A DNA stretch of 64,000 nt. Source: Glycomyces terrestris. Its GTDB lineage: Bacteria; Actinomycetota; Actinomycetes; Mycobacteriales; Micromonosporaceae. The notes under the pieces were generated by a model, which had not been told where the DNA came from, made no database searches, and worked only from the letters and a program-made list of their open reading frames with translations. Shown here one piece after another: positions 1 through 64,000 of the stretch; position 1 is the first letter of the stretch; each line of letters opens with the position of its first letter. Location of the stretch: the NCBI RefSeq assembly GCF_003933745.1, contig NZ_RSEB01000004.1, positions 1 to 64,000 on the forward strand, read 5' to 3'. The translations under genes and the position numbers were made by a program.

Positions 1-345
1 GACCGACAGCGGGAACATGCACAGCAGGTTGAGCGCGGCGAACTTGAGCGTGTTCACCAGCGCGGGGGCGAAGTACGGGTCGGCGAAGAGCCGCTCGAAC
101 CACGCGAAGCCCACGAACGGGTTCTCCCAGAACGGCCGGTAGGGGCTGTAGTCCATGAACGCGATGATGTTCCAGGCCGTGGGCCAGTAATGGAACACCG
201 AGAGGTGGGCGACCACGGGGAGCGCCAGCAGCAGCAGGGGCCAGTCGTGCCGCAGCCGCTGGAGCACGGTCCGCTTGCGCCTGACGATGGGGCGGTTCGC
301 GGGCCGCTCGGTGTCCGGTGGCGCGGTGCTCTGGAGTGTTGCCAT
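1..345 (-). CDS. Sugar ABC transporter permease, LplB-like (partial, N-terminal 115 residues)
   Basis: Only the first 115 codons are inside the window; the gene continues past position 1. The protein starts MATLQSTAPP, has a basic cytoplasmic tail (RRKRTVLQRLRHDW) and a first membrane helix (PLLLLALPVVAHLSVFHYWP). It then shows the FxDYSPYRPFW and NPFVGFAWFERLF signatures of LplB/COG4209 permeases, which form the channel of importers for oligosaccharides. A second helix begins at the truncation. It lies 93 bp downstream of the binding-protein gene on the same strand, so the two should be one operon, with the partner permease probably off-window. The paralogue at 21869-22819 has the same N-terminal layout. 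The family call is safe; the substrate is inferred from the neighbouring alpha-galactosidases. Confidence 0.9.
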   Translation of the reverse strand, partial: MATLQSTAPPDTERPANRPIVRRKRTVLQRLRHDWPLLLLALPVVAHLSVFHYWPTAWNIIAFMDYSPYRPFWENPFVGFAWFERLFADPYFAPALVNTLKFAALNLLCMFPLSV

Positions 346-386
346 CGTTTGGGATTCCAGTCGTCGTAGATCCAGGGTGCCGGTGG

Positions 387-428
387 GCGGCCGGGCGGCC
401 TCCGCGTCGGGAGGGCCCGCCCGGCCGC
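387..428 (-). terminator. Intra-operon stem-loop between binding protein and permease
   Basis: GCGGCCGGGCGGCC at 387-400 pairs with GGCCCGCCCGGCCGC at 414-428, with one bulged base and a 13-nt loop. There is no T-tract. It sits between the binding-protein and permease genes, where such hairpins commonly reduce read-through or stabilise the upstream message so that the binding protein is made in excess. That role is inferred. Confidence 0.45.
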
Positions 429-438
429 AGCGCGCGTC

Positions 439-2133
439 CTATTCGCCGTGGAGGGCCTTGTACGCGTCGGTGTAGTACTGGCGGGCGGCCTCGCCGCCGT
501 TGTTCATGTACGTCTCGACCATGTCCGGGATCGACGAGAGTTCGGCGCGCCCGTAGGCGATGTCCTGCTGCTGGTCCCACAGGGTCGAGCCGGCGGCCTT
601 GGCCTCGGCCGGGGGCTCGATCCGGACGCCCTCGAAGGGGTTCTCCATGCGGTACTCCTGGATGGAGGCGTCGTACGCGAACCGCTCGGCGACCATGTCG
701 GGGTCGCCGGTGAGGAACGTCTGCACCTGGCAGGCCAGCGCCTTGTAGTGCACGGGGCCCTGGACGACCTCGCTGCCCAGCGTGGTGTAGACGGGGGTGC
801 CGTCGGAGCCGAGCTCGAAGTGCTCGCCCTCGACGCCGTAGTTGAGGAGCTCGTACTCCTTGGTGCCGTACGGCGAGGCGCACCAGTTCGCGATGTCGAG
901 GATCTCCTCGACCTGCTCCCTGGAGAGGCTCTTGTTGAGGAAGGTCCAGCCGCCGCTGCCGGAGGCCATCGCGACGGTGGGCGTGCGGCCCTTCGCGGCC
1001 AGCGGCGGGAGCGGGGCGACCCGGCCCTCCACCTCGCCGCGCTTGACCTTGAGGTTGAAGTCGTTCCAGCGGACGAGGTTGTCCTGCGTGAACATGACCT
1101 GCCCGGCCTCCTGCATCGCGGCGGCGTCGAGCGTGCCGGTGGGGGCGTCGGGGTGGATGAGCTTCTCGTCCCACAGGGTGCGGCGGAACTCCATGAGCTC
1201 GGTGAACTCGGGACGCTCGATGTTGTTGACCATCTTCTTCTGGTCCGGGTCCCAGTTCCAGCCGTCGGTGCCGCCGAGGCCGAACCACTGGCCGATGAAC
1301 CAGTCGAGGCCGGTGGTGGCCCACCGGCCGGCGGCGTCGTCGGACCAGGCGCGGGCGACCTCGAGGAACTCCTCGACCGTGGTCGGCATCGCGAGGCCCT
1401 CGGCCTCCAGGAGGTCGACGCGGGCGAGGATGCCGTTGCCCTGGCCGCCGCTGTAGTTCATGGGGATGGCGTAGATGCCGGCGGTCTCGGGGTCGTCGGG
1501 GTCCTTCTGCCACACCGCGTACCCCCAGGCCTCCGACGGGATCGCGGCCAGCAGCGGCCAGCGCTCGGAGATGTCGCCCCGCACGATGTCGGTGAGGTCG
1601 TAGAAGCTGTTGACCACGGTCTCCTGGAAGTTGCTGAAGGAGCCGGTCATGTAGTTGAACAGCTGGATGCCGTGGCCGTACTCGTCGGCCTTGACCCACT
1701 GCACGGCCGTGTCGCCGTAGGTCATGCCGTCGCCTTGGCGCAGTTCGAGCTTCGTGCCGCCCCAGGCCTCGTACACGGCCGAGAAGTACGGGTCGTCCTT
1801 GGCGGGGGCGGGGCCCCAGCACGGCACGGTCAGCTCGTAGGTGCCGCTGCCCGAGGGCAGGTCGGTGATGGCCTGGACCGGCTCGGGGTAGGAGGTGAAG
1901 CCGGAGGGGTGGTGCGGCGGTTCGCCGACCAGGTCGGGCTCGACCGGCAGCGGCCACTCCTCGTGGGTCGGGAGGAAGTCGTAGCCGGTCGTGGCCTGCG
2001 TGCTGCCGTTGTTGGACTCGATGTCGGAGCAGGCGGCGATGACCGGGAGGCCCGCGGCCCCGGCGGCGCCGAGCCCGGCGGCCTTGAACAGTGAACGGCG
2101 CTTGAAGGGCGCCCGATCGGAGGGAGTAGCCAT
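439..2133 (-). CDS. Sugar ABC transporter substrate-binding lipoprotein
   Basis: The product is 564 residues, an extracellular solute-binding protein of the large Lpl/COG1653 type. The N-terminus has a twin-arginine-like segment (KRRSLFKAAG, R12-R13), a hydrophobic stretch and a lipobox ending IAAC35, so it is probably Tat-exported and lipid-anchored. The open frame extends to 2274, but ATG 2133 is preceded by GAGG at a suitable distance and gives a proper signal peptide at once, so I chose it. It should capture an oligosaccharide for the permease encoded 93 bp downstream. A divergent ROK regulator and two alpha-galactosidases suggest galactosides such as raffinose-type oligosaccharides, which is inference. 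The promoter shares a 19-nt element with the GH36 gene at 3617. Confidence 0.93.
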   Translation of the reverse strand: MATPSDRAPFKRRSLFKAAGLGAAGAAGLPVIAACSDIESNNGSTQATTGYDFLPTHEEWPLPVEPDLVGEPPHHPSGFTSYPEPVQAITDLPSGSGTYELTVPCWGPAPAKDDPYFSAVYEAWGGTKLELRQGDGMTYGDTAVQWVKADEYGHGIQLFNYMTGSFSNFQETVVNSFYDLTDIVRGDISERWPLLAAIPSEAWGYAVWQKDPDDPETAGIYAIPMNYSGGQGNGILARVDLLEAEGLAMPTTVEEFLEVARAWSDDAAGRWATTGLDWFIGQWFGLGGTDGWNWDPDQKKMVNNIERPEFTELMEFRRTLWDEKLIHPDAPTGTLDAAAMQEAGQVMFTQDNLVRWNDFNLKVKRGEVEGRVAPLPPLAAKGRTPTVAMASGSGGWTFLNKSLSREQVEEILDIANWCASPYGTKEYELLNYGVEGEHFELGSDGTPVYTTLGSEVVQGPVHYKALACQVQTFLTGDPDMVAERFAYDASIQEYRMENPFEGVRIEPPAEAKAAGSTLWDQQQDIAYGRAELSSIPDMVETYMNNGGEAARQYYTDAYKALHGE

Positions 2134-2214
2134 GTCGCTGACCTCGTCGTTGCGAAGGGATGGAGCGTGGGGCAGATCAGCTGCATCGAGGGATGTGGAT
2201 ACCTGACCTGGTGC

Positions 2215-2271
2215 GATGTACCGTACGCAGAACCGCGCAACTTTGTCAACACATGAAACCAACTTCGTTTC
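2215..2271 (-). promoter_or_regulatory. Promoter and candidate ROK operator of the binding-protein operon
   Basis: Read on the minus strand, TTGACA (2245-2250) and TACGGT are 18 bp apart, a good vegetative promoter. The segment GTTTC-N4-GTTGACAAAG (2241-2259) overlaps the -35 and recurs at 3538-3556 in front of the GH36 gene. An inverted repeat GAAAC-N7-GTTTC (2255-2271) lies just upstream. The rest of the 240-bp divergent gap (2134-2373) holds the ROK leader. That a ROK protein binds here is inferred. Confidence 0.55.
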
Positions 2272-2373
2272 CAAACGGTGGCCCAGAATCGCGATGAAAC
2301 GCCCGTATGGGGGCAGACATCAGTGCGGGCCGGTCCGGATACCGTGAACGGTGAACAAACCGAGGAGATCGCC

Positions 2374-3528
2374 ATGGACAAGACCCCGTCGGCCGAGGGC
2401 CGCCCGCCGCGGGCCGCGCTCACCGGGCTGGAGCGCAGCACCCTGCGCGAACTGCTCATCCACGGCCCCAAGTCGCGCGCCGAGATCGCCCGCGACCTCG
2501 GCCTGTCCCGAGCGAGCCTCACCAGGGTCACGCGGGCGCTCCTGGCGGAGGGCCTGATCACCGACGGCGCGGTCGAGCTGCGCGGCGCCACCGGCCGGCC
2601 CAGCGAGGTCCTCCACCTCCGCCCCGAAGGCGCCCGGTTCCTCGGCGTGAAGCTGACCGGCGACCGCGTCTTCGCCGTCGTCACCGACCTCGCCGCGCGC
2701 GCCCTCGCCGAGTACGACGAGCCGCTGTCCTCCACACGCCCCGAGGACGTCGTCGCGCAGATCGGCGGCGCCTACGACCGCCTCGCGGCCGAGCACCCCG
2801 GCATCACCGCGGCCGGCGTCGGCGTCGCCGGCGACGTGGTGGCGGCCGGCGGCAGCCAGGTCGTCCGGGAGTCGCCCTTCCTCGGCTGGAGCGGGGTCCC
2901 CCTGGCCGACCTCGTCAGCGAGCGCCTCGGCATCCCCGCCACCGCCGAGAACGACATGCGCGCCCTGACCGCGGCCGAGCACTGGTTCGGCGTCGGCGCC
3001 GGGTACGAGTCCATGGTCCTCATCAGCGTCGGCGCCGGGATCGGCGTCGGCATCGTCGTCGACGGCAAGCTCGTGACGGGCGCCGGCGGCAGGGCCGGCC
3101 GCCTCGAGCACCTGCCCGTCGACCCCTCCGGGCCCCGATGCGAGCGCGGCCACCGCGGCTGCCTGGCCGCGTACGTCCCCAACTCGGCGATCGTCGGCGC
3201 GCTGCGCACGCCCGGCCTCGACTACGGGCAGGTCGTCGCGCTCGCCCGCGGCGGCGACCCCGCCGCCCGCCAGGCGTTCCGCGAGGCCGGCCACGCGCTC
3301 GGCCTCCTCACCGCGACGCTGGCGAACACCATCGACCCCGAGCGGATCGTCATCACCGGCGACGGCATCGCGGTGACCGAGCTGGCGCGCGACGAGCTCG
3401 ACGCGGCGATCGCGCTCCACCGCGACCCGCCCGGCGCGCCCCTGCCCCTCGACATCCAGCCGTTCGAGTTCGACGAGTGGGCCCGGGCCGGGGCCGTCCT
3501 CGCGATCCGCGACTTCCTCCGGTTCTGA
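2374..3528 (+). CDS. ROK family transcriptional regulator
   Basis: The product is 384 residues. An N-terminal winged helix-turn-helix (LLIHGPKSRAEIARDLGLSR) is followed by a ROK sugar-kinase-like domain. Visible are the DxGxT-like stretch (VGVAGDVVAAGG), EN-D-x-ALTAAEHWFG, the glycine-rich ISVGAGIGVGIVVDG and a zinc-motif region with C-x-RGH-x-GC-LAAY. ROK repressors release DNA on binding a sugar or sugar phosphate. ATG 2374 is preceded by GAGGAG (2362-2367); upstream in-frame starts lack a ribosome site. It is transcribed away from the importer and towards the GH36 gene, and is the natural candidate to control both. Confidence 0.92.
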   Translation: MDKTPSAEGRPPRAALTGLERSTLRELLIHGPKSRAEIARDLGLSRASLTRVTRALLAEGLITDGAVELRGATGRPSEVLHLRPEGARFLGVKLTGDRVFAVVTDLAARALAEYDEPLSSTRPEDVVAQIGGAYDRLAAEHPGITAAGVGVAGDVVAAGGSQVVRESPFLGWSGVPLADLVSERLGIPATAENDMRALTAAEHWFGVGAGYESMVLISVGAGIGVGIVVDGKLVTGAGGRAGRLEHLPVDPSGPRCERGHRGCLAAYVPNSAIVGALRTPGLDYGQVVALARGGDPAARQAFREAGHALGLLTATLANTIDPERIVITGDGIAVTELARDELDAAIALHRDPPGAPLPLDIQPFEFDEWARAGAVLAIRDFLRF

Positions 3529-3537
3529 ACCCCGTTC

Positions 3538-3576
3538 GTTTCCTCCGTTGACAAAGGCGGGAGCGTTGCCGATACT
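3538..3576 (+). promoter_or_regulatory. Promoter of the GH36 alpha-galactosidase gene
   Basis: TTGACA (3548-3553), 17 bp, then GATACT (3571-3576) form a near-consensus vegetative promoter in the 88-bp gap after the ROK gene. It is preceded by GTTTC-N4-GTTGACAAAG (3538-3556), the same element as at 2241-2259 on the other strand (16 of 19 positions identical), which suggests control by one regulator. Confidence 0.65.
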
Positions 3577-3616
3577 TGGACGGCCCCGCACCGCCCCAGT
3601 CCGACGAGGAGACCCC

Positions 3617-5833
3617 ATGAACGACCCGAGCGCCGCCGTCGCCGAAGCCCCGCACTTCCGGCGGCCCGACCCCGAGCCGGTCGGGGACCCCGGCCCCCGC
3701 GCCGGCGGGAAGACCCGCATGCTCTGGGCCGGAGGCGTGTCCGTGGTCGTCCACCTCCCCGAGCGCGGCCTCCCCGAGGTCCTGCACTGGGGCCGCGATC
3801 TCGGCGACCTCGGCCACTCGGACTTCGAGCAGCTGCACCGGGCCCGGATGCGCTCGGTCTCGCCCAGCGCCCTCGACGCCCCCTGGCCCCTCACCCTCGT
3901 CCCCGGCGAACCCGACGGCTGGGAGGGCCGCCCCGGCTTCGCCGCGCACCGCGCCGGCCGGGCCGAGTACCCGCGCTGGACCGTCGCCGACGCCGACTTC
4001 GAGACCGACGCCGAGACCGGCACGCTCCACGTGCGCGCCGAGGCCCCCGGACTCCTCCTCCGCAGCGAACTGCGCCTCGACGACGCCGGCGTCCTGCGCG
4101 TGTCGCACGAGCTCGTCAACACCGCCGACGAGCCGCTCGCGCTCGCCGCGCTCGAAGCCGTCATGCCCGTCGACGACCGGGCCGCGGAGGTCCTCGACTT
4201 CACCGGCCGCTGGACCCGCGAGCGCGTCCCGCAGCGCGGCCCGCTCGCCCAGGGCAGCCGCGTCCGCGAGACCCGCCGCGGGCGCACCGGCCACGACTCG
4301 CCCTTCGCCCTCGTCCTGGGCACCCCCGGGTTCGACGCCGCCGCCGGGGAGCTGTGGGCGGTCCACCTCGCGTGGAGCGGCGACGCCGTCTACCGCCACG
4401 ACGCCCTCCCCGAGGCGCGCACCCTCCTCGGGGCCGGGCCGCTCCTGCGCCCCGGCGAGATCGAGCTCGCCCCCGGCGAGTCCTTCCGCGCCCCCGACGC
4501 CGTGTTCGTCTGGAGCGACGGCGGCCTCGACGGTCTAGGGGAGCGTTTCCACCGTTCGCTGCGCGCCCGGCCCTCGCACCCGCGCGGCCCCCGCCCGGTG
4601 GTCCTCAACACGTGGGAGGCCGTCTACTTCCAACACGACCTCGGCCGCCTGGAGGCGCTGGCGCGCACGGCCGCCGGGATCGGCGTCGAGCGGTTCGTGC
4701 TCGACGACGGCTGGTTCCGCGGCCGCCGCGACGACCGCGCCGGACTCGGCGACTGGACCGTCGACCCCGCGGTCTGGCCGCAGGGCCTGCACCCGATCGT
4801 GCGCACCGTCCGCTCCCTCGGCATGGAGTTCGGCCTCTGGTTCGAGCCCGAGATGGTCAACCCCGACTCCGACCTCGCCCGCGAGCACCCCGACTGGCTG
4901 CTCCAGCCGGCCGCCGCCCGCGAATGGCGCGGCCAGTACGTGCTCGACCTCACCAACCCCGAGGCGTTCCGGTACCTGCTCGAGTCGATCTCGGCGCTCG
5001 TCGCCGAATACTCGCTCGACTACCTCAAATGGGACCAGAACCGCGACCTCATCGAGGCCGTGCACGACGGCCGCGCGAACGTCCACCGGCACACCGAGGC
5101 CGTGTACCGGCTCCTGGACCGGCTGCGGGCCCGCCACCCCGCGCTGGAGATCGAGTCGTGCGCCTCCGGCGGCGCCCGCGTCGACCTCGGCATCCTCGAA
5201 CGCACCGACCGGGTGTGGGCCTCCGACACCAACGACCCGGTCGAGCGGCTCGCGATCCAGCGCTGGACCGAGCTGCTGCTGCCGCTCGAACTCATCGGCT
5301 CGCACATCGGCCCGCCGACCGCCCACACCACGCGCCGGGCGGCGAGCCTCGACTTCCGGATCGCCACGGCGCTGTTCGGGTCCGCGGGCGTCGAATGGGA
5401 CGTCACCTCGTGCACGCCCGCCGAACTCGACCGGCTCCGCGAGGGGATCGCCTGCTACCGCCGCCTGCGCGGCCTCCTCCACACCGGGACGGTCGGGCAC
5501 CCCGACACCGGCGACGACGGCGCGACCGCCACGTCCGTGGTCAGCGGCGACCGCGACCGCGCGGTCGTGCGCGTCGCCCGCCACGCCACCGGGGACCGCG
5601 CCCTGGCGACCGCGCTCCGCATCCCGGGCCTCGACCCCGAGGCCCGCTACCGGATCGCGCCGGTGCCCGAGCTCGCGGTGCCGCGCGGGCTCGACGAGGC
5701 GCCCCCGCCGTGGCTCGCGCACGGCCTGCGGCTGCCCGGCTCGGTGATCGCCGACGTCGGCGTCCAGCTGCCGCTGCTCGCGCCCGGCGAGGCGCTCGTC
5801 CTCGAACTCGCGCGCGAGCAGCGGGCCGGGTGA
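3617..5833 (+). CDS. Alpha-galactosidase, glycoside hydrolase family 36
   Basis: The product is 738 residues with no signal peptide, so probably cytoplasmic. It hydrolyses terminal alpha-1,6-galactosyl residues from raffinose-type sugars or galactomannan oligomers. The N-terminal beta-sandwich runs to about residue 300, then a TIM barrel. Clear GH36 signatures are DDGWFRGRRDD, GLWFEPEMVNPDSDL, the nucleophile motif LKWDQN (D473) and the acid/base segment ESCASGGARVDLG followed by WASDTND (D537). GAGGAG at 3606-3611 supports ATG 3617. It follows the ROK gene and probably has its own promoter. Length and motif order are normal for bacterial GH36. Confidence 0.96.
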   Translation: MNDPSAAVAEAPHFRRPDPEPVGDPGPRAGGKTRMLWAGGVSVVVHLPERGLPEVLHWGRDLGDLGHSDFEQLHRARMRSVSPSALDAPWPLTLVPGEPDGWEGRPGFAAHRAGRAEYPRWTVADADFETDAETGTLHVRAEAPGLLLRSELRLDDAGVLRVSHELVNTADEPLALAALEAVMPVDDRAAEVLDFTGRWTRERVPQRGPLAQGSRVRETRRGRTGHDSPFALVLGTPGFDAAAGELWAVHLAWSGDAVYRHDALPEARTLLGAGPLLRPGEIELAPGESFRAPDAVFVWSDGGLDGLGERFHRSLRARPSHPRGPRPVVLNTWEAVYFQHDLGRLEALARTAAGIGVERFVLDDGWFRGRRDDRAGLGDWTVDPAVWPQGLHPIVRTVRSLGMEFGLWFEPEMVNPDSDLAREHPDWLLQPAAAREWRGQYVLDLTNPEAFRYLLESISALVAEYSLDYLKWDQNRDLIEAVHDGRANVHRHTEAVYRLLDRLRARHPALEIESCASGGARVDLGILERTDRVWASDTNDPVERLAIQRWTELLLPLELIGSHIGPPTAHTTRRAASLDFRIATALFGSAGVEWDVTSCTPAELDRLREGIACYRRLRGLLHTGTVGHPDTGDDGATATSVVSGDRDRAVVRVARHATGDRALATALRIPGLDPEARYRIAPVPELAVPRGLDEAPPPWLAHGLRLPGSVIADVGVQLPLLAPGEALVLELAREQRAG

Positions 5834-5841
5834 CCGGCGGT

Positions 5842-7110
5842 CTAGCCCAGGCGCAGGAGCCGGGCGCCGTGGGCCGGCACCCGCAGCCGGATCCGGCCGT
5901 CCTCGACCGGGACGTCGGCGCCCTGCCACAGGTCGCGCGCGCCCGCGGCGCCCGCCTCGCCGACGTCGGCCAGGTGCAGGTCGACGTCGGCGTCCTCGTC
6001 GCCGAGCCAGAACACCGCGACCGCCGCGCCCTCGTCCAGGTCGGCCTTCCAGACCGCCAGCGAGTGGTCGCGGACGAGCTCGCGGCTGCCCCGGTTGCCG
6101 AGCACCGCCAGGACCTCGCGGTTGCGCAGCAGTTCGAGCGTGTCCGCCGGCGTGTCCGGGAGGTGCCCGCCGAACATGAGCGGCGAGCGCATCATGCACC
6201 AGAGCGTCATCATCGTCCGCTGCTCCTCGAGCGTCAGGCGCGAGACCCGGTCCTGGCCGACGTGGGCCCGGATGCCGATGCGCCCCAGCGGCAGCATGTC
6301 GGCGTCGCCCCACGCGCCCGGCACCTGGTGCGGCGCCCAGCGCGCCGCGCGCTGGAACATCTCGTGCAGGGCGCTCCAGTCGTCCCACAGGTCGTCGGAG
6401 ATGCGCCACATCTCCGCGTGCTCGCGCAGGTGCTCGAGATGCGCGAAGGACAGCGCCTTGCCCGGCGAGAGGCTGAGCACGATCGGGCGCCCGCACTTGT
6501 CGATCGCGCGCGAGTACGCGGCGATGTCGGTGCTCTGGGTCGGCGGGTGGAGCACGTCGTCGAGCTTGACGAAGTCCACGCCCCACTCGGCGAACTGCGC
6601 CACCTGGGAGTCGTAGTACGCCTGCGCGCCGGGCGCGGTGTGGTCGATCCCGTAGTTGTCCGGGTTCCATTCGCACGCGTTGGCGCGGTCGGCGATCTGC
6701 GCCGCCGTCGTGCCGCCGCCGAGGACCGGGAGGTCGAGCTCGACGGCCTTCTTCGGGATGCCGCGCATCATGTGCACGCCGAACCGCAGGCCGAGCGCGT
6801 GCACGCGGTCGGCGAGCGCCTTGAACGAGCCGTCCGACGCGGACGGGAACCGGTTCGGCGCCGGGAGCTGGCGCCCCCACGCGTCGAGCACCGGGTCGGC
6901 GACCGCGTTGTACGCGTGCCGGCCCGGGTCCGGCTCGTACCACTGGATGTCGACGACCACGGTGTCCCAGCCGAACGGCTTGAGCTCGGCGGCCATGAAC
7001 TCGGCGTTGGCGACCACCTCGTCCTCGGTCACCGAACCGCCGAAGCAGTCCCAGCTGTTCCAGCCCATCGGCGGGCGCTGTGCGGCGTGCTTTCTCGCAG
7101 AAGTCGTCAT
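5842..7110 (-). CDS. Alpha-galactosidase-like enzyme, glycoside hydrolase family 27
   Basis: The product is 422 residues without a signal peptide. The start RPPMGWNSWDCFGG is the hallmark of clan GH-D family 27. The barrel continues with DTVVVDIQWYEP, LRFGVHMMRGIPKKAVE, the probable nucleophile strand VDFVKLDDV and the acid/base region MWRISDDLWDDW, followed by a small C-terminal beta domain. GH27 members act on alpha-galactosides (some on beta-L-arabinopyranosides). LKLDD in place of the usual KYDNC means the exact substrate is uncertain. It converges with the GH36 gene (8-bp gap) and diverges from an AraC regulator 89 bp away, its likely controller. Confidence 0.9.
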   Translation of the reverse strand: MTTSARKHAAQRPPMGWNSWDCFGGSVTEDEVVANAEFMAAELKPFGWDTVVVDIQWYEPDPGRHAYNAVADPVLDAWGRQLPAPNRFPSASDGSFKALADRVHALGLRFGVHMMRGIPKKAVELDLPVLGGGTTAAQIADRANACEWNPDNYGIDHTAPGAQAYYDSQVAQFAEWGVDFVKLDDVLHPPTQSTDIAAYSRAIDKCGRPIVLSLSPGKALSFAHLEHLREHAEMWRISDDLWDDWSALHEMFQRAARWAPHQVPGAWGDADMLPLGRIGIRAHVGQDRVSRLTLEEQRTMMTLWCMMRSPLMFGGHLPDTPADTLELLRNREVLAVLGNRGSRELVRDHSLAVWKADLDEGAAVAVFWLGDEDADVDLHLADVGEAGAAGARDLWQGADVPVEDGRIRLRVPAHGARLLRLG

Positions 7111-7199
7111 GCGACCACCGTAGGCCCCGCCGCCCGCCCGCGAATCCTGCCCGCTTGGCGGTTCTTCCGGGATCCTTCGCTCGGATACGATCGCCCCTC

Positions 7200-8033
7200 G
7201 TGAACCACGAAGCGGTAGCCGAGCTGGCGAACGCCCGGATCTGGGTCGCGCGCGGGAGCGCCCCGGCGATGCCCCGCGCCCACAGCCACGACGACATCGA
7301 GCTGAACGTCGTCACCAGCGGCGCCATCGAGTACCTGATGGGGGAGCGGCGCCTGCGCGTCGAGCAGGGCCGGGCGGCCCTGTTCTGGGCCAGCCTGCCG
7401 CACCGGCTGCTCGAGCCCGAGGGCGAGCCCGCCCAGGTCTGCTGGGTGCACGTGCCGCTCTCGACGGTGCTCACCTGGGACCTGCCCGCGCCCGACCTGC
7501 GCCCGCTCCTCGAAGGCCGGCCGGCCCTCGCCCCCCTGCCCGCCGACGTGGACGCCACCGGGGTGTGGCGGCGCTGGGAGGCCGACCTCCTCCGCGGCGA
7601 CGCGGCCACCGCGCTCCTGGAGGTCCACGCCCTCATGCGCCGGACCCTGTCCGCCGCCCGGAACCCGGCCGCCGGCCGCGGCCCGGACTCGCGCCCCCTC
7701 GAGATGGCCGCGTTCATCATGGAGCGGTTCCGCGACCCGATCTCCGCCGCGGACGTCGCCGCCGTCGCCCACCTGAACACCGAGTACGCCATGACCGTGT
7801 TCCGCCGCACCTGGGAGATGACGATCGGCGACTTCCTGCTGCGCCGGCGCGTCGCCGAGGCCCAGCGGCTCCTCGCCACCACCGACCTCGACTGCTCGGC
7901 GGTCGGCTACGCGGCCGGATTCGGATCGGGCAGCAGCTTCTACGCCCAGTTCGCGAAGGCCACCGGCACCAGCCCCGGCCAGTACCGCACCGCCCTGCGC
8001 ACCACGCGGGACGCGCACCTCGCCGGGAGATAG
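7200..8033 (+). CDS. AraC family transcriptional regulator
   Basis: The product is 277 residues. The N-terminal cupin-like sensor domain (PRAHSHDDIELNVVTSG, then AALFWASLPHRL) should bind a sugar. The C-terminal two-helix AraC DNA-binding domain spans about 185-275 (ISAADVAAVAHLNTEYAM, then VGYAAGFGSGSSFYAQFAK). GTG 7200 is chosen because TACGAT at 7186-7191 lies 8 nt upstream and fits a -10 box for a leaderless transcript, and because it starts where the cupin domain begins. It is divergent from the GH27 gene and likely activates it. Upstream in-frame codons would run into the GH27 coding region. Confidence 0.9.
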   Translation: MNHEAVAELANARIWVARGSAPAMPRAHSHDDIELNVVTSGAIEYLMGERRLRVEQGRAALFWASLPHRLLEPEGEPAQVCWVHVPLSTVLTWDLPAPDLRPLLEGRPALAPLPADVDATGVWRRWEADLLRGDAATALLEVHALMRRTLSAARNPAAGRGPDSRPLEMAAFIMERFRDPISAADVAAVAHLNTEYAMTVFRRTWEMTIGDFLLRRRVAEAQRLLATTDLDCSAVGYAAGFGSGSSFYAQFAKATGTSPGQYRTALRTTRDAHLAGR

Positions 8034-8283
8034 GACCGGGGCCCCCGGCCGGCGTCGCACCCTCGCATGACCGGCCGGAGACCCCGCGGTGTCCGGGCAC
8101 CTGCTAGGCCCAGTCGCGAATCCTCATCTCTGTTCCTTTCCGCCGGAACGTGAAAGGGAACGCGCGCTCCGGCCCCCTGATCGTGCCCGCGCCCCCGGCG
8201 CCCGTGCCGTTCCCGAACGAAACCGAACGGCGGCGCGCGGGAGTGTCGCCGGGCCGGGCTACCGTTCCCACAGAGGAGGTGCC
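8034..8283. promoter_or_regulatory. Intergenic region with an inverted repeat and a 7-residue mini-ORF
   Basis: An imperfect dyad GTTCCTTTC (8132-8140) / GAAAGGGAAC (8152-8161) could be an operator. On the minus strand a tiny frame at 8127-8104 encodes MRIRDWA and is preceded by AAAGGA. It may be chance or a leader peptide, but nothing lies downstream on that strand for it to control. A strong AGGAGGTG (8273-8280) serves the next gene. No larger gene is visible. Confidence 0.35.
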
Positions 8284-10731
8284 GTGCCCCAGCCGCCAAG
8301 CGACCCGCGAACGTTCCAGGTCCTCGACGACCTGGCCGGATACCTGCGCGAACTGCGCGCCGCGGCCGGCGGCACCCCATTCCGGGCCATCCGCGCCGGC
8401 ATCCGCGACCTCCACCGGCAGCGCTCCGCGCCGGAGGAGCCCCCGTCCCTGTCCGCGCTCCACGGCTACTTCCAGAACGGCCGCACCCGCATGGACCCCG
8501 GCACCGTCCTCGACATCGCCCGCGTCCTCGGCCTCGGACCCGACGGGCTGCAAGCGCTCGACCAGGCCTGCCGCCGCGTCCTCGACCGCGCCAACCGCGC
8601 CCTCATCGTCGCCACCCGCGACGCCGTCCCCGCCCCCACCGCCCACTTCACCGGGCGCCGCGCCGAACGCGACCGCATCGGCGCCCTCGTCGCCGCCGCC
8701 CACGCGGCCGGACGGGCCGCCGTCGTCGCCGTCGAAGGCATGCCCGGCATCGGCAAGACCGAACTCGTCCACCAGGCCGCCCGCGACCTCGCCGACGCCG
8801 GCCGCACCGACGGCACCCACCTGTACGCCGACCTGCGCGGCCACGACCCCCTCGACCCGCCCGCCGCCCCCGACGCCGTCGTCCGCGGCTTCCTGCGCCA
8901 CCTCGGCGTGCCCGGCCGCCGCATCGACGCCCTCACGCCCGCCGCCCGCGCCGCCCTCCTCCACGCCGAACTCGCCCCCCGCCGCGCCCTCCTCGTCCTC
9001 GACAACGCCGCCGACGCCGCCCAGCTGCGCCCCCTCCTGCCCCGCGGCCCCGGCGCCACCGCCCTGATCACCAGCCGCCGCCGCCTCGCCGACCTCGACG
9101 CCGACCGGCTCCACCTCGACGCCGTCGACCTCGAGGCCGCCCTCGACCTGCTCCGCCGCCACGACCCCACCGGCCGCCTCGACCGCGCCCCCCGCGAGGC
9201 CGCCGCCCTCGTCGACCTCTGCCGCCACCTGCCCCTCGACCTCGCCGCCCTCGGACGCCAACTCGCCGGCAAACCCGACTGGGACCTCGCCGACCACGTC
9301 GAGCGCCTCCGCCGCATCCCGCCGCACGAGCACAGCGGCCCCGCCCTCGCCCTCTCCTACGACGGCCTCCCCGCCCCCGCCCAGCGCCTCTTCCGCCTCC
9401 TCGCCGTCCACCCCGGACACCGCATCACCCCCGCCGGCGCCGCCGCGCTCGCCGCCGGCGCCGTGCCCGACGTCCCCGCCGCCCTCGCCCGCCTCTACGA
9501 CGAGAGCCTCCTCCTGCGCCGCGGCGACGGCCCCTACGAGTTCCACGACACCGTCCGCGCCTACGCCACCGACCTCGCCCACCGCGAGGACCCCGCCAGC
9601 CGCCAGCGCGCCGCGATCGGCCGCCTCCTCCGCCACTACCGCGACCGCCTCGCCGACCCCGCGAACGCCTGGCTCGAAGCCGAGCGCGACGAACTCCTCG
9701 CCTGCCTCCACCTCGGCGGCCACGACGACGCCGTCGCCGACCTCGCGCGGCTCCTCAACCGGCGCCTGCGCCTCCTCGGCCACTACGGCGACGCCCGCAT
9801 CTGCAACCGCCAGCTCCTGCGCCTCGCCCACCGCACCGGGAACCTCGCCTGGGAGGCCGACGCCCTCGCCGGCCTCGCCGAGATCGACCGCCTCACCGGC
9901 CGGTTCCGCACCGCCACCGCGGGATTCGAGGAGGCGCTGCGCCTGCGCCGCCTGACCGGCGACCGCGCCGGCGAGGCCGACGCCCTCCGCGGCCTCGCCC
10001 AGACCGCCTCCAACCACGACTACCCGACCGCCGCCCGCCGCTACCGGGCCGCCCTCCGGATCCACCGCGACCTCGGCAACCGCACCGGCGAAGCCGAGAC
10101 CCTCTGGGGCCTCGCCGAGATCGCCATGTCCCTCGGCCGCCACACCGAGGCCGCCACCCACGCCGCCGCCGTCGCCGCCATCTGCCGCGGCATCGGCAAC
10201 CGCGTCGGCGAAGCCTACGGCCTGCGCGCCCTCGGCGACGTCGCCGCCGCCCGCGGCCGCCTCGACGACGCGCGCGCCCACTACCGGCGGTCCCTCGCGC
10301 TCTGCCGCCGCACCGGCAACCGGCGCGGCGCCGCCAACGCCTGGCGCGGCCTCGCCGACACCGCGCTGCGCGCCGGACGCCTCGACCGCTCCGAACGCCT
10401 CCACCGGCGCGCCCTCGACGGCTCCCGCGCCATCGGCGACATCGCCGGGGAGGCCGACGCGCTCCGCGGCCTCGCCGAGACCGCCGCCGCCCGCGGCGAC
10501 CTCGCCGCCGCGGCCGACCGCTTCCGCCGCGCCCTGGAGATCTACCGCTCCACCGACGACCGCCACGGCCAGGTCCACTGCCTCGAGGGCCTCGCCCGCG
10601 CCGCCGACCGCCCCGCCCGCGCCCGCCGCCACCGGCAGCAGGCCCTCGCGCTCGCCGAGGCCGCCGGCATCCCGCTCGCGGCCGACCTGCGGCGCGCCCT
10701 CGCCGCCCCCGAACTGTCCACCATAGACTGA
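8284..10731 (+). CDS. NB-ARC / tetratricopeptide protein with short N-terminal HTH-like region (AfsR-like, no SARP domain)
   Basis: The product is 815 residues. The first 110 residues resemble the helix-turn-helix head of actinomycete NB-ARC regulators (SALHGYFQNGR, DPGTVLDIARVLGL). The STAND ATPase follows: Walker A GMPGIGKTEL near residue 153, Walker B ALLVLDNAADA, the RNBS-B-like ALITSRRRL and a winged-helix region. The C-terminal half has about six TPR-like units with a recurring GEADALRGLAE core. Such proteins act as ATP-dependent regulatory switches. AGGAGGTG directly before GTG 8284 fixes the start; longer upstream frames lack a site. It stands alone and its target is unknown. Confidence 0.85.
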   Translation: MPQPPSDPRTFQVLDDLAGYLRELRAAAGGTPFRAIRAGIRDLHRQRSAPEEPPSLSALHGYFQNGRTRMDPGTVLDIARVLGLGPDGLQALDQACRRVLDRANRALIVATRDAVPAPTAHFTGRRAERDRIGALVAAAHAAGRAAVVAVEGMPGIGKTELVHQAARDLADAGRTDGTHLYADLRGHDPLDPPAAPDAVVRGFLRHLGVPGRRIDALTPAARAALLHAELAPRRALLVLDNAADAAQLRPLLPRGPGATALITSRRRLADLDADRLHLDAVDLEAALDLLRRHDPTGRLDRAPREAAALVDLCRHLPLDLAALGRQLAGKPDWDLADHVERLRRIPPHEHSGPALALSYDGLPAPAQRLFRLLAVHPGHRITPAGAAALAAGAVPDVPAALARLYDESLLLRRGDGPYEFHDTVRAYATDLAHREDPASRQRAAIGRLLRHYRDRLADPANAWLEAERDELLACLHLGGHDDAVADLARLLNRRLRLLGHYGDARICNRQLLRLAHRTGNLAWEADALAGLAEIDRLTGRFRTATAGFEEALRLRRLTGDRAGEADALRGLAQTASNHDYPTAARRYRAALRIHRDLGNRTGEAETLWGLAEIAMSLGRHTEAATHAAAVAAICRGIGNRVGEAYGLRALGDVAAARGRLDDARAHYRRSLALCRRTGNRRGAANAWRGLADTALRAGRLDRSERLHRRALDGSRAIGDIAGEADALRGLAETAAARGDLAAAADRFRRALEIYRSTDDRHGQVHCLEGLARAADRPARARRHRQQALALAEAAGIPLAADLRRALAAPELSTID

Positions 10732-10732
10732 A

Positions 10733-10777
10733 CGCGCCCGCCGCCGCGGCTCACGACGAGCCGCGGCGGCGGGCGCG
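10733..10777. terminator. Bidirectional terminator, 20-bp perfect stem
   Basis: CGCGCCCGCCGCCGCGGCTC (10733-10752) is perfectly complementary to 10758-10777 around a 5-nt loop ACGAC. It begins 1 bp after the NB-ARC stop codon and ends 5 bp before the stop of the convergent beta-helix gene, so it serves both. Confidence 0.85.
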
Positions 10778-10782
10778 CCGGA

Positions 10783-14455
<3,673 letters not shown>

Positions 14456-14456
14456 G

Positions 14457-15284
14457 TCATCCCTTCGTGGAGCCGGCGGTGACGCCGGAGGCGATCTGGC
14501 GCTGGAAGAACAGGTAGAGCAGCAGGACGGGGACGGCGGCGATGAGGACGCCGCCGGCGAACGTCGGGATGTCCGCGGAGTACTGGCCGCGGAGCGCGGT
14601 GACGCCGGTCATGAGGGTGCGGTGCTCGGGCGAGGGCATGAGCAGCAGGGCGATGAGGACGTCGTTCCAGCAGAACAGCGCGTCCAGGATGCCCACCGAC
14701 AGGAGCGCGGGGCGCCCCAGCGGCAGCATGATCCGCGCGTACACCCCGTACGTCGAGTTCCCGTCGATGCGGGCGGCGTCGGTGATCTCGCCCGGGATGC
14801 CGCTGTAGTAGCTGGTCATGAGGAAGACCGTGAACGGCAGGAACTGCGCGGTGTAGGCGAGGATCAGCCCGGGGTAGGTGTCGACGAGCCCGGCCTGCCC
14901 CATGGTGCGCGCGAGCGGGACCATGATCACCTGGAAGGGGATGAACAGGGCCGCAAGGCAGCCCAGGAACAGCACCCGGGAGCCGCGGAACCGCAACTGG
15001 CTCAACGCGAATCCGGCCATCGAACCGAACAGCAGCAGGAGCGCCACCGAGCCGGCCACGACGATGAGCGAGTTCGCGAGGTAGCGGCCCATGTCGGCGC
15101 TGCCCCACGCGGTGGCGAACGCGTCCCAGCGCAGCGCCTCGGCGGGGGAGAAGCGGTCGAGGACGTACTCGTGGCGGGTCTTCATGGCGACGTTCGCGGT
15201 GAACACCAGCGGGTACACCGTGGCGGCCGCGAGGGCGGCCATCGGCAGGGCGACGAGCCAGCGGCCGGCGCGGAGCGGGGCCAT
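14457..15284 (-). CDS. Carbohydrate ABC transporter permease (MalG-type, CUT1)
   Basis: The product is 275 residues with six predicted membrane helices. The cytoplasmic EAA loop reads IPGEITDAARIDGNSTYGVY, which docks the ATPase. It overlaps the preceding permease by the ATGA of its start codon and is followed at once by the enolase-superfamily gene. No ATPase gene is present, so it probably shares a housekeeping MsiK-type ATPase, as is usual in actinomycete CUT1 importers. The C-terminus SGVTAGSTKG is typical of MalG-like permeases. Confidence 0.94.
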   Translation of the reverse strand: MAPLRAGRWLVALPMAALAAATVYPLVFTANVAMKTRHEYVLDRFSPAEALRWDAFATAWGSADMGRYLANSLIVVAGSVALLLLFGSMAGFALSQLRFRGSRVLFLGCLAALFIPFQVIMVPLARTMGQAGLVDTYPGLILAYTAQFLPFTVFLMTSYYSGIPGEITDAARIDGNSTYGVYARIMLPLGRPALLSVGILDALFCWNDVLIALLLMPSPEHRTLMTGVTALRGQYSADIPTFAGGVLIAAVPVLLLYLFFQRQIASGVTAGSTKG

Positions 15285-16264
15285 CAGTCCTCCCTCCCGG
15301 AGCGCCGCAGGATCGCGAGCTGGGCGAGCCCGACCGCGAGCATCACGACGAAGAGCACTGTGGACGCGGCGGAGGCGAGCGCGGGGCGGCTCATCTGGCC
15401 CTGCTGGAACCAGATGTAGTACTCCGGCAGGTACGTCGAGCCCTCCGGGCCGCCGCCGGTCATGACGTACAGGAGCCCGAACATCGAGGTGAGCATCCCG
15501 ATCATGGTGGTGACGACGACGAACTGGATCGTGCGGGCGAGCCCGGGGACGATCACGTGCCGGATCACCAGCGGCAGCGAGGCGCCGTCGACGCGGGCGG
15601 CGTCGATGAGCGAGGTGTCCAGGGTGGCGAACCCGGCGAGGAACACGACCAGGGCCATCCCGAACGTCGCCCAGACGTGGACGCCGACGACGGCGTAGAT
15701 CGCCACATCGGGGTCGCCGAGCCAGTCGACCGGCCCGAGCCCGACGGCCCCGAGGAGGGCGTTCGCCGGGCCGTCGTAGGCGAGCAGGAGGTTGAAGATC
15801 GCGCCGATGATGACCGGGGAGAGCACCGCGGGGAAGAAGTAGACGCTCCGGTAGAGCCGGTGCCCGGGCACCCGCAGGTAGATGAAGGTCGCCAGGAGCC
15901 CCGGGATCGCCACCGCCACGGGGAGCAGCAGCACGAGCAGGCCCGTGTTCCGCATGGCCTCGGCGAACAGCGGGTCGCCGAACAGGGTCCGGTAGTTGTC
16001 CCATCCGACGTTCTGGCCGTTGCGGTCGCCGTCGCCGGTGAACGAGAAGTTGACGCCCAGCGCGAGCGGGTACAGCCGCAGCCCGGCGATGACGAGGACC
16101 GCGGGCGCGACGAGGACGTAAGGGGCGAGGCGTTCGGCGCGGGGGAATCGCAGGTTCCCGCGCCGAGGCCCCCGCACCGTTCGGGGTGCCGCCGCGCGTG
16201 CAGTCTCCCCGGCGGGGCCCGCCGCGGCGGGCCTGACGGAGGTCGGCGGCGTTCCGATCGGCAT
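15284..16264 (-). CDS. Carbohydrate ABC transporter permease (MalF-type, CUT1)
   Basis: The product is 326 residues. A 45-residue Ala/Pro/Arg-rich cytoplasmic head precedes six membrane helices beginning LAPYVLVAPAVLVIAGLRLY. The periplasmic segment NVGWDNYRTLFGDP and the EAA loop LDTSLIDAARVDGASLPLVI identify the CUT1 MalF class. It begins 3 bp after the binding-protein gene and overlaps the next permease by 1 bp, so the three are one transcript. The Lpl-type permeases elsewhere in the window belong to a different subfamily, so the substrates probably differ. Confidence 0.94.
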   Translation of the reverse strand: MPIGTPPTSVRPAAAGPAGETARAAAPRTVRGPRRGNLRFPRAERLAPYVLVAPAVLVIAGLRLYPLALGVNFSFTGDGDRNGQNVGWDNYRTLFGDPLFAEAMRNTGLLVLLLPVAVAIPGLLATFIYLRVPGHRLYRSVYFFPAVLSPVIIGAIFNLLLAYDGPANALLGAVGLGPVDWLGDPDVAIYAVVGVHVWATFGMALVVFLAGFATLDTSLIDAARVDGASLPLVIRHVIVPGLARTIQFVVVTTMIGMLTSMFGLLYVMTGGGPEGSTYLPEYYIWFQQGQMSRPALASAASTVLFVVMLAVGLAQLAILRRSGRED

Positions 16265-16267
16265 GTC

Positions 16268-17536
16268 TCAGCTCGCCTGGTCGCTCGCGGCGAGTTCGCC
16301 CAGCGCCTCGTCCACTGTGGTCGAGCCGCTCAGGAGCTCCTGGGACAGCCGCCCCATGAGCTCGAGGGTCTCGGCCGACAGCGCGACGTGCAGCGCCGGC
16401 TTCCCGGTCGGGATCTGGGCGACGATCGCGGCCGCGGCCGGCCCGGCCCCGGAGGCGTCGATGGTGGTGTCGGCGGCGATCGCGCCGGCGTCGGCGTAGA
16501 ACGCCTCCAGCGCGGCGGTGGAGGTGAGCGACCGGACGAGGTCGGCGGCGAGCTCCGGATCGGCGGTCCACTCGGCGACGCCGTACCCGATGCCGCCGTC
16601 GTACGGCAGGGCCGGCGCGGCGCCCGCGGCGGCGACCGGGGCCGGCATGACGCCGACGTTCTCCGCGCCGATGAACTCCCCGAACTCCTTCCAGTGCCCC
16701 ACGTCCGACATCAGGCCGACGACGTGGGCGGCCTCCCCGGCGTCGAAGAGCGCGAACTCGTCGTTGAACATCGCGGTGGAGTTGACGCCGTCGTTGTTGA
16801 GCCCGGCCTGCTCGGCCTCGACCCACAGCTCGAAGACCCGCCGGACGCCCGGCGAGGTCCAGTCGCGGTCCCCGGCGATCCACGCGTCGTACTCCTCGGG
16901 GCTGAGCACGCCCGGCCCGATCCCGGACAGGAAGAACTGGATGCCGTAGCCCTCCTTGTTGCCCATGGCGAAGCAGTCGGCGCCGGTGGCCTCGGTGATG
17001 GCGGCGCAGTCGGCGAGGAACTCCTCCCACGTGGCGGCCGGCGCCTCCGGGTCGAGCCCGGCCTCCTCGTACAGCGCCTTGTTGTAGTACAGCGGGTGGC
17101 CCTGGAGGGTGACCGGCGCGGCGTAGACCTGCCCGTCGGCGGTGAACGCCTCCCAGCCGGCGAGCCGGTCCATGTCCTCGGCGAGGAGGTCGTCCAGCGG
17201 CAGCAGGGCGTCGGCGCGGTCGCGCAGCTGGCCGCCGCCGTTGAAGAGCATGACGTCGGGTCCCTCGCCGGACTGGATCGCGGTCCCCAGCAGGTTGTAG
17301 TACTGGTCGAAGGGCTGGGCCACGAACTCGACCTCGACGTCGGGGTGCCGCTCGGCGAAGTCGGCCTTCGCGGCCTCGATGTAGGAGGCGGCGGTCGCGT
17401 CCCCGGACTTCCAGTCCCAGACCACGAGCGTCCCGTCGCCGCCCTCCGAGCCGGAGTCCGGGGCCGCGGCGCTGCCGCAGCCGTACAGCGCCAGCGGCGC
17501 GATGAGGGCGGTCGACCACAGTGCTCGTCGCTTCAT
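16268..17536 (-). CDS. Sugar ABC transporter substrate-binding lipoprotein (CUT1)
   Basis: The product is 422 residues with a signal peptide MKRRALWSTALIAPLALYGC and lipobox LYGC20. The mature part begins with a disordered Ser/Gly/Glu linker. It continues with TLVVWDWKSGD, GPDVMLFNGGG and APVTLQGHPLYYNKALYEEA, all typical of family 1 extracellular binding proteins. It heads the operon binding protein, MalF-type, MalG-type, enolase superfamily, beta-helix protein. The promoter on this strand (TTGACG, 17 bp, TATGTT; 17619-17591) is overlapped by an inverted repeat probably bound by the divergent GntR regulator. Confidence 0.94.
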   Translation of the reverse strand: MKRRALWSTALIAPLALYGCGSAAAPDSGSEGGDGTLVVWDWKSGDATAASYIEAAKADFAERHPDVEVEFVAQPFDQYYNLLGTAIQSGEGPDVMLFNGGGQLRDRADALLPLDDLLAEDMDRLAGWEAFTADGQVYAAPVTLQGHPLYYNKALYEEAGLDPEAPAATWEEFLADCAAITEATGADCFAMGNKEGYGIQFFLSGIGPGVLSPEEYDAWIAGDRDWTSPGVRRVFELWVEAEQAGLNNDGVNSTAMFNDEFALFDAGEAAHVVGLMSDVGHWKEFGEFIGAENVGVMPAPVAAAGAAPALPYDGGIGYGVAEWTADPELAADLVRSLTSTAALEAFYADAGAIAADTTIDASGAGPAAAAIVAQIPTGKPALHVALSAETLELMGRLSQELLSGSTTVDEALGELAASDQAS

Positions 17537-17590
17537 TGCAGATCACTCTCCGTGGGGGTGGCCGGGGGCCCGGCGCGAAGGTCGCTCGTA

Positions 17591-17635
17591 AACATAACTC
17601 GTATGACGTCTTACGTCAATGGAGTGACGTATACT
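17591..17635. promoter_or_regulatory. Divergent promoters with GntR-type operator
   Basis: Minus strand: TTGACG (17619-17614), 17 bp, TATGTT (17596-17591). Plus strand: a -10 box TATACT at 17630-17635. The perfect inverted repeat TGACGT-CTT-ACGTCA (17604-17618) covers the minus-strand -35, and another half site TGACGT lies at 17625-17630. This arrangement lets the GntR protein repress the sugar operon and itself. Confidence 0.65.
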
Positions 17636-17682
17636 CGGCCGCGAACCGCGCCCGACCGGCGCCCGGGGCAGACGGAGGTCCG

Positions 17683-18450
17683 ATGACGACAGTGCAGCGA
17701 CCTGGCGCCGACCCGGCGCCCCCCGCCTGGTCCCGCCGCCCCGCCAACCTCGCCAAGGCCGTCACCGCCGAGCTCGTCCAGCGCATCGTCCGCGGCGACT
17801 ACCCCTCCGGCGCCGCCCTCCCGGCCGAGCACGCCCTGTGCGACGCGTTCTCGGTGAGCCGCACCGTGGTCCGCGAGGCCGTCAAGGTGCTCCAGGAGAA
17901 GGGCCTGGTCCAGATCCGGCAGGGCTCGGGCACCCAGGTGCTCCCGCCGACCTCCTGGAACCTGCTCGACGAGCAGGTGCTGGCCGCGACCATCGACGAG
18001 GACGGGACCCTCGGCGTGCTCGACGACCTCGTCGTCACCCGCCGCCTCCTGGAGGCCGACATGGCGCACGTGGCCGCCCGCACCGCCGACCGGGACGCGC
18101 TCGACCGCATGCGGGACCTCGTCGACCGCATGGACGCGCTGGTGGACGACCCGGAGTCCTACCACGAGCACGACCGGGCCTTCCACGACGCCGTCATGCG
18201 CGCCTCCGGCAACCGCATCGCCCGCGCCGTCGTGCGCTCGCTCGAGAGCCAGGTCATCAACACCGCCAGGTACATGGGCCGCACCGAGCGGGCGCTGTGC
18301 GAGGCGTCGAACCGCGGGCACCGGCGCGTCTGCGAGCGCATCGCGGCCGGCGACGCCGAGGGCGCGGCCGCGGCGATGTTCGCCCACATCACCGAGGCCT
18401 GGCTGGTGCGGCGCGGCGCCGAGGGCGATCCGGACCGCCTCGCGCGCTGA
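17683..18450 (+). CDS. FadR-subfamily GntR transcriptional regulator
   Basis: The product is 255 residues. The winged helix at about 20-85 reads LPAEHALCDAFSVSRTVVRE and LVQIRQGSGTQV. The helical FCD effector domain spans 110-245 with the metal-site residues typical of the family (RRLLEADMAHVAA, HDRAFHDAVMRASGN, and a final H in NRGHRRVCERI). FCD regulators usually sense sugar acids or related carboxylates, which fits the enolase-superfamily gene in the divergent operon. GGAGGT at 17674-17679 selects ATG 17683 over upstream in-frame starts. It very likely represses from the operator at 17604-17618. Confidence 0.92.
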   Translation: MTTVQRPGADPAPPAWSRRPANLAKAVTAELVQRIVRGDYPSGAALPAEHALCDAFSVSRTVVREAVKVLQEKGLVQIRQGSGTQVLPPTSWNLLDEQVLAATIDEDGTLGVLDDLVVTRRLLEADMAHVAARTADRDALDRMRDLVDRMDALVDDPESYHEHDRAFHDAVMRASGNRIARAVVRSLESQVINTARYMGRTERALCEASNRGHRRVCERIAAGDAEGAAAAMFAHITEAWLVRRGAEGDPDRLAR

Positions 18451-18714
18451 CGCAGGCCGCAAAGATCTGATGTCTGTGCCTGGACGGCAAGGACATTCAG
18501 GGGCGAACTTCGGATAACACTCGGGTCTTGACGGCATACATCCAATCTATATAGACTGACGTCGATATTCAAGGCGTTGCACGGCCCGTTCCCCCGACCC
18601 GTTCTGGGAGCGATTCCAGACTTCGGTGGGCCGCATCCTCCTTCATGGACCTCTCATGCGGCGCCGGTCCACAGTGCAGTCTCCACCGAGCCTGACCTCA
18701 AGGAGTAGCTTCCG
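18451..18714 (+). promoter_or_regulatory. Promoter region of the CE1/CBM13 esterase gene
   Basis: TTGACG (18528-18533), 16 bp, TATAGA (18550-18555) is a good promoter, giving a leader of about 150 nt. AAGATCTGATGTCTG at 18462-18476 resembles the motifs at 21715-21729 and 30202-30216. A TGACGTC half site lies at about 18557-18563. AAGGAG precedes ATG 18715. No gene fits in the gap. Confidence 0.55.
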
Positions 18715-20028
18715 ATGTCGAGATTCAGATCCGCGTTCGCCTGTCTCGCGGCGGCGGCCGTCCTGGCGCTGGCCGGCGCCGCGACGGCGCAGGCCGCCGA
18801 GGCGCCCGCGGCCCCCGCCGCGGCCGACGTGAGCGCGACGGCGAGCTCGGGGTGCGGCAAGGCCCCCACGCTCACCAGCGGCACCCACACCATCCAGAGC
18901 AGCGGCCAGAACCGCTCCTTCATCCTCAAGATCCCCGCCGGCTACGACCGCAACAAGCCCCACAAGCTGATCTTCGGCAACCACTGGTGGGGCGGCACCG
19001 CCAACGACGTCGCCTCCGGCGGCAGCGACGGCGCCGTCTACGCCCACTACGGCCTCGACGCCCTCTCGGGCGGCTCGGCGATCTTCGTGGCCCCGCAGGG
19101 CCAGAACAACGCCTGGGCCAACTCGAACGGCATCGACGTCGTGTTCTTCGACGACATGATCCGCCGCATCGAGGCCGACCTCTGCGTCGACGAGTCGCAG
19201 CGGTTCTCCCTGGGCTTCAGCTACGGCGGCGCGATGAGCTACGCGCTCGCCTGCGCCCGCCCGAACGTGTTCCGCGCGGTCATCGCCATCGCCGTCCCGG
19301 GCCCGGTCAGCGGGTGCAGCGGCGGCTCGGGCGCCGTGGCCTACTTCGGCATCCAGGGCGTCACCGACAGCATGCCGAACGCCCGCGCGATGCGCGACCG
19401 GTTCGTGGCCAACAACGGCTGCGCCCAGCAGAGCCCGCGCGAGCCGGCCTCCGGCAGCGGCACCCACATCACCACCAACTACTCGTGCCGCGCCGGCTAC
19501 CCGGTCCGCTGGGCCGCGTTCGACGGCGGCCACCAGCAGGGCCCGGTCGACGGCTGCACCGGCTGCGAGAGCGGCGCCCGCAGCTGGGTCAAGAACGAGG
19601 TCTGGAACTTCATCAGCCAGTTCTCCTCGACCCCGCCCGCCGAGACCGACCAGGTCCGCAACAACGCCGCGAACCGCTGCCTCGACGTCTCGGCCCAGTC
19701 CACCGCGAACGGCGCCACCACCCAGCTGTGGGACTGCCACACCGGTTCGAACCAGCAGTGGACCCGCACCGCCTCGCGGCAGCTGACCGTCTACGGCGGC
19801 AAGTGCCTCGACGCCGAGGGCGCCGCCACCGCACCCGGCACGCGGGTGATCATCTGGGACTGCCACAGCGGCGCCAACCAGCAGTGGAACGTGAACGCCG
19901 ACGGCTCGATCACCGGCGTCGCCTCGGGCCTGTGCCTGGCGACGACCAACGGCGGCACCGCCAACGGCACCGGCGTGGTCCTGGCGAGCTGCAACGGCTC
20001 GGCCGCCCAGAAGTGGACCTTCGTCTGA
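18715..20028 (+). CDS. Secreted CE1-like esterase (feruloyl esterase / PHB-depolymerase fold) with CBM13 domain
   Basis: The product is 437 residues with a signal peptide ending AQAAEA (about residue 29). The alpha/beta-hydrolase domain (about 45-300) contains IPAGYDRNKPHKLIFGNHWWGG (start of the oxyanion region), the nucleophile motif LGFSYGGAMSYA (GFSYG) and the His region FDGGHQQGP. This matches LpqC/CE1 esterases that free ferulic or acetyl groups from plant xylans. Residues 310-437 are a ricin-B/CBM13 trefoil with repeats NRCLDVSAQ, GKCLDAEGA and GLCLATTNG. The pairing of esterase and sugar-binding module supports action on cell-wall polysaccharide. It converges on the GH43 gene through a shared terminator. 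Confidence 0.88.
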   Translation: MSRFRSAFACLAAAAVLALAGAATAQAAEAPAAPAAADVSATASSGCGKAPTLTSGTHTIQSSGQNRSFILKIPAGYDRNKPHKLIFGNHWWGGTANDVASGGSDGAVYAHYGLDALSGGSAIFVAPQGQNNAWANSNGIDVVFFDDMIRRIEADLCVDESQRFSLGFSYGGAMSYALACARPNVFRAVIAIAVPGPVSGCSGGSGAVAYFGIQGVTDSMPNARAMRDRFVANNGCAQQSPREPASGSGTHITTNYSCRAGYPVRWAAFDGGHQQGPVDGCTGCESGARSWVKNEVWNFISQFSSTPPAETDQVRNNAANRCLDVSAQSTANGATTQLWDCHTGSNQQWTRTASRQLTVYGGKCLDAEGAATAPGTRVIIWDCHSGANQQWNVNADGSITGVASGLCLATTNGGTANGTGVVLASCNGSAAQKWTFV

Positions 20029-20067
20029 CCGACCGGCCGGCGCGTCCTCGACGCCGGCACTGAGAGG

Positions 20068-20093
20068 ACGGGCCTCCCTCGCGGGAGGCCCGT
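20068..20093. terminator. Bidirectional terminator
   Basis: ACGGGCCTCCC (20068-20078) pairs perfectly with GGGAGGCCCGT (20083-20093) around TCGC. It lies between the convergent esterase and GH43 genes. Confidence 0.8.
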
Positions 20094-20105
20094 TCCGTTG
20101 CGCCG

Positions 20106-21494
20106 CTAGGCGGTGAACTGCCATGAGTTCACGTTGAACAGGTAACCGCCGCCGCCGGTGAACTTCAGGTGCAGGTCCCGCGTCCCGGTCGCGCCGCTCA
20201 CCGGGCACGACACGTTCGTCCAGACCTGCCATCCGCCGGTGCCCGGGACGGTGCAGGTGCCCACGAGCGGCCCGTTGGGCCCGTCGAGCCGCACCTCGAT
20301 CCGCCCGCCCGCGGTCGCCGAGGCCACCCGCGCGGTGAACGTCCGCGCCCCGGACCCGAAGGCCGCGCCCTCGACCTTGATCCAGTCGCCGTTCTCGATC
20401 CAGCCGACGTTCATGCCGCCCTCGGAGGAGCGCTCGGTCTCCACCCCGTTCGCCCACGCGATCGTCTCGGCCTCCTGGCGCGTGAACGGGTTGAGCGTCC
20501 CGACCTGCGGCGGTCCGGCCGTGGTCATGTTGATGATCGGGATCGTCCCGTCGGCGTTGTACGTGAACCGCTCGACGGCCACCGACCTGGTGAAGCCGCC
20601 GCCGCCCGGCAGCGCGCCGTTGTGGTAGAAGAAGTACGACGATCCCTTGTAGTCGATCACCCCCGGGTGGTTCGTGAAGCTCGACCCCTGCGTCGGCATC
20701 ACCGTCCCGCGGTACGTCCACGGCCCGGTCGGCCCCGGCGCGGTCGAGTACGCGATGTGCTCCGAGCAGCACTGCGCCGCGAAGACCATGTAGTACAGCG
20801 AGCCGCGCTTGTACACCCACGGCCCCTCCTCGTAGAGCGTCGGCCGGTCCGTCCCGCCCGGCCGGACCCCGAACCCCTGCGTGGTCAGCGGGATGCGGTT
20901 GACGCCGCCCGAGTACGAGGTCATGTCGGCGTTGAGCTTGACGTACCACAGGTTCGGGTTGCCCCAGTACAGGTACGCCTGGCCGTCGGTGTCGATGAAC
21001 ACCGAGGGGTCGATCTCGCCGTTCTCGACCAGCGGCCGCCCGAGCGCGTCCCGGAACGGGCCGGTCGGGTTGTCGGCGACGGCCACGCCGATCGCCATCC
21101 GCCCGGTCGCGTCGTTGACGACCGGGACGTACCAGTAGAACTTCCCGTTGCGCTCCACCGCCTGGCCGGCCCAGGCGTCCTGGCGCGCCCAGCTGAAGGT
21201 GTCGATGTTCAGCGGCGAGCCGTGGTCGGTCCAGTTGACCATGTCCTCGGACGACCAGACCCGCCACTCGCGCATGGTGAACCAGGTCGAGCCGTCCTCG
21301 TCGTGCCCGGTGTACAGGTACACCCGTCCGTTGTGGACCAGCGGGGCGGGGTCGGCGGTGTAGATGGTCTGGATGATCGGGTTGTCGGCCTGCGCCGGGG
21401 AGGGCGACGGTTCGGCGGCCGGGCTCAGCGCGGCCGCCGCGAACGCGAAGGCGACCGCGAGCACCGCCGTCCGCCTCCGATGGGATGTCTGCAT
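20106..21494 (-). CDS. Secreted GH43 arabinofuranosidase/xylosidase with CBM6
   Basis: The product is 462 residues. The signal peptide has an SPAQA-like end near residue 36. The five-bladed beta-propeller shows the GH43 triad: general base D in YTADPAPLVHNG, pKa modulator D in GEIDPSVFID and general acid E in TLYEEGPWVYKRG. Residues about 330-462 form a CBM6 (FTRQEAETIAWANGV, WIENGDWIKV, LHLKFTGGGGYLFNVNSW). The architecture resembles arabinoxylan arabinofuranohydrolases of the XynD type. It would trim side chains outside the cell, alongside the neighbouring esterase. The upstream 100 bp on this strand contain short CGAA/TTCG dyads but no clear promoter. Confidence 0.93.
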   Translation of the reverse strand: MQTSHRRRTAVLAVAFAFAAAALSPAAEPSPSPAQADNPIIQTIYTADPAPLVHNGRVYLYTGHDEDGSTWFTMREWRVWSSEDMVNWTDHGSPLNIDTFSWARQDAWAGQAVERNGKFYWYVPVVNDATGRMAIGVAVADNPTGPFRDALGRPLVENGEIDPSVFIDTDGQAYLYWGNPNLWYVKLNADMTSYSGGVNRIPLTTQGFGVRPGGTDRPTLYEEGPWVYKRGSLYYMVFAAQCCSEHIAYSTAPGPTGPWTYRGTVMPTQGSSFTNHPGVIDYKGSSYFFYHNGALPGGGGFTRSVAVERFTYNADGTIPIINMTTAGPPQVGTLNPFTRQEAETIAWANGVETERSSEGGMNVGWIENGDWIKVEGAAFGSGARTFTARVASATAGGRIEVRLDGPNGPLVGTCTVPGTGGWQVWTNVSCPVSGATGTRDLHLKFTGGGGYLFNVNSWQFTA

Positions 21495-21868
21495 GGGGAA
21501 CCTCGTCTTCGAAACGTTCGGAAGTCTCCTCGAAAGTTGCGGAGGGTGCTCTCAGGGTAGCGACGGCGCCATCACATGTAAATAGATCGATTTCGATGTG
21601 ACCGTGCGCTGCGCGTCGAAAGGTTCGATCAATGCGATCGACGACTCAGAAATCACAGGACAAAACCGCGAAAACTTCAGCCTCAGTCACCCGTGAGCGA
21701 CCTTTACCGGTAAAAAAATCTGATGTTTAACCGCTTCAAGTGTTGACGGCGACGAGCGCGCGGTCCTAGCGTGAACAACATTCCTGGAACCGAACGCAAA
21801 GGAGCGGGCGTGAGCATCTGGAACGGGGAGCGCCGCCGCGCGGCGCACCGGACGCAAGGACCACCGCG
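21495..21868. promoter_or_regulatory. Divergent control region between GH43 and the second Lpl importer
   Basis: Plus strand: TTGACG (21743-21748), 18 bp, TAGCGT (21767-21772) is the probable importer promoter. Just upstream is a perfect 12-bp palindrome TTTACCGGTAAA (21703-21714), of the kind LacI-family repressors bind, abutting AAAATCTGATGTTTA (21715-21729), a motif repeated near 30202. A dyad CACAT-N18-ATGTG (21573-21600) lies nearer the GH43 gene. A short ORF at 21810 is listed separately. Confidence 0.55.
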
Positions 21869-21872
21869 GTGA
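21810..21872 (+). CDS. Short upstream ORF (20 codons) coupled to the importer permease
   Basis: GTG 21810 is preceded by AAAGGAG (21798-21804), a better ribosome site than the permease has. It encodes MSIWNGERRRAAHRTQGPPR and ends in a TGA overlapping the permease start (GTGA). No family is recognised. It may be a leader peptide providing translational coupling, or it may simply be chance; the strong site and exact overlap are what support it. Confidence 0.35.
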   Translation: MSIWNGERRRAAHRTQGPPR

Positions 21873-22819
21873 CCGCCGCCGCAGCCCCGCCGCGGGCCGC
21901 CCTCCGCGAACGCCGCCGCCGCACCCGCAGGCGCAACCTCCGCCGCCACTGGCAGCTGTACGTCCTGCTGGTCCTCCCGGTCGCCTACTTCGTGGTCTTC
22001 CACTACATCCCCATGGCCAACAACGTCATCGCCTTCAAGGACTACAACGTCGTCCAGGGCATCTGGGGCTCGCCGTGGGCCGGGTTCGACCACTTCGAAC
22101 GCTTCTTCGCCAACCCCGTCGCCTGGGACCTCATCCGCAACACGCTGATGCTCAGCCTCTACGGCTTCCTCGCCGGGTTCCCCGTCCCGATCATCCTCGC
22201 CCTCGCCCTCAACGAGGTCCGCGCCCGCTTCTTCAAGCGCACGGTCCAGATGGTCACCTACGCGCCCCACTTCATCTCCACGGTCATCGTCGTCTCCATG
22301 CTCATCCTGATCTTCTCCCCGCGGATCGGCTTCATGGCCGACGTCCTCGGCTTCTTCGGGATGAACGCGAACCTCCTGGCCGACCCGGACGCGTTCCGCA
22401 GCGTCTACGTCTGGAGCGACGTCTGGCAGACCGCCGGCTACTCCGCGATCATCTACATGGCCGCGCTGGCGGGCATCGACCCGAGCCTGTACGAGGCCGC
22501 CCGCCTCGACGGCGCCTCGCGCCTGCGCAAGATCTGGCACGTCGACCTGCCCGGCATCGCGCCCACGGTCGTGGTCGTCATGGTCCTGAGCGTCGGCAAC
22601 ATCATGGCGGTCGGCTTCGAGAAGGCGTTCCTGCTCCAGAACCCGCTGAACCTCTCGACCTCCGAGATCATCGCGACCTACACGTACAAGATCGGCCTGC
22701 TCAACGCCGACTTCAGCCTCGCGACCGCGGTCGGGCTGTTCAACTCCGTCATCAACCTCATCCTGCTGCTGGTCGTGAACCAGGTCGCCAAGCGCGTCAC
22801 GGGCAACGGACTGTGGTGA
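21869..22819 (+). CDS. Sugar ABC transporter permease, LplB-like
   Basis: The product is 316 residues. A basic head (RERRRRTRRRNLRRHW) is followed by six membrane helices, the first being LYVLLVLPVAYFVVFHYIPM. FKDYNVVQGIWGSPWAGFDHFERFF and the EAA loop IDPSLYEAARLDGASRLRKI define the LplB/COG4209 class. GTG 21869 has AAGGA at 21856-21860. It is first in an operon with the second permease (15 bp on) and the binding protein. It is a paralogue of the truncated permease at position 1. Confidence 0.94.
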   Translation: MTAAAAPPRAALRERRRRTRRRNLRRHWQLYVLLVLPVAYFVVFHYIPMANNVIAFKDYNVVQGIWGSPWAGFDHFERFFANPVAWDLIRNTLMLSLYGFLAGFPVPIILALALNEVRARFFKRTVQMVTYAPHFISTVIVVSMLILIFSPRIGFMADVLGFFGMNANLLADPDAFRSVYVWSDVWQTAGYSAIIYMAALAGIDPSLYEAARLDGASRLRKIWHVDLPGIAPTVVVVMVLSVGNIMAVGFEKAFLLQNPLNLSTSEIIATYTYKIGLLNADFSLATAVGLFNSVINLILLLVVNQVAKRVTGNGLW

Positions 22820-22833
22820 AGGGAGCCCCTGCA

Positions 22834-23790
22834 ATGACCCTCGAGACCGCGACCCGCCCGGCGCCCGGCGCCGAGCCGGAACCCAAGGCCCGCAAGCCCA
22901 AGCGCCGCTCCACCACCGTCCAGGACACCCGCGTCGACCGCGTCTTCATGGCCGGCGTGTACGTCCTGCTGTCGACGTTCCTGCTCATCGTGCTGGTCCC
23001 GCTCGTCAACATCGTCGCGAGCTCGTTCTCGAGCCCGGCGGCGGTCTCGGGCGGCCGGGTGTTCCTGTGGCCGGTCGACTTCTCGCTCATCGGCTACGAG
23101 GCGGTCCTCACCAGCGACGCGATCCTCACCGGCTTCGGCAACTCGATCTTCTACGCCGTCGTCGGGACGCTCGTGAGCCTCGCCCTCACCGTGATGATCG
23201 CCTACCCGCTCTCGCGCGCGGAGCTGGTGGGCCGCAAGGTGCTCATCGGCGGCGTCCTGTTCACGATGCTGTTCTCCGGCGGCCTCATCCCCACCTACAT
23301 GGTCGTGCGGGCCCTCGGCCTGCTCGACACCCGCTGGGCGATCATCCTGCCCGCCGCGATCGGCGCCTGGCAGGTGCTCATCGCCATGACGTACTTCCGC
23401 ACCTCGATCCCGGGGGAGCTGTACGAGGCCGCGCAGCTCGACGGCGCCTCCGACCTGCGCTACCTGTGGTCGGTGGTGCTGCCGCTGTCGAAGCCGCTCC
23501 TGGCCGTCATCGCCCTCATGTACGGCATCGGCCAGTGGAACTCGTACTTCTCCGCCCTGATCTACCTGCGCAGCGAGGAGCTCTACCCCCTCCAGCTGGT
23601 GCTGCGGAACGTCCTGATCGTCAACAACACCGGCGGCACCAACCTCGCCGACCAGATGGCGGCCGAGCAGCTGGCCGACCTGATGAAGTTCTCCCTCATC
23701 GTCGTGTCGACCGTGCCCGTCCTCCTCGTCTACCCGTTCGTCGCACGCCACTTCACCAAGGGCGTGATGCTCGGCTCCGTCAAGGGCTGA
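22834..23790 (+). CDS. Sugar ABC transporter permease, LplC-like
   Basis: The product is 318 residues. A Lys/Arg-rich head is followed by six helices and the EAA loop IPGELYEAAQLDGASDLRYL, with the C-terminus HFTKGVMLGSVKG characteristic of LplC/COG0395 permeases. The segment GTNLADQMAAEQLADLMKFS before the last helix is also typical. GAAGGGAG upstream of ATG 22834 fixes the start. It pairs with the LplB-like permease to form the channel. No ATPase is encoded nearby. Confidence 0.94.
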   Translation: MTLETATRPAPGAEPEPKARKPKRRSTTVQDTRVDRVFMAGVYVLLSTFLLIVLVPLVNIVASSFSSPAAVSGGRVFLWPVDFSLIGYEAVLTSDAILTGFGNSIFYAVVGTLVSLALTVMIAYPLSRAELVGRKVLIGGVLFTMLFSGGLIPTYMVVRALGLLDTRWAIILPAAIGAWQVLIAMTYFRTSIPGELYEAAQLDGASDLRYLWSVVLPLSKPLLAVIALMYGIGQWNSYFSALIYLRSEELYPLQLVLRNVLIVNNTGGTNLADQMAAEQLADLMKFSLIVVSTVPVLLVYPFVARHFTKGVMLGSVKG

Positions 23791-23868
23791 GCCGCCGACC
23801 CCGCCGCGGCCGGCCGACCCGCGGCGCGCCCCTCCTCCACCCAACTCCTCTTCGAAAGGCAGTCAACG

Positions 23869-25521
23869 ATGACCAGCAGAGTCCTTCGAGCGGCAGCGGC
23901 CGGTGCGGCCCTGGCCGTCGCGGCGACCGCGTTCGCCGCGTGCTCCTCCGGCCCGGAGACCACTCCGGACGACGTGATCACCATCTTCGCCCCCCAGGGC
24001 ACCGACGTGGACCTGGAGGAGAACGCCTTCACCAAGGTCCTCGAGGAGAAGTTCGACGTCGAACTCGACTTCGAGACCACCACCTGGGACGGCGCCGCGG
24101 CGGCCGAGAAGCGGCAGATCTCCCTCGCCAGCGGCGACTACCCCGACGCGTACATGCTCATCCCGTGGGTCGACCAGTTCTCCGCCGAGGAGCTGGTGAA
24201 GCTCGGCGGCCAGGGCGTGATCGTGCCCCTCGACGACCTCATCGGCGAGGACACCCCGCACCTCACCGCCGCGTTCGAGAAGGAGCCCGGCTTCAAGGAG
24301 CTCGCGACCGCCCCGGACGGGAAGATCTGGGGCATCCCGGCGTGGAACGACTGTTACCACTGCTCGTACCCGTCGAAGCTGTGGATGAACTCCGCCTGGC
24401 TCGACACGCTCGGCCTGGAGCAGCCCACCACGCCCGACGAGCTGCGGACCGTGCTGGAGGCCTTCAAGAACGAGGACCCCAACGGCAACGGCCAGGCCGA
24501 CGAGATCCCCCTCTCCGCAGCGGGCGGGAGCTCGCTCCTGTCGTACCTGATGAACCCGTTCGTCTACACCGCGGAGATGTACTCGAACGCGGAGGGCGTC
24601 ACCCCGGCCGCCCTCGGCGCCGTCGACGGCACCGTGACCCTGCAACCGACGCGTGACGAATGGCGCGAGGCGATCTCGTACGTCGCCTCCCTGTACGAGG
24701 ACGGCCTGATCGACGAGGGCGCCTTCACGCAGAACGGCGAGGCGCTCAACGCCAAGGGCAACAGCGCCGACGGCGTCATCCTCGGCTCGGTCGCCGTCAT
24801 GCACCCGTGGTTCGTCACCAACGACCACGAGGACGGCCGCTACACGCAGTACGACGCGGTCCCGCCGCTGACCGGCCCCGCCGGCAGCGACACGTTCTGG
24901 AGCGCCGGCGGCGCGGGCGCGGCCCCGGGCGCGACCTTCGTCATCACCAACCGCTCCAGCGAGGCCAAGCAGCAGAAGCTCATGCAGATCCTCGACTACA
25001 TGGTGTCCTACGAGGGCCACCTCCAGGGAGAGTTCGGCGTCGAGGGCGTCAACTGGGCCCGGCCCGAGGCGGGCGAGGTCGCCCTCGACGAGACCCTGGA
25101 GCCGAGCTTCAAGACCCTCACCCCGCCCGAGGGCGAGGGACTGAACAACTCCTGGGGCCCGATCGCCCAGTTCTTCAGCGACGCCGAGTTCCGCAACAGC
25201 CAGGTCACCGACACGGACGTCTACACGCCCGAAGGCTACGAGCGCCGCCTCTTCGAGGCCACGCAGCTCTACGAGGGCCACGAGTCCGACGAGCGCTTCC
25301 CGTACTGGGAGGTCGCCGTGACCGGCGAGACCGCGACCGAGCTCGCCACGATCCAGACCAATGTGGAGAACTTCGTCGTCCAGGCCAGCGCCGAGTTCGT
25401 CACCGGCGTGCGCGACATCGACAGCGACGAGGACTGGGCCGAGTTCCAACAGAACCTCACCGACCTCGGCGCCGAACGGTACGTCGAGATCTACCAGGAG
25501 GCATGGGACGCCGCTCAGTAA
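23869..25521 (+). CDS. Sugar ABC transporter substrate-binding lipoprotein, LplA-like
   Basis: The product is 550 residues with a signal peptide and lipobox FAAC25. The mature protein begins DDVITIFAPQGTDVDLEEN. It contains an EF-hand-like loop NEDPNGNGQADEIPLS, a calcium-site signature of LplA/YtcQ-type binding proteins, and long helical segments near the C-terminus (ATIQTNVENFVVQASAEFV). It is last in the importer operon (78 bp after LplC). Size and loop match importers for complex plant oligosaccharides. The substrate is not identifiable from sequence, but neighbours suggest galactosyl or arabinosyl oligomers. Confidence 0.94.
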   Translation: MTSRVLRAAAAGAALAVAATAFAACSSGPETTPDDVITIFAPQGTDVDLEENAFTKVLEEKFDVELDFETTTWDGAAAAEKRQISLASGDYPDAYMLIPWVDQFSAEELVKLGGQGVIVPLDDLIGEDTPHLTAAFEKEPGFKELATAPDGKIWGIPAWNDCYHCSYPSKLWMNSAWLDTLGLEQPTTPDELRTVLEAFKNEDPNGNGQADEIPLSAAGGSSLLSYLMNPFVYTAEMYSNAEGVTPAALGAVDGTVTLQPTRDEWREAISYVASLYEDGLIDEGAFTQNGEALNAKGNSADGVILGSVAVMHPWFVTNDHEDGRYTQYDAVPPLTGPAGSDTFWSAGGAGAAPGATFVITNRSSEAKQQKLMQILDYMVSYEGHLQGEFGVEGVNWARPEAGEVALDETLEPSFKTLTPPEGEGLNNSWGPIAQFFSDAEFRNSQVTDTDVYTPEGYERRLFEATQLYEGHESDERFPYWEVAVTGETATELATIQTNVENFVVQASAEFVTGVRDIDSDEDWAEFQQNLTDLGAERYVEIYQEAWDAAQ

Positions 25522-25536
25522 CACGGTCCCCGCTCC

Positions 25537-25576
25537 GGCGGGCCGCCTCGGGGTCAAGACGACGAGGCGGCCCGCC
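25537..25576 (+). terminator. Terminator after the Lpl importer operon
   Basis: GGCGGGCCGCCTCG (25537-25550) pairs perfectly with CGAGGCGGCCCGCC (25563-25576), with a 12-nt loop, 15 bp after the binding-protein stop. The rest of the 348-bp gap to the convergent GH42 gene shows only one more hairpin (25738-25772) and no gene. Confidence 0.8.
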
Positions 25577-25737
25577 CCCCTGCCATCCGGCTGACGGCGG
25601 ACGCCGCCCCCGCACCGGATTCGACACCGAACCGCGTTCGCAATCCGCATCGCCTTCCCCGACCGCCCCACCCCCTCCAGGAAAGCGAGCCGCCGACCTC
25701 CACCCGTCTCGCGGCCGGACCGAACTGAACAGAGCAA

Positions 25738-25772
25738 GGCGCCCGTGTCCTCTTTCGAGGGACACGGGCGCC
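25738..25772. terminator. Second terminator in the convergent gap
   Basis: GGCGCCCGTGTCC (25738-25750) pairs with GGACACGGGCGCC (25760-25772) around a 9-nt loop. It lies 98 bp beyond the end of the GH42 gene and can stop minus-strand transcripts as well as plus-strand read-through. Confidence 0.75.
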
Positions 25773-25869
25773 GTGCGCCCGGTGTTCTGTCGGACCCGTC
25801 GGCAAGGATCGTGCCTACGGTTCCCCTCTGGGTGGGTGGGGGTTTGGGACGGTATACACGCTTAGGTCT

Positions 25870-27981
25870 TCAGCGGGTTTCGCGGAGGATCTTCACGTCC
25901 CAGGGGCCCAAGGGGAGTGCGGCGCCCTGGTCGTAGGTCGTGTCGTCGAGGAGGTCGACCGCCGCGGCCGGGAGGGGCACCTCCGTCTGGTCCCAGGACC
26001 AGTTGTGCACGAAGCGGATCGTGTCGCCCGCGGGCGTGGTGGCGCTGGTGGCCGTCACGGTCTGATGCTCGGGGCGCCAGGCGCCCGCGGGGGCGATCCA
26101 GGTGAAGAGGGCCGAGCCGAAGGCGTCGTTCGGGATTGTGCCGACACAGGTCACCCGGCCGCGACCGTGCTCCTTCGTCGTCGCCGCCGGGAAGCGGCCG
26201 TAGTGCGGGTGCCAGTATTCGGCCAGCGCCTGCGCGCCGTCGAGGATCAGGCCGTCGGCCCAGTGCACGCCCGCCGCGTCCGCGCCCAGCTCCAGACCGG
26301 AGCCTTCGACGGCGTGGACGGGGATTGCTTCGGCGAGGTTCGCGAACTCGTCGTACCAGACTCCGGCCGCTTCGGCGAGGCGTGCGGGTTTGACTTCGAG
26401 GCGGGCCCGGGCCTCTTGGTCGGCGTAGGCGGTGCGCGGGCCGAGGACGAGGTGTCCGCCTGCGGCGGCGTACTGGTCGAGCCAGTCCAGGAGGTCGTCG
26501 TCGGCGGTGTAGATTCCGGCTGCCACGAGCACCGGGTACTGCGTGGCCGCGTCCTCGGGTGAGCCCAGTTGCTCGGTGTGGATGATGCGGGCTTGGAGTC
26601 CGGCGTCGAAGGCGCCCTTGTAGAACGGTGCGGCGATCGAGTGGAAGGAGTCGCGGTCGGGGCCGCCGTCCGGCTTCGCCAGGGCCGGCTGCGCCGCGAG
26701 GGCCCACTCGCTCTCCTTGGAGTACAGGACGGCCACGTCGGCGTGGGGGACCAGCCCGTCGAGCACGGGGCCGGCCTTCCGCAGTTCGGCGCCGAGCTGC
26801 GCGAGTTCGCGGTAGACGCGGCCGGGGCGCTGGCTGTGGGGGAGGATGCCGCCCCAGTACGTCTCGGTGCCGTAGTGCAGGCTCTGCCAGTGCCAGTACT
26901 CGATCATCCTGGCCCCGCGCGAGACCAGCGCCCACGCGGCCTGCCGCCACTGCCCCTCGTACGCGGGCATGTTGTGCCAGGACTCGCCGATGGCCTGGGC
27001 GTTCGTCTCGGTGACCAGGAACGGCTCCTGGCGCGAGCCGTACATCGCGTCGGCCGCCCGGTACAGCGCCGCCACCCCAGGCTGCGACCAGTGCCCGCCG
27101 ACCGGCTCCTGCCCCAGCGCGAAGCCGTCCTGCATGCGGTAGTACGGGTTCCCGGCGGTGATCGACATGCGCTCGGCCACGGCGCGCTCGTCGATGCCGG
27201 GCCGGCCGTAGGAGATGCAGGTGGTCACGAACTGGTCGTCGCGGGCGTACTCGCGTGCGATGTCGGCCTGCCAGGCGATGAACTCGGTGGTCAGCTCGGT
27301 CTGGAAGCGCCGCCACGCCTGCTCGTACTGCGGTTGCGCGTTCCCGTCGGGGCGCCACAGGTCGGCCCAGGTGGAGAGCCGGTGGGACCAGTAGACCAGG
27401 CCCCATTCGCGGTTCAGCGTCGCCACGTCCCCGTATGCGTGTCGGAGGTGGTCGGTGAAGCGCTGGAACACGCCCTCGTTGTGGAACAGCTGGAGCCCGG
27501 GCTCGTTGTCGACCTGGAAGCCGATCACCGCGGGGTGGTCGGCGTAGCGGTCGAGGATCTTCCGGATGACGCGTTCGGCGTGGAAGCGGAAGGCCGGGTG
27601 GGTGTAGTCGACCTCCTGGCGTCCGCCCCAGGCGATCCGCTGCCCTGTGCGGTGTTCGCCGGCGATCTCGGGGTACAGGCGCGCCAGCCACGGCGGCACC
27701 GCGTACGTCGGGGTCCCGAGGATCACGCCGATGCCGTGCTCCAGGGCCCCGTCCAGGACCGGCTGGAGCCAGTCGAGGTCGAAGCGCCCGTTCTCCGGCT
27801 CCCACGTGCTCCAGACCGACTCGCCGACCCGGATCACGGAGAACCCGGCCTCGGCCATGAGGTCGAGGTCCTCCTCGAGGCGGCGCTTCGCGCGCTCGGT
27901 GTCGAAGCCGTCCAGGACGTCGGGCTGGTACTCGTAGTAGTAGGCGGCGCCGAACAAGATCGGCTGGGGCCACTCGGACAT
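25870..27981 (-). CDS. Beta-galactosidase, glycoside hydrolase family 42
   Basis: The product is 703 residues with no signal peptide. ILFGAAYYYEYQP, FSVIRVGESVWSTWEPENG and the acid/base strand VIGFQVDNEPGLQLFH identify GH42. The nucleophile Glu is in EPFLVTETNAQAIG. The glutamine-amidotransferase-like trimerisation domain and a small C-terminal beta domain follow. It hydrolyses beta-1,4- or beta-1,3-galactosyl oligomers, as released from galactan or arabinogalactan, in the cytoplasm. AAGGA before ATG 27981 gives the start. It is 32 bp downstream of the GH36 gene in the same operon, suggesting uptake and breakdown of galactose-rich oligomers. Confidence 0.95.
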   Translation of the reverse strand: MSEWPQPILFGAAYYYEYQPDVLDGFDTERAKRRLEEDLDLMAEAGFSVIRVGESVWSTWEPENGRFDLDWLQPVLDGALEHGIGVILGTPTYAVPPWLARLYPEIAGEHRTGQRIAWGGRQEVDYTHPAFRFHAERVIRKILDRYADHPAVIGFQVDNEPGLQLFHNEGVFQRFTDHLRHAYGDVATLNREWGLVYWSHRLSTWADLWRPDGNAQPQYEQAWRRFQTELTTEFIAWQADIAREYARDDQFVTTCISYGRPGIDERAVAERMSITAGNPYYRMQDGFALGQEPVGGHWSQPGVAALYRAADAMYGSRQEPFLVTETNAQAIGESWHNMPAYEGQWRQAAWALVSRGARMIEYWHWQSLHYGTETYWGGILPHSQRPGRVYRELAQLGAELRKAGPVLDGLVPHADVAVLYSKESEWALAAQPALAKPDGGPDRDSFHSIAAPFYKGAFDAGLQARIIHTEQLGSPEDAATQYPVLVAAGIYTADDDLLDWLDQYAAAGGHLVLGPRTAYADQEARARLEVKPARLAEAAGVWYDEFANLAEAIPVHAVEGSGLELGADAAGVHWADGLILDGAQALAEYWHPHYGRFPAATTKEHGRGRVTCVGTIPNDAFGSALFTWIAPAGAWRPEHQTVTATSATTPAGDTIRFVHNWSWDQTEVPLPAAAVDLLDDTTYDQGAALPLGPWDVKILRETR

Positions 27982-28013
27982 CAAGATTCCTTCGTCAATC
28001 GGTGCAGTGCGGA

Positions 28014-30050
28014 TCAGTGAGGGGTGACGTCGAAGACGCGGGCGCAGGTCCCCGGAGGGACGTCGAGGACCGGGACGCCGTCGCGCTCCCGGACCGTCCA
28101 CTTCGGCAGCGAGGCCGGGTACACCTGCCGCACCGCGCGCCCGCGCAGGTCCGGCAGGGCGAGCTCGGCCGCGTCGCCGCGCGACCAGACCGCCAGCAGC
28201 GAGCCGCCGTCGGCCTCCAGGAGCAGCGCGATCACCTCGTCGTTCCACCCCGGCAGGCCCAGCGGCCACACCGGGTGCGCGGCCGCGATGCCGCCGCGCC
28301 GCTCCCGGTGGAGCGCCACCGCCTCGTGGACCAGGGCCGTCTGCTCCGCGCCGAGCTCGTGCAGGAACCCCGAGAGGTACATGCGTCCCATGACGCCCGA
28401 GACCATCGCGAACGCGGTCTCCTCGGGCGTCATATCCGCGGCCGGGTAGGCCCAATTCCCGGCCTGCTCGGGCAGGACGCTCGCGGGCGCCGCGGCCGCG
28501 ACGGCCGGGTACATCCGGTAGTCCTGCTGGTCGCTCGTGGACTGGAGGTGGACGGCCGACAGCAGGTGGTAGTCCATCCGCATCGCCCCCGACGAGCAGC
28601 TCTCGATCAGCAGCCGCGGATGCCGCTCCTGCACGTCGAGCAGCCAGTCCCGCAGCGCGCGGGTGTGCCCCAGCAGCCCGGCGCCGGGCGCCGCGACGCC
28701 GACGTCCGTGCCCGCCCCGATGTTGACGTTGTAGTCGAGCTTGAAGTACCCGACGCCGAACTCCTCCACCAGCCGGTCCACGGTCTCGTCCAGGTGCGCG
28801 CGCGCCGCCGGGTGCCGCAGGTCGAGCTGGTAGTGGTTCCCCTCCACGACGCGCTCGCCATACCGGCAGAAGAACGCCTCGTCCGGCAGCCGCGCGGCCA
28901 CCGGCGACTTGACGCCGACGCCCTCCGGCTCCAGCCACAGCCCCGGCCGCATCCCCGCGCGGTGGATCGCGTCGGTGACCGCCAGGAGCCCGCCGGTGAA
29001 CCGGTCGGGGCCCTCGCGCCACTCGCCCGCGCCCGCCCACCAGCCCTCCGGCCCCGCGAACCAGCCCGCGTCGATGCAAAAGCACTCCGCGCCGGCCGCC
29101 GCCGCGGACTCGATGAGCGGCAGCAGCTTCTCGGTAGACGGGTCGCCCATGAGCGTGTTCATGTAGTCGTTGTAGACGACCGGCAGCCGCCCGTCGGCCG
29201 TGCGCGGCACCCGGATCGCCCGCCGGTAGCCCGTCAGCGCCGCGAACGCCGCGTCCCGGCCCCCGTCGGCCACCACCAGGCCCGCGGGCACGCTCGTGAA
29301 CTCACCGCCCGGCGCCAGCCGCTCCACGAACTGGTGCTCCAGGTCGGTCGGGCCGAGCACGCCGAGGGTCACCGAGTCGGCCCCGCGCGACAGCTCCCAG
29401 TGCCAGCCCGCGCTCGTCTCGACCTGCCACGCCACCGACGGGCCCTCCGCGGCGGCGAGCACGCCCGTGGGCAGGACCTCGCCGCTGGACCACGAGCCGT
29501 GGCTCGTCACCGCGAAGTGCCCGCGCCCGGTGAAGCCGAACCGCCCGAACGCCAGGTCCGGCAGGAGCTCGGTGAGCGGCCGCTGCTCCCACCGGTTCTC
29601 GCCGAGCCACTCGCTGCGGCCCCACAGCACGTCGTACCCGGTCCCCGCGACCGAGACGACCGCTGACGCGACCATCGTGAGCATGAGGTCGCGCGACCCC
29701 GTGTTCCGCACCGTCTGCGTGATCTGGAGGCCCGGGCCCGCCGCCCGGAAGACGCTGACGACCTCGATCCCGGACGCCTCCTCGCGCTGTCGGACGCGCA
29801 GCTCGTCCCCGTCCGACTCGTGGCCCGCGTACCGCAGCCGCACCCCCGCGACCGACCGCACGTAGATCTGGGTGTTGTGCTCGCGGTTGCGGCCCGCGGT
29901 GTGCAGCTCGACGATCGGGCACGGCACGACCGCCGAGCGCGCCTCCGGGCCGGTGGCGAGGCGCACGAGCCGCACCGGCCCGTCCCCGTGCGCGAACCGC
30001 AGGTGCAGTCCGGGACGGTGCCATTCGAACTCGATGTCGGCGTTGGTCAT
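28014..30050 (-). CDS. Alpha-galactosidase, glycoside hydrolase family 36 (second copy)
   Basis: The product is 678 residues, cytoplasmic by lack of a signal peptide. After a beta-sandwich head come CFCIDAGWFAGPEGWW, GLWLEPEGVGVKSP, the nucleophile strand GYFKLDYNVNIG (D439) and the acid/base region IESCSSGAMRMDYHLL followed by STSDQQDY. It is strongly diverged from the GH36 at 3617 (FKLDYN against LKWDQN), so substrate preference probably differs. ATG 30050 is chosen because the domain begins there; the frame extends to 30122 without a ribosome site. It heads the operon with GH42. Confidence 0.93.
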   Translation of the reverse strand: MTNADIEFEWHRPGLHLRFAHGDGPVRLVRLATGPEARSAVVPCPIVELHTAGRNREHNTQIYVRSVAGVRLRYAGHESDGDELRVRQREEASGIEVVSVFRAAGPGLQITQTVRNTGSRDLMLTMVASAVVSVAGTGYDVLWGRSEWLGENRWEQRPLTELLPDLAFGRFGFTGRGHFAVTSHGSWSSGEVLPTGVLAAAEGPSVAWQVETSAGWHWELSRGADSVTLGVLGPTDLEHQFVERLAPGGEFTSVPAGLVVADGGRDAAFAALTGYRRAIRVPRTADGRLPVVYNDYMNTLMGDPSTEKLLPLIESAAAAGAECFCIDAGWFAGPEGWWAGAGEWREGPDRFTGGLLAVTDAIHRAGMRPGLWLEPEGVGVKSPVAARLPDEAFFCRYGERVVEGNHYQLDLRHPAARAHLDETVDRLVEEFGVGYFKLDYNVNIGAGTDVGVAAPGAGLLGHTRALRDWLLDVQERHPRLLIESCSSGAMRMDYHLLSAVHLQSTSDQQDYRMYPAVAAAAPASVLPEQAGNWAYPAADMTPEETAFAMVSGVMGRMYLSGFLHELGAEQTALVHEAVALHRERRGGIAAAHPVWPLGLPGWNDEVIALLLEADGGSLLAVWSRGDAAELALPDLRGRAVRQVYPASLPKWTVRERDGVPVLDVPPGTCARVFDVTPH

Positions 30051-30344
30051 CGGTCTTCCTCTCAACCTCGCGCGGGACGGCGGCGGACGGACGTCCGGGA
30101 GGGGCCGCGGGACCCGGCGCACCGGACATCATTAAATATGGATGTTTGAATAAACAAACTCGTGGCGCGTGGGGACGGATCGACGGTCACTCCTGTGCTC
30201 GAAAATCAGATGTTTGCGATCATCGATGGTTCATCGTGCCGCTGTCAAGCGAGGTATGTCGGATACGTGCCGTTCAAACGTAACAACCCGTCAAAAAAGT
30301 TCCGCTCGCTCCGCGGAAAGATCGAATGAATGAGGCGTCGGACC
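30051..30344 (-). promoter_or_regulatory. Control region of the GH36-GH42 operon
   Basis: This is an AT-rich stretch in a GC-rich neighbourhood. AAAATCAGATGTTTG (30202-30216) matches the motif at 21715-21729 in 13 of 15 positions. A degenerate copy AAATATGGATGTTTG is at 30134-30148 and runs into an inverted repeat GTTTG-N6-CAAAC (about 30144-30159). A minus-strand TTGTTT / TATTTA pair within 30130-30160 could be the promoter. The two nearby regulators (GntR and LacI types) are candidates to bind here. Confidence 0.5.
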
Positions 30345-31061
30345 TCAATCCGCCGCGCCGACCGGCGGCGCCTCGTCGCCCAGATCCAACAGTGACTCCT
30401 CCACGCCCAGCAGATGGTTCGCCATCCGCACCCGCGCCACGTCCGGGTCCCGGTCGCGCAGCGCCCGCCAGATCGCCAGGTGCTCCTCATGGGTGCGCCG
30501 GTCCGCGCCGGCCTCCCGCAGGCTCCGCCACAGCCGCTCGCGCACCGTGCGGCCCGCCAGGGCCTCGATCATCCCGGCCAGCACCGGGTTGCCGGTGTGG
30601 GAGGCGATGATGCGGTGGAACGCGATGTCGATCTCGATGATCCGCTCGTGCTCGTCCGGGGCGGTGTCGAGCAGCGCCGCGGCCTCGTCCAGCAGCGCCC
30701 GCGCCTCCGCCACGGCCTCGTCCGGGATGCGGGAGGCCGCGAGGCGCACCGCCTCGGTCTCCAGCAGGCGCCGGATGGCGTGGACGTGCCGCGCCTGGCC
30801 CTCGCCCTGGAGCTCGACCACGAACCCCATCGGCGCCAGCAGCCGGGAGACGTCGAGCCCGGTCACGTACGTGCCGTCCCCCTGCCGGGTGTCGAGCACG
30901 CCCAGGATCGACAGCGCCCGGACCCCTTCGCGCAGCGACCCGCGCGAGACCCCGAGCCGCTCGGCGAGGTCCTTCTCGACGGGCAGCCGCTCGCCGGGGC
31001 TCAGCTCGCCGCTGAGGATCATGTGCCTGATGCCGTTGACGACGTCGTCGGTGCGTGACAT
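30345..31061 (-). CDS. FadR-subfamily GntR transcriptional regulator
   Basis: The product is 238 residues. The winged helix reads LPVEKDLAERLGVSRGSLRE and LDTRQGDGTYV. The FCD domain contains the ligand/metal region IIEIDIAFHRIIASHTGNPV and ends with RTHEEHLAIWRAL and RMANHLLGVEESLL. ATG 31061 is chosen at the domain start; the long upstream frame overlaps the LacI gene region and is not supported. No clear ribosome site precedes it, while CATACT 8 nt upstream could be the -10 of a leaderless transcript. It lies just upstream of the galactosidase operon on the same strand and probably controls it. Confidence 0.9.
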   Translation of the reverse strand: MSRTDDVVNGIRHMILSGELSPGERLPVEKDLAERLGVSRGSLREGVRALSILGVLDTRQGDGTYVTGLDVSRLLAPMGFVVELQGEGQARHVHAIRRLLETEAVRLAASRIPDEAVAEARALLDEAAALLDTAPDEHERIIEIDIAFHRIIASHTGNPVLAGMIEALAGRTVRERLWRSLREAGADRRTHEEHLAIWRALRDRDPDVARVRMANHLLGVEESLLDLGDEAPPVGAAD

Positions 31062-31120
31062 GGGAGCAAGTATGTCTGAGCCGGGAGGCCCGCCATCGCC
31101 GGTCCCGACCGCACCCGCGC

Positions 31121-32164
31121 TCAGCGCCCCCTCGGGGGAGCGGTGCTGTCGCGCACCACGAGCTCGGTGGCGAGCTCCACCCGCTGCTGCGGCAGCGCCC
31201 CGCCCTCCGCGAGCCGGACGATCATGCGCGCCGCGGCCGCGCCCATCTCCTTGAGCGGCTGCCGGACCGTGGTCAGCGGCGGGATCATCCACTTCGCCAT
31301 CGGCAGGTCGTCGAAGCCGACCACGCTGAGGTCCTCCGGAATGCGCACGCCCAGCTGCGCGGCGGCGTGGTAGACCCCGACCGCCGACGAGTCGTTGCAC
31401 GCGAAGACCGCCGTCGGCGGCTCGTCCAGCCGCAGCAGGTCCAGGGCGTGGACGCGGCCCGTCTCGATGCTGAAGTCGCCGGGCCGCACGAGCCCCGGAT
31501 CGGCCTCCACGCCCGCCAGGTCCAGGGCCGACCGGAAGCCGTCCAGCCGTGCCCGCGCCGCCTCCATGTTCTCCGGCCCGCTCACCACGCCGATGCGGCG
31601 GTGCCCCAGCGCGGCCAGATGCCTGGCGGCGCTGAGGCCCCCGCTCCAGTTCCCGGCCCCCACCGACGGCGCGTCGTGCTCGGGGTCGCCGGTCGGGTCC
31701 AGCTGCACCAGCGGCACGTCGCGGCTGTACAGCCGGTCGCACTGGTCGGGCGCCAGCCCCGCGTACACCGAGACGACCCCGAGCGGGCGGCGCGCCAGGA
31801 CGTCCTCGATCCAGTCCCCGCCCGGCACGCGCCGCCCCGCCAGTTCCGAGACCACCACACCGATCCGGTGCGCCCGCGCGACCTCGCGGATGCCGTTCAG
31901 GATCTCCATGACGTACGAGCTGCGCAGCTCGTGGAAGAGCACGTCGATGAGCGCCGCGGACTTCGCCGGGCGCCGCTGCCTGCGGTAGCCCCGCGTCCGG
32001 ATGAGCTCCTCGATCTGGTCCCGGGTCGCCGCCGACACGTCCGAGCGGCCGTTCACCACCTTCGACACCGTCGCCGTGGAGACCCCGGCCAAGGCCGCGA
32101 GCTGCGCGATCGTCAACGGTCCGTCCGGCGTCTCAGTGCCGGCGCCTGCTTGGGAGGGGCTCAT
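31121..32164 (-). CDS. LacI family transcriptional regulator
   Basis: The product is 347 residues. The LacI helix-turn-helix reads LTIAQLAALAGVSTATVSKV with hinge helix region VSAATRDQIEELI. The periplasmic-binding-protein-like sensor spans about 70-345 (LIDVLFHELRSSYVMEILNG, GHRRIGVVSGPENMEAARAR, PTAVFACNDSSAVGVYHAA, LSVVGFDDLPMAKWMIPPLTTV). It should be relieved by an imported sugar. The palindrome TTTACCGGTAAA at 21703 has the central CG symmetry typical of LacI operators and is a candidate target. It lies 59 bp upstream of the GntR gene. Confidence 0.93.
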   Translation of the reverse strand: MSPSQAGAGTETPDGPLTIAQLAALAGVSTATVSKVVNGRSDVSAATRDQIEELIRTRGYRRQRRPAKSAALIDVLFHELRSSYVMEILNGIREVARAHRIGVVVSELAGRRVPGGDWIEDVLARRPLGVVSVYAGLAPDQCDRLYSRDVPLVQLDPTGDPEHDAPSVGAGNWSGGLSAARHLAALGHRRIGVVSGPENMEAARARLDGFRSALDLAGVEADPGLVRPGDFSIETGRVHALDLLRLDEPPTAVFACNDSSAVGVYHAAAQLGVRIPEDLSVVGFDDLPMAKWMIPPLTTVRQPLKEMGAAAARMIVRLAEGGALPQQRVELATELVVRDSTAPPRGR

Positions 32165-32364
32165 CGCGGCAGTCTAACGCCATGCGCCTCAGACGTTCCC
32201 CCTCGCGCCGCGCCCCCTCCCGAACCGCACCGGTCTCGCCGGACGCCGCCGCCCCGGTGGACCCGACCCGCGACCCCGAACCCGACCAGCACGCCTCAGC
32301 CCGGGCCGGTGCGATCCGGGCGACACGACGGAATGCGCTCCGCGGCAACGGCGTTGCCAGGCAC

Positions 32365-33222
32365 ATGTGGAACAGTGAGGAACTCGATCTCGACGCCTAT
32401 CTCGCCTTCCTGCACTACGAGGGCGACCGGGCCCCGACGCTGGCGACCCTGCGCGCCCTCCAGCGCGCGCACGTGCTGAACGTCAGGTGGGACACCCTCG
32501 ACAGCTTCCTGTACCGCAAGGTCAGACTCGACCTGCCCTCCTTGCAGGACAAGCTGATCCGCCGCGGCCGCGGCGGCTACTGCTTCGAGCACGTCACCCT
32601 GTTCGCCGCGGTCCTCGAGAAGCTCGGCTTCGACTTCACCGCCGTCTCCGGCCGGGTGCAGCTCGGCGCCGACCAGCACCGCCCGCGCCCCGCCACCCAC
32701 GCGATGCTCCTGGTCGACCTCGACGGGACCCGCCGCCTCGTCGACGTCGGCTTCGGCCACAGCCCCTTGGAGCCCATCGACCTCGTCGACGGCGCCACCA
32801 GCGACGCCGGCCCCTGGCCGTACCTGCTGCGCTGGCAGGAGATCACGCACGGCTCCCCGGGCTGGGCCGTGCACCAGCGCGACGGCGAGGACGCCTGGCA
32901 GGTGCGGCAGGTCTTCACCGAGAACCCGCAGTACGCCGTCGACTACGCGGTCGGCAACCACTACGTGGCCTCGAACGACCGCTCGCCGTTCGCCATCCGC
33001 CCGTACGTGCAGCGGCTGCGCACCGACCGGTACGACACGCTCGACGCGCTCACCTGGACCACCGAGCGCCCCGGCGCGGCCCCCGCGAAGCAGGCCGTCG
33101 AGCCGCACGAGGTGCCGAAGCTCCTCGACGACGTCTTCGGCATCCGCACCGACCCCGAGGAGGCCGCGCTGCTGGTGCGCCGCCTGACCGACCTGGCCGC
33201 GGAGCCGCCTACGCGACCGTGA
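32365..33222 (+). CDS. Arylamine N-acetyltransferase
   Basis: The product is 285 residues, normal for the family. The Cys-His-Asp triad is visible: Cys in RGRGGYCFEHVTLF, His in PATHAMLLVDL and Asp in RLVDVGFGHSP. It transfers acetyl or another acyl group from CoA to aromatic amines or hydrazines; in actinomycetes some relatives serve secondary metabolism. ATG 32365 is chosen because NAT proteins start near LDLDAYL; the frame extends to 32182 without support. The ribosome site is weak. The 3' end overlaps the convergent molybdopterin oxidoreductase gene by 14 bp. Confidence 0.93.
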   Translation: MWNSEELDLDAYLAFLHYEGDRAPTLATLRALQRAHVLNVRWDTLDSFLYRKVRLDLPSLQDKLIRRGRGGYCFEHVTLFAAVLEKLGFDFTAVSGRVQLGADQHRPRPATHAMLLVDLDGTRRLVDVGFGHSPLEPIDLVDGATSDAGPWPYLLRWQEITHGSPGWAVHQRDGEDAWQVRQVFTENPQYAVDYAVGNHYVASNDRSPFAIRPYVQRLRTDRYDTLDALTWTTERPGAAPAKQAVEPHEVPKLLDDVFGIRTDPEEAALLVRRLTDLAAEPPTRP

Positions 33223-34714
33223 CCCGCACGGTGTGCAGGCCGGTGGCCCCGTCGGGGACGACGCCCCGGACCTCGCTGGTCTGGACCTCGCCCTCGCCGT
33301 CGGTGGCGCGCACGGTCAGCGTGTGGTCGCCGGACGGCGCGTCCCACTCGTACTTCCACTGCCGCCAGGTGTCGCCGGTGGCGACGTCCGAGAGGTCGCA
33401 CGGCCGCCACTCGCCGCCGTCGACCTGGAGCTCGACCGCCGAGACGCCGCGGTGCTGCGCCCACGCGACGCCGGCCACGACGACCGCGCCCGCGTCGGCC
33501 TTCGACCGCGGCGTGTCGATGCGCGACTGCGTCTTGATCGGCCGCGGCGTCGACCAGCCGCGGGTGATCCAGTACGCGTCGTAGGCGTCGAACGTGGTCA
33601 GCTCGAGCTCGGTGAGCCACTTCGTGGCCGACACGTACCCGTACAGGCCGGGGATCACCAGGCGGGCCGGCCAGCCGTGGTCGACCGGCAGCGGCTCCCC
33701 GTTCATGCCGACGGCGATCATGGCGTCGCGGCCGTCGAAGACGAGCTCGGTCGGCGACCCGGCGGTCCAGCCGTCGCTGGAGCGGGAGACGAGCTGGTCC
33801 GCGGCCGGGTCCACGCCGGCCTCGGCGAGGAGGTCGGCGAGCGAGACGCCGAGCCACCGGGCGTTGCCGATGAGGTCGCCGCCGACCTGGTTCGACACGC
33901 AGCACAGCGTGATGTCGCGTTCGATGAGCTCGCGGCCGAGCAGGTCGTCGAACGTGTAGGTGCGCTCGCGGTCGACCATGCCGTGCACGCGCAGGCGCCA
34001 GGCGTCCACATCGATCCGGGGGACGGTGATCGCGGTGTCGATGCGGTAGAACTCGCCGTTCGGCGTCCGGTACGGCGCCAGGCCGTCCACCTCGAAGTCC
34101 GCCACCGGCCCCGGTTCGACCGCGGGCGCGTCCGCCTCGGGGAGCGCCACCGCCTCCCGGTCGGCCTCGACCCCGGCCGGGCCCACGCGGCCCGCCCACC
34201 ACGAGCCGGCGAGCGCGGCGGCGCCGACGCCGCCCGCGACGGCCAGGAACCGGCGCCGCCCTTCGGCCTCGCGGGCCCCGAACCGGCGGTCCCACCACTC
34301 GATCCCGCCGAGCGCGACCGCCGCGGCCAGCAGCGACGGCCCGGCCGCCGCCGCGCCCAGCCCCGGCAGCGCCACGGCCGCCGCGGCCCCGACCAGGCCG
34401 AGCGCCGCGACCGCGGCCCGGGCGAGCCACGGCCGTGTCCGCCACAGCACCCCGGTCCCCGCGCCCACGGCGGCGACGCCGATGCCCAGTCCCAGGATGA
34501 GCAGGGGCTTGTCGAGCGTCCCCACCAGTTCGATGAACCAGTGCGAGACCTCCAGGGGCACGATCGCGATCACGGTGTCGGCCAGCGCCGACAGCGGCGC
34601 GGCGCGCGGTGCGGTGAGCGCGGCGGCCAGATGCCCGACGGCGAGGCCGGCGAGCGCGGCGACGAGCCCGGCCGCGGCCCAGGCGCGCGGCGGAGCGGGG
34701 TGCACGGTGTCCAT
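33209..34714 (-). CDS. Membrane-anchored molybdopterin-dependent oxidoreductase (sulfite-oxidase fold)
   Basis: The product is 501 residues. Four or so membrane helices fill the first 170 residues (for example AAAGLVAALAGLAVGHLAAA). A linker leads to the SUOX-type molybdopterin domain, with FEVDGLAPYRTPNGEFYRID, the Mo-ligand Cys region ITLCCVSNQVGGDLIGNARW, LVIPGLYGYVSATKWL and a C-terminal Ig-like domain (SAVELQVDGGEWRPCDL). The catalytic domain is predicted outside the cell. Substrates of the class include sulfite and methionine sulfoxide. It is last in the minus-strand group with the Cys/Met PLP enzyme and MTA phosphorylase, which hints at a sulfur theme. Confidence 0.9.
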   Translation of the reverse strand: MDTVHPAPPRAWAAAGLVAALAGLAVGHLAAALTAPRAAPLSALADTVIAIVPLEVSHWFIELVGTLDKPLLILGLGIGVAAVGAGTGVLWRTRPWLARAAVAALGLVGAAAAVALPGLGAAAAGPSLLAAAVALGGIEWWDRRFGAREAEGRRRFLAVAGGVGAAALAGSWWAGRVGPAGVEADREAVALPEADAPAVEPGPVADFEVDGLAPYRTPNGEFYRIDTAITVPRIDVDAWRLRVHGMVDRERTYTFDDLLGRELIERDITLCCVSNQVGGDLIGNARWLGVSLADLLAEAGVDPAADQLVSRSSDGWTAGSPTELVFDGRDAMIAVGMNGEPLPVDHGWPARLVIPGLYGYVSATKWLTELELTTFDAYDAYWITRGWSTPRPIKTQSRIDTPRSKADAGAVVVAGVAWAQHRGVSAVELQVDGGEWRPCDLSDVATGDTWRQWKYEWDAPSGDHTLTVRATDGEGEVQTSEVRGVVPDGATGLHTVRVTVA

Positions 34715-34791
34715 GACCCCATGATCGCGCTTCTCGCCCTGCGGAACCGCTGCCGGCGCTTACGATCCGCTAAACTTCGCGCCCGCCCGCC

Positions 34792-35895
34792 TCAGCGGGC
34801 GCCGTCGAGCGCCTGCGCGAAGTCCTCGACCAGGTCGGCGGGGGCCTCGATCCCGGCCGAGAACCGCACCAGGCCGTGCGGTCCGAGGCGCGTCACCAGC
34901 GACTCGACGCCGCCGAGGCTCGAGGCGTCGTACGGCAGCCGCAGCGCCTTGACCACGACCTCGGCGGCGGGGCCGCCGCCGGCGGCGCGGAACGTGAGGA
35001 CCGATCCGAACCCGTCGAACCAGGCCGCGGCCCGCCCGTGGTCCGGGTGCGCGGCCAGACCCGGGTACCGCACCTGCGCGACCGCCTCGTGCCCGGCGAG
35101 GAGTTCGGCTACGGCCTGCGCGTTCGCGTTCTGCTGCCGGACCCGCAGCGCGAGCGTCTTCAGTCCGCGGGAGAGCAGGAACGCCGCGTGCGGGTCGAGC
35201 GCGGACCCGTAGGCCCGCTGGACCGACCGGACCCGCTCGAGGCGCTCGCGCGTGCCGGTCACCACGCCGGCGGCGAGGTCGGAGTGGCCGTTGAGCGCCT
35301 TGGTCGCGGAGTGGCACACCAGGTCGAAGCCGACGGTGTGCGGCCGGAAGACCACCGGCGTCGCCAGCGTGTTGTCGATGACGGAGGTGAGGCCGTGCTC
35401 GCGGGCGAAGCGGGCGGCGCCGACGAGGTCGCCGACCCGGATGGTGGGGTTGGTGATCGTCTCGGTCAGGAACGCCCTCGTGCGCGGGCGCAGGGCCCGG
35501 CGCCACGCGGCCGCGTCGCCGGGGTCGACCAGGTCGAAGTCCCAGCCCAGGCGGGCGGCGTGCTCGGCGAGGAACCGGTGGGTCCCGCCGTAGAACGCGC
35601 CCGCGGCGATGAGGTGGCCGCCGCTGCCGAGGACACTGTGGAGCGCGGCGGTGATGGCGGCCATGCCCGAGCCGGTGGCGACGGCGGACTCGGCGCCTTC
35701 GAGGGCCGCGAGCCGGGCTTCGAGGTGCCGCTGGGTCGGGTTGGTGCCCAACCGGATGTAGGGCGCGTCGCCGCCGGAGCCGGCCTCGAAGACGGTCCCC
35801 TGGTAGAGGGGGAAGACCACCGAGCCGTCCGCGGCGGGCCGCGGCTCGCCGCCGTGCACCGCCAGGGTCTCGAAGCGGGTTCGCTTGTCGCTCAT
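34792..35895 (-). CDS. Cys/Met metabolism PLP-dependent enzyme (cystathionine gamma-lyase/synthase type)
   Basis: The product is 367 residues. The start RFETLAVHGGEPRPAADGSV and the active-site segment DLVCHSATKALNGHSDLAAG, with the PLP lysine in SATK, place it in the trans-sulfuration family. IRLGTNPTQRHLEARLAALEG and SGMAAITAAL are also characteristic. The precise reaction (gamma-lyase, gamma-synthase or beta-lyase) cannot be read from sequence. TTGATC (35932-35927), 18 bp, TAGCGT (35908-35903) ends 7 nt before the ATG, so this gene probably has its own promoter and a leaderless mRNA. Confidence 0.92.
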   Translation of the reverse strand: MSDKRTRFETLAVHGGEPRPAADGSVVFPLYQGTVFEAGSGGDAPYIRLGTNPTQRHLEARLAALEGAESAVATGSGMAAITAALHSVLGSGGHLIAAGAFYGGTHRFLAEHAARLGWDFDLVDPGDAAAWRRALRPRTRAFLTETITNPTIRVGDLVGAARFAREHGLTSVIDNTLATPVVFRPHTVGFDLVCHSATKALNGHSDLAAGVVTGTRERLERVRSVQRAYGSALDPHAAFLLSRGLKTLALRVRQQNANAQAVAELLAGHEAVAQVRYPGLAAHPDHGRAAAWFDGFGSVLTFRAAGGGPAAEVVVKALRLPYDASSLGGVESLVTRLGPHGLVRFSAGIEAPADLVEDFAQALDGAR

Positions 35896-35902
35896 GGGGC
35901 TG

Positions 35903-35932
35903 ACGCTACGGCGGGGGGCCGTCCGCGATCAA
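35903..35932 (-). promoter_or_regulatory. Promoter for the PLP enzyme gene, apparently leaderless
   Basis: On the minus strand TTGATC and TAGCGT are 18 bp apart and the -10 box ends 7 nt before ATG 35895, leaving no room for a ribosome site. It lies in the 58-bp gap after the MTA phosphorylase gene. Confidence 0.55.
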
Positions 35933-35953
35933 CGGAATGTCCTTACATTTCGC

Positions 35954-36742
35954 TTACGTTCCCGCTGGTCCGGTGACCTGGGCGAGCCGCGGGACCGCGG
36001 CGTGCAGGAGTTCGCGCACCTTGTGGAGGTTCGCCTCGAACACCGCGAAGACCGCCGCGTCGGTCACGGGCGGGACGTCGGGGTCCTCGTCGAGTCCGGC
36101 GTCGTAGTCGGTCACGAGCGCGATCCCCGCGAACGGGATGCCGGCCTCCATGGCGAGGGGCGCCTCGGGCGACTGCGTCATGTTGACGACGTGCCAACCG
36201 GATTCGCGGTGCCAGCGCGATTCGGCGCGGGTGGAGAAGCGGGGCCCGTTGACGACCACGACCGTGCCGCCGTCGTGCGCGGTCACGCCGGTCTCGGCCG
36301 CGGCGTCGAGCAGGACGCGGCGCAGGCGCGGATCGTACGGCTCGGCGAACGGCACGTGCACCGGACCGTCGTCGAAGGCGTCGTAGAACGTGGAGGGGCG
36401 GCCCCAGGTGCGGTCGACGAGCTGGTCGCAGACGACGAACTCGCCGGGCCTGATCTCGGGCCGCAGCGATCCGGCCGCGAACGGCGAGACCAGGGCCCGC
36501 ACCCCGAGGCTGCGCATGGCGTCCACATTGGCCCGGTAGTTGACCCGGTGCGGCGGGTACCGGTGGTCGACGCCGTGCCGGGGGAGGAACGCCACCCGGA
36601 CGCCCCCGACGTCGGCGATGGTGACCGGCGCCGAGGGCGGCCCCCACGGCGTGTCGGCCTCCCAGGTCTCGGCGCCGTCGGCGAGGGCGTAGAACCCCGA
36701 GCCGCCGAACACGCCGACGTCCGCTCGCGGTGACGTCTGCAC
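35954..36742 (-). CDS. mtnP: S-methyl-5'-thioadenosine phosphorylase-type nucleoside phosphorylase
   Basis: The product is about 262 residues. GVFGGSGFYAL (phosphate site), FLPRHGVDHRYPPHRVNYRA, GTVVVVNGPRFSTRAESRWH and the purine/ribose pocket VVNMTQSPEAPLAMEAGI identify the MTAP/PNP-II family. It cleaves methylthioadenosine to adenine and methylthioribose-1-phosphate. GTG 36742 has AAGGAG six bases upstream; the alternative ATG 36757 overlaps the stop of the preceding glycosyltransferase gene (ATGA), so either could be used. Translational coupling to that gene is evident. Its place beside sugar-transfer genes raises the possibility that the released sugar phosphate, not purine salvage, is the point. 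Confidence 0.9.
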   Translation of the reverse strand: MQTSPRADVGVFGGSGFYALADGAETWEADTPWGPPSAPVTIADVGGVRVAFLPRHGVDHRYPPHRVNYRANVDAMRSLGVRALVSPFAAGSLRPEIRPGEFVVCDQLVDRTWGRPSTFYDAFDDGPVHVPFAEPYDPRLRRVLLDAAAETGVTAHDGGTVVVVNGPRFSTRAESRWHRESGWHVVNMTQSPEAPLAMEAGIPFAGIALVTDYDAGLDEDPDVPPVTDAAVFAVFEANLHKVRELLHAAVPRLAQVTGPAGT

Positions 36743-36753
36743 TGCCTGCTCCT

Positions 36754-38037
36754 TCATCCTCGTTCGAAGCGCGCCAACTGGGCCCGCATGTCCTTGACGG
36801 CCCGGAGGGTCCCGCCGATCGTGCCGGTGACCTTGCTCTTGCCGGTGCGCAGGCGGTAGGGGACGGGCAGCTCGGCGATCCGCCAGCCCTCCCGTCCGGC
36901 GCGCAGCACCATCTCCAGCGGCCACCCGGAGCGGCGGTCGGCGATCCCGAGGCCGAGCAGCGCCTCGCGCCGGGCGGCGCGCATCGGCCCGAGGTCGGTC
37001 ACGTCCGCGCCGCAGCGGCGCCGCACCTGGCGCGCGAGGTACCGGTTGGCGAGGCGGTTGCGCAGCGGCTGCGCGCCCGCCTCGGCGTCGCGCGCGCCGA
37101 GCACCAGGTCGGCCTCGCCGGCCAGGACCGGCGCGCACACCCGCGGCAGGTCGGCCGGGTCGAGGGTCGCGTCGCAGTCCATGAAGGCCACCACCGGCGC
37201 GGTGGCGGCGGCGAGCCCGGCGTGACACGCCGCGCCGAAGCCGCGGCGCGCCTCCGTCACGACCCGGGCGCCCAGCCGGGCGGCCACCTCGCCCGACCCG
37301 TCCGCGGAGCCGTTGTCGACCACGATCGGGCGGTAGCCCGCGGGCATGCGCGACAGGACCCACGGGATCGCCTCCCGCTCGTCGAGCACCGGCAGCACCA
37401 CGTCCACGGCGGCCGGCTCCGACAGCTCGCGCACGCGGCGCGCCGTGCGCGTCTCCGGGGCGAGGGCGGCCACGGCGCGGGCGTCCCCGATGTCGTTGAC
37501 GTCGCGCAGCACCGGCAGGTCCGCCACCGCCAGTCCGAGTGCCTCCAACCGCTTCCGTTGCAGCAGACCGGTGTCGCCGCGGCTCATCGGCACGCCCCGG
37601 AACGCGTCCGGGTGCGGCCGGGCCAGGCCCAGCGCCCACCAGCCGCCGTCCTCGGCGAGGCCCAGCGCCGCGTCCGCGCCGTCGAGCACGACGCCCAGCG
37701 CCGCGTCGAGCAGGCCCGGCGTCACCTGCGGGGTGTCCATGCCGATCTGGAGGCCCGGCCCGCCAGCGACCGCCCAGGCCGCGGCCAGCCGCTCCCCGAA
37801 CCCGCCCTGGACCTGCGGGACGACCGTGAACCCCTCCGGCAGCCACGGTCCCGGCTCGCCCTCGAGCGCGAGGATCCGCCGGTCCGCGCCGCACGCCGCG
37901 ACCGCCTCGAGGGTGTCGGCGAGCGCGGCCTCGGCCACCGAGGCGGCCTCCGCGGGCGTGAGCGGCGGCGAGAGGCGGGTCTTGGACCGGCCCGGGACCG
38001 GGGCCTTCGCCATGACGAGGAGATGGGTCCGCTGCAT
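36754..38037 (-). CDS. Fusion of DUF2064 (TIGR04282-type) nucleotidyl/glycosyl transferase with a GT2 glycosyltransferase
   Basis: The product is 427 residues. Residues 1-200 form the DUF2064 domain (LLVMAKAPVPGRSKTRL, QIGMDTPQVTPGLLD, LAEDGGWWALGL), a GT-A/nucleotidyltransferase-like fold. Residues 210-427 are a GT2 domain (VDVVLPVLDEREAI, VVDNGSADGSGEVA, FMDCDATLDPADLP with the DxD) ending with a polyprenyl-phosphate-transferase-like tail (PVPYRLRTGKSKVTGTIGG). The two activities are often separate genes; here they are one chain, suggesting sequential steps. TAGCAT lies 7 nt before ATG 38037. It diverges from a two-component operon. Confidence 0.88.
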   Translation of the reverse strand: MQRTHLLVMAKAPVPGRSKTRLSPPLTPAEAASVAEAALADTLEAVAACGADRRILALEGEPGPWLPEGFTVVPQVQGGFGERLAAAWAVAGGPGLQIGMDTPQVTPGLLDAALGVVLDGADAALGLAEDGGWWALGLARPHPDAFRGVPMSRGDTGLLQRKRLEALGLAVADLPVLRDVNDIGDARAVAALAPETRTARRVRELSEPAAVDVVLPVLDEREAIPWVLSRMPAGYRPIVVDNGSADGSGEVAARLGARVVTEARRGFGAACHAGLAAATAPVVAFMDCDATLDPADLPRVCAPVLAGEADLVLGARDAEAGAQPLRNRLANRYLARQVRRRCGADVTDLGPMRAARREALLGLGIADRRSGWPLEMVLRAGREGWRIAELPVPYRLRTGKSKVTGTIGGTLRAVKDMRAQLARFERG

Positions 38038-38150
38038 GCGTCCGATGCTACGGAGGAAACCGGCGCCGCAGCGGCGGAGGATTCTTACGGTATGCGAAAG
38101 TCTCGGCCGGTCGGGTGACGCGGGCGCGCGCGATCGGGCATCGTTGGGCC

Positions 38151-38840
38151 ATGAGCTCCGAAGCCGACGCGCGCGTCCTGGTCGTCGACGACGACCCCGC
38201 GCTCGCCGAGGTCGTCGCCCGGTACCTGCGCCGCGACGGCTACGACGTCGACTACGCGCCCGACGGCGAGTCCGGGCTCCGCCAGGCCCTCGCGACCCTC
38301 CCCGACCTCGTCGTCCTCGACCTGATGATGCCCGGCATGGACGGCTTCGAGGTCTGCCGGCGCCTGCGCGAGGCCACCGCGATCCCCGTCGTCATGCTGA
38401 CCGCCCGCGGCGAGGAGAACGACCGCATCGCCGGCCTCGACCTCGGCGCCGACGACTACGTCACCAAGCCGTTCTCCCCGGGCGAGCTCGCCGCCCGCGT
38501 CCGGGCCGTCCTGCGCCGCGCCTCGGCCCCGCCCGCCCCCGCCGCGCTCCTCACCGGCGGCGACGTCGAGATCGACACCCGCGCCCACACCGTGCGCCGC
38601 AAGGGCGAGCCGATCACGCTCACCACCAAGGAGTACGACCTCCTCGTGTGCTTCATGACCCACCCCGGCCGCGCCTTCCGCCGCGAGGAGCTCCTGGAGA
38701 CCGTGTGGGGCTGGAGCATCGGCGACACGTCCACCGTGACCGTCCACGTGCGGCGGCTGCGCGAGAAGGTCGAGACCGACGCCTCCGCGCCCCGCCACCT
38801 GACGACCGTGCGCGGCGTCGGCTACCGGTGGGAGCCGTGA
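38151..38840 (+). CDS. OmpR-family response regulator
   Basis: The product is 229 residues. The receiver domain (VLVVDDDPALAEVVARY, phosphoacceptor Asp in VVLDLMMPGMDGF, Lys in DYVTKPFSPGEL) is followed by a winged-helix effector domain (ITLTTKEYDLLVCF, TVTVHVRRLREKVE, TVRGVGYRWEP). ATG 38151 is chosen from the domain start; the upstream region has no strong ribosome site. It overlaps the histidine kinase start (TGATG) and so is translated with it. It is divergent from the glycosyltransferase-fusion gene, which it may control. Confidence 0.95.
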   Translation: MSSEADARVLVVDDDPALAEVVARYLRRDGYDVDYAPDGESGLRQALATLPDLVVLDLMMPGMDGFEVCRRLREATAIPVVMLTARGEENDRIAGLDLGADDYVTKPFSPGELAARVRAVLRRASAPPAPAALLTGGDVEIDTRAHTVRRKGEPITLTTKEYDLLVCFMTHPGRAFRREELLETVWGWSIGDTSTVTVHVRRLREKVETDASAPRHLTTVRGVGYRWEP

Positions 38841-40072
38841 TGGCCCACCCGCGCCGCCTCGCAGGCTCCCTCGTGATCCTCGCCGTCGCCCTCGCCGCGG
38901 CCACCGTCCTCGCCGTCGCGTTCGACTTCCCGCCCAGGGACATCGCGATCCTCGTCGCCGTCGCCGGGGTCGCCTCCTCGGCCGCGGGCGTCGCCGGCGG
39001 CCTCGTCCTGCGCCGCCTGCGCAGCCGGCCCGCCCGCGTCCAGACCATGACCGTCGCCCTCTCCTCGGTCCTGGTCGCCGCCACCGGCGTCGTCACCGCA
39101 GCGCTCGCCATGTTCATCTCCTTCCACGACCTCGTCCTCCTCTTCGTCGTCCTCATCGTCGCCTCCGGGGTCGCCTTCGGCGCCGCCTGGCAGCTCGGCG
39201 ACGACATCGGCGCGGGCGCCCAGCAGGTCGGCGCCTACGCGCGCACCATGGTCGGCGGCGACGGCCGCATCGCCGCCGCGATCGCCCCGCCCGTGACCGG
39301 CCCGGGCGAACTGGCCGCGCTCGCGGGCGAACTCGCCGACGTCTCCCGCCGCCTCGAGGAGTCCCGCCGCCGCGAGCGCGCCCTCGAAGCCTCGCGCCGC
39401 GAACTCATCGCCTGGGTCTCCCACGACCTGCGCGCGCCCCTCGCCACCATCCGCGCCATGGCCGAGGCCCTCGACGACGCCGTCGTGGACGACGACGCGG
39501 CCGTCAAGCGGTACCACTCCCAGATCCGCACCGACGCCGAACGCCTCACCGCGCTCGTCGACGACCTGTTCGAGCTCTCCCGCATCAACAGCGGCTCCCT
39601 GCGGCTCGGCCGCGAGAAGGTCGAGGTCTGCGACGCCCTCGCCGACGCCCTCGCCGGCGCCGGCGCCGCCGCCGAGGTCAAGGGCGTCACCCTGGTCGAG
39701 CGGGTCGCGCCGCTCCCGCCGATCGACGTCGCCGCCCGCGAGTTCTGCCGCGCCCTCGACAACCTCATCGACAACGCGATCCGGCACACGCCGCCGGGCC
39801 GCGCGGTCGCCGTCGAGGCCGCCGCGACCGCCGGCGGCGCGGTCGTGCACGTCACCGACGCGTGCGGCGGCATCCCCGAGGCCGACCTGCCCCGCGTGTT
39901 CGACATCGCCTTCCGCGGCGACCAGGCCCGCGGCCGCGACGACCGCGGCGGCGGCCTCGGCCTCGCCATCAGCCGCGGCCTCGTCGAAGCCCACGGCGGC
40001 ACCGTCACCGTCGCCAACCACGGGGACGGCTGCCGTTTCACCGTGACCCTCCCCAGTGGAGCCCGCGCGTGA
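38840..40072 (+). CDS. Sensor histidine kinase
   Basis: The product is 410 residues. Four predicted membrane helices occupy residues 1-120 (LAGSLVILAVALAAATVLAV and on), with almost no extracellular loop, so it probably senses within the membrane. A HAMP-like linker precedes HisKA (phospho-His in LIAWVSHDLRAPLATIRAM) and HATPase_c (N box LDNLIDNAIRHTPPG, G boxes DRGGGLGLAISRGLVEAHGG). The start overlaps the response regulator stop. The 3' end overlaps the next gene by GTGA, so regulator, kinase and membrane protein are coupled. Confidence 0.94.
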   Translation: MAHPRRLAGSLVILAVALAAATVLAVAFDFPPRDIAILVAVAGVASSAAGVAGGLVLRRLRSRPARVQTMTVALSSVLVAATGVVTAALAMFISFHDLVLLFVVLIVASGVAFGAAWQLGDDIGAGAQQVGAYARTMVGGDGRIAAAIAPPVTGPGELAALAGELADVSRRLEESRRRERALEASRRELIAWVSHDLRAPLATIRAMAEALDDAVVDDDAAVKRYHSQIRTDAERLTALVDDLFELSRINSGSLRLGREKVEVCDALADALAGAGAAAEVKGVTLVERVAPLPPIDVAAREFCRALDNLIDNAIRHTPPGRAVAVEAAATAGGAVVHVTDACGGIPEADLPRVFDIAFRGDQARGRDDRGGGLGLAISRGLVEAHGGTVTVANHGDGCRFTVTLPSGARA

Positions 40073-41355
40073 CGGACCGCCGCCCGGCGCTCCAGGCCGC
40101 CGCCGTCCTCGCCGCCTGGGCACTGCTCCTGGCCCTCGCGTGGCTCCTCGGGCAGCACAAGCTCGCCACCGCGGCCGCCGACCTCAAACTCGACGCCATG
40201 CCGCTGTACGGCTCCTGGGAATGGCACCTCCACCCCGGGCTCCTCGCCCCCGTCGCGGTGGGCGCCTTGACCATCGGGTACCTGCCGCGGATCTGCGAAC
40301 GGTGGCGCTGGCGGTACGCGGCGGTCGCCACCGCCGTCGCGGGTGCCGCCTTCAGCGCGGCGATGGCGCTCGCGCACTCCCACCCGCGCACCTGGACCGA
40401 CCTCGACCACCACTACGCGCGCCACACCGCGCTCGTCGACGCGGCCGGCGGACCCGGGGCCTTCCTGGAGACCTACACCGCCGTCCAGCTCACCGGCGAG
40501 TTCCCCGTCCACCTCCAGTCCCACCCGCCCGGCCTGGTCCTGTGCCTCTGGGCCGCCGAGCAGCTCGGGCTCGAAGGACTCGTGTTCCAGAACGCCGTCG
40601 TCAAGCTCGGCGTCGCCGCCGCGGTCGCCGCGGCCCTGGCGATCGGCCGCGAGGTCGCCGGTGAACGCCAGGCCCGCCGGGCCGCGCCGTTCCTCGTCAT
40701 CGCGCCGGCCGCGTTCTGGCAGAACAACGCCGACCTCGTCTTCGCCGGCGCCGCGCTCGCGGCCCTCGCCTGCCTCGTGCTGGCGACCGGCCGCACCGGC
40801 GTCCGGGCCGCGGCGCTGACCGCCGCGGGCGGCCTCCTCGCCGGCGCGGCCCTGATGCTCTCGTTCTCGGCCGCGCTCCTGGCGGTCCCGCTGCTCGCCG
40901 TCGCCGTCCGCCGCCGCCGCTGGGGCGTCCTCCTCGGCGGCGGCGCGCTCGCCGCCGCGGTGGTGCTCCTGCCGCTCCTGTGGGGCTACTGGTGGCTCGA
41001 CGGCCTCGCGGCGACCCGCGAGCGGTACGCCGCCGGAGTGGCCGCCGCCCGCGGCTACTGGTACTTCCTGCTCGCGAACCTCGCGGTGTTCGCGCTCGCG
41101 CTCGGCCCGGCCCTCGCGGTCGCGCTGGCGCGCCTGCGCGACCGCCGCATGTGGATCGTGGTCGGCTCGTGCCTGGCGGCCGTGGCCGCCGCGGACCTCT
41201 CCGGCCTGTCCTCCTCCGAAGTGGAGCGGATCTGGCAGCCGTTCATGCCGCTCGTGCTCCTGGCCGGGGCCGCCCTCACCCGCCCCCGGGCGTGGCTCGG
41301 GCTCCAACTGGCCGCCGCCCTCGTCCTCGCCGCCGCGCTCCGCGTGCAGTGGTGA
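40069..41355 (+). CDS. Polytopic membrane protein, GT-C/mannosyltransferase-like
   Basis: The product is 428 residues with about ten predicted membrane helices. The first extracytoplasmic loop is long and polar (THPRTWTDLDHHYARHTALVDAAG by content, with HLQSHPPGL further on), as in GT-C membrane glycosyltransferases that use polyprenyl-phosphate sugars. I see no conserved motif strong enough to name a family. GTG 40069 overlaps the kinase stop. Its place between a kinase and a sugar epimerase, facing a GT2 gene, favours a role in transferring or flipping a lipid-linked sugar. Confidence 0.7.
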   Translation: MTDRRPALQAAAVLAAWALLLALAWLLGQHKLATAAADLKLDAMPLYGSWEWHLHPGLLAPVAVGALTIGYLPRICERWRWRYAAVATAVAGAAFSAAMALAHSHPRTWTDLDHHYARHTALVDAAGGPGAFLETYTAVQLTGEFPVHLQSHPPGLVLCLWAAEQLGLEGLVFQNAVVKLGVAAAVAAALAIGREVAGERQARRAAPFLVIAPAAFWQNNADLVFAGAALAALACLVLATGRTGVRAAALTAAGGLLAGAALMLSFSAALLAVPLLAVAVRRRRWGVLLGGGALAAAVVLLPLLWGYWWLDGLAATRERYAAGVAAARGYWYFLLANLAVFALALGPALAVALARLRDRRMWIVVGSCLAAVAAADLSGLSSSEVERIWQPFMPLVLLAGAALTRPRAWLGLQLAAALVLAAALRVQW

Positions 41356-41375
41356 ACTCCAGAAAGGACCGAACC

Positions 41376-42404
41376 ATGCGCGTACTCGTCACCGGCGGCG
41401 CCGGCTTCATCGGCGGGGCCGTCGTCGACCGGCTCGCCGCCCGCGGCGACGACGTCGTCGTCCTCGACTCCCTCGCCGCCCACCCCGAGGCCCCCGACCT
41501 GCCGGACGCGGTCGACCTCGTCGTCGGCGACCTCAACGACGAGGACGCCGTCGACCGCGCGGTCGCGGGCGTCGACGCCGTCTGCCACCAGGCCGCCCGC
41601 GTCGGCCTCGGCGTCGACTTCGACGACGTGACCGGCTACGTCGCCGACAACGACGCCGGCACCGCGGCGCTCCTGCGGGCCCTGTGGCGCCGCGGCTTCA
41701 CCGGCCGCCTCGTCGTCGCCTCCTCCATGGTCGTCTACGGCGAGGGCCGCTACCGGTGCCCCGACCACGGCGACGTCCGCGCCGCCCCGCGCCGACGCGC
41801 CGACCTCGACGCGGGCCGCTTCGAACCCCGCTGCCACCGCTGCGGCACCGCCCTCGCCTGGGCCCCGGTCACCGAGGACGCCCCGCTCGACCCCCGGAAC
41901 GTCTACGCCGCCACCAAGGTCCACACCGAGCACCTCGCGTCCCTGTACGGGCGCGAATCGGGCGCCCGCGTCTGCGCCCTGCGCTACCACAACGTCTACG
42001 GTCCCCGCATGCCCCGCGACACCCCCTACGCCGGCGTCGCGAGCATCTTCCGCAGCGCCCTCGAACACGGAACCGCCCCGCGCGTGTTCGAGGACGGCGC
42101 CCAGGTCCGCGACTTCGTCCACGTCCACGACGTCGCCCGCGCCAACCTCCTCGCCCTCGACAGCCCCTGGGAGGGCGCCTGCAACATCGCCAGCGGCGAA
42201 CCGCACAGCATCGCCGACATGGCCCGCGCCCTCGCCGCCGCCCACCCCGGCGCACCCGAACCGGTCGTCACCGGCGAGTACCGCCTCGGCGACGTCCGGC
42301 ACGTCGTCGCCGCCCCCGACCTCGCCGCCGACGCCCTCGGCTTCCGCGCCGAGACCGCCTTCGCCGACGGCATGCGCGCCTTCGCCCGCGACCCGCTCCG
42401 CTGA
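41376..42404 (+). CDS. NAD-dependent sugar epimerase (extended SDR) with Zn-ribbon-like insertion
   Basis: The product is 342 residues. The Rossmann motif VLVTGGAGFIGG, catalytic Ser region VVASSMVVYGEG and YxxxK (YAATK) mark an extended short-chain dehydrogenase acting on nucleotide sugars. Between the Ser and Tyr is an insertion of about 45 residues with CPDH and CHRC, a likely zinc site, as also seen in dTDP-L-rhamnose 4-epimerase-like proteins (from memory). GRDFVH-type residues (QVRDFVHVHDVA) and CNIASGEPHS follow. AAAGGA before ATG 41376 supports the start. It is last in the regulator-kinase-membrane protein operon. Confidence 0.88.
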   Translation: MRVLVTGGAGFIGGAVVDRLAARGDDVVVLDSLAAHPEAPDLPDAVDLVVGDLNDEDAVDRAVAGVDAVCHQAARVGLGVDFDDVTGYVADNDAGTAALLRALWRRGFTGRLVVASSMVVYGEGRYRCPDHGDVRAAPRRRADLDAGRFEPRCHRCGTALAWAPVTEDAPLDPRNVYAATKVHTEHLASLYGRESGARVCALRYHNVYGPRMPRDTPYAGVASIFRSALEHGTAPRVFEDGAQVRDFVHVHDVARANLLALDSPWEGACNIASGEPHSIADMARALAAAHPGAPEPVVTGEYRLGDVRHVVAAPDLAADALGFRAETAFADGMRAFARDPLR

Positions 42405-42411
42405 CCCGGGC

Positions 42412-42765
42412 TCAGGCCCGCCAGCTCCGGCGCGGCCTGAGCTCCAGGTCCGGCACCGCCGGCGGGAACGGCGGGTACCGCACGACCAGGTCCTCCCAGA
42501 CCTCGTTCGGGATCGCCAGGCCCGCGTCGATCATCGCCGCCCCCTGCCACAGCCCCAGCGACTTCAGGGCCGCCGCGGTGCTGCGGCAGATCTCCTCGTT
42601 CAGGCTCGCGAACCGCTCTCCGGCCGCCTCCCGCTCCGCGATCCCGGCCGGATCGGCCGCGTCCTCCAGGCGCTCCAGCACCGCCCCCAGCCGCTCGCAC
42701 TCCTCCGTCAGCTCCAGCACCGGCCGGAACGCCGCCGCGATCCGCCCGTCGGTCACCTCGTCCAC
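42412..42765 (-). CDS. Small hypothetical protein
   Basis: The product is 117 residues, acidic and mostly helical (FRPVLELTEECERLGAVLERL, ERFASLNEEICRSTAAALKSL), ending in basic RPRRSWRA. No family is recognised. GTG 42765 is preceded by GAAAGGGG at good spacing; the frame extends to 42816. It converges on the epimerase gene (7-bp gap) and no function can be proposed. Confidence 0.55.
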   Translation of the reverse strand: MDEVTDGRIAAAFRPVLELTEECERLGAVLERLEDAADPAGIAEREAAGERFASLNEEICRSTAAALKSLGLWQGAAMIDAGLAIPNEVWEDLVVRYPPFPPAVPDLELRPRRSWRA

Positions 42766-42924
42766 GACCCACCCCTTTCCGGCACGAACCCTAGTGCAGG
42801 GCCCGGCGGTCGGCACGGCGCCGTCCCCGGCCCCCCGACCTGCGCCCGAGCCGGGAATGATGAGTTTTCCGGCCCCTGACCGTCATACCGGTGACAACGA
42901 TCGACGAGAGGGAAGGACGAGGCG

Positions 42925-43911
42925 ATGCGCACCGACACGCTGCTGGAGGAACTGGGCGTCAGCGACCTGGGGGAGGTGGACGAGCAGACCTTCGCCGGCC
43001 TCGCCGAACGGCACCGGCGGGAGCTGCACGTGCACTGCTACCGGATGCTCGGGTCGTTCGAGGACGCCGAGGACGCCGTGCAGGACGCGCTCCTGAGCGC
43101 CTGGCGCCGCCGCGAGACCTACGAAGGCAGGTCCACGTTCCGGGCCTGGCTCTACCGGATCGCCACCAACGCCTGCCTCGACCTGCTCGCCAAGCACCGC
43201 CCCAAGCCCGCCGCCGGCGGCGAGGTCCTGTGGCTCCAGCCCTACCCGGACCGGCTCCTCGACGAACTCCCCGCGGTCGGCGCCGACGAACCGGAGGCGC
43301 TCGCCGTCGCCCGCGAGACCATCGAGCTCGCCTACGTCGTCGCCGTCCAGCACCTCGCGCCCCGCCCGCGCGCCGTGCTCATTCTGCGCGACGTGCTCGG
43401 CTGGCGCGCCAAGGACACCGCCGACCTCCTCGGCGTCACCGTCAACGCCGTGAACAGCGCCCTCCAGCGCGCCCGCGCCGGCATGCGCGAGCACCTCCCC
43501 GCCGAACGCCAGGACTGGACCGGCGGCGCCGAGGACCCCGAGACGCGCGAACTCGTGCGCCGCTACACCGAATCCTGCGTCGCCACCGACGTCCAAGGCG
43601 TCGCCGCGCTCCTGCGCGAGGACGTGCGCTGCTCCATGCCGCCCACCCCCGGACTCCACATCGGACGCGACGCGGTCGTGCGCGACTGGACCGAGAGCGG
43701 CTTCGGCGACATGGAGCCCCTGCGCGCCGTCCGCACCTCCGCGAACCGGCAGCCCGCGATCGGCTTCTACAGCAAGGACACCGCCACGGGGGACTACCTG
43801 CCGCTGACGCTCGACGTCCTGCGCGTCGCCGGCGGCGCCGTCGCCGAGATCACCACCTTCCACGCCGACCGGTTCGCGCGCTTCGGCCTGCCCGAACGCC
43901 TCGCGGCGTAA
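42925..43911 (+). CDS. ECF-type RNA polymerase sigma factor with C-terminal SnoaL-like domain (TIGR02960-like)
   Basis: The product is 328 residues. Region 2 (HCYRMLGSFEDAEDAVQDAL, RAWLYRIATNACLDLL) is at 35-95 and region 4 (PRPRAVLILRDVLGWRAKDT, NAVNSALQRARAGM) at 140-190. The last ~125 residues form a SnoaL-like fold (RELVRRYTESCVATDVQGVA, FHADRFARFGLP), as in ECF sigma factors regulated through their own C-terminal extension, without a classical anti-sigma. AAGGACGAGG precedes ATG 42925. A DUF6069 membrane protein follows within 12 bp and is likely co-regulated. Confidence 0.9.
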   Translation: MRTDTLLEELGVSDLGEVDEQTFAGLAERHRRELHVHCYRMLGSFEDAEDAVQDALLSAWRRRETYEGRSTFRAWLYRIATNACLDLLAKHRPKPAAGGEVLWLQPYPDRLLDELPAVGADEPEALAVARETIELAYVVAVQHLAPRPRAVLILRDVLGWRAKDTADLLGVTVNAVNSALQRARAGMREHLPAERQDWTGGAEDPETRELVRRYTESCVATDVQGVAALLREDVRCSMPPTPGLHIGRDAVVRDWTESGFGDMEPLRAVRTSANRQPAIGFYSKDTATGDYLPLTLDVLRVAGGAVAEITTFHADRFARFGLPERLAA

Positions 43912-43923
43912 GGAGCCGATCCC

Positions 43924-44346
43924 GTGAACGCGTCCCGCACCGCGGCGCCCCGCCGCGCCCGCCGACTCGCCGCTGCCGGCCTCCTCGCCGTCCCCGCGGC
44001 GGTCGCGGCCACCGTCCTCACCGCCGCGCTCGCCCGCGCCGCCGGCGCCGACTTCGCGATCCCGGCCGGCGGCGAGACGATCCCGCTGCCCGGCTTCGCC
44101 GTCGTCACCGGCTGCTGCTGCCTCGTCGGCCTCGCCCTCGCCGGGGCCCTGCTCCGCTGGAGCGCCCGCCCCGCCGAGCGCTTCGTCCAGACGGCCCTGG
44201 CCCTCACCGCGGTCTCGCTCGTCCCGCCGCTCCTCTCCGGAGGCAGCGGACCCACGATCGCCGCGCTCCTCGTCCTCCACCTCGTCCCCGCGGCGGTGAT
44301 GATCCCCGCGCTGGCGGTGCGGCTGCGCCGTCTCGCGGGGAGCTGA
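43924..44346 (+). CDS. Small four-helix membrane protein (DUF6069-like)
   Basis: The product is 140 residues with four predicted helices (AGLLAVPAAVAATVLTAALA, FAVVTGCCCLVGLALAGALL and two more) and a loop GGETIPLPGF typical of DUF6069 proteins. AAGGAG overlapping the sigma-factor stop serves GTG 43924, so the two are one operon. Function is unknown. It may be a target, or part of the control, of the sigma factor. Confidence 0.8.
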   Translation: MNASRTAAPRRARRLAAAGLLAVPAAVAATVLTAALARAAGADFAIPAGGETIPLPGFAVVTGCCCLVGLALAGALLRWSARPAERFVQTALALTAVSLVPPLLSGGSGPTIAALLVLHLVPAAVMIPALAVRLRRLAGS

Positions 44347-44362
44347 CCGACGCGCCGCGGCG

Positions 44363-45250
44363 TCAGCGCTCGGCGGTGCGCCGCGGCGGCTCGGCGGGCT
44401 CGTCCGCGCCGGTCCAGCTCGCGAGGAGCTGGAGGCGCTCGAAGGAGGGCGAGGCGGGCTCGGCGGTGTACACCAGGAGGACCAGGCCGGGGTCGGCGGT
44501 GAACTCGAGCTCCTCGTAGACCATGTCGAGGTCGCCGACGACCGGGTGGCACACGTGCTTGCGCCCGGTGCCGTGGATGCGGACGTTCCTTGCGGCCCAC
44601 CGGGTCCGGAACTCCTCGGAGCGGGTCGAGAGCTCCCCGACGAGGTCCTGGAGCCCCTTGTCGTGCGGGTCGCGGCCGGCCTCGGCGCGGAGCATCGCGA
44701 CGTTGATGTCGGCGGCGAGCTGCCAGTCGGGGTAGAACCGCTGCGAGCGCTCGGTGTCGAGGTAGCAGAACCGCGCGAAGTTCGGGAGCTGCTCGGCGCC
44801 TTCGTACACGTCGGCGTAGAAGGCCCGCCCGAGCCGGTTGGCGGCGAGGATGTCGAGGCGGCCGTTGCGGATGATCGCGGGCGCGCCGATCGTGTCGAGC
44901 AGCTGCACCAGGCTCTGCCGCGGCGTCCAGTTCTTCGCGCCGCGCCGCCGCGGGCGGGCCTGCGGGGCGCGCCCGGCCGCCTTCGCGAGGTCGAACAGGT
45001 AGGACCGCTCGGCCTCGTCGAGTTGGAGGGCCTTCGCGAGGGCGTCCAGGACGATGTCGGAGGCACCCGCGATCCCGCCGCGCTCAAGGCGCGCGTAGTA
45101 CTCGACGCTCACGTTCGCCAGGACCGCGACCTCGGCGCGGCGCAGCCCCGGCACGCGGCGGTTCGCGCCGGCGGGCAGGCCCGCCCGCTCGGGGGTCAGT
45201 CGCGCGCGGCGCGAGGTCAGGAACTCGCGCACCTCGTCCCGGTAGTCCAC
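44363..45250 (-). CDS. XRE-type regulator with MmyB-like ligand-binding domain
   Basis: The product is 295 residues. The helix-turn-helix is VPGLRRAEVAVLANVSVEYY with ARLERGGIAGASDIV. The MmyB domain follows (KNWTPRQSLVQLLDTIGAPA, GRLDILAANRLGRAFYADV, YEELEFTADPGLVLLVYTAE), which in actinomycetes binds a small hydrophobic ligand. GTG 45250 starts at the usual MDYRDEVREFL. Regulators of this group are commonly divergent from the oxidoreductase gene they control, as here with the alcohol dehydrogenase at 45419. Confidence 0.92.
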   Translation of the reverse strand: MDYRDEVREFLTSRRARLTPERAGLPAGANRRVPGLRRAEVAVLANVSVEYYARLERGGIAGASDIVLDALAKALQLDEAERSYLFDLAKAAGRAPQARPRRRGAKNWTPRQSLVQLLDTIGAPAIIRNGRLDILAANRLGRAFYADVYEGAEQLPNFARFCYLDTERSQRFYPDWQLAADINVAMLRAEAGRDPHDKGLQDLVGELSTRSEEFRTRWAARNVRIHGTGRKHVCHPVVGDLDMVYEELEFTADPGLVLLVYTAEPASPSFERLQLLASWTGADEPAEPPRRTAER

Positions 45251-45278
45251 GCTTCGACGCTACGCCGCCCGGCGCGTC

Positions 45279-45307
45279 CGAGGGGTGCCCTGGCAGTACA
45301 CCCCTCG
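45279..45307. promoter_or_regulatory. Operator between MmyB-type regulator and alcohol dehydrogenase
   Basis: CGAGGGGTG (45279-45287) and CACCCCTCG (45299-45307) are perfect inverted arms with an 11-bp spacer CCCTGGCAGTA, centred in the divergent gap. It is the natural binding site of the MmyB-type regulator. Confidence 0.65.
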
Positions 45308-45418
45308 ACAGTGCGTTCCACCGGGCGCGGAGGCGCGCTTTGATCGAAGACGTGCGGGTCGGCGCGGCCGACCCGGCAGGACCGAGACCGGCCCGCGGCC
45401 GAGACCAGGGAGAGCATC

Positions 45419-46435
45419 ATGTTCGGCACCGTCATCCACGCCCCCGGCGACATCCGCCTCGAAGAGCGGCCCGACGCCGCCCTCACCGCGCCCACCGACG
45501 CGGTCGTCCGCCTGGCCGCGACCTGCATCTGCGGGTCCGACCTGTGGCCCTACCGCGGCATCGAGTCCGTGGACGAACCGCGCCCGATGGGCCACGAGTA
45601 CGCCGGCGTCGTCGAGCAGGTCGGCGCGGACGTGCGCGACATCAAGGTCGGCGACTTCGTTGTCGGCTCCTTCGCGACCTCCGACAACACCTGCGAGATC
45701 TGCCGCGCCGGGTACCAGTCCCACTGCGTGCACCGCGAGTTCATGGGCACCGCGCAGGCCGAGCTGACGCGCGTCCCGCACGCCGACGGCACCCTCGTCG
45801 CCACGCCCGGGCAGCCCGACCCCGACCTCGTCCCGCACCTGCTGGCCGCCTCCGACGTCCTGGGCACCGGCTGGTACGCCGCCGACGCCGCCCAGGCCGG
45901 GCCCGGCAGGACGGTCGCGGTCGTCGGCGACGGCGCGGTCGGCCTCCTCGGCATCCTCTCCGCGAAGCAGATGGGCGCCGAGCGGATCATCGCCATGTCC
46001 CGCCACGCCGACCGCCAGAAGCTCGCGATCGAGTTCGGCGCCAGCGACATCGTCACCGAACGCGGGGAGGAGGGCGTCGCCCGCGTCAAGGAGCTCACCG
46101 GCGGCCTCGGCGCGCACTCCGTGATCGAGGCCGTCGGCACCCAGGAGTCGATGATGCAGGCGATCCGCTCCACCCGCGCCGGCGGGCACGTCGGCTACGT
46201 CGGCGTCGCCCACGGCGTCAGCCTCCCCGGCGAGGAGCTGTTCTTCTCCGGCACCCACCTCCACGGCGGCCCCGCCCCCGTCCGCAAGTACCTGCCGCAC
46301 CTCATCGACCTCATCTGGCGGCGCGAGATCGAGCCCGGCAAGGTCTTCGACCTCACGCTCCCGCTCGCCGAGGTCGCCGAGGGCTACAAGGCGATGGACG
46401 AGCGCCGCGCCGTCAAGGTCCTCCTCCAGCCCTAG
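45419..46435 (+). CDS. Zinc-dependent alcohol dehydrogenase (MDR family)
   Basis: The product is 338 residues. The catalytic zinc site is seen in TCICGSDLWPYRG and PMGHEYAGVVE. The structural zinc lobe is reduced (TCEICRAGYQSHC, three Cys). The nucleotide-binding fold is VAVVGDGAVGLLGILSAKQ. It should oxidise an alcohol or reduce an aldehyde with NAD(P). AGGGAGAGC precedes ATG 45419. It is controlled, by inference, from the palindrome at 45279-45307. The specific substrate is unknown. Confidence 0.92.
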   Translation: MFGTVIHAPGDIRLEERPDAALTAPTDAVVRLAATCICGSDLWPYRGIESVDEPRPMGHEYAGVVEQVGADVRDIKVGDFVVGSFATSDNTCEICRAGYQSHCVHREFMGTAQAELTRVPHADGTLVATPGQPDPDLVPHLLAASDVLGTGWYAADAAQAGPGRTVAVVGDGAVGLLGILSAKQMGAERIIAMSRHADRQKLAIEFGASDIVTERGEEGVARVKELTGGLGAHSVIEAVGTQESMMQAIRSTRAGGHVGYVGVAHGVSLPGEELFFSGTHLHGGPAPVRKYLPHLIDLIWRREIEPGKVFDLTLPLAEVAEGYKAMDERRAVKVLLQP

Positions 46436-46499
46436 CCGGACCCGAAGGGCCGCAAGGCGCGTCGCGACCACCGGCCCCGCGGGCCGCTTCGGCCCCGCC

Positions 46500-46530
46500 G
46501 CGCAGGCCGTCTCCAGTGGACGGCCTGCGC
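46500..46530. terminator. Bidirectional terminator
   Basis: GCGCAGGCCGTC (46500-46511) pairs with GACGGCCTGCGC (46519-46530) around TCCAGTG, between the convergent dehydrogenase and hydrolase genes. Confidence 0.8.
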
Positions 46531-46538
46531 CTCCGCGT

Positions 46539-47291
46539 CTAGAGCCCGTGGCGGTCCAGGAAGTCCAGGACCGCGCGGTGCCAGTCCTCGGGCCGCTCGG
46601 CCATGAAGACGTGCCCGGCCTCGATCCTGACGTGCTCGGCGCCCGGGATGGCCTCGGCGAGGGCCCGGTGGTTCGCCGGATCGACCAGCAGGTCCTCGCT
46701 CGCCTCGACCACGAGGGTCGGCACGGCGAGGCCCGCGAGGTCCGCGCCCGTGTCGACCCGCCCGACCAGCGCCGCCTGCGCGGCCGCGCCGCCGGGCACC
46801 GACGCGGCGATCTCCGCGACGGTCGCGGCGAACGCCGGGGCTGGCAGGGCGTTCGTGTACGCGGGGCTGAAGGCCGTGCCGAGCGTGAAGCGCGCGAAGG
46901 CGTCGCGGTCGCCCGCGGCCAGGAGCGCCGCCCACAGGTCGAGCGCGAGCCGCAGCCGGTTGTCGGGCCGCACGAGTCCGGCGGCGAGCACGAGGCCCGC
47001 GACCCGCTCCGGGTGGCGGGCGGCCGCCCGGACGGCGACCGCCGTGCCGAGCGAGTAGCCGATGAGCGTGAACCGCTCGGTGGCGGCCGCGGCCACGAGC
47101 GCGTCGGCGAGCGCGTCGAGTTCCAGGGGCGTGTCGTCGGCGGGGTAGTCGGAGCCGGTGACGGTGTGGCCCTCGGCGAGCAGCGGGATCAGGCTGCCGA
47201 AGTTCGCCTCGATCCCGCCGCCCGCACCGTGCGCGAGGACGATGCCGGGGCCGGAGCCGACGACCTTGGTGGTGAGTGAAATGTTCTCCAT
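46539..47291 (-). CDS. Alpha/beta hydrolase
   Basis: The product is 250 residues. The oxyanion region GIVLAHGAGGGIEANF, nucleophile elbow LIGYSLGTAVAV (Ser in GYSLG), acid region VVEASEDLLVDP and catalytic His in RIEAGHVFMAE give a complete triad. The substrate is unknown. Its promoter is a textbook MerR-type site (19-bp spacer) shared with the divergent MerR gene, so expression should respond to that regulator's ligand. The predicted 5' leader is about 13 nt. Confidence 0.92.
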   Translation of the reverse strand: MENISLTTKVVGSGPGIVLAHGAGGGIEANFGSLIPLLAEGHTVTGSDYPADDTPLELDALADALVAAAATERFTLIGYSLGTAVAVRAAARHPERVAGLVLAAGLVRPDNRLRLALDLWAALLAAGDRDAFARFTLGTAFSPAYTNALPAPAFAATVAEIAASVPGGAAAQAALVGRVDTGADLAGLAVPTLVVEASEDLLVDPANHRALAEAIPGAEHVRIEAGHVFMAERPEDWHRAVLDFLDRHGL

Positions 47292-47310
47292 GCCCGCGAC
47301 GTTATGGCTT

Positions 47311-47341
47311 CACATCGATGTGAAGGTCCAACGTTTGTGTC
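47311..47341 (-). promoter_or_regulatory. MerR-type promoter with perfect palindromic operator
   Basis: On the minus strand TTGGAC (47341-47336) and CATAAC (47316-47311) are separated by 19 bp, the over-long spacing that MerR proteins correct. The spacer holds the perfect 18-bp palindrome CTTCACATCGATGTGAAG (47318-47335). Confidence 0.8.
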
Positions 47342-47351
47342 GGAGGTCATG

Positions 47352-47726
47352 GTGCTGATCGGTGAGCTGTCGCGACGCACGGGCGTGAGCGCCCGCCTGC
47401 TGCGCTACTACGAGGAGCAGGAGCTGCTCGTGCCCGACCGCGACGCCAACGGCTACCGCACGTACGGCGACGACGCCCCGGCCGTCGTCGAGCGCATCCG
47501 CGAACTCCTCGACTCCGGGCTGTCCACCAAGGCGATCCGCGAGATCCTGCCGTGCTCGGTCGCGGACGGCATCCGCCACTGCGACCACTCCCGCGCCGTC
47601 CTCGGCGACGGCCTCTCCCGCCTCGAGGAGGAGATCGCCGCCCTCGAAGCGAAGCGCCGCCTCCTCGCCGGCCAGGTCGCCGCCGCGGCGAGCCGCCCCC
47701 GCGAAGCCGGACCCGGGCACGACTGA
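47352..47726 (+). CDS. MerR family transcriptional regulator
   Basis: The product is 124 residues. The MerR helix-turn-helix is LIGELSRRTGVSARLLRYYEE with the wing NGYRTYGDDAPAVVERIREL. A C-terminal coiled coil (GLSRLEEEIAALEAKRRLL) dimerises it. A short sensing region contains ILPCSVADGIRHCDHS, with two Cys and two His that might bind metal or sense oxidation. GTG 47352 sits 5 nt after GGAGG; ATG 47349 is an alternative. It is divergent from the hydrolase and should bind the palindrome at 47318-47335. Confidence 0.9.
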   Translation: MLIGELSRRTGVSARLLRYYEEQELLVPDRDANGYRTYGDDAPAVVERIRELLDSGLSTKAIREILPCSVADGIRHCDHSRAVLGDGLSRLEEEIAALEAKRRLLAGQVAAAASRPREAGPGHD

Positions 47727-47797
47727 ACCGCGCCCGGCCGAACGCCGGAAGCAGCGGACGCGGCCGCGACCCCCACCGGGCCCCGGCCGCGCCCCGC

Positions 47798-48370
47798 TCA
47801 GCCGTGCAGGGACGGCCGGTACACCAGCTCCTGGGTGCGGCCGTCCATCGTGCGGTGACCCACCAGGTCGAGATCGAAGTCCGCGGCGCCCGCGAACACC
47901 GGGAACGCCCCGGTCCTCCCGCTGATCACGGGGAACACCGTGACCTGCACGAAGTCCACGAGCCCGGCCGCCAGCAGCGACCGGTTCAGCGACAGGCTCC
48001 CGTGCGAGCGCAGCGGCACCGCCGACTCCTCCTTCAGCCGGGCCACGACCTCGACGGCGTCGCCAGCGGCGACCGTCGCGTCCGGCCAGCCGAGGGTCTC
48101 GGTCAGCGAGTTCGACACCACGGTCGTCGGCGTGCCCCGCATCCGCGAGTTCACCGGGTCGAGGTCGCGGATCGGCCCCAGCAGCTTCGCGAACAACCGG
48201 AACGTGTTCGCCCCCAGCACCATCCGCTGCTCCTCCCGGTTCACCTCCAGCCGCCGGTCCAGGAACTCCGGACCCTGCTTGCCCCAGTAGCCGCCCCAGT
48301 CCCCGTCCGGCCCGTACGAGCCGAAGCCGTCGAGGGTGGCGAAGACGTCCCAGGTGTAGGTCGCGGTCAT
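47798..48370 (-). CDS. Dihydrofolate reductase family protein (RibD C-terminal-like)
   Basis: The product is 190 residues. YTWDVFATLDGFGSYGPDGDWGGYW, RMVLGANTFRLF and VPLRSHGSLSLNRSLLAAGL fit the DHFR-like/RibD-C family common in actinomycetes. The function of these small reductases is mostly unknown. ATG 48370 is chosen over GTG 48457 and ATG 48376 because GGAG lies about 8 nt upstream and the domain starts there. It is divergent from the carboxylesterase gene. Confidence 0.88.
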   Translation of the reverse strand: MTATYTWDVFATLDGFGSYGPDGDWGGYWGKQGPEFLDRRLEVNREEQRMVLGANTFRLFAKLLGPIRDLDPVNSRMRGTPTTVVSNSLTETLGWPDATVAAGDAVEVVARLKEESAVPLRSHGSLSLNRSLLAAGLVDFVQVTVFPVISGRTGAFPVFAGAADFDLDLVGHRTMDGRTQELVYRPSLHG

Positions 48371-48528
48371 GTGCATGCTCCAAGCGGGCGGTGGTCGGTT
48401 CGCACATGCAGACGAGACCCGGCCCCGAAACTCATCGCACGCACCGCGAACCGGCACGCGGCGGCCCCGGCGCCGGTACCCTACTGGGCACCGTCCCGGC
48501 CGCGGCCGGGCACACCTGGAGGTCGATC

Positions 48529-50031
48529 ATGGGGGAGCCGGCCGAGCGCTACGCGGAGGTCAAGACGCGGGCCGGGCTGCTGCGCGGGCGCTGGCGGGGC
48601 GAGCCGGGCGCGCCCGGCGCCAGCGCGGCCTTCCTCGGCATCCCCTTCGCCGAACCGCCCGTCGGCGAGCGCCGCTACGCCCCGCCGGTGCCGAAGGCCC
48701 CCTGGGACGGCGTGCGCGACGCGCTCGAACGCGGCGCCACGCCCTACCGCAAGGGCGGCACGCCCGCGCTCATCCCCGAGGCCGCCGTCCCCGGCGACTC
48801 GACCCTGAACATCGACGTCTTCACCCCCGACCCCGGCCCGGACGCACGCCTGCCGGTCCTGGTGTGGATCCACGGCGGCGGCTTCACCGCCGGGTCGCCG
48901 GCCTGCCCGTGGTACGACGGGGACGCGTTCTGCCGCGACGGCGTCGTCACCGCGAACCTCTCCTACCGGCTCGGCTTCGACGGTTTCGGCTGGATCGACG
49001 GCGCCCCCGCCAACCGCGGCGCCCTCGACTGGCTCGCGGCCCTGACCTGGGTGCAGGACAACATCGCCGCGTTCGGCGGCGACCCCGCCCGCGTCACCGT
49101 CGCCGGCCAGTCCGCCGGCGGCGCCGCCGTCCTCGCCCTGCTCGCCATGCCCCGCGCCAACGGCCTGTTCTCGCGCGCCTGGGCGCTCTCGCCCGCGCCC
49201 GCGTACGGCTCCATGGCCCGCGCCGAGGCGTTCGCGCGGCGCATCACCGACCAGGTCGGCGTCCCGCCCACCCGCGAGGCGCTGCTGGCCGTCCCCGAGT
49301 CGAAGCTGCTGAAGATCCAGCGCAAGGAGGTCGGCCGCCACTCCGGGAACGTCGCCGCCGCCGTCACCGCCGCGCTCGCCGAGGGCCTGCCGTACGGGCC
49401 GCTCGTCGACGGGGACCTCCTCCCGCGGCCGGTGCCCGAGATGATCGCCGCCGGACGCGGGGCGGCCGTCCCGCTCGTGGTCGGCACCTGCGACGACGAG
49501 CTCGCCCCCGCGCTCAAGGACGCGCACCGGCTCCTGCGCTACCTCCCGCCCTGGCTCGTGCTCGGCCGGATCGGCCTCACCGGGAGGACCCGCCGCGCCT
49601 GGCTGGCCGCCAACCGGGACGCGCGCCGCCGCGGCACCAAGGCCGTCCTCGCCCGGTACGCCACCGACCGGGCCTTCCGCGCCGGCGTGCCCGCGCTCCT
49701 CGCCGCCCGCGACCGCGGCGGCGCGACCGGCACCTGGCTGTACCGGTTCGCTTGGCGCTCACCGGTGTACGACGCGGCGATCCACTGCCTCGACGTGCCG
49801 TTCTTCTTCGACCACCTCGCCGCCGCCAGCGTCGCCCGCATCGCGGGGGACGCCCCGCCGCAACCGCTCGCCGCCGAAATCCACGGCGCCGCGACCCGCT
49901 TCGCCCGCACCGGCGACCCCGGCTGGACCCCGGCGACGCCTGCGTCCCCGGCCGCCCGCGTCTTCGACACCCCCTCGACCACCGACCCGGACGGCTACGC
50001 GAGCGCCCGAATCCTCACGCCGTCCGCGTAG
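48529..50031 (+). CDS. Type-B carboxylesterase
   Basis: The product is 500 residues with no signal peptide. LGIPFAEPPVGERRYAPP, oxyanion hole WIHGGGFTAGSP and nucleophile elbow VTVAGQSAGGAAVLALLAM (GQSAGG) define the type-B family, and SPVYDAAIHCLDVPFFFD holds the catalytic His region. It hydrolyses carboxylic esters. GGAGGT precedes ATG 48529. It stands alone between divergent and convergent neighbours, so the physiological substrate is unknown. Confidence 0.93.
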   Translation: MGEPAERYAEVKTRAGLLRGRWRGEPGAPGASAAFLGIPFAEPPVGERRYAPPVPKAPWDGVRDALERGATPYRKGGTPALIPEAAVPGDSTLNIDVFTPDPGPDARLPVLVWIHGGGFTAGSPACPWYDGDAFCRDGVVTANLSYRLGFDGFGWIDGAPANRGALDWLAALTWVQDNIAAFGGDPARVTVAGQSAGGAAVLALLAMPRANGLFSRAWALSPAPAYGSMARAEAFARRITDQVGVPPTREALLAVPESKLLKIQRKEVGRHSGNVAAAVTAALAEGLPYGPLVDGDLLPRPVPEMIAAGRGAAVPLVVGTCDDELAPALKDAHRLLRYLPPWLVLGRIGLTGRTRRAWLAANRDARRRGTKAVLARYATDRAFRAGVPALLAARDRGGATGTWLYRFAWRSPVYDAAIHCLDVPFFFDHLAAASVARIAGDAPPQPLAAEIHGAATRFARTGDPGWTPATPASPAARVFDTPSTTDPDGYASARILTPSA

Positions 50032-50119
50032 CCCGCCCGGCTCCGGGCCGTCGGCGACGGCCCGGGGCAGCTCGCGGCCGCGGAGATCGCACCGGTCCTC
50101 GCCGCCTGGTCCGTCCGCC

Positions 50120-50581
50120 TCACCGACCCAGGTGCGCGCGGATGCCCGCGACCACGAGCTCATGATCGTCCATCGAGGACAATCCCGAGACGGTGACGGC
50201 CGCGACGACACCGATGCCGCGGACGCGGACCGGGAACGACCCGCCCGTCACCGCGTAGTCGGCCGCGTCGAGCCACCCCGTGGCCGCGGCGTCGACGCCC
50301 TTGGCCTGATGCCGCTCCTTGGCGAGCGCGCTGCTCGACTCGAGCCGCAGCACCACCGCGGACTTGCGGGCGATCCACGACTCCTGGTCCGGTGTGCTCC
50401 CGGGCAGGGCCGCGCGGAACAGGATCAGGCCGGGACGGCGGATGTCGATGCCGACCGGGTGCCCCGCCTCGGAGGCCATGGCGGCGAGCCGCGAGCCGAG
50501 CCGCCACGCGTCCGCGTGGTCGAAGGCGTCGAAGACGAGGTCCCGCTCCTGCTGCTCCAGCACGCTGATGATGTCGGTCAT
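50120..50581 (-). CDS. UPF0303 / HbpS-GlcG-like (heme-degrading domain) protein
   Basis: The product is 153 residues. ERDLVFDAFDHADAWRLGSRLA, PVGIDIRRPGLILFRAALPG and a final segment GSFPVRVRGIGVVAAVTVSG with HELVVAGIR match the DUF336-type fold of UPF0303 proteins. Some relatives bind or degrade heme, others are of unknown role. GAAGGGA precedes ATG 50581; the frame runs to 50722 without support. It is monocistronic and converges on the esterase. Confidence 0.85.
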   Translation of the reverse strand: MTDIISVLEQQERDLVFDAFDHADAWRLGSRLAAMASEAGHPVGIDIRRPGLILFRAALPGSTPDQESWIARKSAVVLRLESSSALAKERHQAKGVDAAATGWLDAADYAVTGGSFPVRVRGIGVVAAVTVSGLSSMDDHELVVAGIRAHLGR

Positions 50582-50724
50582 GAACGGTCCCTTCAGGTTC
50601 GCTGATCGGCGCGCGGGCTCGGACGCCCGGCGGCCGGGGCCCGGGGGCCCCGTCGAGTGTAGGAACGCCGGCCCGCCTCCCGCCCCAGCACCTCCCGGTC
50701 CGAGCCCTGTGGCGCACGTCATGG

Positions 50725-50757
50725 TTGACCTTGACCCGAGGTCAAGGTGGAAGGTTC
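50725..50757 (+). promoter_or_regulatory. MerR-type operator and promoter before the serine hydrolase
   Basis: CCTTGACC-CGA-GGTCAAGG (50729-50747) is a perfect 8-3-8 inverted repeat starting inside a -35 box TTGACC (50725-50730). A weak -10 (GAAGGT or AAGGTT) follows at about 19-20 bp. The MerR gene at 51937 is the likely activator. Confidence 0.6.
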
Positions 50758-50801
50758 ACGCGTCGGCAGGACGCCGACGGAACCAGAAGGAGCGAACCGC
50801 C

Positions 50802-51875
50802 ATGGACGCCAAGCACCTCCAGCAGACCATCGAGTCGATCATCGACTCCGGCATCATCGGGGTCACCGCCCGCGTCACCGACGCGCACGGCGAGTGGACC
50901 GGCAGCGCCGGCGCCGCCGCCCTCGGCGCCGACGCGAAGCCGCCGGTCGACGGCCACATCCGGATCGGCAGCAACACCAAGACCTTCACCGCGACGATGG
51001 TGCTCCAGCTCGTCGCCGAAGGCCGGCTCGGCCTCGACGACCCGGTCGCCGCGCACCTGCCCGAGTTCGGCGTCGACGCGCGGATCACCGTGCGCATGCT
51101 GCTCCAGCAGACCAGCGGCCTGTTCAACTTCACCGGCGAGGTCTACGAGGACGGCTCGATCGTGCTCGGCGTGCCCGTCCCGTACGGTCCCGGCGGGGAG
51201 GCATGGCTGGACGACCGGTTCAAGTCCTACCGGCCGCAGGAGCTGGCCGAGCTCGCGCTCGCCAGGCCCCCGCGCTTCGCGCCCGGTGAGGGCTGGAGCT
51301 ACTCGAACACGAACTACGTCCTCGCCCGCCTGCTCATCGAGCGGGTCACCGGCCGCAGCGTCCAAGCGGAGCTGGAGCGCCTCGTCCTCGCCCCGCTCGG
51401 CATGGCGCACACCGTCGTCCCGACCGACGCGGAGATCGCCGAGCCCCACGCCCGCGCGTACTACCGGAACGGGGAGGACACGGTCGACGTCACCCGCCAG
51501 AACCCCTCCTGGGTCTCCGCCGGCGGCGACATGATCTCCACGACCGCGGACCTCCGCACGTTCATCGCCGCGCTCACCGGCGGCGACCTCCTCCCGGCCG
51601 AGCTGCGCGAGGAGATGTTCACCCCGCGCCCCACCGGCATCCCCGGCATGGACTACGGACTCGGCGTGTTCGTGCTGACCACCGCCGACGGCGCCACCGT
51701 CATCTCCCACAACGGCGCCTCGGTCGGCCACGCGGCCCTCATGTACGCCGCCCCCGACGGGTCCAAGACCCTGACCGCGGCCTTGAACTGCGTCGACGAC
51801 GCGAACCTCACCGTGGCCGCGGCCTTCAAAGGCGCGCAGCAGCGCCTGCTCGAGACCGTCTTCGGCGCCGCCTAG
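50802..51875 (+). CDS. Serine hydrolase, class C beta-lactamase / D-alanyl-D-alanine carboxypeptidase fold
   Basis: The product is 357 residues. The SxxK motif is in IGSNTKTFTATMVLQ, the YxN motif in GWSYSNTNYVLARLL and the third-motif equivalent HNG in ISHNGASVGHAALM. No signal peptide is seen, so it is probably an intracellular esterase or peptidase and not a true beta-lactamase. AGAAGGAG precedes ATG 50802. A MerR-type operator upstream and a MerR gene downstream suggest ligand-induced expression. Confidence 0.92.
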   Translation: MDAKHLQQTIESIIDSGIIGVTARVTDAHGEWTGSAGAAALGADAKPPVDGHIRIGSNTKTFTATMVLQLVAEGRLGLDDPVAAHLPEFGVDARITVRMLLQQTSGLFNFTGEVYEDGSIVLGVPVPYGPGGEAWLDDRFKSYRPQELAELALARPPRFAPGEGWSYSNTNYVLARLLIERVTGRSVQAELERLVLAPLGMAHTVVPTDAEIAEPHARAYYRNGEDTVDVTRQNPSWVSAGGDMISTTADLRTFIAALTGGDLLPAELREEMFTPRPTGIPGMDYGLGVFVLTTADGATVISHNGASVGHAALMYAAPDGSKTLTAALNCVDDANLTVAAAFKGAQQRLLETVFGAA

Positions 51876-51881
51876 CCCGCC

Positions 51882-51912
51882 GCCGCGCCGGGCCGACCGG
51901 GCCCGGCGCGGC
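51882..51912 (+). terminator. Terminator after the serine hydrolase
   Basis: GCCGCGCCGGGCC (51882-51894) pairs with GGCCCGGCGCGGC (51900-51912) around GACCG, 7 bp after the stop and before the MerR gene. Confidence 0.75.
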
Positions 51913-51936
51913 CGACGCCCAGGCAGGATGGATCCC

Positions 51937-52722
51937 ATGCGCAACGGAGTCACGATCGGCCAGGCGGCCGCGTTCGCCGGCGTCACGATCAAGACGGTCC
52001 GCCACTACCACAAGCTCGGCCTGGTCGCCGAGCCCGAGCGCGACGCCTCCGGCTACCGCCGGTACGGCTCCGGCGACCTGCTCCGCCTGGTCCGCGTCCG
52101 CAGCCTCGCCGCCGCCGGCGTGCCCCTCGCCGAGATCGGCCCCCTCCTCGACGCCGACCCCGCGCTCCTCAAGACCGCCCTGACCGGCGTCGAGCAGCGG
52201 CTCGACGAGCAGATCGCCGAACTCACCGCCCGCCGCGCCATGCTGCACCGCCTCGCCGACGGCGACCGCGCCCTCCTCCCGGACCGCGCCGCCGCGATGC
52301 TCGACCGGATGCGCGACCTCGGCTACACCCCGGCGGAGGTCGAATCCACCAGGGACGGATGGGTGCTCGCGCGCGCCCTCGTCCCCGACGGCTTCGACGA
52401 CTACCTCGACCAGTTCGAGCACGCCCTCGAAGACCCGAGCCTCCTCGAACTCGCCCGGCGCGTCGCCGAAGCCGCGACCTGGGACCCCCACGACCCGCGC
52501 ATCGACCGGCTCGCCGCCGACGCCGCCGACCGCTACCTCGCCGACCCCGCGCTGCTCAAGACCGTCACCGGCATGCAGGCCCGCACCGACACCGCCGTCC
52601 GCTACTCGCTCATCGCCCGCCACGGCGACGAGCCGACCCCGGCCATGGCGCGCCTGTCCGCCCTCTTCGAAGCCCGCCTCCGCGCCGCCGGCGTCCGCAT
52701 CCCCGACCCCGGCCTGCGCTGA
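51937..52722 (+). CDS. MerR family transcriptional regulator with large C-terminal domain
   Basis: The product is about 261 residues. The MerR head is TIGQAAAFAGVTIKTVRHYHK with YRRYGSGDLLRLVRVRSLAAAGVPL. A coiled coil (VEQRLDEQIAELTARRAML) leads to a 150-residue helical domain of the TipAS/drug-sensing kind, probably a ligand trap. ATG 51937 has AGGATGG upstream; ATG 51928 in the same frame is possible. It follows the serine hydrolase gene and likely acts on the operator at 50729-50747. Confidence 0.9.
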   Translation: MRNGVTIGQAAAFAGVTIKTVRHYHKLGLVAEPERDASGYRRYGSGDLLRLVRVRSLAAAGVPLAEIGPLLDADPALLKTALTGVEQRLDEQIAELTARRAMLHRLADGDRALLPDRAAAMLDRMRDLGYTPAEVESTRDGWVLARALVPDGFDDYLDQFEHALEDPSLLELARRVAEAATWDPHDPRIDRLAADAADRYLADPALLKTVTGMQARTDTAVRYSLIARHGDEPTPAMARLSALFEARLRAAGVRIPDPGLR

Positions 52723-53598
52723 TCACGCCAGGATCCGCGCCAGCGCCGCCTCGGCGGCGGGCATCCACGTCGGCTTCCCGCCGACCCGGCCCTGCTCGCC
52801 CGCGATCCCGATCTCCAGCAGCGCCACCGTCTTCGCCAGCGCCCGCCCCCTGGCGCGCCGCACCACCGGCTCGTCGGCCCCGTACGCGTCGAGGCACGCC
52901 TCGGCCGCGCCGTCCGGCAGCAAGATCCACGCCGCCGCCAGATCGACCGCCGGATCGCCCACGAACAGATCCCCGAAGTCGACCACGCCCGCCAGCCCGC
53001 CGGCCTCCACGACCACGTTCGCCGGGTGCAGGTCCCCGTGCAGCCACACCCCGGGCCCCTCGTGATCGGGCGCCGCGAGCGCGTCCTTCCACACCGTGCG
53101 GGCGCGCTCGCCGTCCACTTGAGGCAGCCGCCCGAGCGCCTCCTCCAGGTGCGCGCTCATCGCCGCCAGCGGCGCACCGCGACCGTCGTTCGCGGGATGC
53201 CCCGCCGGTCCCTCCACGTGCAGTGCGCGCAGGAACGACGCCAGCGCCACCCCCGCCGCCGGATCGGCGACCGGCTCGACGTCCGCCGGAGTGCCGTGCA
53301 CCCACGTCGTCACCAGCCACGTGCGCGGAAACCGCTCGGACGGCCCGCTCAACCGCACGGGCACCGGCACCGGCAGCGGCAACCGCGACGCCAGCTCCGG
53401 CACCAGCCGGTACTCCCGCTCCAGCAGCGCAGGCGCCCGCTCCGACCGCGGCAGCCGCACCGCCAGATCGGCCCCGAGCCGCCACATCTGGTTGTCCCAG
53501 CCGCCGTCCACGGCCTTGAGCTCGAGCCCCGCCAAGTCCGGATGCCGCTCCTGGAGCAGTTCCCGCAGCTCCCGCTCGCCCATCACCGAATCGCTCAC
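52723..53598 (-). CDS. Aminoglycoside phosphotransferase (APH) family kinase
   Basis: The product is 291 residues. The Brenner motif VWLHGDLHPANVVVE and the metal motif GVVDFGDLFVGDPAVDLA are intact, with the N-lobe Gly-rich region GGWDNQMWRLGADLAVRLPR. The class phosphorylates antibiotics or small metabolites; the particular target is unknown and resistance should not be assumed. GTG 53598 is preceded by GAGGG. It converges directly on the MerR gene (stop codons adjacent). Confidence 0.9.
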   Translation of the reverse strand: MSDSVMGERELRELLQERHPDLAGLELKAVDGGWDNQMWRLGADLAVRLPRSERAPALLEREYRLVPELASRLPLPVPVPVRLSGPSERFPRTWLVTTWVHGTPADVEPVADPAAGVALASFLRALHVEGPAGHPANDGRGAPLAAMSAHLEEALGRLPQVDGERARTVWKDALAAPDHEGPGVWLHGDLHPANVVVEAGGLAGVVDFGDLFVGDPAVDLAAAWILLPDGAAEACLDAYGADEPVVRRARGRALAKTVALLEIGIAGEQGRVGGKPTWMPAAEAALARILA

Positions 53599-54019
53599 CG
53601 TGCACCCTCTCGCCGCGGAGGTGCCACTCTACAACCCCCGGCTCCGCAGTAGCGGTGGCGAGGATGAAGGGGCGCAGAGGCATCGGCGTCTCCGATCGAC
53701 TGGGTCTGCCCCAGATTCGCTCAACCGAAGTGGGAGGGGTTCCGGGTCGCCTCGCAGCCGGGAACAGGCGATCAGGCGAGAATACCCGCAACCGCAACCA
53801 AAGATCACCTTGCGGGACATCGTTTACCCAAGACCAGGACCTGTGACTGAATCACGACATCGACTGCACAGCACCAAACTCAGTCAGGTTGAAACAGCCT
53901 CACTGAACGGCTGAAACCGAACCGCATTCCGAACCGCCGTTTCTGCCTTGAGAGGCTTGCTGATCATATCTGAATATAACTGGTCACAGCTTGGGCAGAA
54001 GACCGCCACCGGGGGATCA
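53599..54019. other. Intergenic gap, left border of the low-GC island
   Basis: I see no gene, terminator or repeat here. From about 53,690 the composition shifts from very GC-rich to roughly balanced, marking the left edge of the island that holds the NLR gene pair. The first 100 bp are the upstream region of the APH-family gene. No direct repeat or integrase remnant is visible. Confidence 0.4.
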
Positions 54020-57000
54020 TTAACCGGGATATTTTCTGTCCCATACTGTCCGGCCAATAAGCTGTAAGCGGCGCCGCTTCTTCCTACGAGCCTGGTGCTT
54101 CAGAAGGTAATCCAGGCTCTGCTGAACGCTGAGCGTGATCGAGTGCCGAGGGCCGAGAGCTTGGCGGCACTGGTTCTTGAGCTGCAGGAGCGCGACCTTG
54201 GCGGCATTCAAGTTTCCACTTGAGGCCCTGCTGTTGGCGAGGCAACGACGGGTCTTGAGGGTCTCGGGGTGGTCAGGGCCGAGTACACGTTGTTGATCCG
54301 CCACGATGCCTTCAAGCTCGGAAATAGTGCCTTGAATATCTCCATTCCTTCCGCGCAGGTGTGCAAGGTTGTGGCGAGTGTCGAGAGTGTCAGTGTGGTC
54401 AGGGCCAAAGACGCGTTGCTGATCGGACAGATTGGCCTCGAACTCTGCTACGGCGCCTTCTGTATCTCCAATTTCGGCGCGATGCTTCGCGAGGCAATGA
54501 CGAGTCTCTAGCGTGCTGGGGTGGTCGGGCCCTAGCACGCGCTGCTGGTCGGAAAGGACAGCTTCGAACTCGGCAATGGCGCCAAGCGAATCCTCGGCCC
54601 AAACGCGCAGATCGGCGAGATTATGGCGAGTGTGAAGAACGTCGGGGTGGTCGGGGCCCAACATACGTTGTTTATCTGCCACGACGGCCTGGAACTCGAC
54701 AACGGCGCCTGGCGCGTCCTTAGCCACCACGCGCAGTTCCGCCAAGCAGTGACGGGTTTCAAGCGTGCCATGATGGTCGGGTCCGAGGATGCGCTGCTGG
54801 TCGGAAAGGACAGATTCGAACTCAGCAATGGCGCCGGGCACATTTCCTGCGTTCGCTCGCAAATGCGCGAGGTTGTGACGTGTGCGGAATACATCGGGGT
54901 GGTTGGGGCCGAAGACGCGTTGCTGATCGGATAGTACGGCTTCGATTTCGGCGATGGCGCTAATTGTATCTCCGGATTTTCCTCGCAGATCAGCGAGGCA
55001 GCGACTTGTCCGAAGCGTATCGGGGTGGTCGGGGCCGAGGACATACTGCTCTCCGGCCAGGACAGTCTCGATTTCAGTAATGGCCCCCTTCGTATCTCCG
55101 GTTCTTTCGCGTAGATGTGCGAGATTATGGAGGGTGTCAAGGGTGTCGGGATGGTCTGGGCCAAAGACGCGCTGCTGGTCGGACAGGATGGACTCGAACT
55201 CTGCGATGGCCTCTTCCGGATTTCCTGCTCTTCCGTGCAGCTGTGCGAGGTGGTGACGCAACTGAAGTGTGTTGGGGTGGTCAGGGCCGAAGACGCGCTG
55301 CTGGTCGGATAGGACGGCGTCGAACTCTGCAATGGCTGCTTCGGTCTTGCCAGCTCTCCCACGCACGTCCGCTAGGCATCGGCGAGAATCGAGTGTATCG
55401 GTGTGGTCAGGACCGAGGACGCGCTGGCGGGCTTTGGTGACGTGTTCCAAGATTTCGATGGCGGTGGCAAGATTCCCAGTTTCAGCCGTCCAGAAGCCCA
55501 GGTAGTGCTGTGCTTCAAGCGTGTCGGCGTGGTTGGCGCCCAGCACCCTGAGGTAATCCTGAATCAATGTTGTATAGCCTTGTGCAGCTGTATTGGCTTC
55601 GCCGGCGATACCAGTGGCGTTCAAGTGTTCGCGGCGAGCAGTGAGAGTATCAGGATGGTCAGGGCCGAGCAGTTCCTGGCAGTCGCGAGCGAGCGATTGT
55701 TGATATCTCTGGGAGGCAGAAGCAGGGTCACGTTCCCGATAACCTAGTGCGGCATGGAATAGGATTGGGTGTGCGCGATCAGAAATCAGGGCAGATTTAG
55801 CATGGCCGAAAAGTGCGAGAACATTCGTCTGCAAGACCGAACCGTTTATGAAACCTGTCCTAGGCCATGTCTCCAGAAGCCCGTCGGCAGCAGTCCGGGC
55901 AGCCTTGGCAAGCTGTTCGTTTGTCAGTTGGTCGCGAATTGCGTGTTGGGCAAGAGCATGAAGGCGAACTTGGCCTCTGTCGAAGTCGAGCAGATTAAGC
56001 CCATGCAACTGTTTTAGGAGGGATTCAATTGCAACGTCGGTCACGGGTGTGGATGACTGTAGATTAAGCCAGGTTCGGACTACTTGACTCGTGAAGAGTT
56101 TAGACGGGATCCCGTTGGGGTCAAGTACGCTTGCTATCTGCAGAAGGAGCTCAGCTGCGCCCTCGGGGTAATAGGTGTTTGCCAAATCAATCGATATCGA
56201 CCAGGTCGTAGCGAGACTGCGGTTGTAGTCGTCGGTCGAGGTGTCTGGACTTGGGAGAAGGTCAGCGAGTCGGTTTTGTCGATCTGCGAGCGCGCGGCGA
56301 TAGTCCTCACAGGACATTAGGTGGAAGCGGTCCTCTCCGCCCAAGGCACGACCGCTAAGGGTGCCGATATGGTCGTTTGCGATGAAGGCAGCGGCCTGTG
56401 CGAGCGCGAACGGCAGGTAACCCAAGTCTGCTGCGAGTTCAGCTGCACCGATGAGCCGCTCGGGATTGGCCCCGAGCCGTTGTGAGAGAAAGGCATTGGC
56501 TTCATCTACGCTAAAGCTGTCAATGATGACGTGTTGGTCGGCCGGAACTTGGAGGTCGCGACGTCGGGTGGTGACTACGGTGGCTCCGCGCTTGGATTCA
56601 GGCGGCCATAGACCCTGCAGGTCACTAGCCTTAGCGAGGTCGTCGAATACGATCAGCCAGCGTAGCCTTGTCGAGGGCGTGGCGAGCCAGGCGAGGAACT
56701 GGCGGGCGCCCTGTTCGGGGTCGTGGGATTCCATGCCTGTGATATCAGCATTAGCCTGGGCAAGAGCACTCAGAATCGATTTGCGGGTCTCGGCCGTCAC
56801 CCAGACCAGCAAGTCCACCTTTCGCGATCTCCAAAGTCGGTTTGCAAGTGCCGCTGCCATCTGGGTCTTGCCCACTCCACCCATGCCTGAAAGGACATAT
56901 CGTGGTTGCGAGCGTCTGGCGCCGGGTTTTGGCAACATCGCAGCGAGCTTGCGATCAATATCTCGGTCAAGCCGTGCGGTGACCATTGTTGGAACGATCC

Positions 57001-57175
57001 CGACCATGTGCGGAAACGCTGCCTTGGGGCGCCGTTGCGGGACGCGTTGCTCGAACAGATTGTACTGCCTAGCGTGGTCACCGTGCAGGAGCCCTTGTGA
57101 GGACCGGTTGTCGAAGTGGCCGAACGCAGCCATGTCTGAATTGTAATGAGGCTCGAATGTGTCAGGGGTCGGCAC
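54020..57175 (-). CDS. NLR-like STAND protein: N-terminal amyloid-type motif, NB-ARC ATPase, about 13 TPRs
   Basis: The product is 1051 residues. Residues 20-42 hold a motif DNR-x3-GLL-x-GDH-x2-Q-x-N-x-F that matches the C-terminus of the upstream protein. NB-ARC follows: Walker A GMGGVGKT (97-104), Walker B RWLIVFDDL, RNBS-B VVTTRRRDL, GYLPFALAQA and LHALAQHAIRD. The C-terminal half is about 13 kinesin-light-chain-like TPRs of 42 residues (LGPDHPDTL...GDxxxAIAEFE) for ligand sensing. GTG 57175 has GGAG six bases upstream; longer frames overlap the partner gene. By analogy with NLR-amyloid pairs it should oligomerise on sensing a trigger and template the partner's motif. Confidence 0.85.
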   Translation of the reverse strand: MPTPDTFEPHYNSDMAAFGHFDNRSSQGLLHGDHARQYNLFEQRVPQRRPKAAFPHMVGIVPTMVTARLDRDIDRKLAAMLPKPGARRSQPRYVLSGMGGVGKTQMAAALANRLWRSRKVDLLVWVTAETRKSILSALAQANADITGMESHDPEQGARQFLAWLATPSTRLRWLIVFDDLAKASDLQGLWPPESKRGATVVTTRRRDLQVPADQHVIIDSFSVDEANAFLSQRLGANPERLIGAAELAADLGYLPFALAQAAAFIANDHIGTLSGRALGGEDRFHLMSCEDYRRALADRQNRLADLLPSPDTSTDDYNRSLATTWSISIDLANTYYPEGAAELLLQIASVLDPNGIPSKLFTSQVVRTWLNLQSSTPVTDVAIESLLKQLHGLNLLDFDRGQVRLHALAQHAIRDQLTNEQLAKAARTAADGLLETWPRTGFINGSVLQTNVLALFGHAKSALISDRAHPILFHAALGYRERDPASASQRYQQSLARDCQELLGPDHPDTLTARREHLNATGIAGEANTAAQGYTTLIQDYLRVLGANHADTLEAQHYLGFWTAETGNLATAIEILEHVTKARQRVLGPDHTDTLDSRRCLADVRGRAGKTEAAIAEFDAVLSDQQRVFGPDHPNTLQLRHHLAQLHGRAGNPEEAIAEFESILSDQQRVFGPDHPDTLDTLHNLAHLRERTGDTKGAITEIETVLAGEQYVLGPDHPDTLRTSRCLADLRGKSGDTISAIAEIEAVLSDQQRVFGPNHPDVFRTRHNLAHLRANAGNVPGAIAEFESVLSDQQRILGPDHHGTLETRHCLAELRVVAKDAPGAVVEFQAVVADKQRMLGPDHPDVLHTRHNLADLRVWAEDSLGAIAEFEAVLSDQQRVLGPDHPSTLETRHCLAKHRAEIGDTEGAVAEFEANLSDQQRVFGPDHTDTLDTRHNLAHLRGRNGDIQGTISELEGIVADQQRVLGPDHPETLKTRRCLANSRASSGNLNAAKVALLQLKNQCRQALGPRHSITLSVQQSLDYLLKHQARRKKRRRLQLIGRTVWDRKYPG
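54130..55690 (-). repeat. 126-bp tandem repeat array encoding TPR units
   Basis: About 13 units of 126 bp lie in frame. Some are highly similar at DNA level; the segment around GGTCAGGGCCGAAGACGCG recurs with few changes. The units encode 42-residue TPRs. High nucleotide similarity between neighbours suggests recent duplication or gene conversion. Confidence 0.85.
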
Positions 57176-57197
57176 AGCATGCTCCGGCGTGAGGAGG

Positions 57198-57578
57198 TCA
57201 GTTGAAGTGGTTGGTCTGGTTGCTGTGGTCGCCAATGAGGATTCCCTTGGCTCCCCGATTGTCCACGACGTACTTCCCGGCTGGCTCCTCCAGCTGCGCC
57301 AATAGTTCCCTGGCCTTCTCAAGAATTGTCTGATCGTCGGCGGCACCCGATTCGATGAGAGCAAAGGCGAGTGTGGATCGGAGGGTCTCAGCCTCAGTGT
57401 GGTCTGCGTCGATCACTGCGTTGGCTTCGAGGCGATCGCCAAGTTTCGTTCTTAGCAAGGTCTTCAGGCCCTGGTATGTGTCAGTGATTAGCGTGGATAC
57501 CGCTTCTTTCGCGCCCAGGCCAGCCCCTGCGGCAGCGCCCGCTGCCAGGGCCGTGAGGATCAACTCGACACCAGTCAT
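57198..57578 (-). CDS. Small effector candidate: Bell-like N-terminus plus C-terminal amyloid (RHIM-like) motif
   Basis: The product is 126 residues. Residues 4-25 are hydrophobic and Gly/Ala-rich (LILTALAAGAAAGAGLG), then helical segments (EAVSTLITDTYQGLKTLL, TILEKARELLAQLEEPAG). This layout resembles the bacterial Bell cell-death domain, from memory. The C-terminus (105-126) is V-DNR-GAK-GILIGDH-SNQTNHF-N, close to bacterial amyloid-signalling motifs of the RHIM type. The NLR encoded 22 bp downstream has a matching copy at its N-terminus. GAAGGGG precedes ATG 57578; the frame extends to 57902 without support. Predicted role: membrane-damaging effector converted by NLR-templated amyloid. Confidence 0.75.
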   Translation of the reverse strand: MTGVELILTALAAGAAAGAGLGAKEAVSTLITDTYQGLKTLLRTKLGDRLEANAVIDADHTEAETLRSTLAFALIESGAADDQTILEKARELLAQLEEPAGKYVVDNRGAKGILIGDHSNQTNHFN

Positions 57579-58204
57579 GGCTTGTACCCCTTCGCACGGC
57601 GAGAACTGCTCACTACGGTAGCAGCGGGTTGGTTTCAGTGCAGGCCACGTCGATACCGATACTGGATCGTGCTGGTTTTGATGGATTCGTATGCCGAGTC
57701 GTAGACCGCTGCGGCGGTCACGATGATGGAGCGGTGCGGTCGCGCGTCTACGGTCGCCAACTCCCGTCCCCGGCGACCTGGACCCGGTTCGCGACCGCGA
57801 GTTGGGTGTGAAGGCGGGGTTCGCCGTTGCGGTTGTCGAAGTAAACGAGAGAGCGCGACCAGGCTGTTCATGTCGACTTGGGGGCCCGTCGGCCACCGAC
57901 ACGTTTAGACGCGGCGTGCTCCTCCAAGTATGGGGGTCAAACTGGGTGAATCGTCGATAGCCGATGGACTCGGCAATGATCTTCCCAGCGAGCTCACCGA
58001 GGTTCTCGTGGCATACCAGCCCGTACTAGGGGGATGAGCTTTCGATGGGGTTGGGCCGGAGGGTCAGGATGCGGGAGACAGTCCGGAGCTGGCCGACAGT
58101 AGCGAGGGCTGACACGGTGGTCTCACAGAGAGGGCAATAGAACCCAGGGGGCAACCAAATTTGGCCCCCTGGGTGATGTACTTACCTTGCATGTGCGGGG
58201 GTGG
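57579..58204. other. Intergenic gap with possible gene relic, right border of the island
   Basis: On the minus strand from about 58140 down to 57800 a coding-like stretch can be read: FYCPLCETTVSALATVGQ, a stop near 58030, then YGLVCHENLGELAGKIIAES and YRRFTQFDPHTWRSTPRL. It has no start or ribosome site and merges out of support further on, so it looks like a decayed gene. I do not recognise the family. The effector promoter may include TACCGT about 45 bp before ATG 57578. Confidence 0.35.
58143..58173. terminator. Terminator-like hairpin downstream of the CBS gene
   Basis: CCCAGGGGGC (58143-58152) pairs with GCCCCCTGGG (58164-58173) around an A/T-rich 11-nt loop, 31 bp after the CBS-domain gene. 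Confidence 0.7.
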
Positions 58205-58639
58205 TCAGGTGACTCCTGAGATGTAGCCCTCGAGTTGGCGCTTCTCGAATTCGAGTTGGCCGATGCGGTTCTTGACGACGTCGCCGATGCTCACGATGCC
58301 GGTGAGGGCGCCGTCGGCGGTGACGACCGGGACGTGGCGGATGCGGCGTTCGGTCATGAGGACCATGAGGTCCTCGATGGAGTCGTCGAGGACGCGAGTG
58401 TGGACTTCGGGCGTCATGATCCGCGAGACGGGGGCGTCGAGCACGTCGGGGTCGGCGTGCAGGCCCCGCGCCACGTCCCGTTCCGAGACGATGCCTTCGA
58501 CGGTGGAGCCGTCGGCGCTCACCACGAGCGCGCCCACGTTGTGCTCGGCGAGGCGGGCCAGCAGGACCCGCACGGAGTCCTCCGGTCGGATGGTCACCAC
58601 GGTCGATCCCTTGGACCGCAAGATGTCGCTGATGCGCAT
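58205..58639 (-). CDS. Tandem CBS-domain protein
   Basis: The product is 144 residues, consisting of two CBS domains (about 1-65 and 75-130), with ADGSTVEGIVSERDVARGL and ADGALTGIVSIGDVVKNRI as the two characteristic loops. Stand-alone CBS pairs bind adenine nucleotides and signal energy state or modulate partner enzymes. GGGAGGG upstream supports ATG 58639. The gene is back at high GC and monocistronic, outside the island. Confidence 0.92.
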   Translation of the reverse strand: MRISDILRSKGSTVVTIRPEDSVRVLLARLAEHNVGALVVSADGSTVEGIVSERDVARGLHADPDVLDAPVSRIMTPEVHTRVLDDSIEDLMVLMTERRIRHVPVVTADGALTGIVSIGDVVKNRIGQLEFEKRQLEGYISGVT

Positions 58640-58724
58640 GGGACACCCTCCCGAAAGCACTGAACGAGTAGCTTTTCAGAGTAACCCAGACAAGGCCCCA
58701 GGAACAGCGTCACAGCGCACCGGA

Positions 58725-59369
58725 TTAGGCGGCCGGGGCGGTCTCCAGCAGCTCGCGCAGCCGTGCGGCGTCCACATTCGCGCCGAAGACCGGGGTGCCC
58801 GGCTCCATCCGCGCGCCCGCGGCGAGCGGGCCGACGGGGACCGGGTCGAAGCCGAGGGCGTCGACCAGGGCGGCCGCGGCCGCGACGTCGGCCGCGTCGT
58901 CACCGGCGACGGCGATCGCCTTGCGGCCCGGCGCGCCCGCGGGCCGGGACTCGGCTTCGAGGTCGTGGTAGCCCATGTGATTGAACGCCTTCACCAGGCG
59001 CGGCGTGCCGAGGAACGACCGCACGGCCTCGCTGGAGGTCGTGCCCGGGTCCAGAATGCGCTCGCGCGGGCCGTCGACCTCCCACCAGTGGTTCATCGCG
59101 TCGATCACGAGCGCGTCGCCCAGCCCGGCCGGGATCGTGCGGTGCCTGCCCAGCGGCAGCGCCAGGACCGCGATGTCGGCCTCGCGCGCGGCCTCGGCCG
59201 GTGCCACCGCGACCGCGCCGGGCGTGAGGACCTCGACGGTGAGGGCGATCCTCTCGGGGTCGCCCGACCCCGCGATGAGGGTCCGGTACCCGGCGGCGAC
59301 CGCGAGGCGGGCGAGGACGGTGCCGACCTTGCCCGCCCCGAGGATGCCGACCGTCTCCGGGCGGCTCAT
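58725..59369 (-). CDS. NADPH-dependent F420 reductase-like NAD(P)-binding protein
   Basis: The product is 214 residues. The Rossmann motif [20 protein letters not shown] is at the N-terminus. [26 protein letters not shown] and [14 protein letters not shown] match F420:NADP oxidoreductase-like proteins. It starts inside the stop of the LLM flavoenzyme gene (ATGA), so the two are coupled. The pairing with an LLM enzyme, many of which use F420 or FMN, suggests it supplies reduced cofactor, which is an inference. Confidence 0.9.
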
Positions 59370-60409
59370 CGGGCGCCGTCCGAGAGCATGTCGCGGAGCA
59401 TCGGGATGACCTTGGCGCCGTAGAGTTCCACGGCCCGCAGGCGCGCGTCGGCCGCCATGGCCCCGCCCGCGGAGTAGATGAGGTCGAAGCGGCCGACGTC
59501 GAGCGCGCGGATCGCGGCGGCGACCCGGCGGGCCACCGTCTCGGGCGATCCGATGTAGAGCGAGCCGTGCTCGACCTCCGCGTCGAACTCCTCGCGGCGC
59601 AGCGGCTGCCAGCCGCGGAGCTTGCCGATGCGGTCGCGGACCACCTTGTACCCCGGGTAGAACAGCTCCTTGGCCTCCTCGTCGGTGTCGGCGACGAAGC
59701 CCGGCGAGTGGAGCCCGACCGGGTAGGCGGTGGTACCGAGCTGGTCGGTCGCGCGCCGGTACAGGTCGACGTAGGGTGCGAAGCGCTCGGCCGGGCCGCC
59801 GATGACGGCGAGCATGAGCCGGAACCCGTACTTGGCGGTGCGGACCACCGACTGCGGGCTGCCGCCCACCCCGACCCAGGTGGGCAGGCGGCCGGACTCG
59901 GTCTTGGGGAAGACGTCCTGGTCGATCAGGGCCGCGCGCTGGGTGCCCTTCCAGGTCACCGGCCGCTCGTCGAGGAGCTTGTGGAACAGGTCGATCTTCT
60001 CCTCGAACAGGGCGTCGTAGTCGGCCAGGTCGTAGCCGAACAGCGGGAACGACTCGGTGAACGAGCCGCGCCCGAGGATGATCTCGGCGCGCCCGTTCGA
60101 GAGGGCGTCGACCGTGGCGAACCGCTGGAAGACCCGCACAGGGTCGTCGGAGCTGAGCACGGTCACGCCGGAGGAGAGGCGGATGCGGTTCGTCCGCGTC
60201 GCGATGCCCGCGAGGACGGTCTCGGGGGAGGAGATCGCGAACTCGGGCCGGTGGTGCTCGCCGAGGGCGACCACGTCGATGCCGACCTCGTCGGCGAGCA
60301 CCGCCTCGTCGACGGTGGCGCGGATGGCCTGGGCGTAGGTGGTGACCTCGCCGTCGCCGTCCAGGGGCAGGTCGCCGAAGCTGTCGATGCCGAACTCGAT
60401 GCCGTTCAC
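59366..60409 (-). CDS. LLM class (luciferase-like) flavin-dependent oxidoreductase
   Basis: The product is 347 residues. [39 protein letters not shown] and [20 protein letters not shown], with EIILGRGSF, are typical of bacterial-luciferase-like monooxygenases of the group with alkanal-type relatives. The substrate is unknown. It is first in a two-gene operon with the reductase-like gene and lies under a perfect MarR-type operator (60447-60464), pointing to induction by a small aromatic or electrophilic compound. Confidence 0.92.
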
Positions 60410-60446
60410 GGTGCTCTCCTCGATCGCCGGCCGCCGGGCCGGGAAC

Positions 60447-60488
60447 TGATTGACGTGTCAATCATAGGACGCGGTGCATGACGCGTCA
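60447..60488. promoter_or_regulatory. MarR-type operators upstream of the LLM oxidoreductase gene
   Basis: TGATTGAC-GT-GTCAATCA (60447-60464) is a perfect inverted repeat with 8-bp arms. A second palindrome TGACGCGTCA (60479-60488), extended to TGACGCGTCAACTA, lies 14 bp on. The same pair, in the same order, occurs at 62991-63064. Confidence 0.75.
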
Positions 60489-60538
60489 ACTATTCGGGTG
60501 GCCGCTGCGACGGGCGCCACCGTCGCCGCGCTCGGGAC

Positions 60539-61006
60539 TCAGTCTGGCCGCACGGGGTGCTTGCTCAGCACCGAGACACGGTTGAACGCGTTGATCGCGA
60601 TCGCCGTCCAGATCACCGCGGAGATCTGGTCCTCGGTGAGCGCGCCCCGCGCGGCCGAGTACGCCTCCTCCTGCGCCTCCTCGTCCGCGGGCGAGGTCAC
60701 CGCCTCGGCCAGCGCGAGCGCCGCGCGCTCGGCGGGGGAGAACAGGCCGGTGTCGCGCCAGGCCGCCAGGACCCCGAGCCGCCGTGGCGACTCGCCGGCC
60801 TTGAGCGCGGCCTCGGTGTGCACGTCGAGGCAGTACGCGCAGCGGTTGAGCTGCGAGACGCGGAGGTTCACCAGCTCGACGAGGAGGCGGTCGAGCCCGG
60901 CGGCGGCCGCGGCCTCACGCACCGCCTTCGCGGTCTCGCGCAGCGCCCGGAACGGCTCCGGGGTCTGCCGGTCGATGTAGATCCGCGGTGACCGCTCAGT
61001 GCTCAC
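60539..61006 (-). CDS. Carboxymuconolactone decarboxylase family (AhpD-like) protein
   Basis: The product is 155 residues. The redox motif RCAYCLDVHTEAAL (C-x2-C-x3-H) identifies the AhpD-like peroxidase branch. LVELVNLRVSQLN and ISAVIWTAIAINAFNRVSV are conserved helices. It probably removes peroxides or acts as a thiol-dependent antioxidant. It is transcribed towards the LLM operon and away from the pirin-GNAT gene, within the MarR-operator cluster, which supports an electrophile or oxidative-stress role. Confidence 0.92.
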   Translation of the reverse strand: MSTERSPRIYIDRQTPEPFRALRETAKAVREAAAAAGLDRLLVELVNLRVSQLNRCAYCLDVHTEAALKAGESPRRLGVLAAWRDTGLFSPAERAALALAEAVTSPADEEAQEEAYSAARGALTEDQISAVIWTAIAINAFNRVSVLSKHPVRPD

Positions 61007-61120
61007 GATGTGCCTCCTTCGAAACGCCCACCGTGGAAGTGGTGGCCCGTCATGATCGTAGGGCTATGCTCGTGAGTATATAGATGACATGACAACTAGT
61101 TCGGATTGCAGGTGGTCCAG

Positions 61121-62485
61121 GTGAGCAACGCGGAATCGGCCCCCGAGGCGGTGCGGTGCGGGACGCCCGGCGGCGGTGCGGCCGGCGTCGAGGTCCTCGC
61201 GGCGCGCGAGGTGCCCCTGGGCGGCCCGCGGGCGCTGCTGGTGCGCCGCACTCTGCCGCAGCGGGCCCGGACCCTCATCGGCGCCTGGTGCTTCGCCGAC
61301 CACTACGGCCCGGTCGAGGTTCCGGCCGCCGGCGGCATGGACGTGCCGCCCCACCCGCACACCGGTCTCCAGACCGTCAGCTGGCTCTTCGCGGGCGAGA
61401 TCGAGCACCGCGACAGCCTCGGCAGCCACGCGCTCATCCGCCCCGGCGAGATGAACCTGATGACCGGCGGCCGCGGCATCGCCCACTCCGAGGTCTCCAC
61501 GCCGAACACCGCGGTACTCCACGGCGTCCAGCTGTGGGTCGCGCTGCCCGAGGAGCACCGGCGCGCCCCGCGCGACTTCCAGCACCACGTGCCCGAGCCG
61601 GTGCGCGTCGACGGGGCCGAGATCCGGGTCTTCCTCGGCTCGCTCGCGGGCGCCGCCTCGCCGGTGCACACCTTCACGCCGCTGCTGGGCGCCCAGATCG
61701 ACCTCGAGCCGCACGCGGCCCTCACGCTCGACGTCGACCCGGCCTTCGAGCACGGCCTGCTCGTCGACGCCGGCGAGGTCCGCTTGGGCGGCACCGCGAT
61801 CGGCCCCGCCGAGCTCGGCTACGCCCCGACCGGCGCCGCGGCCCTGACCGTCGTGAACGACTCGGACGGACCCGCCCGCGCGATCCTGCTCGGCGGCCCG
61901 CCGTTCGAGGAGGAGATCGTCATGTGGTGGAACTTCATCGCCCGCACCCACGACGAGATCGTGCGGGCCCGCGAGGACTGGGAGGCCGCGAGCGACCGCT
62001 TCGGCGAGGTGGAGGGCTACCCCGGCCGCCGCCTGCCGGCGCCGCCGCTGCCGAACGCGGTCATCATGCCCCGGCGCAACCCGCCCGCCCGCGAACGCGC
62101 CCCCGAATCCGACGGCGCCCCCGAACCCGACCGCGCCCCCGATTCCGACGGTCCGGTCGTGCGGCGCGTCGACGCCGAGCGGCGCTACGAGATCGCGGTC
62201 GGCGGCGTCCGCGCCGGCCTGACCGCCTACCGCGACCGCGGCGAGCAGCGGATCTTCTACCACACCGAGGTCGACCGGGCCTTCGCCCGGCAGGGCCTGG
62301 CCCCGGTCCTGGTCGAGCAGGCGCTGCACGACGCCCGCGCGGCCGGCCGGCGGATCGTGCCGGTGTGCCCGTACGTGGCCCGCTTCGTCAAGAAGCACCC
62401 CGAGTTCGCCGACGCCGTCGACCAGCCGACGCCGCAGCTCCTCAACTGGCTGGAGGCCGAGCTCGCCGTGCCCGAGCGGCACTGA
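61121..62485 (+). CDS. Pirin fused to a GNAT (NATD1-like) acetyltransferase domain
   Basis: The product is 454 residues. The pirin bicupin spans about 20-315, with metal ligands in VPPHPHTGLQTVSW and GGRGIAHSE; pirins can act as quercetin dioxygenases or redox sensors. An acidic, repetitive linker (PESDGAPEPDRAPDSDG) joins a C-terminal GNAT domain of the small NATD1/YjdJ type (IFYHTEVDRAFARQGLAPVL, IVPVCPYVARFVKKHPEF). GTG 61121 follows AGGTGG. A degenerate MarR half-operator TGACATGACAACTAG lies at 61085-61099. The fusion is uncommon to my knowledge. Confidence 0.9.
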   Translation: MSNAESAPEAVRCGTPGGGAAGVEVLAAREVPLGGPRALLVRRTLPQRARTLIGAWCFADHYGPVEVPAAGGMDVPPHPHTGLQTVSWLFAGEIEHRDSLGSHALIRPGEMNLMTGGRGIAHSEVSTPNTAVLHGVQLWVALPEEHRRAPRDFQHHVPEPVRVDGAEIRVFLGSLAGAASPVHTFTPLLGAQIDLEPHAALTLDVDPAFEHGLLVDAGEVRLGGTAIGPAELGYAPTGAAALTVVNDSDGPARAILLGGPPFEEEIVMWWNFIARTHDEIVRAREDWEAASDRFGEVEGYPGRRLPAPPLPNAVIMPRRNPPARERAPESDGAPEPDRAPDSDGPVVRRVDAERRYEIAVGGVRAGLTAYRDRGEQRIFYHTEVDRAFARQGLAPVLVEQALHDARAAGRRIVPVCPYVARFVKKHPEFADAVDQPTPQLLNWLEAELAVPERH

Positions 62486-62486
62486 T

Positions 62487-62975
62487 TCAGCCCCGGCCCG
62501 GCGCGCGCCCGAGAGCGGCGAGGTGGTCGCGGAGCGTCTCGGCGACGTCCCGGGCGGCGGCGAGCTGCTCGGGGGTGAGCGCGTCGAGGAACAGCTCGCG
62601 GATGGCGTGGAAGTGCGGCACGCTCGAGCGCCGCAGAGCGTCGCGGCCCTCCTCGGTGAGCACGGCCTCGGCGCCGCGGTTGTCGCCCGCGGCCGCCTCG
62701 CGCCTGATCAGGCCCCGCTTCTCCATGCGGCCCAAGTGGTGCGAGAGGCGGCTGCGCTCCCAGCAGATCGCGTCGGCCAGCTGCGAGGAGCGCATGCGCC
62801 GACCCGGGGCCTCGCTCAGCTCCAGCAGCACCCGGTAGTCCCCGGTCGAGATCCCGCTGTCGGACTGGAGCCGCCCGGCCAGCGCCGACCGCAGGTCCTC
62901 GGTGGTCTCGATGAAGACCCGCCAGCTGTCGAGCTCGGTCCGGGTGAGCGCGGTGCGGCCCTTCCGCTCCGTCAT
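62487..62975 (-). CDS. MarR family transcriptional regulator
   Basis: The product is 162 residues with a winged helix-turn-helix MarR core: GISTGDYRVLLELSEAPGRRM, LADAICWERSRLSHHLGRMEK and the wing AAAGDNRGAEAVLTEEG. AAAGGAGG precedes ATG 62975. It is divergent from a second MarR gene and closely resembles it around WExSRLSH. The operators at 62991-63064 sit between them. It probably represses itself and the surrounding stress genes until a ligand binds. Confidence 0.93.
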   Translation of the reverse strand: MTERKGRTALTRTELDSWRVFIETTEDLRSALAGRLQSDSGISTGDYRVLLELSEAPGRRMRSSQLADAICWERSRLSHHLGRMEKRGLIRREAAAGDNRGAEAVLTEEGRDALRRSSVPHFHAIRELFLDALTPEQLAAARDVAETLRDHLAALGRAPGRG

Positions 62976-62990
62976 CGGCGCCTCCTTTGG

Positions 62991-63064
62991 TTGACACGTC
63001 AATCATATAGGCCGCCGCCGGAACGAGGCCGCACGACCTGGAAGCGGAGATCCATGACGCGTCA
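62991..63064. promoter_or_regulatory. MarR-type operators between two divergent MarR genes
   Basis: TTGAC-AC-GTCAA (62991-63002, continuing TCATA) and TGACGCGTCA (63055-63064, continuing ACTAGA) repeat the arrangement at 60447-60488. One operator lies next to each MarR start codon. Confidence 0.75.
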
Positions 63065-63085
63065 ACTAGAGATAGGATCGGCGGC

Positions 63086-63556
63086 GTGAACGACGCCGAA
63101 CCGGTCCCGTGGCTGAGCGACGACGAGCAGCGCTCGTGGCGCGCGTTCGTGCGCCTGCACCTGAAGCTGTCCGCCCGCCTGGCCGCGGACCTCCAGTCGC
63201 ACTCGGGCCTCTCGGCCGCCGACTTCGAGGTCCTCGTGGCGCTCACCGACGTCCCCGAGGGCCGCGTGCGGTTCCAGGACCTCGCTAAGGAGATCGACTG
63301 GGAGCAGAGCCGCCTCTCCCACCAGATCCGCCGCATGATCAAGCGCGACCTCGTCACCCGCGAGGAGTGCGCCGAGGACGGCCGCGGCGCGTACGTCGCG
63401 ATCTCCGCGCACGGCCGCGCCGTCATCGAGGCCGCCGCGCCCAAGCACGTCGTCGCCGTCCGCCGCCTCGTCGTGGACGCCCTCACCCCCGAGGAGTTCG
63501 CCGAACTCGGCCGCCTCTCGGCGAAGCTCACCGACCGGATCGAGCGCGAGCCCTAG
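63086..63556 (+). CDS. MarR family transcriptional regulator (paralogue)
   Basis: The product is 156 residues. GLSAADFEVLVALTDVPEGRV, LAKEIDWEQSRLSHQIRRMIK and EDGRGAYVAISAHG mark the MarR fold. The recognition helix WEQSRLSHQIRRM is nearly identical to that of the divergent paralogue, so they may bind the same sites or form heterodimers. GTG 63086 follows a weak GGCGGC. The 179-bp gap after it (63557-63735) shows no further gene and precedes the HPPD gene. Confidence 0.93.
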   Translation: MNDAEPVPWLSDDEQRSWRAFVRLHLKLSARLAADLQSHSGLSAADFEVLVALTDVPEGRVRFQDLAKEIDWEQSRLSHQIRRMIKRDLVTREECAEDGRGAYVAISAHGRAVIEAAAPKHVVAVRRLVVDALTPEEFAELGRLSAKLTDRIEREP

Positions 63557-63693
63557 CGGACCCGGCGGACCGCGCCCGCCGCGCCCACTGGGCAATCTGT
63601 ACAGCCTCCGGCCCGAAACACTGGCAGCAGGTGGGCACAAGCGCCAGGCGAAACGGTCACTATTGCCAACGGTTCGCGCTTGCGGTGTCCTAG

Positions 63694-64000
<307 letters not shown>

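Follow-up and report, generated by a model that had tools for sequence, protein, structure and literature searches.

The locus analysed here raises two linked questions: what a long tandem array of TPR units does in Glycomyces terrestris, and whether those units are still being gained and lost. We examined a stretch of 64,000 nucleotides (contig NZ_RSEB01000004.1, positions 1 to 64,000), referred to below as the window. A sequence-only reading had taken the array for part of a rapidly evolving sensor built of near-identical units. The results imply that the array probably belongs to a two-gene NLR alarm system, and that its expansion is an old one.

A receptor gene and a small effector gene lie in a low-GC island

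The array forms the C-terminal part of an NLR-type receptor, in which it follows an N-terminal amyloid-like motif and an NB-ARC NTPase. A small gene, here called the effector gene, lies directly upstream on the same strand; its stop codon ends at 57198, and 22 bases separate it from the putative GTG start of the receptor at 57175. The features of the locus are as follows.

53500..58300: low-GC island with both genes, GC 53-64% per 500 bp compared to 69-77% in the surroundings
54020..57175, minus strand: NLR-type receptor gene, 1051 aa; GTG at 57175, preceded by GGAG, is the best start (start codon inferred)
54032..55669, minus strand: 13 tandem TPR units of 126 bp (42 residues); unit k begins at 55669-126(k-1), and unit 13 is a degenerate cap
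56468..56896, minus strand: NB-ARC nucleotide-binding core with an intact P-loop, GMGGVGKT
57047..57109, minus strand: receptor-side amyloid-like motif, residues 23-43, NRSSQGLLHGDHARQYNLFEQ, matching the effector tail
57198..57578, minus strand: effector gene, 126 aa, Bell-like; the N-terminal helix is hydrophobic, a helical bundle follows, and the C-terminal tail is modelled at low confidence
57201..57269, minus strand: amyloid-like motif of the effector, residues 104-126, VVDNRGAKGILIGDHSNQTNHFN; a model based on 32 other effectors gives it 41.9 bits (E 2e-12)

Pfam matches of the receptor were NB-ARC (35.6 bits), TPR_12 (209.5 bits) and TPR_10, and PADLOC gave one weak match, to TRIP13 (13.6 bits). 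NB-ARC domains occur at 23 places in the G. terrestris genome. A second NB-ARC/TPR protein in the window, at 8071-10728, has a MalT-like TPR region, and TRF reported a 120-bp tandem period at 10157-10504.

The structure model of the effector, of medium confidence, has five helices and a mean pLDDT of 70, with residues 99-126 below 50. Hydrophobicity (KD19) peaks at 1.62 at residue 4, and in 52 of 54 effectors, that of the window included, the stretch of highest hydrophobicity begins no later than residue 8. At E <= 1e-12 the effector has matches in 47 of the 354 family genomes, its own among them. Pfam contained no match to the effector, and Foldseek gave none to its fold at E <= 0.001. VIA-align returned nothing above Z 5.0 among 190 chains; HeLo, HELL and MLKL chains did not appear, which proves nothing. 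According to PMC7889193, Bell domains cannot be recognised as homologous to HeLo-type domains.

Because the two-gene unit lies in a low-GC island, we conclude that the island carrying receptor and effector is probably acquired DNA. The closest receptors in 22 genomes of the genus are 37-46% identical. Among the matches listed, with 4 candidates scored per genome, searches for closer relatives returned the window itself and nothing else, both in 354 family genomes (E <= 1e-100) and at class level in 394 genomes (E 1e-88). Plasmid homologs of the receptor are at most 40.6% identical among the 36 records listed. Relatives of the flanking APH gene occur in all 22 genus genomes and relatives of the flanking CBS gene in 14 of 22. 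When five stretches around APH relatives were compared with window positions 38-64 kb, the shared ORFs comprised the APH gene with its antisense shadows, one NB-ARC/TPR gene in L139 (43%) and a single match in L142 (36%); no empty insertion site was found in these five stretches. In the L139 stretch, from Glycomyces buryatensis (L139:4779-13584), about 4.7 kb separates the APH relative from another NB-ARC/TPR gene, a proximity that reflects either chance or an insertion-prone region.

The effector tail matches the N-terminus of its receptor

The C-terminal tail of the effector, GAKGILIGDHSNQTNHF, matches the N-terminus of the receptor, SSQGLLHGDHARQYNLF; the two align as DNRGAKGILIGDHSNQTNHF (effector) and DNRSSQGLLHGDHARQYNLF (receptor). 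We compared tails and N-termini at homologous loci, starting from 55 effector places (the window, 2 in the genus and 52 in the family). We kept the 39 loci whose downstream ORF reached 500 aa and whose effector scored 150 or more, and dropped 16; the downstream ORFs of L104, L112, L130 and L134, retained among the 39, look like wrong-frame ORFs. The window pair scored 61 compared to a mean of 34.9 for the window effector with non-cognate receptors, and ranked third of the 39. Over all 39 loci the cognate mean was 49.5 vs 34.2 for non-cognate pairs, and none of 20000 permutations was as high. The cognate receptor ranked first at 6 of 39 loci and fell below its own non-cognate mean at 9 of 39, about four of these nine being apparent wrong-frame ORFs and the rest not.

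Class A, which is RHIM-like (GVQVGDHNTQTNTF type), accounts for 16 of the 39 tails and class B (YGAVGEFHAPVTF type) for 13, which leaves 10 unclassed; inside both classes the cognate excess holds (A, 151/20000 permutations; B, 177/20000). Tails of class B occur in the homologous effectors, and in most adjacent receptors, at L108-L110, L113, L131-L135 and L138. We ran a model based on the tails of 32 other effectors against 475 sequences; the window effector came first, with 41.9 bits, and the window receptor second. The receptor motif is weak when taken alone (8.2 bits, E 0.064; best decoy 2.3 bits). In another member of the genus (G021), the effector (SSQGFVVGD) and the NB-ARC/TPR receptor (DSQGFNVGD) likewise share a motif. 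What the data show directly is the pair of genes with their domains, the TPR array, and a cognate motif match both here and at homologous loci.

The core of the motif is I-L-I-G in the window effector and L-L-H-G in the receptor, and many relatives have V-Q-V/I-G. The RHIM / BASS3 core is (V/I)-Q-(V/I/L/C)-G. Since neither window protein has this core, we describe the pair as BASS3-like and do not file it as BASS3.

In G. buryatensis, an effector 71% identical to that of the window (pair at L038:6989-9847) stands beside a different protein, which lacks TPR units and starts with a matching motif, GAKGVQIGDNNLQINVY. Pfam gave no match to this TPR-less protein, in which a P-loop-like GDFGSGKSE was recognised by eye. 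The retention of the effector next to a different partner implies that the tail motif is what the partners share. It also suggests module exchange, in which effector and motif would be kept and the sensor swapped, as part of the wider reading of sensor evolution given below. A serine-recombinase-like ORF was seen by eye at L038:3-1046 of the same species.

A proposed two-gene alarm system and its alternatives

The preferred reading, to which we assign a probability of roughly 0.65, is that receptor and effector together make up an NLR alarm system that signals by amyloid, as in the Bell/BASS type, with the old TPR array as its sensing arm; its action is probably self-sacrificing. We infer the ligand, oligomerisation, amyloid formation, membrane attack and the defence role from the architecture of the pair. 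The TPR array would sense a ligand, by the usual guess a product of a phage or other invader, and binding would release the NB-ARC domain for nucleotide exchange and oligomerisation. An amyloid seed would then arise from the N-terminal motifs of the clustered receptors and serve as template for the matching effector tail, and the templated effector, a small helical protein, would act on the membrane, so that the cell is killed or arrested. The literature searched contained no amyloid or death assay of the window pair.

Section 9 of PMC7889193 describes an architecture of an NLR gene and a motif-matched effector gene. As presented in the cited part of that source, the Bell/BASS NLR amyloid signalosomes of multicellular bacteria resemble the window in their adjacent genes, their NLR with an N-terminal motif, their small helical effector with a matching C-terminal motif and their actinobacterial host. 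The window pair has the shared motif, the adjacent genes on one strand and a small helical-bundle effector with a hydrophobic helix (medium model confidence). However, its ILIG and LLHG cores differ from the VQVG-type core of many relatives, and the likeness is one of architecture and motif match. The same part of PMC7889193 presents HELLP/PNT1 of Podospora anserina as a two-gene cluster that, like the window, combines a motif (PP)-NB-ARC-TPR receptor with an effector carrying a RHIM-related motif; HELLP/PNT1 differs in being fungal and experimentally shown.

The strongest of the alternatives, itself unlikely, is that the receptor is a STAND-type signalling or transcription regulator (MalT/AfsR-like) that takes no part in cell death, and that the small upstream protein is its membrane anchor. 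The number of NB-ARC places in the genome, one of them the MalT-like protein at 8071-10728, agrees with such a regulator, but a DNA-binding domain is absent from the Pfam hits of the receptor, and the match between effector tail and receptor N-terminus is unexpected for a regulator.

We consider it improbable that the receptor is FxsT, the TPR protein of the FxSxx-COOH peptide-maturation system, even though the NCBI model that would give it this name, NF040586, matches it with 498.1 bits against a cut-off of 300. Window positions 48-64 kb contain no ORF between 25 and ~160 aa that ends in FxSxx, and there was no radical SAM gene among the seven flanking genes tested. Moreover, a homolog that is paired with a motif-matched effector (L039) also passes NF040586, with 369.9 bits, so that the model appears to be broader than the FxSxx-COOH system.

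The TPR units of the window are diverged

The estimate of about 13 tandem units encoding 42-residue TPRs was exact: 13 LGPDH-type anchors, spaced by precisely 42 aa, run from aa 503 to 1007 of the receptor. An AlphaFold model of the array alone (single sequence) is a solenoid of 26 helices with a mean pLDDT of 90, in which helix A spans unit positions 6-21; helix A lines the TPR groove, according to the cited part of PMC5642895. With 42-residue helix-turn-helix units of TPR_10/TPR_12 type, the array belongs to the 42PR class of TPRs (kinesin light chain; P. anserina 42PR; PDB 4y6c/4y6w and 3nf1), which it resembles in spacing and sequence (best phmmer E 1e-18); among solved structures, these are the closest to it by sequence. 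The domains around the 42PR array of kinesin light chain differ from those of the receptor.

By contrast, the description of the units as near-identical, with several neighbours very similar, does not hold. Any two of the core units 3-11 agree at 55-75% of nucleotides (mean 64%) and 43-71% of amino acids, and TRF detects the 126-bp period at only 65-76% matches. Their mean pS is 0.66, the lowest dS is 0.71, the median dS is 1.6, and 9 of 36 pairs are saturated. Distance along the array has no effect on identity, adjacent units (lag 1, 64.7%, n=8) being no closer than those at lag 7 (65.5%, n=2). High synonymous divergence between all units, which the sequence-only reading had named, along with a constant repeat number in relatives, as the outcome that speaks against its own claim, is therefore what the synonymous distances gave. 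At position 14 of units 5-12 (window 54283-55165), N and C alternate. A two-unit (84-aa) period, which this alternation suggested, was rejected: lag-2 identity exceeded lag-1 identity in just 10 of 31 arrays.

When synonymous codons were redrawn, pS rose to 0.786 +/- 0.021, and none of 300 redraws was as low as the observed value. Thus, the units are related beyond what their protein similarity gives. For 9 of 12 window units the nearest relative lies inside the same array when 42 other arrays are included, a nucleotide-level count that may lean on base composition; amino acids also give 9 of 12. Over all 43 arrays, the nearest unit was within the own array for 103 of 298 units. This excess of shared synonymous states, together with nearest units inside the array, is best read as a lineage-specific expansion long ago. 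Judged from its sequence, the window array appears to have expanded at this locus in the distant past; the units have since diverged and show no recent homogenisation.

These data bear on two further alternatives. It is again improbable that the pair is a decayed cassette that has lost its function, as might be read from the diverged units and from a receptor motif that departs from the family consensus: both frames are open (126 and 1051 aa), the P-loop is intact, and the units keep their amino-acid similarity while synonymous sites are near saturation. The homologous pairs whose motifs do not match count slightly in favour of decay and against the preferred reading. That the units are near-identical and now expanding and contracting is very unlikely, since the exact 42-aa spacing, the locus-specific expansion and the existence of homologs whose arrays behave in this way are outweighed by the 55-75% nucleotide identity, the near-saturated synonymous sites and the missing neighbour effect. 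Unit number is also constant in three groups of plasmid records with diverged-array homologs, which says little because the gene copies in each group are identical DNA.

Some relatives of the receptor carry fresh arrays

From 72 loci we assembled 44 TPR-NLR ORFs, the window's included, with 4 to 13 units per array (partial units counted). In 10 of the 44, at least one pair of units reaches ~90% identity; the window's ORF is 19th in this ranking. One of the ten is a paralogous NB-ARC/TPR gene of 12-13 units in the same genome, ~117 kb away (L043:5775-7379; contig C10, ~176-178 kb), at least two units of which are identical at every nucleotide. This paralog is a fresh array of the kind that had been proposed for the window, and it lies outside it.

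Six Streptomyces records were chosen from 22 plasmid records found by DNA similarity. The N-terminal parts of the encoded homologs are 73-100% identical, and their unit counts, caps included, are 6, 8, 8, 11, 7 and 7. For 36 of the 40 full units in these arrays the closest unit comes from the same array, the S. virginiae pair being excluded from comparison with each other. The S. virginiae plasmids of NBC_01758 and NBC_00168, compared over 8.1 kb, differ by a 252-bp (two-unit) indel and 6 substitutions, all within the TPR array (L151:5292-5457 and L152:5292-5709), and the 3329 bases upstream are without difference; the two-unit difference could in principle include a repeat-assembly error. By eye, the S. 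virginiae effector has two hydrophobic stretches, and a VPGERG...GDGN motif is common to effector and receptor. On an Arthrobacter conjugative plasmid (L144:5923-8828), a relative of the effector and a TPR protein lie beside a Tn3 family transposase.

Unit gain and loss are thus seen in relatives with fresh arrays and not measurably in the window array. The expectation of fast change in copy number gains support from homologs, through the fresh pairs in 10 of 44 ORFs and the two-unit difference between the S. virginiae plasmids; in the old, diverged array that had prompted it, the synonymous distances speak against it.

Among 46 close unit pairs from 15 arrays, pN/pS was 0.55, indicating that change is mostly constrained. 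Nonsynonymous changes are in excess at unit positions 17 and 39, which pass a 42-fold correction, with position 13 nominal (P 0.027) and position 10 borderline (P 0.052), in a test that takes overlapping unit pairs as independent and is indicative only. Of the 160 nonsynonymous codon changes in 24 disjoint pairs, 43 lie at positions 10, 13, 17 and 39, which were picked from the overlapping data.

The cited parts of PMC4986451 and PMC12222747 describe fungal NLRs with TPR or other repeat sensors of high internal conservation, in which repeat number changes and certain positions are hot, as in the relatives of the window gene. PMC4986451 speaks of high internal conservation when repeats exceed 85% identity across 100 aa or more; the core units of the window, with 43-71% amino-acid identity, fall below this value. 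According to PMC12222747, it is in the genomes of fungi and bacteria that WD40 proteins of high internal conservation are commonest. No report of homogenised TPR arrays in bacterial NLRs was found in the literature searched, a search that did not include Dyrka 2020 and Marold 2015.

We tentatively suggest, at slightly less than even odds, that actinobacterial amyloid-type NLRs run the sensor-evolution cycle of fungal incompatibility NLRs. Units would be copied and homogenised inside one gene, their number would change between otherwise identical plasmids, and they would vary most at the helix-A stripe (positions 10, 13 and 17) and at positions 32 and 39. Arrays would then age and freeze, the window's array representing a late stage, while effector and motif would be kept and the sensor exchanged.

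Implications

An NB-ARC/TPR receptor with a motif-matched helical effector is an already known type of system, and the premise of near-identity is wrong for the window array and right for some of its kin. The sensor role proposed for the array gains support from the NLR architecture and from the adjacent motif-matched effector. The first reading is corrected, and the array is placed in a pair of NLR and effector that probably recognise one another through a common tail motif. Two near-identical Streptomyces plasmids that stand two TPR units apart provide a concrete test case for a bacterial counterpart of fungal repeat-sensor evolution.
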